Shown in pieces: positions 1-22,111 of a DNA stretch of 22,111 bases. Position numbers and translations under genes: made by a program. Each line of letters begins with the position of its first letter. Positions within the stretch are counted from its first letter, which is position 1. The notes beneath the pieces were generated by a model. That model was not told the origin of the DNA, ran no database searches, and saw nothing but the letters and a program-made list of their open reading frames with translations. Origin of the DNA: a virus. The DNA is taken from positions 1-22,111 of the IMG/VR virus record IMGVR_UViG_3300049827_000226; one strand, 5' to 3'.

Positions 1-1
1 G

Positions 2-79
2 ATTGTTGATTGGGACGAAGAGGTTAAGAAGCGTGAGTTAAAAGCAAAAACACAGAGACCTACATATAGGAGATTTTAG
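2..79 (+). CDS. C-terminal end of an upstream gene (partial)
   Basis: An open frame enters from the left edge and ends at TAG (77-79), giving 25 residues that are strongly charged and lysine/arginine-rich (ending TYRRF). Nothing can be said about function from so short a tail. It sits 31 bases before the next gene and reads in the same direction, so it is probably the last part of the preceding gene in the same cluster. The alternative is a chance open frame, since only 75 bases of coding sequence are visible. Confidence 0.45.
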   Translation: MVDWDEEVKKRELKAKTQRPTYRRF

Positions 80-87
80 TAAATTTG
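80..87 (+). promoter_or_regulatory. Possible Bacteroidota -7 box
   Basis: TAAATTTG matches the Bacteroides -7 consensus TAnnTTTG exactly and lies in the only gap near the left edge, 23 bases before the ATG at 111. I see no clear TTTG -33 element at the expected distance upstream, and an 8-base match in an AT-rich genome is weak evidence. If real, it would drive the accessory cassette that follows. Confidence 0.25.
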
Positions 88-110
88 AATATCACATAAA
101 CATTACGATA

Positions 111-485
111 ATGAAAACAGCAGTAGTTAGTATTTACAAGAGTGAAGCAGTAGAACACATTAAGAGGAATAACCTTGAAGATGTGACAATCATCTGCGAT
201 CAGGAGACCTTTGAGATGAATCGGGGTAAGTTTGATGAAGTGGTTATATTGTCTGTACCAATGGGTTTACCCCAAGCGAAGTATCTTGTTGAGATGCTTA
301 CCAAGCTTGTAGTAAAGACAACATTGAAACCAAAGGAAGTAGTGGTAGTAGATGATGAGCCGGTAAAAGAAATGAGTTTTGATCTTCCAGAAGATGAGCC
401 GATGGCAGATCAACCAGAGGAGATTGTGGAGGAGAATGAAGAAGCTGCTCCAAAGGTAAGACGGAAAAGAACCCCTCGTTTATAA
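111..485 (+). CDS. Unknown small protein, acidic C-terminal half with basic tail
   Basis: This 124-residue protein is not a family I recognise. The first ~75 residues look like a compact alpha/beta fold, with hydrophobic strands such as VTIICD and EVVILSVP. A linker rich in glutamate and aspartate follows from about residue 75 to 112, and the protein ends in a basic tail (RRKRTPRL). It starts with ATG after an A-rich tract and ends one base before the next start, so it is probably co-translated with its neighbour. The acidic linker plus basic end could suit nucleic-acid or protein binding, but that is a guess. Confidence 0.75.
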   Translation: MKTAVVSIYKSEAVEHIKRNNLEDVTIICDQETFEMNRGKFDEVVILSVPMGLPQAKYLVEMLTKLVVKTTLKPKEVVVVDDEPVKEMSFDLPEDEPMADQPEEIVEENEEAAPKVRRKRTPRL

Positions 486-486
486 G

Positions 487-705
487 ATGAGTTCAGAAGA
501 GAAAGTAGAAGGCAGATATATCGCGATACTGCGGTATGAGAATAGTTTGCCGGTATATCACACACCTCCTCAGATTATATCGGCAGACAATTTCTATGAT
601 GCAGTTGATATGTTTCATCGGTTAGGGGTATCCTGTTTTGATGTAGTTCCTTATGTAGAAGATGATAAATTGTTTACAGATGAAGAGTTTGAAAATGAAG
701 CCTAA
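487..705 (+). CDS. Unknown 72-residue protein
   Basis: Small soluble protein of unknown function. It opens with SSEEKVEGRYIAILRY, which reads like a charged lead-in followed by a beta strand, and ends in an acidic tail (DEEFENEA). There is no signal peptide, membrane segment, cysteine cluster or recognised motif. It starts two bases after the previous stop and overlaps the next gene by 11 bases if that gene starts at 695, which fits tight translational coupling within the accessory cassette. Codon use is like that of its neighbours. Confidence 0.7.
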   Translation: MSSEEKVEGRYIAILRYENSLPVYHTPPQIISADNFYDAVDMFHRLGVSCFDVVPYVEDDKLFTDEEFENEA

Positions 706-1039
706 GATTATATTTATGAAGCGTCTCTGGTTAGGTAAATACCGGGGAATTACAATCTATCCGTTTATATTTATTTATGTTGAAGGACTACCTGCAACAG
801 AGAAATTTAGGTTGGTTCATCATGAACAGATTCATATTCGTCAGGCTGCTGAAGAATATGTGGTGTGGTTCTACATAAAATACCTTTGGTATTATGTAGC
901 CAATTTATTTAAGGGAATGAACTTCGATAAGGCTTATCGGAATATTCCTTATGAGAGAGAAGCGTATGATAATCAGAGAAGGATTGGTTATCTGGCAAAT
1001 AGACCAAGATTTGCATACAGACAATATAGAAAGCCATGA
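695..1039 (+). CDS. Small HExxH (zincin-like) protein
   Basis: This 114-residue protein carries HEQIH at residues 43-47, the HExxH signature of zinc metallopeptidases, and a downstream YEREAY (86-91). The latter resembles the E-x-E-A-D type element that supplies the third zinc ligand in M48-like gluzincins. Between them lies an aromatic, hydrophobic stretch (about 54-72) that could be an amphipathic or membrane-associated helix. I recall short proteins of this layout in Bacteroides phages, with no proven activity. ATG 695 is preferred because it gives a short overlap with the upstream gene; ATG 716 is an alternative, and an in-frame ATG at 662 would overlap too far. The last four bases (ATGA) overlap the next gene. 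Peptidase activity is inferred only from the motif. Confidence 0.75.
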
Positions 1040-1575
1040 GAATTGATCTTGATAGGTATGATCGTCTTGTACGGGAATATAATATTAGTTTTTCTGAGAT
1101 GCATCTTTTACTAACTTACTTTGGTCATCCGGGAATATTTCTATATAATCCTCTTAGATCAGCATCATTTGAAGAACAATCAATGGAACACAGTAATAAA
1201 ATAGCACTTGCATATAGCGAGGTTGAGCAGATATTATCTAAACGTAGAGTCAATGAAATGTTAGAAAATATGAAACGTCGTATTGAAGTACAAAAAGAAG
1301 TACTTGATAAAATAGCATCTGGTAAATTACCTTATGAACAAGATATAAACCCAATAGACAAACATACTACTACGATAGTATATTGTAGTAGGTGTGGTAA
1401 ACCAAAGGATACAAGTGGTACACCTTATGAACAGTGTACGTGCCCACCAGAAGAGAAGCCTTTTCCTTTATACCCTATCCAGTACGGATGGGTATGTCCT
1501 AAGTGTGGAACAGTTAATTCTCCATATACCCATAGTTGTCCTTGTAGTGCTCAACCTTATAAAATAACTTGTTAA
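1036..1575 (+). CDS. Double zinc-ribbon-like protein
   Basis: This 179-residue protein has an uncharacterised helical, charged N-terminal region (1-105) and a cysteine-rich C-terminal part. Two knuckle pairs are visible: C117-x2-C120 with C134-x-C136, and C154-x2-C157 with C168-x-C170. Each could bind one zinc ion, as in rubredoxin-like or zinc-ribbon domains. The second ribbon ([14 protein letters not shown]) is of a kind I recall at the end of several small Bacteroides phage proteins. It starts inside the ATGA overlap with the HExxH gene. Function is unknown; zinc ribbons often bind nucleic acid or proteins. The final residue is also cysteine (C179). Confidence 0.8.
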
Positions 1576-1595
1576 TAAACTAAATTTAAAATAAA

Positions 1596-1775
1596 ATGAA
1601 TAACGCAGAATCTCCAAGAAGGTATTATTTAGACTTAAATAAACCAGTTGAATTAACCATCAAAAAAGCCATTGAAGAGGTAGAAAAGATGCCAGCAGAT
1701 GTATCATTAACTAACGCAGTGATACATTTACAAGATGCTTTAAAGTTAGTAGCTGATTTTATAGATAAGAAGTAG
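1596..1775 (+). CDS. Small 59-residue phage protein
   Basis: A short gene fills the gap between 1575 and 1797. It starts with ATG after an A-rich tract (TTTAAAATAAA) and ends at TAG. Its second half (VSLTNAVIHLQDALKLVADF) forms a clear amphipathic helix. I recall small Bacteroides phage proteins with the same 'L-T-x-A-V-x-x-L-Q-x-A-x-x-x-V-A-D-F' pattern, all of unknown function. Its codon use matches its neighbours and it would otherwise leave an unexplained 220-base gap, which supports it being real despite its length. Confidence 0.7.
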   Translation: MNNAESPRRYYLDLNKPVELTIKKAIEEVEKMPADVSLTNAVIHLQDALKLVADFIDKK

Positions 1776-1796
1776 TTGAGGATAAATTAATTTGGT

Positions 1797-2084
1797 ATGG
1801 CAAAATTTAGAAATAAATCAATAGTAGTTGAAGCATTTCAACTTACATATGAAATGGCAAAAGGTCAAAGTCCTTGCCCTATTTGGTTTGCAGAAGCAAC
1901 GGAAAAAGGCGATGTGAAAGTTTTTGTAACAGACAAAATTCACAATTCGCAGTATTCAGAAATCAAAACACTGAATGGTATAATAATAGCAGATGCAAAA
2001 GATTATATCGTTAAAGGTATTGAAGGGGAAATTTATCCTTGCAAATCTGATATTTTTGAAGCTTTTTACGAAAAAGTAGATTGA
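1797..2084 (+). CDS. Small conserved phage protein (KYRKKPVVVEAFQ-type)
   Basis: This 95-residue protein follows a pattern I recognise from many phages. It has an N-terminal FRNKSIVVEAFQLT, a central PIWFAEA, and a C-terminal GIEGEIYPCKSDIFEAFYE. In that family the conserved parts are the VEAFQ strand, a 'V-G-D-x-I-V-x-G-x-x-G-E' type turn (here DYIVKGIEGEIYP), and the PCK-x-DIFE ending. No biochemical role is established that I know of. The start is the first ATG after the previous gene, and the next gene begins almost directly after its stop, so the two are probably coupled. Confidence 0.8.
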   Translation: MAKFRNKSIVVEAFQLTYEMAKGQSPCPIWFAEATEKGDVKVFVTDKIHNSQYSEIKTLNGIIIADAKDYIVKGIEGEIYPCKSDIFEAFYEKVD

Positions 2085-2086
2085 GT

Positions 2087-2383
2087 ATGCAAAAATGGAT
2101 AAAACTACCAGCTTTATTTAAAGATGATAATGATGAGCTTTTAGATAATCTTGGGCTAACTACTCAATCTAAACATGAGATTGATCCGGATAGTATAAAA
2201 GAAGTATGGTTTGATTTTAATAAAGTCGTTGCCTTCTATGAAAACAATAATGGAAGAATTAATATGTATACAGACAACGACTTGTGGACAATCATGCTTA
2301 CAATGAATGAATTTTTAACACTTATAACTTTAAAAGAAGATGAAAACAGTATTCTCAAAGAAGGACTTGACAGATTTCGGTAA
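2087..2383 (+). CDS. Unknown 98-residue protein
   Basis: Soluble small protein of unknown family. Residues 30-70 look like beta strands (KEVWFDFNKVVAFYE, INMYTDND), and the end is helical and charged. I chose the ATG at 2087; an in-frame TTG at 2081 would give two more residues but is a less likely start in this genome. Its last 44 bases overlap the start of the next small gene in another frame, the second step in a chain of overlapping genes here. Confidence 0.7.
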   Translation: MQKWIKLPALFKDDNDELLDNLGLTTQSKHEIDPDSIKEVWFDFNKVVAFYENNNGRINMYTDNDLWTIMLTMNEFLTLITLKEDENSILKEGLDRFR

Positions 2384-2516
2384 TTACCTTCTGTCAGACG
2401 ACAGACTATCGCAAATTAAACATGTAACACATGGAGATTTTCAGAATTGGAAAGATCATCGTAAGGCTGCAAAGCATGGAAAGGTTTTAAAAACGCAAGA
2501 CAATGGACAAATTTGA
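2340..2516 (+). CDS. Small 58-residue phage protein (DFGNYLLS motif)
   Basis: A short gene bridges the previous and following genes, overlapping the first by 44 bases and the second by 14. Its protein has a positively charged N-terminus (MKTVFSKKDL), the motif DFGNYLLSD at residues 12-20, and DFQNWK at 33-38, followed by a lysine-rich end. I recall small Bacteroides phage proteins with the same 'DFGNYLLS...DF.NWK' arrangement, role unknown. Without this gene, 2384-2502 would be an empty gap in an otherwise fully coding region. The overlaps suggest coupled translation. Confidence 0.72.
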   Translation: MKTVFSKKDLTDFGNYLLSDDRLSQIKHVTHGDFQNWKDHRKAAKHGKVLKTQDNGQI

Positions 2517-2799
2517 TTTCGGTGTAGCACTGATGCTTCTTAGAAGAAATGATGTTGCTGTCAGAAGAGCGAGTTGGCACGAAAGTATGTGTATATTTTT
2601 AAATTCTGAAGGTGAATGTGAATATAATACGTTCCAACAGCATACAGGTAATCAGTTATTTAAACCTCCTTATAATATTAGAATTCATCAGCATATTGAT
2701 TTGAAAGCCGGTGATAGTGACTATGTGATAGGATGGACACCAACCCAAAATGATTTGTTTGCAGATGATTGGGAAGTATATAATGGTAAACTGAAGTAA
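2503..2799 (+). CDS. DUF2829 / Tad2-like protein (candidate anti-Thoeris)
   Basis: This 98-residue protein shows the landmarks of the DUF2829 family: an FG-x-AL start with a short helix (6-14), a 'V-x-R-x-x-W' element (VRRASW, 20-25), a hydrophobic strand (IFL, 31-33), and the hallmark C-terminal GWTPTQNDLFADDWEV at 77-92. Phage DUF2829 proteins include Tad2, which binds and removes the signalling nucleotide made by the Thoeris defence system. Family membership is read directly from these motifs; the anti-defence role here is inferred, because the family is broad and not all members are shown to act this way. The region between residues 35 and 58 appears divergent. It begins inside the end of the 58-residue gene and sits among small accessory genes, a usual place for counter-defence proteins. 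Confidence 0.8.
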   Translation: MDKFDFGVALMLLRRNDVAVRRASWHESMCIFLNSEGECEYNTFQQHTGNQLFKPPYNIRIHQHIDLKAGDSDYVIGWTPTQNDLFADDWEVYNGKLK

Positions 2800-2806
2800 A
2801 AGAATA

Positions 2807-3598
2807 ATGATAAAGTTTGAAGAAAAATCGCATACTTATACGAATGAGTCTACTAATCAGAGATATATCTCTGTTACTACACTCATTCACAAGTATGTTC
2901 CTGAGTTTGATGAGTTTTACTGGTCATCTTATAAAGCGATTAAGGATATTCTTGAGTCATATAATATGTGGAGAGTGTATAAGTCTTCATGTGGTGGATG
3001 GGAGAATGTTGTTAATGCATGGTTGAAGAAACCAATTGGTAAGTATAAGGAAGAGGTAGAACTTAAAAGGCAATCATATATTGCTCAGTGGGCAGACAAG
3101 AGAGATTCAGCTTGTGCGAATGGTACAGCCGAACACAAGAGGAGAGAATTAAATACTTCACAAACACCACTTATCAGGCATGATGGTGTTGATTATGAGA
3201 CTTGTTCGAATATAGATATTCTTGCTGCACAGGATTTTACGACAAACAGGATATACACCGAGTTATTAGTGTATAACCATGAACATCGGATTGCCGGTCA
3301 AATAGATAAGGTGCGAAAGATCGGTAATCGTGTTTGGATTTCAGATTATAAGACTAATGAAGAAATCACCAAGAGTGCATTTAGGGATGAACTTTTAAAG
3401 GCTCCTTTAAATGACTTACCTAATGCAAATTGGTATATCTATAATTTACAGTTGTCCTTTTATGCATGGTTGTTAGAGAAACGTGGATATATTGTAAGTG
3501 GATTAGAGTTACATCATACCAGAACGGATGAGTTATATCAAATGCCTTACTTAAAATCTCATATTGATAGATTAGTAAACGATTATACCCAATTCTAA
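2807..3598 (+). CDS. PD-(D/E)XK family nuclease (RecB/Cas4-like)
   Basis: This 263-residue protein carries the full RecB-like nuclease pattern. The N-terminus has the ISVTTLI element (21-27). GTAEH (106-110) gives the conserved histidine, TELLVY supplies E152, and GQIDKV gives D167. ISDYKTN gives the D180-x-K182 core, and LQLSFYAWLL (214-223) is the helix with the conserved Q and Y. These residues would bind metal ions and cut DNA ends. I see no helicase domain and no four-cysteine iron-sulphur cluster, so it is a stand-alone nuclease. PD-(D/E)XK nucleases are common in crAss-like phages. It ends in a TAATG overlap with the next gene. A role in recombination, genome processing or host DNA breakdown is inferred. 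Confidence 0.88.
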   Translation: MIKFEEKSHTYTNESTNQRYISVTTLIHKYVPEFDEFYWSSYKAIKDILESYNMWRVYKSSCGGWENVVNAWLKKPIGKYKEEVELKRQSYIAQWADKRDSACANGTAEHKRRELNTSQTPLIRHDGVDYETCSNIDILAAQDFTTNRIYTELLVYNHEHRIAGQIDKVRKIGNRVWISDYKTNEEITKSAFRDELLKAPLNDLPNANWYIYNLQLSFYAWLLEKRGYIVSGLELHHTRTDELYQMPYLKSHIDRLVNDYTQF

Positions 3599-4224
3599 TG
3601 CTAAAGTTTGACATCATACAAGGTAAGGTCAGAATAGACCCTCAGAATGTATTAATGATTCCTGAATTAAAGAATTTGTTTGATCTATTCCAGGGGGAGG
3701 TCCGTGACCGGGTGTTTACTTATGTACACGTTGTTGCCCGACTTGATCCTGCTGCACCATTCTTCTCATCAGATGCTGAGGAGCTTCCTCAACTTGCCAA
3801 GAGGAACTACTTTTCCAATACAATACCTTTTCCGGAAGACAAAACTGCTATAATAGACCTTGCAGTTAATGCGTATATTAGAGCATATGAGACTCCGGAT
3901 GTTCGTATTCTTAAACTTTTTGATGACAAGATTGATGAAATCAAAAAGATGATTAAGGATACCACACCCCAGATTGCAGAAAATCATAATCCTACAAATG
4001 GGGCTATTACGTTCACCTCCAACATCGACATTATTACGAAGGCAATGGAGAAGATTGATGGGTTATTAGTTGTTAAAGAACGTCTTGAGGCTAAGATTAA
4101 AAATCAAACTGGTAATAAGGGTTCGATTCGTGGAGGTAAACAACCATCCATGTTGGAGAAGCGATCTATATTGAAGAATCCTGCCACTAAACAAAAAGAA
4201 GAATCTAATGAAAGTAATGAATAG
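3598..4224 (+). CDS. Unassigned protein upstream of the terminase
   Basis: This 208-residue protein is not one I recognise. Residues 1-100 look compact and mixed alpha/beta. The middle (about 105-125) is helical and charged, residues 140-170 form another helical stretch, and the last 40 residues are basic then acidic and probably disordered. It starts by sharing the last base of the nuclease stop codon (TAATG) and overlaps the next gene by 17 bases. Its place two genes before TerL, and its helical, possibly oligomeric middle, make a packaging role possible, but no motif supports one. A DNA-binding helix-turn-helix is not evident. Confidence 0.75.
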   Translation: MLKFDIIQGKVRIDPQNVLMIPELKNLFDLFQGEVRDRVFTYVHVVARLDPAAPFFSSDAEELPQLAKRNYFSNTIPFPEDKTAIIDLAVNAYIRAYETPDVRILKLFDDKIDEIKKMIKDTTPQIAENHNPTNGAITFTSNIDIITKAMEKIDGLLVVKERLEAKIKNQTGNKGSIRGGKQPSMLEKRSILKNPATKQKEESNESNE

Positions 4225-4459
4225 AGCAGCTCGAAGAAAAGAGTTAAAAGGTTTAATCAAATTGCAGCAGAGATTTACCCGAAGCTATACAATAAAGGCA
4301 CAAGCATTTGCAAAGGATGTACCTGAAGAAGAATATGAGAGTGTAAAAAGCGGTACTCATTCAGATAAAGCATTGTGTGATAGGTATAAATCGTTGAAGG
4401 AACTTACTGAAAAGCTGATGCATACAAACAGAATGATTAAAGAATGTATGAATGGATGA
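4208..4459 (+). CDS. Small basic helical protein before TerL
   Basis: This 83-residue protein is predicted almost entirely helical. The N-terminus is strongly basic (RAARRKELKGLIKLQQRF), the middle is acidic (VPEEEYES), and the last 25 residues form another helix. The start could be ATG 4208 or ATG 4217. It overlaps the previous gene by 17 bases and TerL by 8 bases. A short basic helical protein directly before the large terminase gene is where many phages encode the small terminase subunit, but this is shorter than usual and lacks a visible helix-turn-helix, so the role is unproven. Confidence 0.72.
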   Translation: MKVMNRAARRKELKGLIKLQQRFTRSYTIKAQAFAKDVPEEEYESVKSGTHSDKALCDRYKSLKELTEKLMHTNRMIKECMNG

Positions 4460-6341
4460 AATTATAATAAAGAATCAACCGGATTGTATTCTTCCTAAGT
4501 CCTTCTTTGAAGGGCGATTTATACCGAAAGTACACCCTGAATCTCTGGATTGGGAACAGTGGTGGGATGAACAGATAAATCGTTGTCTGAATGGATGGAG
4601 TGACGGTGGGTATGAGATACCCGGTAATTATTATTATCATCTCAACATGAAGAAGATCAACATGTTGAATGAGTTTGGTAAACCTTCCTTTGATCATCCC
4701 TATTTTGCATTTGAAGATCAACAGTTATTTAATGATGTTGGTCTCGCGCGTAGTCAGGGGAAAGGATTACTCTTGATAACAGGTCGTGGTTTTGGTAAGT
4801 CGTTTGGTGCTTCCTCGATAGTGGAGCACCAATTTGTTTTTTATGAGGCTTCAGAGTGTATCATATCTGCATCAAATGACTTTTTTGCAACAAACCTCTG
4901 GAGTAAGATAGAACTTGGATTAAACTCCCTTCATCCTACAATACGTCCTAATTTCCTACGAAAGAAACTCGATTATCGAGAATCAGGATTTCAGTTTAAG
5001 GATGATGCGGGTGTTGAAAGCATTGTTGGATATATGTCCAAGATGCATAAGGTAGTATATGATAATGATCCCGGTCGTACTCGTGGTACTCGCCCCGATA
5101 TTCATATATTTGAAGAAATTGGTTCATGGACAGGTGCAGCAAGTCTTACAGATTGTTATGGAATGACAGAAGCATCTTGGTGGAGAGGTAAACACTTTAC
5201 TTGTTTTCCATTCTTAATCGGAACAGGTGGTCAGATGAAACAAGGTGCTTCAGTAGCTGCAAAGATTATGTTTCATGATCCTGATGCATTTAATCTTCTT
5301 GCTTTTGAATATAAAGGTCGTCGTACTTGTAAGTTCGTACCGGCATATAGAAAATTTGAAGGATTTTATGAACGTAGTGGTGTATCAGATGAAGTAGGTG
5401 CTAAAGAATTCCTTGATACCAGACGTGAAAAGAAGAAGACGAATCTGAAGAACTTTCAGCAGGAAATTCAGGAATTTCCATTTGAACCTGAAGAGGCATT
5501 CATGCTTACCGGTGGTAATAGTTTACCAACGGATGTAATGTATGACAGACTTTCAATTATTGTAAAGACTCCGGAGCTTGCATCTGTTGTGCAGACAGGT
5601 GATCTTGAATGGCTTGATAAGTCAGATATTAAGAAGGGTGTTAAATGGGTACAGAATAAGAAGGGTGTATTTCAGATAGTAGAGCATCCGTTATATGTAG
5701 ATGGTAGAACACCAGATAATCTATATATAGGTGGATGTGACTCATACGATGCTGCCGCAGAAAACATACAAGATAATGCTAATCGCTCAGGTGGAGCAGA
5801 ATATATATACAAGCGTTTCTGGAAACCATCTGTAACAGGTAGAATGTTTGTAGCGAGATTAGTCGAAAGACCTGATGATCCGGAAGAGTTTTATTGGAAC
5901 ACTGTAAAATTAAATATGTACTATGGTTGTAAAATGTTGTATGAACATACTAAATTAGGCATTGTAAGACATTACATTACAAATAAGCTTACAAAATATC
6001 TATATCCTAAACCAGATTTAGTATCTTTGGGTGTAATAAAGAAGACTCAAACTACGAATAAGTTTGGTGTTGCAATGCCGATTGAAGTTAAGCGTCACGT
6101 AATTAGTAAGTATGGATCGTATATAAAAGATAACATTGATAACATGTTCTTCCGTGAACAGTTAGAAGATGGTATCAATTTTGTGTTTGGTTCATCGAAG
6201 TTTGATGAAACGATGGCTGCCGCAATTGCGTTACTTGGAGATGAAGACATGTATAATGTGAAAATCGAAGAGGAAAAGAAAGAAAGTTTAGTATTTCCTG
6301 TTTACAGGAGAGATGCCAAAGGCAAATTAATATTTAACTAA
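4452..6341 (+). CDS. terL: Terminase large subunit (TerL)
   Basis: This 629-residue protein is the DNA-packaging motor and cutting enzyme. The ATPase domain has Walker A GRGFGKS (111-117) and a Walker B strand ending in acidic residues, PDIHIFEE (215-222), with E221/E222 as the catalytic glutamate candidates. The RNase H-like nuclease domain follows: LYIGGCDSYD places D430 and D433 at the metal site, E498 is a second candidate ligand (LYEHTK), and D585 lies in FDETMAAAIALL near the C-terminus. Order and length fit phage TerL proteins. It would dock on the portal encoded next, one base downstream, and feed DNA into the head, cutting the concatemer at the end. No intron, frameshift or missing key residue is seen. 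Confidence 0.95.
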   Translation: MDEIIIKNQPDCILPKSFFEGRFIPKVHPESLDWEQWWDEQINRCLNGWSDGGYEIPGNYYYHLNMKKINMLNEFGKPSFDHPYFAFEDQQLFNDVGLARSQGKGLLLITGRGFGKSFGASSIVEHQFVFYEASECIISASNDFFATNLWSKIELGLNSLHPTIRPNFLRKKLDYRESGFQFKDDAGVESIVGYMSKMHKVVYDNDPGRTRGTRPDIHIFEEIGSWTGAASLTDCYGMTEASWWRGKHFTCFPFLIGTGGQMKQGASVAAKIMFHDPDAFNLLAFEYKGRRTCKFVPAYRKFEGFYERSGVSDEVGAKEFLDTRREKKKTNLKNFQQEIQEFPFEPEEAFMLTGGNSLPTDVMYDRLSIIVKTPELASVVQTGDLEWLDKSDIKKGVKWVQNKKGVFQIVEHPLYVDGRTPDNLYIGGCDSYDAAAENIQDNANRSGGAEYIYKRFWKPSVTGRMFVARLVERPDDPEEFYWNTVKLNMYYGCKMLYEHTKLGIVRHYITNKLTKYLYPKPDLVSLGVIKKTQTTNKFGVAMPIEVKRHVISKYGSYIKDNIDNMFFREQLEDGINFVFGSSKFDETMAAAIALLGDEDMYNVKIEEEKKESLVFPVYRRDAKGKLIFN

Positions 6342-6342
6342 G

Positions 6343-8613
6343 ATGAGTTCTACGGAATATGCGAGTTTGAGCGTTGGTGTAAGACCAAAACAAAACATTC
6401 CAGAAAATCTGAAAGATGAAGAGTGGGCAAAGCGAAATGTCGATTGGTGCGTTTCAATGAGTCCAATTTTCGTAAATCCTCCGGAAGCTGATTTATATGA
6501 TAGATATAATGGTGTGCGTAGCGAAGAAGCTTTTAATCATATTACGAATACTTTTGGTATTGAATTCCCTGCCGGTAAGCTAAAACATATTCCTCTCGCA
6601 AGACCTTTACTCAATGTACTTCAGGGTGAAGTAGAAGAAAGACCTCTCAATTTTATAGTTCGCGCTGAAGATACAGACGCTGTAAATCAAAAACTGGAAC
6701 AGATATCCACACAATTGCTGGATACAATGGTTCAATTGATTCGTTCCGGTCAACCTCTCGACGTACAAATAGATCAAATTGAAAAATATTATAAGACTGA
6801 TTTCCAGACAGAACTTGAAATTGGTACTCACCATGCCTTGAATGCTTATATTAATAAGCATCATCTTGAGAGAAAATTCTTTGATTGTTTCAGAGATAAA
6901 ACTATTACCGGTAGAGAATACTATCGTGTAAGAATCAATCGTATCGGTGAAGACCCAATTTTTGAATCAATTCGTCCGGGACATCTTTACTATCCTTGGG
7001 ATAATAAGGAGTGGGTAAAAGAATGTGATTGGTGTGTATATCCAATGCAAATGACTCCGGTACAAATACTGGACTCTTTTGGTGAGAAACTGGAACCTGA
7101 TGATCGCAATCGTTTGGAAGACATGATTGATATGTATTCCCGCGATTCGTATAAACTTCGTGGTGCTGATGAAGCAGACAGGATGTTAAACAACGCAGAT
7201 GATTACAGGGATTACATGTCGCATTTCACGAATAAGATTACTGTTTATTTTACAGAATGGAAGTCAATTCGCAAAGTCTATTTTATTCAGAACCCCAATA
7301 AATACGTGCCCGGAGCAGACTTCGTGAAGTTTATTCAGGAAGATAAACTTGAAGAACTCAACGGTGCAAAGCGTAAGAATCTTCAGGTACGATATGTTCA
7401 GGATTTATGGCAAGGTGTAAGGATTGGTGATACAATTCACGTCGATTTGGGTAAGGTTAAATATCCGGTTCGTAGTCTGAGTGAACCTTCTAAGGTGTAT
7501 CTTACCTTTAACGGACCTACCTATAATGGTCGTGTTAAACCTTATTCATTGGTAAAGCAAACCAATGACTTACAAGACCTTTACGATGTATTACATTATC
7601 ATAAGGAGAATTTGATTGCCATGTCCGGTACGAAAGGTTCGTATATGGATTTATCGCAATTACCTCATTTTGGTGATCCGGAAGCAGAAGGAGATAGTCA
7701 GTTTACGCATAACCTCAAGATGTTCTTATACTATAAGAAGTTGGGTGTTGCATTTATTGATAGAGCAAAAGAAAGTGCTGATAAATCATTTAACCAGTTT
7801 GGTACGTATGATGATACTGTTGGACAAGGATTAAATGTGGTACTTTCAATGATTCAGCATATTGAAGAAATAGCAGGTCGTTTGATTGGTGTTAATAGGC
7901 AACGTCTTGGTGCTATTGCAAACCGTGAAGGAAAAGGTACTACGGAACATGCTATTATGCAGTCGAATCTTGTGACAGAAGCAATCTTTAATGAACATGA
8001 TGAATTTGTACGTCATGCTTTGGAAGATATTTTGAATGCTTGTAGAATAACATGGAAGAATGGTTATACTGGTATATATACATCAGATCAGTATACTCAG
8101 AATATATTCACGCTTGATCCATCATTTGCATTATCAGATTTTGGTATCTATATTACCAACAGATTTAGTGATGCAAGAAGTATCGGTGAGATAAAAGAAT
8201 TTGCGTATCAAATGGTGGGTAAGAGTTTACTTGAATTTGAAGATATATTACCTTTGTTCCGTAAATCAAATCTTAAAGATGTTGAAAAGACAATCAGTAA
8301 GAATCTTGAGACACGTAAGAAAGCAATTAATGAGCAGCAACAACAAGCTGCTGCTTTGGAAATGCAAATGCGAAATGCGCGTGAGCAAAGTGAAATTCAG
8401 AAGATTCAGGCTGAAATTCAGAAGATTCTTTCTGATATACAGTTAAATCAAAAGATGGCAGAAATAGAAGAAAGTACGCTTAGTTTAAAAGAGAAAGAGT
8501 TGACACAAGATCAGCAGAATGAAAGTGAACATCTCGCATTAGAGGCTAAACAGCTTGATGTTGCGTCTGCACAAAAAGTAAGTAGTTCAACAGAAGTTAA
8601 AAACAAAAAGTAA
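6343..8613 (+). CDS. Portal protein
   Basis: This 756-residue protein starts one base after TerL, the standard place for a portal, and its length fits the large portals of crAss-like phages. The N-terminal half includes an arginine-rich LARPLLNVLQGEVEERPL region and the sequence NKEWVKECDWCVYPMQM, consistent with clip and wing parts. Residues ~470-560 include long helices (NVVLSMIQHIEEIAGRLIG) typical of the portal stem and wing. The C-terminal ~90 residues form a Gln/Glu-rich coiled coil with EIQKIQAEIQKILSDIQ, which would give the barrel or crown inside the head. A portal forms a twelve-subunit ring through which DNA enters and leaves. The call rests mainly on order, size and this layout. 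Confidence 0.88.
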   Translation: MSSTEYASLSVGVRPKQNIPENLKDEEWAKRNVDWCVSMSPIFVNPPEADLYDRYNGVRSEEAFNHITNTFGIEFPAGKLKHIPLARPLLNVLQGEVEERPLNFIVRAEDTDAVNQKLEQISTQLLDTMVQLIRSGQPLDVQIDQIEKYYKTDFQTELEIGTHHALNAYINKHHLERKFFDCFRDKTITGREYYRVRINRIGEDPIFESIRPGHLYYPWDNKEWVKECDWCVYPMQMTPVQILDSFGEKLEPDDRNRLEDMIDMYSRDSYKLRGADEADRMLNNADDYRDYMSHFTNKITVYFTEWKSIRKVYFIQNPNKYVPGADFVKFIQEDKLEELNGAKRKNLQVRYVQDLWQGVRIGDTIHVDLGKVKYPVRSLSEPSKVYLTFNGPTYNGRVKPYSLVKQTNDLQDLYDVLHYHKENLIAMSGTKGSYMDLSQLPHFGDPEAEGDSQFTHNLKMFLYYKKLGVAFIDRAKESADKSFNQFGTYDDTVGQGLNVVLSMIQHIEEIAGRLIGVNRQRLGAIANREGKGTTEHAIMQSNLVTEAIFNEHDEFVRHALEDILNACRITWKNGYTGIYTSDQYTQNIFTLDPSFALSDFGIYITNRFSDARSIGEIKEFAYQMVGKSLLEFEDILPLFRKSNLKDVEKTISKNLETRKKAINEQQQQAAALEMQMRNAREQSEIQKIQAEIQKILSDIQLNQKMAEIEESTLSLKEKELTQDQQNESEHLALEAKQLDVASAQKVSSSTEVKNKK
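8391..8427 (+). repeat. 16-base direct repeat in portal coiled coil
   Basis: TGAAATTCAGAAGATT occurs at 8391-8406 and again at 8412-8427, offset by 21 bases or exactly seven codons. It encodes the repeated EIQKI of the portal C-terminal helix, so each copy is one heptad of the coiled coil. It looks like a local duplication that lengthens or keeps the helix in register. Confidence 0.7.
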
Positions 8614-8615
8614 TC

Positions 8616-9671
8616 ATGATTAACGAAGCACAAGTAGCAGATGGAGTAAATGATGTAATGGAGAATGAAGAAGAACTTCTCCAATACTTAAATGCTGATG
8701 GTAAAAAACCAACAGATAAACCTGCTGATGATCCCGGAACAAATGATCCCGCCGATATTGCCGGTGCAGCCGGTGTAGATAAAGGTGCAGGTGAAGGTGA
8801 AGATGATGAAGAAAAAGAGAAGCTCACAGAATATAACAATACTATTGAGTATTTGAATGAGCGTTATAATCTTAATCTCAATGTATCTACTCTTCCTGAA
8901 AATTTAACTCAGGAACAAGAAGCTGAACTTATTGGTGAGTTATATGGAAAAGTATTACAAGATAGTAATCTTAAACTTGCTGAATATCAACAGATTGACA
9001 ATATTTTAAAAGATAAAGAGGTTGCTGATTTCATCGCTGCAAAACGTGATGGGAAAACAATGAAGGACTTCGTTACGCTGTACGCAGGAAGTGCCGTTGG
9101 AAAAACTGATGAAGAAGTTGTCAAAGACAGTCTTCGTAAGCAGTTCCCAACAATGTCTGATACAGATATACAGGAAAGCATTGATGCTCTCAAAGATCGT
9201 AACAAGCTTGCTGGAATGGCAAGTACAGCACGTGAAAGGGCAATCACAGAAGAACAAGAGAAGAAAAGAAGCGAAGAAGAAAGTCAGAAGCAGCAAGCAA
9301 TACTCGATGAGCAGAAGCGTGCTGAAGATGTTCGTGTCTATGCTGAGTACGTTGGGAAACTCAATACGGTATATGGTGTACCGGTTGATGAAACAATGAA
9401 AAAGCAACTCATTCTGGCTGCAACACAAACCGATGAAAAAGGTTACACATTTTTAGACAAAGCGTTACAAAGTGACGAGGGTGTGTTACTGGCTACAATG
9501 GGATTGTTGCATCTGGAAAAATTGATACGTGCATCCGGTACGACAAACAAGAATCGAGTTCGAAATGACTTAATGAGTTTACTTACGAGTGACCCGAAAG
9601 AATTACAAAGTAGTTCAGCCGTTGAACAAAATGATGGAAACTTCAATGTCAACCTTGCGAATCGTTTTTAA
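8616..9671 (+). CDS. Acidic coiled-coil protein, candidate head scaffold
   Basis: This 351-residue protein lies between portal and capsid genes, the usual place of a scaffolding protein or a scaffold/protease. The N-terminal region (about 28-70) is disordered, rich in Asp, Gly, Pro and Ala (PADDPGTNDPADIAGAAG). A mostly helical body follows, with a highly charged coiled coil around residues 205-245 (EEQEKKRSEEESQKQQ). The end (NVNLANRF) may be a capsid-docking tail. It has no Ser-His-Asp protease pattern that I can find. A scaffold would fill and shape the procapsid and then leave. The call is inferred from position and composition; an internal core protein is the main alternative. Confidence 0.72.
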   Translation: MINEAQVADGVNDVMENEEELLQYLNADGKKPTDKPADDPGTNDPADIAGAAGVDKGAGEGEDDEEKEKLTEYNNTIEYLNERYNLNLNVSTLPENLTQEQEAELIGELYGKVLQDSNLKLAEYQQIDNILKDKEVADFIAAKRDGKTMKDFVTLYAGSAVGKTDEEVVKDSLRKQFPTMSDTDIQESIDALKDRNKLAGMASTARERAITEEQEKKRSEEESQKQQAILDEQKRAEDVRVYAEYVGKLNTVYGVPVDETMKKQLILAATQTDEKGYTFLDKALQSDEGVLLATMGLLHLEKLIRASGTTNKNRVRNDLMSLLTSDPKELQSSSAVEQNDGNFNVNLANRF

Positions 9672-9692
9672 CATTTAAAACTTAATCTTAAA

Positions 9693-11156
9693 ATGAGAAT
9701 CGTAAGCCGAATAAATCCCAATGTCTTGAATAGCAAGGCAATGGCGACAATGAAAGACCTGTCAAAGGTTTTCAACGAAGCGCCTAATATGGCAGCTAAA
9801 ACAATCCGCCTGTATCCGTGGAACTCAATTTCCATGTTTACTGAGGGTCTGGGTGAGATATACAATATCTCTGCAAAGTCAGACAACTTCGTAGGAATCA
9901 ATAAGAATTCCTACAAATGGAAAATTCGTGGACATCAAGTTCCGAAAATCAAATTCGCTGTTCGTGCAACAGGTGGCGCAATTAGTGCCGGATCAACTAT
10001 TGGTGCAAATGGACAATCTTTTGTTGTAGCATTTGAAACTTCATTCTACAATCCGAATGACATCATCAAGTTGGAGAATCACCAATTACTTTTCGTATTG
10101 AGTGAGCCTAACTTCATCAGTGAAGGTGTATTCGAACAGAGTGTGAAATTGAATACCAACAATCCTGCCGAAACTGTAAGCACTACGCTGTTAGTAGCTG
10201 GTAAGGAAAGTGGTTTGAACGGTAATGCTTATCCGGAATTGTCCGACAAAGGATATATCGCAAGTGCGATGGCTGCTGAAGAGCACATTAACTATCTTAC
10301 CAAGGTAAGGTATGATTACTCTTGGTCTGCTGATGCCGCAGCTACAAAGTATCTGATTGAAGATACCGTGCAAATGAATGGAAAATCTGTAACTCAGAAC
10401 CTGATTACAGACAAACTGTTCCTCGATGCAATGGAAATGTATCACTTCAACAAAGAAATGGAGTTGATCTACGGACGTAGCACTGTTGATGCTCGTGGTA
10501 AATGTTTCTTGCAGGATGCAAAAGGACAAGACATTGTAAAAGGTGACGGTCTGATTGCTCAATTGCATGAATCAAGCAAGCAAACCTATACCACTATGTC
10601 GATTGACCTCATCGAGGACGTTCTTACCGACATATCACTTCGTATGCCAAAGAGAACGGGTAACACCATTCTTATGACAACTGGTGCTCAGGGTTACAAA
10701 GAATTCGGTAGAATCATGCGTGCTGAACACAAAGGTTCTTGGGAAAGTGCTGCTGACCAGTATGTACGTACCATCAATGGCAAGGTTCAGTTGGGTGCAA
10801 ACTACAATTCTTATACCTTCCAAGGTAATACCATCATCGTAAACGTGAACAACGTATTCGATCACCCTGCAAACATTTCCGGTAAGGATAGTGAAGGAAG
10901 GGGTCTTGAATCATCTAAATTACTCTTCATCGACGCTTCCAGCTATGATGGAGTTCGTAACCTTCAGATGATTGCGAAAGACGGTCGCTCATTCGTAACC
11001 GGTGATCTCGACGGTGTAGGTGGACAGGATGGTAAAACTTCAGGTAAGGTTGCTACCTCACTTGATGGTTCATCTAAAATCATCATCGGAACAATGGGTT
11101 TAATTCTCCACAACCCATATTCATCTTACATGCTGGAGAAGAAAATAGTTGCATAA
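9693..11156 (+). CDS. Major capsid protein (HK97-fold expected)
   Basis: This 487-residue protein follows the scaffold candidate and has the size of crAss-like major capsid proteins. It is rich in beta-prone and glycine-containing segments. Features consistent with an HK97-type shell protein are an N-terminal arm (about 1-45), a loop region rich in Gly/Ser/Asn (ATGGAISAGSTIGANGQ, ~90-106), and a central helix (TKLFLDAMEMYHFNKEME-like, ~245-260). There is also a TGAQGYKEFGRIMRAE segment of the type seen in phage capsid proteins, and a C-terminal NPYSSYMLEK. The start follows an A-rich leader with no Shine-Dalgarno sequence, as expected for a highly expressed Bacteroidota gene. No Lys-Asn crosslink pair can be assigned by eye. 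Confidence 0.88.
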   Translation: MRIVSRINPNVLNSKAMATMKDLSKVFNEAPNMAAKTIRLYPWNSISMFTEGLGEIYNISAKSDNFVGINKNSYKWKIRGHQVPKIKFAVRATGGAISAGSTIGANGQSFVVAFETSFYNPNDIIKLENHQLLFVLSEPNFISEGVFEQSVKLNTNNPAETVSTTLLVAGKESGLNGNAYPELSDKGYIASAMAAEEHINYLTKVRYDYSWSADAAATKYLIEDTVQMNGKSVTQNLITDKLFLDAMEMYHFNKEMELIYGRSTVDARGKCFLQDAKGQDIVKGDGLIAQLHESSKQTYTTMSIDLIEDVLTDISLRMPKRTGNTILMTTGAQGYKEFGRIMRAEHKGSWESAADQYVRTINGKVQLGANYNSYTFQGNTIIVNVNNVFDHPANISGKDSEGRGLESSKLLFIDASSYDGVRNLQMIAKDGRSFVTGDLDGVGGQDGKTSGKVATSLDGSSKIIIGTMGLILHNPYSSYMLEKKIVA

Positions 11157-11160
11157 TAAA

Positions 11161-11955
11161 ATGCTTACAAAAAGAAGAGTAGAAGAGATTCAAAGCGTCG
11201 AGAAGCTCGGAAAAATTGTTTTCCGGGCACTCGACCCTAAGAAGCAACAGCCTGTAACAGTGCGTCCATTGGAAGATGCGACCGGAAAGCTTTATACAGG
11301 ACAAGGTAAATTCGGATATTACGAATTACTAAGTGCTGAAGAAAAGCTGAATGGATTCGTATTTGACCATAAAACGAAGTATGTTATTGAGAATGGTAAA
11401 GTTCTGAACATTGATACTGATCCGCTTCATGCGGCTCTCTGGAAATGGATTCAGGTACACCCTTATGTTGGAATGAGTAAAGAGGAATGCCTTAGCAATA
11501 AAGATGCTGTTTTCTATGTTGATAACCCTGTAAAAACTGCCGAATCTTATGTTTCGAGAGACAAAAAGGTTACCAAATTGAAGACCACTATTTACAACGC
11601 TACGTTGGAACAGAAGATTACCATTGCAAAAGCGCTTGGTCTTACCGGAGCAGATGGTCTTTCACCCACTCAACTTGAAGAGTGGTTGATTATCAAAACA
11701 ATGGAGATACCGGATGCTGTTGAAGAATTAATGTCACCTTCAAACAGTAGTTATGCGATTGCTATGGGAATTGCAAAAGAATTAGTAAATTATGGCATTA
11801 TTAAAATTTTCGGTGGTGTTTACAAGTATGGTGGTAACGAAGGAATAAGGCTTGGTATTAGTGAAGGAGAAGTTGCCCAATGGATTGCAAATACTGAAAA
11901 CGAACCTACCGTTATTGTAATGATGTCAGAATTGAATGAGAAAAAAGGTCTCTAA
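11161..11955 (+). CDS. Unassigned virion or head-completion protein
   Basis: This 264-residue protein starts four bases after the capsid stop. I chose ATG 11161 (MLTKRRVEEIQSVEKLG); an in-frame TTG at 11149 inside the capsid gene is unlikely. The first ~140 residues are mixed alpha/beta, including GKLYTGQGKFGYYELLSAEE and VFYVDNP. The middle is helical with the segment ALGLTGADGLSPTQLEEWLI (~159-178), which reads like a small helix-hairpin or SAP-like fold. The C-terminal part (GGVYKYGGNEGIRLGISEGE) has alternating strands and a short helix. No enzyme motif is visible. Position suggests an accessory head or early neck protein. Confidence 0.75.
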   Translation: MLTKRRVEEIQSVEKLGKIVFRALDPKKQQPVTVRPLEDATGKLYTGQGKFGYYELLSAEEKLNGFVFDHKTKYVIENGKVLNIDTDPLHAALWKWIQVHPYVGMSKEECLSNKDAVFYVDNPVKTAESYVSRDKKVTKLKTTIYNATLEQKITIAKALGLTGADGLSPTQLEEWLIIKTMEIPDAVEELMSPSNSSYAIAMGIAKELVNYGIIKIFGGVYKYGGNEGIRLGISEGEVAQWIANTENEPTVIVMMSELNEKKGL

Positions 11956-11960
11956 TCGGT

Positions 11961-12638
11961 ATGGAAAAAGCTTTAGATGCATATAAGGCGCTGCTAAGAG
12001 AACTGGATAAGTTCGAGTCTCCTTCCTTTACGGTGGGAGACTTTAACTATTTCTTTAATTCCGCGATTGAGGAATACATATCAAATAACTATTCGGAGTT
12101 TGATGTAACCCAAAAATCACTGGATGACATATCTGAAATTGTAAATATTGGTGAAGCAATTAGCTTTACTGCTGGTGTAGCCCCTCTTCCGGAAAAGTAT
12201 CGACATATACTCTACTTGGAAGTAACGCTGAAATTCATAAACGCTGTTGATGAGTATGCCATCGACGATACAATTGTTGTGACCAATCCTAAGAGGATGC
12301 GGACTAACCGAAAGGGTTTCTCCCTCAAGAATGCATATCAGGAACCATCATATAGCGAAGTGAAATTTCAGATTGCGAAAGGAAATCTTATTATTTTATG
12401 TGGCAGCGATACAGAGGTCATAAGTGGGAAAATTGACTACATTGAAAACCCGGAGACTGTTTATTTGAATCCAAACAAGGCATCAAATTACAATGAGCCT
12501 GCAAATAATACTCCGTTACAGTTCCCTGCTAATGTTGTACTCGAAATCGTTAAACACTGTCGTAAGATGTTTCTGGAGAACATTGAATCACAGAGGTATC
12601 AAACCTCTTTACAAGAACAAGCTCTTAGACAAGAGTAA
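11961..12638 (+). CDS. Candidate head-tail connector (ring/adaptor) protein
   Basis: This 225-residue protein fits the general plan of phage adaptor proteins that sit under the portal. An N-terminal helical half includes FTVGDFNYFFNSAIEEYIS (24-42). A beta-rich middle follows (FQIAKGNLIILCGSD, GKIDYIENPETVYL). It ends with a long C-terminal helix (NVVLEIVKHCRKMFLENIES), as adaptor proteins do when they insert between subunits. I recall crAss-like connector proteins with a similar opening and the 'GKIDYI..P..V.L' segment. It begins five bases after the previous stop. Assignment as a ring protein is inferred from layout and location. Confidence 0.62.
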   Translation: MEKALDAYKALLRELDKFESPSFTVGDFNYFFNSAIEEYISNNYSEFDVTQKSLDDISEIVNIGEAISFTAGVAPLPEKYRHILYLEVTLKFINAVDEYAIDDTIVVTNPKRMRTNRKGFSLKNAYQEPSYSEVKFQIAKGNLIILCGSDTEVISGKIDYIENPETVYLNPNKASNYNEPANNTPLQFPANVVLEIVKHCRKMFLENIESQRYQTSLQEQALRQE

Positions 12639-12657
12639 ACTCTAAAATCTTACAAAA

Positions 12658-13557
12658 ATGGGAAACTTTAAAATTCCGTTGTTTCAGTATATCATAAACA
12701 ACGATTCACAAGCCACGCTGAAAGCTGATAAAGCTGGCACAATCAGCAACTATGCTGCCGGTACTGATCTATCACCAGCAAATGCTGCTCACTTATTTGC
12801 CGTTGAAGGTGAACTTGGTTGGGTAGGTGCTGACAAACTTACACTTCTCGCTGCTTCTACCCGTATTAGGAAGCAAGTATGGGCTGCTGCCGTAAAAGGT
12901 ATCAAAGCTTACACGGTTTCTTCAACATCTGCTGCCGCAGGAGATGGTTTCAGAATCGTTTACGATTCATTTGACAAATCACCTACTGCATATCAGAATA
13001 TACCACTGGAAAAAAGGTATCAAATTTCTGCTGCTAAATCATCTATTGCAACAGTTGTAGCAAATATGGTAGCTGTTATAAACGCTGATGCAAATGCTCC
13101 GGTAATTGCATATGCTGGTTTTAATAACGCATCTCCTATACAGGACGATAGTGCAAAGATTGTACTTGTTGCAAAAGATGAGCGTGTAACCTTTGATCTC
13201 TATTCTTCTAAAATTGCATTTACCGCAGTTGCTGCTGGAGCAACCGTATATCACACGGTTGAAGATACCAGTGTAACTACTGTTGCAAGTTCAAACTCGG
13301 TCAACGATTATGAGAACCTGAAGAATAAGCAGTGGGTTACCGATGTTGATTTCGATAGGAATGCCGAATACTTCCCAGAGAAAGGGGCTAAGTATAATAG
13401 CTATTACTTCGAAGTAAACTGGACACAAGATACTGGTGGAGACAGCGTACCGGGTCAAGTTGCCGTTTCAGGAAAGAGCCAATTCATGTTTTACGTGAAG
13501 CAGGGTCTTGCCCTTGATACTGCAATGGATGCCATGACCACTGATATGAACGTCTAA
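12658..13557 (+). CDS. Unassigned Ala/Val-rich structural protein
   Basis: This 299-residue protein is rich in Ala, Val, Thr and Ser with alternating small and hydrophobic residues, typical of virion beta-proteins made in many copies. It opens with GNFKIPLFQYIINNDSQATL, and the middle contains an Ala-rich helical stretch (KSSIATVVANMVAVINADAN, ~128-147). It ends with FEVNWTQDTGGDSVPGQVAV and a helix (LALDTAMDAMTTDMN). The unusually high Ala content and A-rich leader (TTACAAAAATG) suggest strong expression. It could be a tail-tube-like, auxiliary capsid or head-fibre protein; nothing in the sequence settles which. In a podovirus a tail-tube role would be unexpected. Confidence 0.75.
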   Translation: MGNFKIPLFQYIINNDSQATLKADKAGTISNYAAGTDLSPANAAHLFAVEGELGWVGADKLTLLAASTRIRKQVWAAAVKGIKAYTVSSTSAAAGDGFRIVYDSFDKSPTAYQNIPLEKRYQISAAKSSIATVVANMVAVINADANAPVIAYAGFNNASPIQDDSAKIVLVAKDERVTFDLYSSKIAFTAVAAGATVYHTVEDTSVTTVASSNSVNDYENLKNKQWVTDVDFDRNAEYFPEKGAKYNSYYFEVNWTQDTGGDSVPGQVAVSGKSQFMFYVKQGLALDTAMDAMTTDMNV

Positions 13558-13559
13558 CA

Positions 13560-14222
13560 ATGACTGAATATCAAATAGCATCGGCTATTGAAAATTACGT
13601 GACCTCCCACGAGGGGGTCACGGATTTTCCTGTAACTCTCAATCAAATCAGAGATGAGGTTGATACGTTACGAATTCGCCTATTTGATGAAGTTGATCTT
13701 AATACCCGATACACTGTTTCTCTTGAACCCTATCTGCAAATACTTGAAATTACAGAAGGTGTCACATACGACGAACCAAAAAATCAAACTACTGTTGTGA
13801 TACCTGACATTCATATCCGTCACAATGGTAAACCGGCTATCCGATATTGTGGTAGTTTAAGCGAAGATGCTTTATACAAAAACCCATTTCGTATAATTAC
13901 CGGTAATCAAATAATGCACGCTACTCACGATCAATACATTGGTAATGCACCAATTGCTTATTATGAAGCAGGTGCTGGAAAAATCGTTTTTCTCCAGAGT
14001 CAATTGACACAAGTGAAGATAGCAGCGATCTTTACACAACCCCATAAATGTGTGAAGTTTGGATATGACAGTAAAAAAAGTACCTACCCTGTTCCCGCAG
14101 GATTAGCAGACATGCTTATTGGTAAAACAGCAGAAACGTATATGCGTACAATGTATCGTAAGACGGCTCAACCGAATACACAAGCTGATATACCAATGAT
14201 GAGCAACAATGCGGGATCATAA
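13560..14222 (+). CDS. Candidate ring/adaptor protein of the neck
   Basis: This 220-residue protein starts two bases after the previous stop and lies within the neck cluster. The N-terminus is helical (IASAIENYV, LNQIRDEVDTLRIRLF), followed by a beta-rich body with VVIPDIHIR, a glycine-containing strand region (YYEAGAGKIVFLQ, ~138-150) and a short C-terminal helix (ETYMRTMYRKTA). It ends in a disordered, methionine- and asparagine-rich tail. The helix-then-beta-barrel layout resembles phage connector proteins, and the size matches the other two candidate rings here. It overlaps the next gene by 14 bases. No motif fixes its exact place in the neck. Confidence 0.58.
   Translation: MTEYQIASAIENYVTSHEGVTDFPVTLNQIRDEVDTLRIRLFDEVDLNTRYTVSLEPYLQILEITEGVTYDEPKNQTTVVIPDIHIRHNGKPAIRYCGSLSEDALYKNPFRIITGNQIMHATHDQYIGNAPIAYYEAGAGKIVFLQSQLTQVKIAAIFTQPHKCVKFGYDSKKSTYPVPAGLADMLIGKTAETYMRTMYRKTAQPNTQADIPMMSNNAGS
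13599..13621 (+). other. GC-rich hairpin near start of the neck gene
   Basis: GTGACCTCC (13599-13607) and GGGGGTCAC (13613-13621) can pair over nine base pairs, one of them a T-G wobble, around the five-base loop CACGA. It lies 39 bases inside the coding region that starts at 13560 and is not followed by a T-run, so it does not look like a terminator. It could slow or regulate translation, or be chance. Confidence 0.4.
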
Positions 14223-14550
14223 ATTAAGCGAAATTGTTACGGAGATACACAAGGAACTACCGAAAGGTGTTCCTAAATTTGTTGTATCTGCAATATGTAG
14301 ATATTTTCTGAAACGAATGTTCAGAATAATGGCTCAGGATAAATCACGCATTGCATTGAAGAAATGTGATGTTATGCAGATATATCAGGATTATAATATC
14401 GAATACGAAACAAACAAACTAAAAGACTTAGACGAAACCCGTGAGACTAAAACGACACCTCCTGTATTCAGACGCAATCGTTACCCTAAAAGAGTACACT
14501 ATCCGAGACTTGGTCCAACTGCCATTTATAAGAGCCTCGGTAACCAATGA
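14209..14550 (+). CDS. Unassigned basic protein in the neck cluster
   Basis: This 113-residue protein overlaps the previous gene by 14 bases. The first ~60 residues are helical (KLSEIVTEIHKEL, VVSAICRYFLKRMFRIM), and the end is strongly basic and probably disordered, with RRNRYPKRVHYPRLGP. It may bind DNA or the acidic inside of the portal or neck channel, but that is a guess from charge alone. No cysteine motif, signal peptide or enzyme motif is present. Its stop lies 13 bases before the ATG of the following gene. Confidence 0.68.
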   Translation: MRDHKLSEIVTEIHKELPKGVPKFVVSAICRYFLKRMFRIMAQDKSRIALKKCDVMQIYQDYNIEYETNKLKDLDETRETKTTPPVFRRNRYPKRVHYPRLGPTAIYKSLGNQ

Positions 14551-14563
14551 CGTATTAAAAGGA

Positions 14564-14905
14564 ATGCGCGATCATAATGGTGCGGGTCGTAATTATAACG
14601 CACAAGCTTATACTCTTGCACAAAAGGTGATAAGATTAATGTTTCAGAAGATAATTGCAAAGATATTAGTTGGTGATAGGGTATTTCTAACACCAAAGAA
14701 GGTAATGTATATCGGAATGATTCCGGATAATCCTGCAAGGATTGCGAAGTGGAGGAATAAAAACCGATTAAACTTACACACCAATGGAAGAAGATATGGT
14801 GTTAAAATAACAGGGTTTGCACATAATTGCTATATTCGTATGCCATCCAACAAGCGAATGGATTTGATGAGAAGAATTAAAACCGGTCAAAAATATTTAA
14901 ACTAA
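14564..14905 (+). CDS. Unassigned basic protein in the neck cluster
   Basis: The protein is 113 residues long from ATG 14564. It is basic throughout, with a helix (TLAQKVIRLMFQKIIAKIL) followed by beta-type segments (VFLTPKKVMYIGMIP, YGVKITGFAHNCYIR). The frame stays open upstream to a GTG at 14441, which would add 41 residues and overlap the previous gene by 110 bases. I prefer 14564 because the overlapped stretch has typical codon use in the other frame and less typical use in this one, and because every other gene here starts with ATG. The final base of its stop overlaps the next ATG. Function is unknown; a virion or assembly role is inferred from position. Confidence 0.68.
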   Translation: MRDHNGAGRNYNAQAYTLAQKVIRLMFQKIIAKILVGDRVFLTPKKVMYIGMIPDNPARIAKWRNKNRLNLHTNGRRYGVKITGFAHNCYIRMPSNKRMDLMRRIKTGQKYLN

Positions 14906-15618
14906 TGAGAGCAAAACTTAGGATTACCCGCCCAGTACCTCTGAATAACTTGCAACCTTTTCAAGGTGGAGGTAAACCCCCAACAGAAAAAGAAGACCTA
15001 TTTCCTCAATATCAATATCGTCCTACCCCTCTTTATGAAGATGCAAAAAATGATCCTAAGTCAGGATTCAATCGTGTTGGTACAATGACACGGGACGAGT
15101 ATACGAGATTATTGGATAGAGAAAATGAAGTTCCGGATAGCGAAGGTTTTACTGGACCTCAATATGTTCCGGATTTGCGTAGATCAGTAGGTTCTGATGC
15201 CGATTGGGAAAACATTATCAATACATTCAAACAATACCCAACAGTTAAAGCGCTTGAGTATGGAAAGTTTTCTCAACCAAATATGCCTGCCGTAAATGCT
15301 GTTACAGGAATGTGGTCAGGTGCTGATATGCCACCATCTCTTGATTCTAAGTTTCCTCAACCTGTAAAACCTGCTACAATGTCGGTAAATCCTTTGGAAC
15401 TCAGAGCACCCGAACAAGAACCACAGGGTAGAAAGGTAAATGCTTGGAACTACAATAGGGGTAGAAAAATGAACTTTATTGAACGTACCTCAAGAGATAT
15501 GTTTGATAATGATTTCAAACCATTAGGTTTCTTCAAAGATGGTGGTAAAATTAAAATCAAAAAAAGTCGTACCGGTAAACTTGCCATGAAAGCAGGTTGC
15601 GGTAGCAAAATGAAATAA
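14905..15618 (+). CDS. Proline-rich virion-type protein with DGGK ends
   Basis: This 237-residue protein begins on the last base of the previous stop. It is mostly low in secondary structure and rich in Pro, Asn, Asp and Lys. A GGGK cluster lies near the N-terminus (residues 21-24), and DGGK at 212-215 opens a basic C-terminal tail ending KAGCGSKMK. The FKDGGK form resembles the YQDGGM at the start of the 100-residue protein encoded at 20846. Such disordered, glycine-lysine-capped proteins recur in Bacteroides phage structural modules; I know of no assigned role. It may be a minor neck or internal protein. Confidence 0.65.
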   Translation: MRAKLRITRPVPLNNLQPFQGGGKPPTEKEDLFPQYQYRPTPLYEDAKNDPKSGFNRVGTMTRDEYTRLLDRENEVPDSEGFTGPQYVPDLRRSVGSDADWENIINTFKQYPTVKALEYGKFSQPNMPAVNAVTGMWSGADMPPSLDSKFPQPVKPATMSVNPLELRAPEQEPQGRKVNAWNYNRGRKMNFIERTSRDMFDNDFKPLGFFKDGGKIKIKKSRTGKLAMKAGCGSKMK

Positions 15619-15620
15619 CT

Positions 15621-16331
15621 ATGAGAACTGTAACTCCTGAAGCAGTAGCTTCCGCATTGAAAGACGAGTTTAATATCGACATGGATATTTATACCGTCGT
15701 AAGACACTCCGCAAAAGCATTGGAGCTACTTGGGATGATTGCAGTTCACAAAGTAGTTGTTGAAGGAGTTGTTCAGAATTATAGTCTTTTGATACCTCCA
15801 CCAGAGGTTGTAAAGCTATCTGCTGTTATAAAGGTTGAGGATTATAATAGTTCCGCAGACATTGTGCTTCAGGAGATATATCATCCTCCACAGATAATCT
15901 TCACTTCTGAAGACTTAGGTGAAGGTGATCCAATTGATGCACCTCAATACATACAAAACTATATGCCTAATTTTAGATCAGGTTATATAGATCACGTATG
16001 GGATTGTCCTTATTTGAAATTCAACGAGACTGACATTAAAGTACTTGTTGAGTATACAACACTTACCCTCGATGACAATGGTTATCCGAAAATTCCGGAA
16101 ACCGTTATGGATGCATGTGTATATTGGTGCTTATTTAAGCATATACAACAATTGTATATTATCGGTAAAGTTGGTGAATCTCAGATGGAGCGTGTAACAC
16201 AATGGAAAACTCAGAAGTTTGCTCAGTCTGAACAGCGTACTATTATGCGATCATTGAGTGCAAATGAAATGAATCGGGTTATGAATATTATGAGTTCTTT
16301 TGATAGAAAACGTGTAAACATAGATGTCTAA
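15621..16331 (+). CDS. Candidate ring/tail-adaptor protein
   Basis: This 236-residue protein lies directly before the large tail-stabilisation gene, with an 8-base overlap. The N-terminus is helical (ALKDEFNIDMDIYTVVRHS). The middle is beta-rich, with an acidic, proline-containing loop (PPQIIFTSEDLGEGDPIDAP, ~90-109). The strand DIKVLVEYTTLTLDDNGYPKI (~140-160) is followed by a helix (VMDACVYWCLFKHIQQLYII). That order, a strand carrying 'LD..G.P.IP' followed by a helix that contacts the neighbouring subunit, resembles connector proteins from crAss-like and P22-type podoviruses. Two Cys residues in the helix are unlikely to bind metal. Assignment is by layout and order. Confidence 0.62.
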   Translation: MRTVTPEAVASALKDEFNIDMDIYTVVRHSAKALELLGMIAVHKVVVEGVVQNYSLLIPPPEVVKLSAVIKVEDYNSSADIVLQEIYHPPQIIFTSEDLGEGDPIDAPQYIQNYMPNFRSGYIDHVWDCPYLKFNETDIKVLVEYTTLTLDDNGYPKIPETVMDACVYWCLFKHIQQLYIIGKVGESQMERVTQWKTQKFAQSEQRTIMRSLSANEMNRVMNIMSSFDRKRVNIDV

Positions 16332-19300
16332 TCATTCAAATAGTTTTGAAGAAGGTCTGAATGTAGATATATCAGACATCTTGATGCGTCAGAATATGAT
16401 GCGCAATTGTATGAATATGCGTCTTATTGATCTTGACGGTTCATCATATGCATTGACTTCTATCAGAGGTACAAGTAAATCATTTAATCTCACCGATGGA
16501 TACATTCCATTGGCATCACGTGAATACGGAGGAATTCTATATATCATCTCCGGAACCCTAAATGGAACACTTGTGGAGAGTGTAGAGATTGGTTCATTTC
16601 CTTCACCAGATTATGCGTATGATGGTGACGGTAAATGGAAGTATCGACCATTCAATAACTTTGATAATGGACCATTCAGAGTAGAAGGATTGTTTAATTT
16701 AACCAAAGATATGTTTATTGACATGTCTATTCAACCTGAATATGATGGTTCAGTAAATGTTATAATCACTGCTTTAAACAATATCCCCCGAATTATAAAC
16801 TCAAAGTTTGATAAAGACCTTGTTATACTCAATGATCGTGGTGGATCAACTTCAAATTCATATACTACTGGTTCAGTAGATACCGAAACTCAGTTGATTA
16901 TTCGCTCAAAGAAGATCATGAACGTCGCTTATGGCGGCATCGAACCGGGTGGAAATCTTCAAGCCGGGAACTATGTGTATATCTTCAAGTACACAACTGA
17001 TGATTTCAACGAATCTGATATTGTAAATCAATCTGGTATATGCTCAGTATTTAGCGGTTCTACTATAAACCAGATTGTAGGAGAATATAATGTTCAAACT
17101 ACAAAACGTGTAAGACTCACGCTATCCAATATTGATACCAACTTCGCATACCTGAAAGTCTATTTTCGATTCAGCAGGGGTGATGATTCTAAACTTGTCA
17201 ATTTCTACGAGTTTACGCAACCAATTGCTATTAATGGCAGAACAACCATTGAGTTGATTCATGATGGTTATGAAAGTACGGCTGAAGTATCACCAGACAC
17301 AATAAATCTGGATTACAGTGTGTTTGATAATGTAGCTGTAAATACTCAGGCAAATGGACATTTGATTGTAGGTAACGTCTCTGAAACAGGAATTAACTAC
17401 TCAGAATTTGCAGAGGCTGCTCAGGCGATTACAATGTCTTATATCTTTAAGACAATTGCTTCAGCATCTCCTTATTCAGACCCTGCAAACATATACTCAT
17501 TCTTATCATACTTTTCTTGTGAGACCTATCCTTTTGGAGTTGTATGGATATTACCTGATGGTTCACTGACACCTGTATTTCCGGTACAAGGTTATGATGC
17601 CTATCGTTGGGCACAATTGAGTCCTGAACAGCAGGATGATATCAAACGTAAAGGACTATTCAGGTTTCCAAGCATTGAACAGGTTCAGCCGTATGTAGAT
17701 ATTGTTGATCAGGCTGCTATTTTTCCAAAAGGTATTCGTTTTGATGTATCCTTATTACCTCCTGCGATTAAGCAGAAAACGATAGGTTGTTTCTTTGTTC
17801 GTGGAGAAAGAGTAAAGGATGCTATCACACAAGGATTCCTGATACCTACAATGCGAGTACCGGCGATAGATGCTACTCGAACTGCTGAAATTGATAATAT
17901 TCCGGATAGAGATTATTATGCATACTATACCTCAGCAGCAGCTTATAAAAGCTTTCCTGTAATGAGTGGTATGGTTGAACCTTGGTTGTTAAGAGACGTT
18001 GGTGGTACAGATAGAACTGTTCTTAAAAGGGATGGTACATTTAGAATCGGAGACGGCTATATGCCTTCTGTTGCAATCAACTTCAGACTAACAATTGATG
18101 GTCAGCAGGTACAGGTAAAAGACCCTAAACATTGGGCGTTTATATCTGCTGATTACATGCTGAATGAAGCAGAGTACATCTCTTCATTGCAGCGTTCTAA
18201 TCTTGGATTCTCTATTGTATATGCCGCAGAACTGAAAGCTGTAACTGAAGGAAAGATTCTGAATAAATGGAAGCCTACTGCTACCGATCAAATAACTGGT
18301 GGAAACGTAGATACGTCCTTATTATTCGAACATCGTGGACTTGCAACAGATGCTGATATTAAATGCAGTGGTGCTATTGAGAAAATTGTATATGTACCAT
18401 CAAGTTCTTTTACACCGGCTGAAGAATTCATATCAGGTCTTTCTGTGAGATTCAAAGTGAATGCCGATATAGGTTATCAGGCACGTTCCTTTGTGGATAA
18501 CTACTTTGGGGTTATTCTTACAATACCTAATACTACAATTGATGCAGACGGACCATATGTTCAACCTTCAATTGGAGCAAGCATTCATCCTCAAATAACT
18601 GGTCCTAATTATGCCAATATTGGTGTTAAGAAGAAACTTGCTTATCTGGTTACCATATATCCTCGTCCTAATGGACAACCTATTGATGATATCAATCAGC
18701 TTTATGATACCATAAATGGTATTGCATACAAGCAGATATATGATAGACTGTCATGGTCACAAGTGAGTAATACAGTTGATGTTTATGATGGTGATTGTTT
18801 TATAGGAAAGATTTATAAGAAACTTAATAGGTCAGGATATATTGATCCTTTACAACCAACAGACGTTGTTGAAGATGTGGCTGCATATGAAGAAGGTAAT
18901 GCTGAAGATAATATCAATCAAGGTGTAACATTCTCAATGATTCATGAAACACCATACAACCCATCATTAAGACTTAAATATCTTGCCGATGTAGCTGATC
19001 CGGAGAAGAGAAATTTCTATCCTTACAGGAACAATGGTGATTATAATAAATTCAGAGAGTATCGTCTTGAGGAAACCAACAAAACAAACCTTGGATTCAA
19101 TGATTTGACGAAACCAAAGACTTTTGTTCCTATACCAGATGATGCTCCATTTATTGCAAGTAAATACTTTACAAGACTTATTCACTCTGAGAAGCACATT
19201 CCAAATGCTTTTCAAAATGGTTATAGATCGTTTGTAGGTGTAAACTATCAGGATTATAATGCTGAATGCGGAGAGATTGTACGTTTGTTTACACATCGGG

Positions 19301-20232
19301 ATAATATACTCGTTGTATTTGAACATGGTATTGGTGTTGGTCCTATCAGTCAGCGTATTCAGACAGGTTCCGATGCAGCCGGTGGAATTTTTGTAGAGCC
19401 TTCCGGAGTATTACCTCCAAATCTTTCATTCTATTCCAAAGAGATTGGTGTACAGCATGGTAGAGATGCCATTCAGACACCAGCTTGTATCTATGGAATA
19501 GATAAAACTCGTCGTAAAATATGGCAAATACGTGAACAGTTGAATATAATTTCTGATGCAAGTATTCAGTCATACTTAGAAAATCTTCAATCTGAAGCAT
19601 TTGAGAATATTCGCCTCGGATACGATCCCCATTATCATGAAGTAATATTTACTGCGGGATTACCGGGCTACGAATGGACTATTTGTTTCAAAGAAGGATT
19701 AGAAAAGTTCGTATCTTTTTATTCATACACACCTTTACATTATGCTCGAAGAGCGAGGGATTTTTATTCATTCAGTGAGAGTATGGAACAATTCGATATT
19801 CACAATGCACCAGTACGTGAAATTTATGGAAATATTGAAGATTCATTTGTAGAGTTTGTAATCAATCCTTCTGCTAATATGACGAAGGTATTAGACTATC
19901 TTAATCTTATTTCAAATGAAGTACCTCCTGTTAAAATACAACTTTACACATATAAGATTGATACATATAAGGAGCGAATACTCGATGTCAATAAGATGTT
20001 TCAATATATTACAATTGATAATGAGGTTGATCCTTTTACCGAAGAAAGTACTATAAAACTTAGAGATCGGAAATATGTTGTTCAAATACCTAATTTGACA
20101 TACATTAGTGATAATGATTGGGGATTGGGTAGATTACGAAATAAGTATTTTATCGTAAGATTGACTTATACAGCCGATCAAAAAGTAGAATTGTTAGCAG
20201 TTATTTCAAACTTTAGATTCTCAGCAAGCTAA
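16324..20232 (+). CDS. Large tail stabilisation ('muzzle'-like) protein
   Basis: This 1302-residue protein is the largest here. Its opening (SFEEGLNVDISDI, then MNMRLIDLDGSSYALTSIRG) is the pattern I recall at the start of crAss-like stabilisation proteins: an 'F-x-x-G-L-N-x-D' motif followed by a list of surface strands. Long beta-rich stretches with few charged helices follow. A later conserved block includes GGIFVEPSGVLPPNLSFYSK and a GIDKTRRKIWQIR segment (~1055-1072), typical of the family's beta-propeller-like body. In crAss001 the equivalent-size protein forms the tail 'muzzle' below the ring proteins. The equivalence is inferred from order, length and opening motif. No cleavage site or receptor-binding domain is obvious. 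Confidence 0.82.
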   Translation: MSNHSNSFEEGLNVDISDILMRQNMMRNCMNMRLIDLDGSSYALTSIRGTSKSFNLTDGYIPLASREYGGILYIISGTLNGTLVESVEIGSFPSPDYAYDGDGKWKYRPFNNFDNGPFRVEGLFNLTKDMFIDMSIQPEYDGSVNVIITALNNIPRIINSKFDKDLVILNDRGGSTSNSYTTGSVDTETQLIIRSKKIMNVAYGGIEPGGNLQAGNYVYIFKYTTDDFNESDIVNQSGICSVFSGSTINQIVGEYNVQTTKRVRLTLSNIDTNFAYLKVYFRFSRGDDSKLVNFYEFTQPIAINGRTTIELIHDGYESTAEVSPDTINLDYSVFDNVAVNTQANGHLIVGNVSETGINYSEFAEAAQAITMSYIFKTIASASPYSDPANIYSFLSYFSCETYPFGVVWILPDGSLTPVFPVQGYDAYRWAQLSPEQQDDIKRKGLFRFPSIEQVQPYVDIVDQAAIFPKGIRFDVSLLPPAIKQKTIGCFFVRGERVKDAITQGFLIPTMRVPAIDATRTAEIDNIPDRDYYAYYTSAAAYKSFPVMSGMVEPWLLRDVGGTDRTVLKRDGTFRIGDGYMPSVAINFRLTIDGQQVQVKDPKHWAFISADYMLNEAEYISSLQRSNLGFSIVYAAELKAVTEGKILNKWKPTATDQITGGNVDTSLLFEHRGLATDADIKCSGAIEKIVYVPSSSFTPAEEFISGLSVRFKVNADIGYQARSFVDNYFGVILTIPNTTIDADGPYVQPSIGASIHPQITGPNYANIGVKKKLAYLVTIYPRPNGQPIDDINQLYDTINGIAYKQIYDRLSWSQVSNTVDVYDGDCFIGKIYKKLNRSGYIDPLQPTDVVEDVAAYEEGNAEDNINQGVTFSMIHETPYNPSLRLKYLADVADPEKRNFYPYRNNGDYNKFREYRLEETNKTNLGFNDLTKPKTFVPIPDDAPFIASKYFTRLIHSEKHIPNAFQNGYRSFVGVNYQDYNAECGEIVRLFTHRDNILVVFEHGIGVGPISQRIQTGSDAAGGIFVEPSGVLPPNLSFYSKEIGVQHGRDAIQTPACIYGIDKTRRKIWQIREQLNIISDASIQSYLENLQSEAFENIRLGYDPHYHEVIFTAGLPGYEWTICFKEGLEKFVSFYSYTPLHYARRARDFYSFSESMEQFDIHNAPVREIYGNIEDSFVEFVINPSANMTKVLDYLNLISNEVPPVKIQLYTYKIDTYKERILDVNKMFQYITIDNEVDPFTEESTIKLRDRKYVVQIPNLTYISDNDWGLGRLRNKYFIVRLTYTADQKVELLAVISNFRFSAS

Positions 20233-20849
20233 TGCCACTACCTCGTCTTTTACCGAAAGCACCACCTTCTTTTGCAATCAATCAGCCTGTATTGCCTACA
20301 AGTCTTCCTATGACTAATGTTCCTCAAGCAGGTGCTGCTGGGGGAATCGGTGGTATGGGAGGAATGGGAGGAATTGGTGATGCAGTTTCATCAGTCATGT
20401 CTGCTATTTCACCTGCGGATGAGGTGAATGCTAAGTTCATGGAGCGCAATAAAGATATACAGCGTTCTATTGATAGTATGTCTGGCATATCGAGTGGTTT
20501 ATCAAAAGCTGCTCTTTCATCAGGTAATCCTATTGCAATGGCTGCTGGTGCATTGATGATGGGTGGAAGTGCTTTGACGAAAAATGCTACTGATGAATTT
20601 GGTGTAATCGAAGAAGGTGAAAAAGGAAAAGCAATTCTTGGAAGTATTCTAAATCCGATTGAAGGACTTCCTATGTTGTTTAATCAGAAAAAACGTCTTG
20701 CTGCAAAGAATAAGTTTATCAATACTGAAACAAATGCCAATCTTGCAGAAGGTAGACAACAGGGTAATATCATAAGCAACTCAATACCAAAATATACTCC
20801 ACCTGCGTATGGAAAATTTGGTAGAAAATTAACGAAATTTACGAGATGA
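20232..20849 (+). CDS. Gly/Met-rich probable internal virion protein
   Basis: The start overlaps the previous stop by one base. The protein has 205 residues: a proline-rich N-terminus, a Gly/Met stretch (AGAAGGIGGMGGMGGIG, ~34-50), and a helix (SPADEVNAKFMERNKDIQRSI). A small-residue hydrophobic segment follows (GNPIAMAAGALMMGGSAL, ~96-113), which could insert in or cross a membrane. The C-terminal part has NPIEGLPMLFNQKKRLA and a basic end (YGKFGRKLTKFTR). A small protein with a Gly-rich tract and membrane-active segment right after the tail gene suits an ejection or cargo protein. That is inferred; no known family is recognised. Confidence 0.65.
   Translation: MPLPRLLPKAPPSFAINQPVLPTSLPMTNVPQAGAAGGIGGMGGMGGIGDAVSSVMSAISPADEVNAKFMERNKDIQRSIDSMSGISSGLSKAALSSGNPIAMAAGALMMGGSALTKNATDEFGVIEEGEKGKAILGSILNPIEGLPMLFNQKKRLAAKNKFINTETNANLAEGRQQGNIISNSIPKYTPPAYGKFGRKLTKFTR
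20343..20378 (+). repeat. Four 9-base GGN-ATN-GGN repeats
   Basis: Four in-frame 9-base units encode GIG, GMG, GMG and GIG in the Gly/Met-rich protein. The two central units are the most alike. The unit count could change easily by slippage, so length variation between related phages is expected. Confidence 0.7.
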
Positions 20850-21148
20850 GCAAGTTTAAAATAAAACCTCGCGCTCCTAAGCGATATCAGGACGGAGGAA
20901 TGGTTGAGGGTCCAAGCCACGAAGAAGGTGGAATTGAAGCGTATGCTTCTGATGGAACACCTGTTGCTGAAATAGAAGGTGGTGAACGTATCTTCTCAGT
21001 ACAAGACACTGCTGAGATAGAAGCTGCTGTTTCAGAGATTAACTCTCTTTCAGAAAGTGATCCGGAAGCTGCCGATCAAATGGCAATGAAACTTGGTTAT
21101 CGGGTTGCAGAAATGATTGTAAAACAAGAACAAATAAATCCTTCATAA
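20846..21148 (+). CDS. 100-residue protein with GPSHEEGGI...EIEGGE motif
   Basis: The gene overlaps the previous one by four bases (ATGA). The protein starts with a basic lead (MSKFKIKPRAPKRY), then QDGGMVEGPSHEEGGI (15-30) and VAEIEGGERIFS (40-51), followed by an acidic helical C-terminal half. I recall the 'GPSHEEGGI ... EIEGGE' pairing from many Bacteroides phage virion proteins, where it often sits near the end of larger proteins. Its molecular role is unknown to me. Here it forms almost the whole of a small stand-alone protein between the tail and internal protein genes. It may be a tag or docking module for capsid-internal proteins, which is a guess. Confidence 0.75.
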   Translation: MSKFKIKPRAPKRYQDGGMVEGPSHEEGGIEAYASDGTPVAEIEGGERIFSVQDTAEIEAAVSEINSLSESDPEAADQMAMKLGYRVAEMIVKQEQINPS

Positions 21149-21149
21149 A

Positions 21150-22111
21150 ATGGGAAAGCAGCGCACTATAACAATGAGCACTCCTTCACAAGGCGTTGAT
21201 TTTCGTCAACTAATAACAAGCCGTGTAGGTAAAGATAAATTTGAGGATGTCACAACCGAAGACGTTGTAAATTGGGCATCTTCACAAGGTTGGAGAGATA
21301 AAGACGTTGAACGTATTGCAAAAGGATTTCAGAATTTCTCTCAAAGTTCTGAGCGTTTTACCTTCAATGAAGGTGAACCGGGTACGTTTGAGACTTCCGG
21401 AACCAAAGGTTCAGGTAGAAATGTTGGTAATAAGAAAGGTTTTGACGTTGGTGATATTGTAGGTTTAGGTAAGAACGTATCCAGACTTGCAGGAGCATTG
21501 GAAGCAACCAATAAACCAACTACTCCCAAGTTGACATTTAATGAGACTACGGCATTAGCAGCACCTTCATCACTTGATTATAAAGGATTGCAACTGCCTT
21601 CTGCTGAACAGGCTTTTTCATTTACAAAAGGTAACAATGCAACAGGTGGAAATAAAACTGCTGTTTCTACTGGTAAAGGAAAAGGTGCAAGTGGACAAGC
21701 TGGTGAACAGGCTGCTGGTCAAGCTAAACAACAGAATCAAGTATCTCAATCACCATTGAATAAAACTGTACCTGAAGATAATCCTCTTGCTCCGGAATCT
21801 CCAAACAATGCACTAAATGATCCTGAAAAGCGTAAAGTTGCGCTTGATAGACTGTTCGGTGATACAAGATCACCTGAAGCTAAAAAAATGTATGATAGTA
21901 TGTATGGTGCAGGTAATTGGGCGCCAAATCCTGATGGTAAAGGTATTCTATCAACACCTTCAGTTATACCTGATGTAGGAAGATTAATCGACAATACATT
22001 CGGTACGGATATTGACAATTCTGGTTGGGGTGGTCTTTTAGACCTTATGCTTACTCCCGGTGGAGTAAAATCACCAGAAGCGTTAAGAGCAGCAGGTGTT
22101 CCGTTATGGGG
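21150..22111 (+). CDS. Start of a large low-complexity internal virion protein (partial)
   Basis: An open frame starts at ATG 21150 (alternative ATG 21174) and runs off the right edge, giving at least 320 residues. The first ~60 residues contain a helical region (VTTEDVVNWASSQGWRDKDV). The rest is low in complexity, rich in Gly, Lys, Asn, Thr and Gln, with stretches such as KGKGASGQAGEQAAGQAKQQ. The end visible here has a more ordered part (KRKVALDRLFGD, WGGLLDLMLTPGG). Its place after the tail and Gly-rich genes fits the large internal or cargo proteins of crAss-like phages, but no conserved domain is visible in this part. Confidence 0.75.
   Translation, partial: MGKQRTITMSTPSQGVDFRQLITSRVGKDKFEDVTTEDVVNWASSQGWRDKDVERIAKGFQNFSQSSERFTFNEGEPGTFETSGTKGSGRNVGNKKGFDVGDIVGLGKNVSRLAGALEATNKPTTPKLTFNETTALAAPSSLDYKGLQLPSAEQAFSFTKGNNATGGNKTAVSTGKGKGASGQAGEQAAGQAKQQNQVSQSPLNKTVPEDNPLAPESPNNALNDPEKRKVALDRLFGDTRSPEAKKMYDSMYGAGNWAPNPDGKGILSTPSVIPDVGRLIDNTFGTDIDNSGWGGLLDLMLTPGGVKSPEALRAAGVPLW

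What the first reader, a model, noticed from the sequence alone, without database searches (positions are those of the whole stretch)
2503..2799. Tad2-like (DUF2829) protein: candidate anti-Thoeris counter-defence
VRRASW (20-25) and GWTPTQNDLFADDWEV (77-92) are hallmarks of DUF2829, the family that includes phage Tad2, which binds the Thoeris signalling nucleotide. The middle of the protein (35-58) looks divergent, so ligand range may differ. Having this gene in a phage of Bacteroidota would extend a counter-defence family known mainly from other hosts.
Basis: partly seen in the sequence, partly recalled or inferred. Interest (0 to 1): 0.65.

Follow-up and report, generated by a model that had tools for sequence, protein, structure and literature searches.

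The report
Tad2-like protein in crAss-like phage
A phage related to the gut crAss phages carries a small protein of a known family that soaks up bacterial alarm molecules; the family was already known from such phages, but this copy has an unusual change in a loop thought to touch the alarm molecule.

Summary
Window 2503-2799 (+) encodes a 98-aa protein over the Pfam Tad2-like cut-off (PF11195, E 3.3e-15). Its predicted fold (pLDDT 90.9) matches only Tad2 structures in the PDB at E <= 1e-3 (24 of 24 hits). The contig is a crAss-like phage, so its host is very probably a bacteroidote.

Tad2-like genes are already on record in phages and prophages of Bacteroidota: ModTad2 from a Myroides prophage, a Phocaeicola phage close to HgmTad2/AcrIIA7, a Bacteroides phage, and crAssphage ctbg_1.

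The unusual part is not residues 35-58, which vary across the family. It is the loop at 23-29. Of 129 non-redundant relatives with the C-terminal motif, 127 keep W-N/D-G there. The window has WHES, with the Gly lost and Lys changed. The C-terminal pocket half (W78, Q82, D84, A87, D89, W90) is kept. The syntenic copy in a sister crAss-like contig (44% identical) keeps GWNGKN. Sister contigs without the gene show it is an accessory gene.

Best reading: a signal-sponge counter-defence protein whose ligand cannot be predicted. It is a confirmed member of a known family with modest interest, and ligand binding is unproven.

The parts
2503..2799 (+). Tad2-like (PF11195/DUF2829) protein, 98 aa
   Evidence: Pfam 56.8 bits, E 3.3e-15; AF2 pLDDT 90.9; PDB fold hits all Tad2
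2566..2589 (+). Residues R22-M29 (RASWHESM), equivalent of the near-invariant R-x-G-W-N-G-K-x-M beta1-beta2 loop; N, G and K lost
   Evidence: alignment of 68; survey of 142 domains
2731..2778 (+). Residues 77-92 GWTPTQNDLFADDWEV, conserved C-terminal motif (beta4, alpha3 and following strand)
   Evidence: W78, D84, W90 invariant in 68 sequences; Q82, A87, D89 nearly so
1797..2084 (+). PGDYG/phrog_419-like 95-aa protein; the same domain is fused N-terminally to Tad2 in a few other phages or genomes (weak link)
   Evidence: phrog_4502 2.4e-23, phrog_419 3.5e-21; fusions in L009, L010, L106
2807..3598 (+). PD-(D/E)XK exonuclease, directly downstream of the Tad2-like gene; syntenic marker
   Evidence: PF12705 and phrog_298; crAss homologues
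4452..6341 (+). Terminase large subunit, crAss-like
   Evidence: phrog_6681 8.6e-76; crAss hits
9693..11156 (+). Major capsid protein, crAss-like
   Evidence: phrog_11589 6.1e-40; crAss hits

Best explanation
The gene encodes a Tad2-family protein of a crAss-like phage. Most likely it works as its studied relatives do: made during infection, assembled into an oligomer (a tetramer in SPO1 Tad2), it binds and holds a nucleotide alarm signal made by the host (a TIR-made ADP-ribose derivative such as gcADPR or His-ADPR, or a cyclic dinucleotide), so the defence effector stays off. Shown here: family membership, fold, phage context, syntenic relative, and a changed beta1-beta2 loop. Inferred: oligomer, signal binding, counter-defence. 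The changed loop makes a shifted ligand likely enough that the signal should not be called Thoeris gcADPR without a test.
For: PF11195 over cut-off. The confident model matches only Tad2 entries in the PDB, including SptTad2-cGG, HgmTad2-cADPR, ModTad2-hisADPR and SPO1 Tad2-gcADPR. The C-terminal half of the pocket motif is kept. Accessory-gene distribution: present in the window, L003 and ctbg_1, absent from L179, L182 and nine crAss references. Among the genes shared with L003 it is the least conserved: 44% identity against 55%, 57% and 71% for the nuclease, the 208-aa protein and TerL, as expected of an arms-race gene. Literature: Tad2 members hold gcADPR, His-ADPR or cyclic dinucleotides (PMC12043709, PMC13299392).
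Against: The segment WNGK, kept as W-N/D-G in 127 of 129 comparable domains, reads WHES here, and the beta1-beta2 loop is one of the pocket segments named in PMC12043709. The protein is on a long branch and falls outside the clades of the tested Tad2 proteins. No defence system of the host is known. No binding test exists.
Confidence: 0.6

Rival explanations
1. A Tad2-fold protein that has lost signal binding through decay of the beta1-beta2 loop and is now neutral or does something else, for example interacting with another phage or host protein.
For: Loop loss, long branch of 1.19 against 0.52 for L003; ctbg_1, a distant crAss phage with the gene in the same place next to the exonuclease, also has a degenerate loop and C-terminal motif.
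Against: The frame is intact and the C-terminal motif fully kept, which plain decay would not favour; AF2 gives a confident Tad2 fold.
Confidence: 0.2
2. A sponge for cyclic dinucleotides (anti-CBASS), or AcrIIA7-type anti-CRISPR, rather than anti-Thoeris.
For: Best fold hits are SptTad2-cGG and HgmTad2/AcrIIA7; the review ties CDN binding to a long insertion between beta2 and beta5 (PMC12043709); length 98 aa lies between the SPO1 chain (90) and the HgmTad2 chain (104).
Against: The insertion is shorter than in HgmTad2 (alignment) and the protein does not group with HgmTad2.
Confidence: 0.15
3. A transcription regulator, as phrog_643 ('transcriptional regulator') shares the C-terminal motif.
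For: phrog_643 match at E 3.6e-6 over residues 71-94.
Against: The match covers only the 24-residue Tad2 motif; no DNA-binding fold in the structure search.
Confidence: 0.03

Closest known systems
HgmTad2 / AcrIIA7 (PDB 8kbi-8kbm)
   Same: PF11195 fold (TMq 0.69-0.75); C-terminal GW..SQTD..A.DW motif; in the tree it groups with a Phocaeicola phage and Bacteroidota genomes
   Different: Keeps GWNGKGM; longer insertion; about 30% identity; separate clade
ModTad2, Myroides odoratus prophage (PDB 9eib, 8v3e), binds His-ADPR
   Same: Fold; carried by a prophage of a bacteroidote; W-T-P in the C-terminal motif
   Different: 25-29% identity; keeps GWNGKGM; has V in place of Q82; separate clade
SPO1 Tad2 (gp34.65; PDB 8sme-8smg), binds gcADPR
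   Same: Fold; W-x-P-[ST]-Q-x-D-x-x-A-x-DW motif
   Different: 27-30% identity; keeps GWNGKNM; Bacillus phage
L003 (IMGVR_UViG_3300023198_000563) Tad2-like protein
   Same: 44% identity; same crAss-like neighbourhood (nuclease 55%, TerL 71%); sister in the tree (99/88)
   Different: Loop intact (GWNGKN); N-terminal extension; four small genes between it and the nuclease
crAssphage ctbg_1 DUF2829 protein (AXH74485.1)
   Same: Crassvirales; gene lies directly upstream of the PD-(D/E)XK nuclease, with a similarly small gap; loop also degenerate
   Different: 16% identity; most of the C-terminal motif lost as well

Membership tests
Tad2-like (PF11195 / DUF2829) | Curated profile score above gathering cut-off | tested here: met
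   56.8 bits against 25
Tad2-like (PF11195 / DUF2829) | Tad2 fold | tested here: met
   AF2 pLDDT 90.9, pTM 0.80; 24 PDB hits at E <= 1e-3, all Tad2/AcrIIA7
Tad2-like (PF11195 / DUF2829) | C-terminal W..[ST]Q.D..A.DW motif | tested here: met
   W78 T81 Q82 D84 A87 D89 W90
Tad2-like (PF11195 / DUF2829) | R-x-G-W-N-G-K-x-M loop (a near-invariant signature measured here, not a published criterion) | tested here: not met
   RASW-HES-M; W-N/D-G kept in 127 of 129 relatives with the C-terminal motif
Functional Tad2 (signal sponge) | Binds gcADPR, His-ADPR or cyclic dinucleotide | not testable with these tools
   needs purified protein; individual ligand-contact residues were not available in the papers held
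Functional Tad2 (signal sponge) | Homotetramer with composite pocket | not testable with these tools
   no complex prediction offered; only the monomer was modelled
Functional Tad2 (signal sponge) | Rescues phage from Thoeris | not tested
   needs infection assay
Crassvirales-like phage | crAss TerL, portal and MCP homologues in crAss gene order | tested here: met
   phrog_6681, phrog_6547, phrog_11589; tblastn hits to crAss genomes

The most novel reading that the evidence does not exclude
The loop change (N, G and K of WNGK lost) together with the fully kept C-terminal half marks a Tad2 branch of crAss-like phages that has been retuned to a different immune nucleotide, possibly one not yet known to be targeted by Tad2.
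Probability: 0.15. Interest if true: 0.6.

Novelty: new member of a known kind. Interest (0 to 1): 0.3.

Why it matters
If it is a working sponge, it shows that crAss-like phages carry counter-defence against nucleotide-signalling immunity, and the loop variant would be a natural test of how Tad2 chooses its ligand. As it stands it adds one confirmed, divergent member to a family already known from the same group of phages and hosts.

Tried and rejected
Close relatives of the single protein in viral and genome contigs: none beyond L003. Structure from the single sequence: useless, pLDDT 40.6; it worked with the 68-sequence alignment. PGDYG neighbour as a functional partner: 3 fusions and a few near neighbours in 161 loci, and that domain is in hundreds of phages, so only a weak lead. 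Tad2 as a fixed crAss core gene: rejected, absent from sister contigs L179 and L182 and from nine crAss references. Double frameshift as cause of the odd loop: I read the other frames of the stretch by eye and none gives RKGWNGKN; one codon lost in the loop and one gained just before it fits best, but assembly error cannot be excluded from one contig. An ungapped alignment to L003 pairs W25 with N instead of W; the loop motif is lost in either alignment. Assigning a ligand by clade: not possible, the branch is outside the tested clades. The primary papers on Tad2-ligand contacts are not held.

Full report
OBSERVATION. The ORF at 2503-2799 (+) is real: 98 aa, open from ATG to TAA, with codon-position composition like its neighbours. 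It passes the Pfam gathering score for PF11195 Tad2-like by a wide margin (56.8 bits against 25, E 3.3e-15). It also matches PHROGs 1048 and 872 and, by sequence alone, all the Tad2 proteins with solved structures. It is the only such match in this 22-kb virus record.

FOLD. With an alignment of 68 sequences AlphaFold2 gives a confident model (mean pLDDT 90.9, pTM 0.80). Foldseek against the PDB returns 24 matches at E <= 1e-3, all of them Tad2 or AcrIIA7 entries: SptTad2 with cGG, HgmTad2/AcrIIA7 with cADPR and cGG, ModTad2 with hisADPR, SPO1 Tad2 with gcADPR. The next hit has E 0.44. In the viral library most named hits at E <= 1e-3 are called 'Thoeris anti-defense 2-like' or 'DUF2829'; the rest carry no name. 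One of the named hits is crAssphage ctbg_1.

WHOSE PHAGE. TerL, portal and MCP (4452-11156) match crAss-like families in PHROGs. TerL and MCP also match crAss genomes at 22-28% identity. TerL hits with a named host are mostly to phages of Bacteroides, Flavobacterium, Cellulophaga and Azobacteroides, so a bacteroidote host is very likely, by inference. Nearer kin are a few IMG/VR contigs: L003 (TerL 71%) and L002, L179, L181 and L182 (about 50%).

THE LOOP. Across 68 relatives the first half of the motif reads R-x-G-W-N-G-K-x-M. The window reads R22-A-S-W25-H-E-S-M29: Asn, one Gly and Lys are lost, and the Gly before Trp is Ser. In a survey of 142 non-redundant domains, 129 have the C-terminal motif; of these 127 keep W-N/D-G. 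The exceptions are the window and L143, which has WHGKG. The retrieval patterns included this loop as well as the C-terminal motif, so the figure is given only for domains that carry the C-terminal motif and could be found without the loop. A review of the SPO1 Tad2 structure lists the beta1-beta2 loop, loop beta3-beta4, strand beta4, loop beta4-alpha3 and helix alpha3 as lining the gcADPR pocket (PMC12043709). So the C-terminal part of the pocket is kept and the N-terminal loop is not. Individual contact residues could not be checked because the structure papers are not held.

NEIGHBOURHOOD AND DISTRIBUTION. The gene is followed after 7 bp by a PD-(D/E)XK exonuclease. L003 has a 44% identical copy upstream of the same exonuclease, a homologue of the 208-aa protein, and TerL, with the loop intact. 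Identity falls from TerL (71%) through the 208-aa protein (57%) and the nuclease (55%) to the Tad2-like protein (44%). Sister contigs L179 and L182 (100.7 kb) have the exonuclease and TerL but no Tad2-like gene, and nine other crAss-like records searched whole have none either. crAssphage ctbg_1 (Intestiviridae), far removed, has a DUF2829 gene directly before its exonuclease, also with a degenerate loop. The gene therefore behaves as an accessory gene, and the place before the exonuclease has received it at least twice or kept it since long ago; the data do not decide which.

BACTEROIDOTA IS NOT NEW GROUND. ModTad2, which binds His-ADPR, is from a prophage of Myroides odoratus (PMC13299392; PDB 9eib, 8v3e). 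HgmTad2/AcrIIA7 groups with Phocaeicola phage PV4-TP1, Prevotella and Dysgonomonas sequences. Bacteroides phage BS-TP1 carries a Tad2 domain fused to a crAss001_48 domain. In a draw of 395 genomes of that phylum two had a match, one of them the genome chosen as centre, so the gene is rare in cellular genomes.

PLACE IN THE FAMILY. In a tree of 142 domains the window pairs with L003 (99/88). The pair lies outside the ModTad2 and HgmTad2 clades, and SPO1 is elsewhere. With 92 columns many forks are unresolved. No ligand can be assigned by kinship.

NEIGHBOUR GENE. The 95-aa protein at 1797-2084 is a PGDYG/phrog_419-like protein. That domain is fused to the N-terminus of Tad2 in L009, L010 and L106 and lies within 500 bp in L036 and L091. 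It is widespread in phages (766 records), so the link is suggestive only.

MECHANISM. Most likely an oligomeric sponge that holds a host immune nucleotide and so keeps the effector off, as shown for its relatives in the literature. Shown here: sequence family, fold, phage context, loop change. Inferred: oligomer, binding, counter-defence. Which signal it binds, or whether it still binds one, is open.

VERDICT. It is a new, divergent member of a known family, and interest is modest. The loop variant is the one feature worth testing.

Noticed in passing
L163 3976-4281 (MH616963.1, crAssphage ctbg_1): DUF2829 gene directly before the PD-(D/E)XK nuclease, as in the window, although the phages are far apart; its loop and most of its C-terminal motif are degenerate.
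   Followed up: partly
L178 about 10677-11069 (NC_055878.1, crAssphage cr108_1): Weak Tad2-like match (17.9 bits, below cut-off) in a 130-aa protein just upstream of the GroEL gene of a Steigviridae phage.
   Followed up: no
L083 7584-8303 (Bacteroides phage BS-TP1): Tad2-like domain fused behind a crAss001_48-related domain (PF21825); L069 has it behind a Phage_gp49_66 domain (PF13876). Tad2 domains are often modules of larger phage proteins.
   Followed up: partly
window 1797-2084: PGDYG/phrog_419-like protein 0.4 kb upstream of the Tad2-like gene; the domain is fused to Tad2 in three other loci.
   Followed up: partly
window 662-1039: 125-aa protein matching phrog_15610, annotated 'protease' (E 1.4e-17).
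   Followed up: no
L084 4854-5306 (Phocaeicola phage PV4-TP1): Its DUF2829 protein is very close to HgmTad2/AcrIIA7, which points to a Bacteroidales phage as the likely source of that human gut metagenome protein.
   Followed up: partly

Follow-up and report, generated by a model that had tools for sequence, protein, structure and literature searches.

Gene Content of the Window

The window analyzed here is the whole stretch of 22,111 nucleotides that makes up positions 1 to 22,111 of the viral record IMGVR_UViG_3300049827_000226. It is a fragment of a crAss-like phage (Crassvirales) with the terminase, portal, major capsid, and muzzle families in conserved order, and its family matches include PF23898 (E 3.5e-45), PF25731 (E 2.9e-42), phrog_6547 (E 8.3e-69), and phrog_6681 (E 8.6e-76). 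The portal protein is identical to gp20 of phage crAss001 at 190 of 725 positions, in an alignment that takes in wing residues 337-380. The second gene after the muzzle gene, termed P0001 here, encodes a small protein with the motif pair GPSHEEGGI...EIEGGE and is separated from the muzzle gene by one 205-aa ORF (Table 1). The initial annotation located P0001 between tail and internal-protein genes, which is right in essence, the muzzle gene and this glycine-rich ORF lying directly upstream. Elsewhere in the virion region, a 237-aa ORF (window 14905-15618) has GGG near its N-terminus and a C-terminus rich in lysine and glycine (FFKDGGKIKIKK...), and it has no match in Pfam or PHROG.

Table 1. 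Features of the window around the module gene, in window coordinates
Feature	Position	Strand	Remarks
Portal protein	6343..8613	+	phrog_6547, E 8.3e-69; aligns to crAss001 gp20
Muzzle protein	16324..20232	+	PF25731 crAss_MUZ, E 2.9e-42
Glycine-rich ORF with hydrophobic stretches, 205 aa	20232..20849	+	Ends AYGKFGRKLTKFTR; between muzzle gene and P0001; counterparts 172 aa (L001) and 205 aa (L129)
ATGA overlap of P0001 start and upstream stop (TGA)	20846..20849	+	The corresponding genes overlap by 4 nt in L001 and by 7 nt in L129
Module gene P0001, stand-alone	20846..21148	+	100 aa; ATG at 20846, TAA at 21148
Motif 1, GPSHEEGGI, P0001 residues 22-30	20909..20935	+	G22, H25, G28, G29 invariant (n=25 sequences)
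Motif 2, EIEGGERIFS, P0001 residues 42-51	20969..20998	+	E42, E44, G45, G46, E47 invariant (n=25 sequences)
Helical hairpin (predicted), P0001 residues 52-71 and 73-97	20999..21136	+	AlphaFold2 model
Start (at least 320 aa) of next gene, cut by window end	21150..22111	+	The L001 counterpart has 754 aa, that of L129 up to 732 aa

The Module Gene and Its Relatives in crAss-like Phages

Both halves of the motif pair are present in P0001 as first described, at residues 22-30 and 42-47. The description of the protein as almost entirely a motif pair is overstated, as the motif region spans residues 22-51 and AlphaFold2 predicts that about half of the protein, on its C-terminal side, folds as a helical hairpin. 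The best PHROGs match of P0001 is to a tape-measure family (E 0.0012), and a near-identity DNA search of phages gave no matches.

Orthologues of P0001 occupy the same slot in two other crAss-like contigs (L001:5806-6363, 185 aa; L129:15354-15908, 184 aa). The three proteins are 56-59% identical over their core (57-59% for the two orthologues against P0001), and their genes differ mostly at third codon positions: the differences at codon positions 1/2/3 amount to 0.31/0.27/0.70 against the L129 relative and 0.39/0.29/0.61 against the L001 relative. P0001 is thus a real coding gene under protein-level selection. The order of muzzle, glycine-rich ORF, module, and large ORF is common to all three contigs, in which the muzzle model matches with E 2.9e-42 (window), 6.8e-65 (L001), and 5.3e-61 (L129), and both relatives also have the overlap between the module gene and the stop of the glycine-rich gene (Table 1).

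A fourth contig, L005, carries the module inside a longer chain. Directly after its crAss_MUZ gene (E 1.4e-48), it encodes a protein of 833 aa that has the module at residue 291, and homology with the stand-alone module is evident from a profile comparison (hhalign E 1.2e-6, 59% identity over 32 columns) that covers the first half of the L005 module. A profile of the three stand-alone proteins, A7, was scanned over 10 whole crAss-like records and found seven places in five of them, all within one to two genes after the muzzle gene. Two of the seven places are members of the profile, and the other five come from records outside it (G003 once, W01 and W02 twice each), with weaker matches in W01 and W02 (E between 1.1e-4 and 0.016). 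No match at E 1 was found in the records of crAss001, phi14:2, FpV4, cr10_1, and L013. The recurrent gene context expected at the outset is therefore seen, as every profile match lies just after a muzzle gene.

In W01 (L007) and W02 (L008), one of the two places is a protein that combines the module with DUF192, and the other is the end of the preceding gene. DUF192 (PF02643, E 1.2e-27 and 5.1e-30) stands in front of the module in L007:26256-26822 and L008:23993-24640, respectively, and the preceding gene ends with NVIP(D/E)GALHA...AEIERNEIIF, which resembles a second module.

In L008 (MT835492) and L105, TAG is a sense codon and long ORFs appear only with TAG read as Gln, so that calls with table 11 yield false short "stand-alone" genes. 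L105 was rejected for this reason as a second stand-alone copy, its 242-aa ORF belonging to an open frame of 1188 codons with TAG as Gln. The frame of P0001 differs from the frames of both its neighbors, which excludes an artefact of stop-codon recoding for this gene.

Among predicted viral proteins, a Foldseek search returned two small uncharacterized proteins, A0A8S5TK15 (200 aa, Foldseek probability 1.00, E 5.1e-3) and A0A8S5QMZ1 (105 aa, from a crAss-like virus, Foldseek probability 0.92, E 0.057), which, on their predicted structures, may be more stand-alone copies of the module. Searches by tblastn with the L001 754-aa, L005 833-aa, and L129 184-aa proteins gave no matches, and a scan with the L001 protein gave its self-match only.

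The Module in Tape-Measure Proteins

The initial annotation described the motif pair as belonging to larger virion proteins of Bacteroides phages, and it does occur there: tape-measure proteins, including those of Bacteroides phages EMB2, BC679P5, and BS162P3, contain it, and crassvirus cargo proteins have a divergent form. In the three Bacteroides phages the match ends about 80-90 aa before the end of a protein of about 835 aa, and in Gordonia phage OneUp it lies inside the tape-measure protein and not near its end.

A degenerate-pattern scan of viral contigs was surveyed for the best 80 of 161 loci, one of which is the L001 contig. The other 79 are ORFs with the motif, and four of them are cut at the 3′ end, leaving 75 ORFs with complete 3′ ends. 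Within this sample of the best 80 of 161 loci, the module stands 78-108 aa from the C-terminus (median 93) in all 75 ORFs and 85-110 aa from it in 72 of the 75, so that a search across phage proteins does reveal a recurrent position. This fixed distance is inherited and does not represent 75 independent observations, because the contigs share one tape-measure family. Complete module-bearing tape-measure proteins (54 ORFs, among the best 80 of 161 loci) are 1029-1373 aa long. PhageMin_Tail was matched in all 20 full-length ORFs scanned, namely 19 surveyed ORFs (three of 22 representatives, open at the 5′ end, were left out) and the added protein L131. The latter (L131:2782-6501) comes from a probable prophage of a Flavobacteriales MAG; it is a tape-measure protein whose C-terminal part contains GPRHSEGGL...VAEIEGGE.

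Homology between the stand-alone and tape-measure modules is clear from profile comparison, with E 4.5e-12 for a profile of two stand-alone sequences and 6.4e-13 for one of three, and none of 100 column shuffles scored as high. The closest sequence relatives of the module are accordingly tape-measure proteins and not gp45, the cargo protein discussed below. P0001 itself does not qualify as a tape-measure protein; it has 100 aa, lacks PhageMin_Tail or any other Pfam match, and has the C-terminal module alone in common with that family.

The tail tip is the likely location of the C-terminal part of tape-measure proteins. The module of P0001 could therefore be of the tape-measure type, binding the distal tail at the muzzle or ring-joining region and capping or plugging the tail instead of docking at the portal. 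The strength of the sequence match, the position of the module near the C-terminus in the sampled tape-measure ORFs, the PhageMin_Tail matches, and the proximity of P0001 to the muzzle gene are all consistent with this, and so is an unassigned helical segment at the crAss001 muzzle (PMC10172136). Such a role is nonetheless judged rather unlikely, as P0001 occupies the slot of cargo protein 1, and in the one solved virion the module-type domain of that protein sits at the portal.

A long post-muzzle protein of a further crAss-like contig (L013:16138-18675) contains GKGTPKSDSINAEIKDGSFVV. This stretch resembles a GPGTGTSDSI...GEFVV motif that we take to be one of tape-measure proteins, and by its sequence it is possibly another flavor of the same module.

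Relation to the Docking Domain of Cargo Protein 1

Cargo protein 1 of crAss001, gp45, is encoded next to the muzzle gene gp44, on its downstream side. According to the cryo-EM atlas published in Nature in 2023 (PMC10172136), gp45 residues 425-552 form a compact domain that is present in 12 copies and interdigitates with the portal wing loops, residues 214-245 are located in the tail barrel, and the protein was detected in virions by mass spectrometry. The motif string of gp45, GGSHEENPYQGI...VEQGE...YVFS, comprises GGSHEENPY at 447, VEQGE at 471, and YVFSDR at 481, which places its motif pair in the portal-bound domain (PF25725, crAss_CARG1).

In positive controls, PF25725 matches gp45 with E 2.3e-66 and phi14:2 g070 with E 2.8e-10. 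The gene for phi14:2 g070 comes directly after a muzzle gene, and the protein has a gp45-type domain and is marked MS/MS (virion) in its record. It also contains two HExxH stretches, HEFTH and HEFIH (L010:21221-23002), a sequence pattern that suggests metallopeptidase-like parts in this cargo protein, for which no metallopeptidase family was matched in Pfam. The gp45-type domain was found in 50 phage records and in ORFs at 29 of 31 viral-contig loci, 23 of which are distinct. The Suoliviridae cargo-1 module is a divergent form of it (E 2.1e-8 against the gp45 docking domain; seven of nine gene entries matched the regular expression, the two cr273_1 entries being the exceptions). Of the FpV4 family, four of five loci were used.

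The small genes that precede tape-measure genes encode chaperones. P0001 is likewise small, is predicted to fold as a helical hairpin, and overlaps the stop of an adjoining cassette gene with its start, and it might thus encode an assembly factor, such as a chaperone for the large cargo protein, that is absent from the mature virion. This is improbable, however, given that tape-measure proteins and a long post-muzzle protein contain the same module as a covalent part of their chains, and that two proteins with the gp45-type domain, gp45 and phi14:2 g070, are found in virions.

The conserved residues allow for yet another role. The protein gpH of phage lambda is cleaved near its C-terminus, and H25, E42, E44, and E47 of P0001 could make up an active site or a metal site that serves, for instance, to cleave tape-measure proteins near their C-terminus. 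The histidine and the three glutamates are invariant in 25 sequences, and in the 23 gp45-type domains, too, one His and one Glu of the motif region do not vary. Structural conservation of Gly, His, and Glu would give the same pattern, however, and P0001 matches no Pfam family, so that a processing or metal-binding element appears very improbable.

Several comparisons connect P0001 to the gp45 domain, with which it shares the post-muzzle slot. A profile of two stand-alone sequences matches the gp45 domain with E 0.0045, scoring above all 100 column shuffles, and one of three sequences does so with E 0.0092, a score that was reached by 1 of 200 shuffles in one series and 0 of 100 in another. The tape-measure profile does no better against gp45 (E 0.0031; at least 1 of 100 shuffles scored higher). 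The crAss_CARG1 motif GGSHEENP-x-GI ... VEEGE ... YVFS has the same motif order as P0001 but a weak profile score. L005 provides a connection between the two forms, since the first half of its module matches the stand-alone form and the C-terminal half matches the Suoliviridae cargo-1 module (E 7.4e-4 over 73 columns, 0 of 100 shuffles). In addition, the AlphaFold models of P0001 and the gp45 domain have one order in common: strand, SHE loop, strand, G turn, strand (V/E), GE, strand (IF/VFS), helix, helix.

The P0001 model has a mean pLDDT of 77.4, with ten-residue blocks at 89-97 over residues 51-90 and about 70-80 in the strand region. With this short model, Foldseek and VIA-align did not recover 7qog_M, a control that works for the gp45-domain model (7qog at Z 14.6); the PDB fold search with P0001 returned mainly helical-hairpin look-alikes (best Z 6.8), and the two models have no BFVD neighbor in common among the matches listed. 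Sequence searches of the PDB with P0001, A7, and A4 failed to retrieve gp45, the A7 matches being mostly designed helical proteins and oxidases, and PF25725 does not match P0001 even at E 10. P0001 is not filed as a PF25725 member because of this lack of a PF25725 match and of 7qog_M. The link to the gp45 docking domain is a moderate one: there is agreement in slot, motif order, and the succession of strands and helices, but profile similarity is weak.

Proposed Role of the Stand-Alone Module

P0001 can be read as the docking module of crassvirus ejection ("cargo") protein 1 in stand-alone form, that is, as a split-off docking subunit of the ejection-protein cassette, and the chances of this reading are about even. 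That P0001 works like the portal-bound domain of gp45 is, by analogy, an equally balanced prospect. In crAss001 the corresponding domain lies mid-chain in gp45, and its 12 copies occupy the portal wing within the head, with the N-terminal part reaching down the tail. In the lineage of the window, the single chain would correspond to three consecutive genes, of which the first encodes a glycine-rich protein of membrane type, the second the module, and the third a large protein. By its layout and position, the glycine-rich ORF is proposed to be the N-terminal (membrane) part of the split cargo protein. The overlap between the P0001 start and the upstream stop suggests coupled translation, which might provide matched amounts of these proteins. 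The free module would then be built into the virion at the portal or neck (or hub), where it would hold its partner cargo proteins until ejection.

The cargo protein 1 layout is a single chain with a glycine-rich membrane N-terminus and a helical C-terminus, and the window lineage has three separate ORFs. Sequence proof of a three-way split of gp45 was sought and rejected: against gp45 and Suoliviridae parts, the glycine-rich ORFs gave E 0.22 to 0.0018 and the C-terminal ORFs 0.11 to 0.039. As neither the N-terminal nor the C-terminal part of gp45 is thus significantly similar to the flanking proteins, the putative split rests on position and layout. A simple one-to-one split leaves the two module-like places in each of W01 and W02, one of them fused to DUF192, unexplained. 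A further idea, that cargo proteins have a short N-terminal [KR]..[FYL]..GG tag in common, was rejected: in two phage records the pattern stands at the N-termini of 2 of 74 and 6 of 67 called genes, respectively, compared to 1.6 and 1.2 expected by shuffling, and just one to two of these per record are cassette genes.

The idea in the initial annotation that the module is a docking tag is a good guess, to which the portal-docking domain of crAss001 would lend structural support by analogy, and its interpretation as a whole is partly supported. More tentatively, the GPSHEEGGI...EIEGGE domain might be a general docking device for proteins that are injected by tailed phages before the DNA. One module would have been exchanged between long-tailed phages, in their tape-measure proteins, and crAss-like phages, in their cargo proteins. 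It would occur in fused or duplicated form, with DUF192 attached, or as a free adaptor subunit, and would fix ejection proteins to the portal/neck or hub. If this is true, a frequent and functionally unnamed tape-measure motif would be linked to a domain whose place in a solved virion is known, and both phage types would be expected to have the same small fold at the portal or hub. It would also provide a short, separable handle on the holding and release of injected crAss-like phage proteins, including the virion RNA polymerase. In literature on crassvirus cargo and muzzle proteins, the crAss-like tape measure, and DUF192 in virions, which was covered in part, no description of the stand-alone module or of the tape-measure link was found.

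Comparison with Known Systems

Three known arrangements are comparable to P0001. The C-terminal module of siphophage tape-measure proteins (PhageMin_Tail; e.g., EMB2) is homologous over P0001 residues 11-68 (hhalign E about 1e-12). In contrast to P0001, it is located about 93 aa from the C-terminus of a protein of 830-1370 aa, and the segment after it aligns poorly with the second helix of P0001.

The post-muzzle proteins of the human gut crAss-like phages MT835470 and MT835492 occupy the same slot as P0001 and match it in GGERI(F/V)S and the following helix (hhalign E 4.5e-7 for MT835470). Unlike P0001, they carry an N-terminal DUF192 fusion, and a second module-like stretch of the NVIP-GALHA type ends the preceding gene.

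The compact domain of crassvirus cargo protein 1 (PF25725; gp45 425-552, PDB 7qog_M) resembles P0001 in its post-muzzle slot, in the motif order H...G-(I/V)...E-x-G-E...(I/V)-F-S, and in its predicted strands followed by helices. P0001 differs from it in being a stand-alone protein of 100 aa with a shorter loop, whereas the cargo protein 1 domain is part of a chain of 600-1270 aa.
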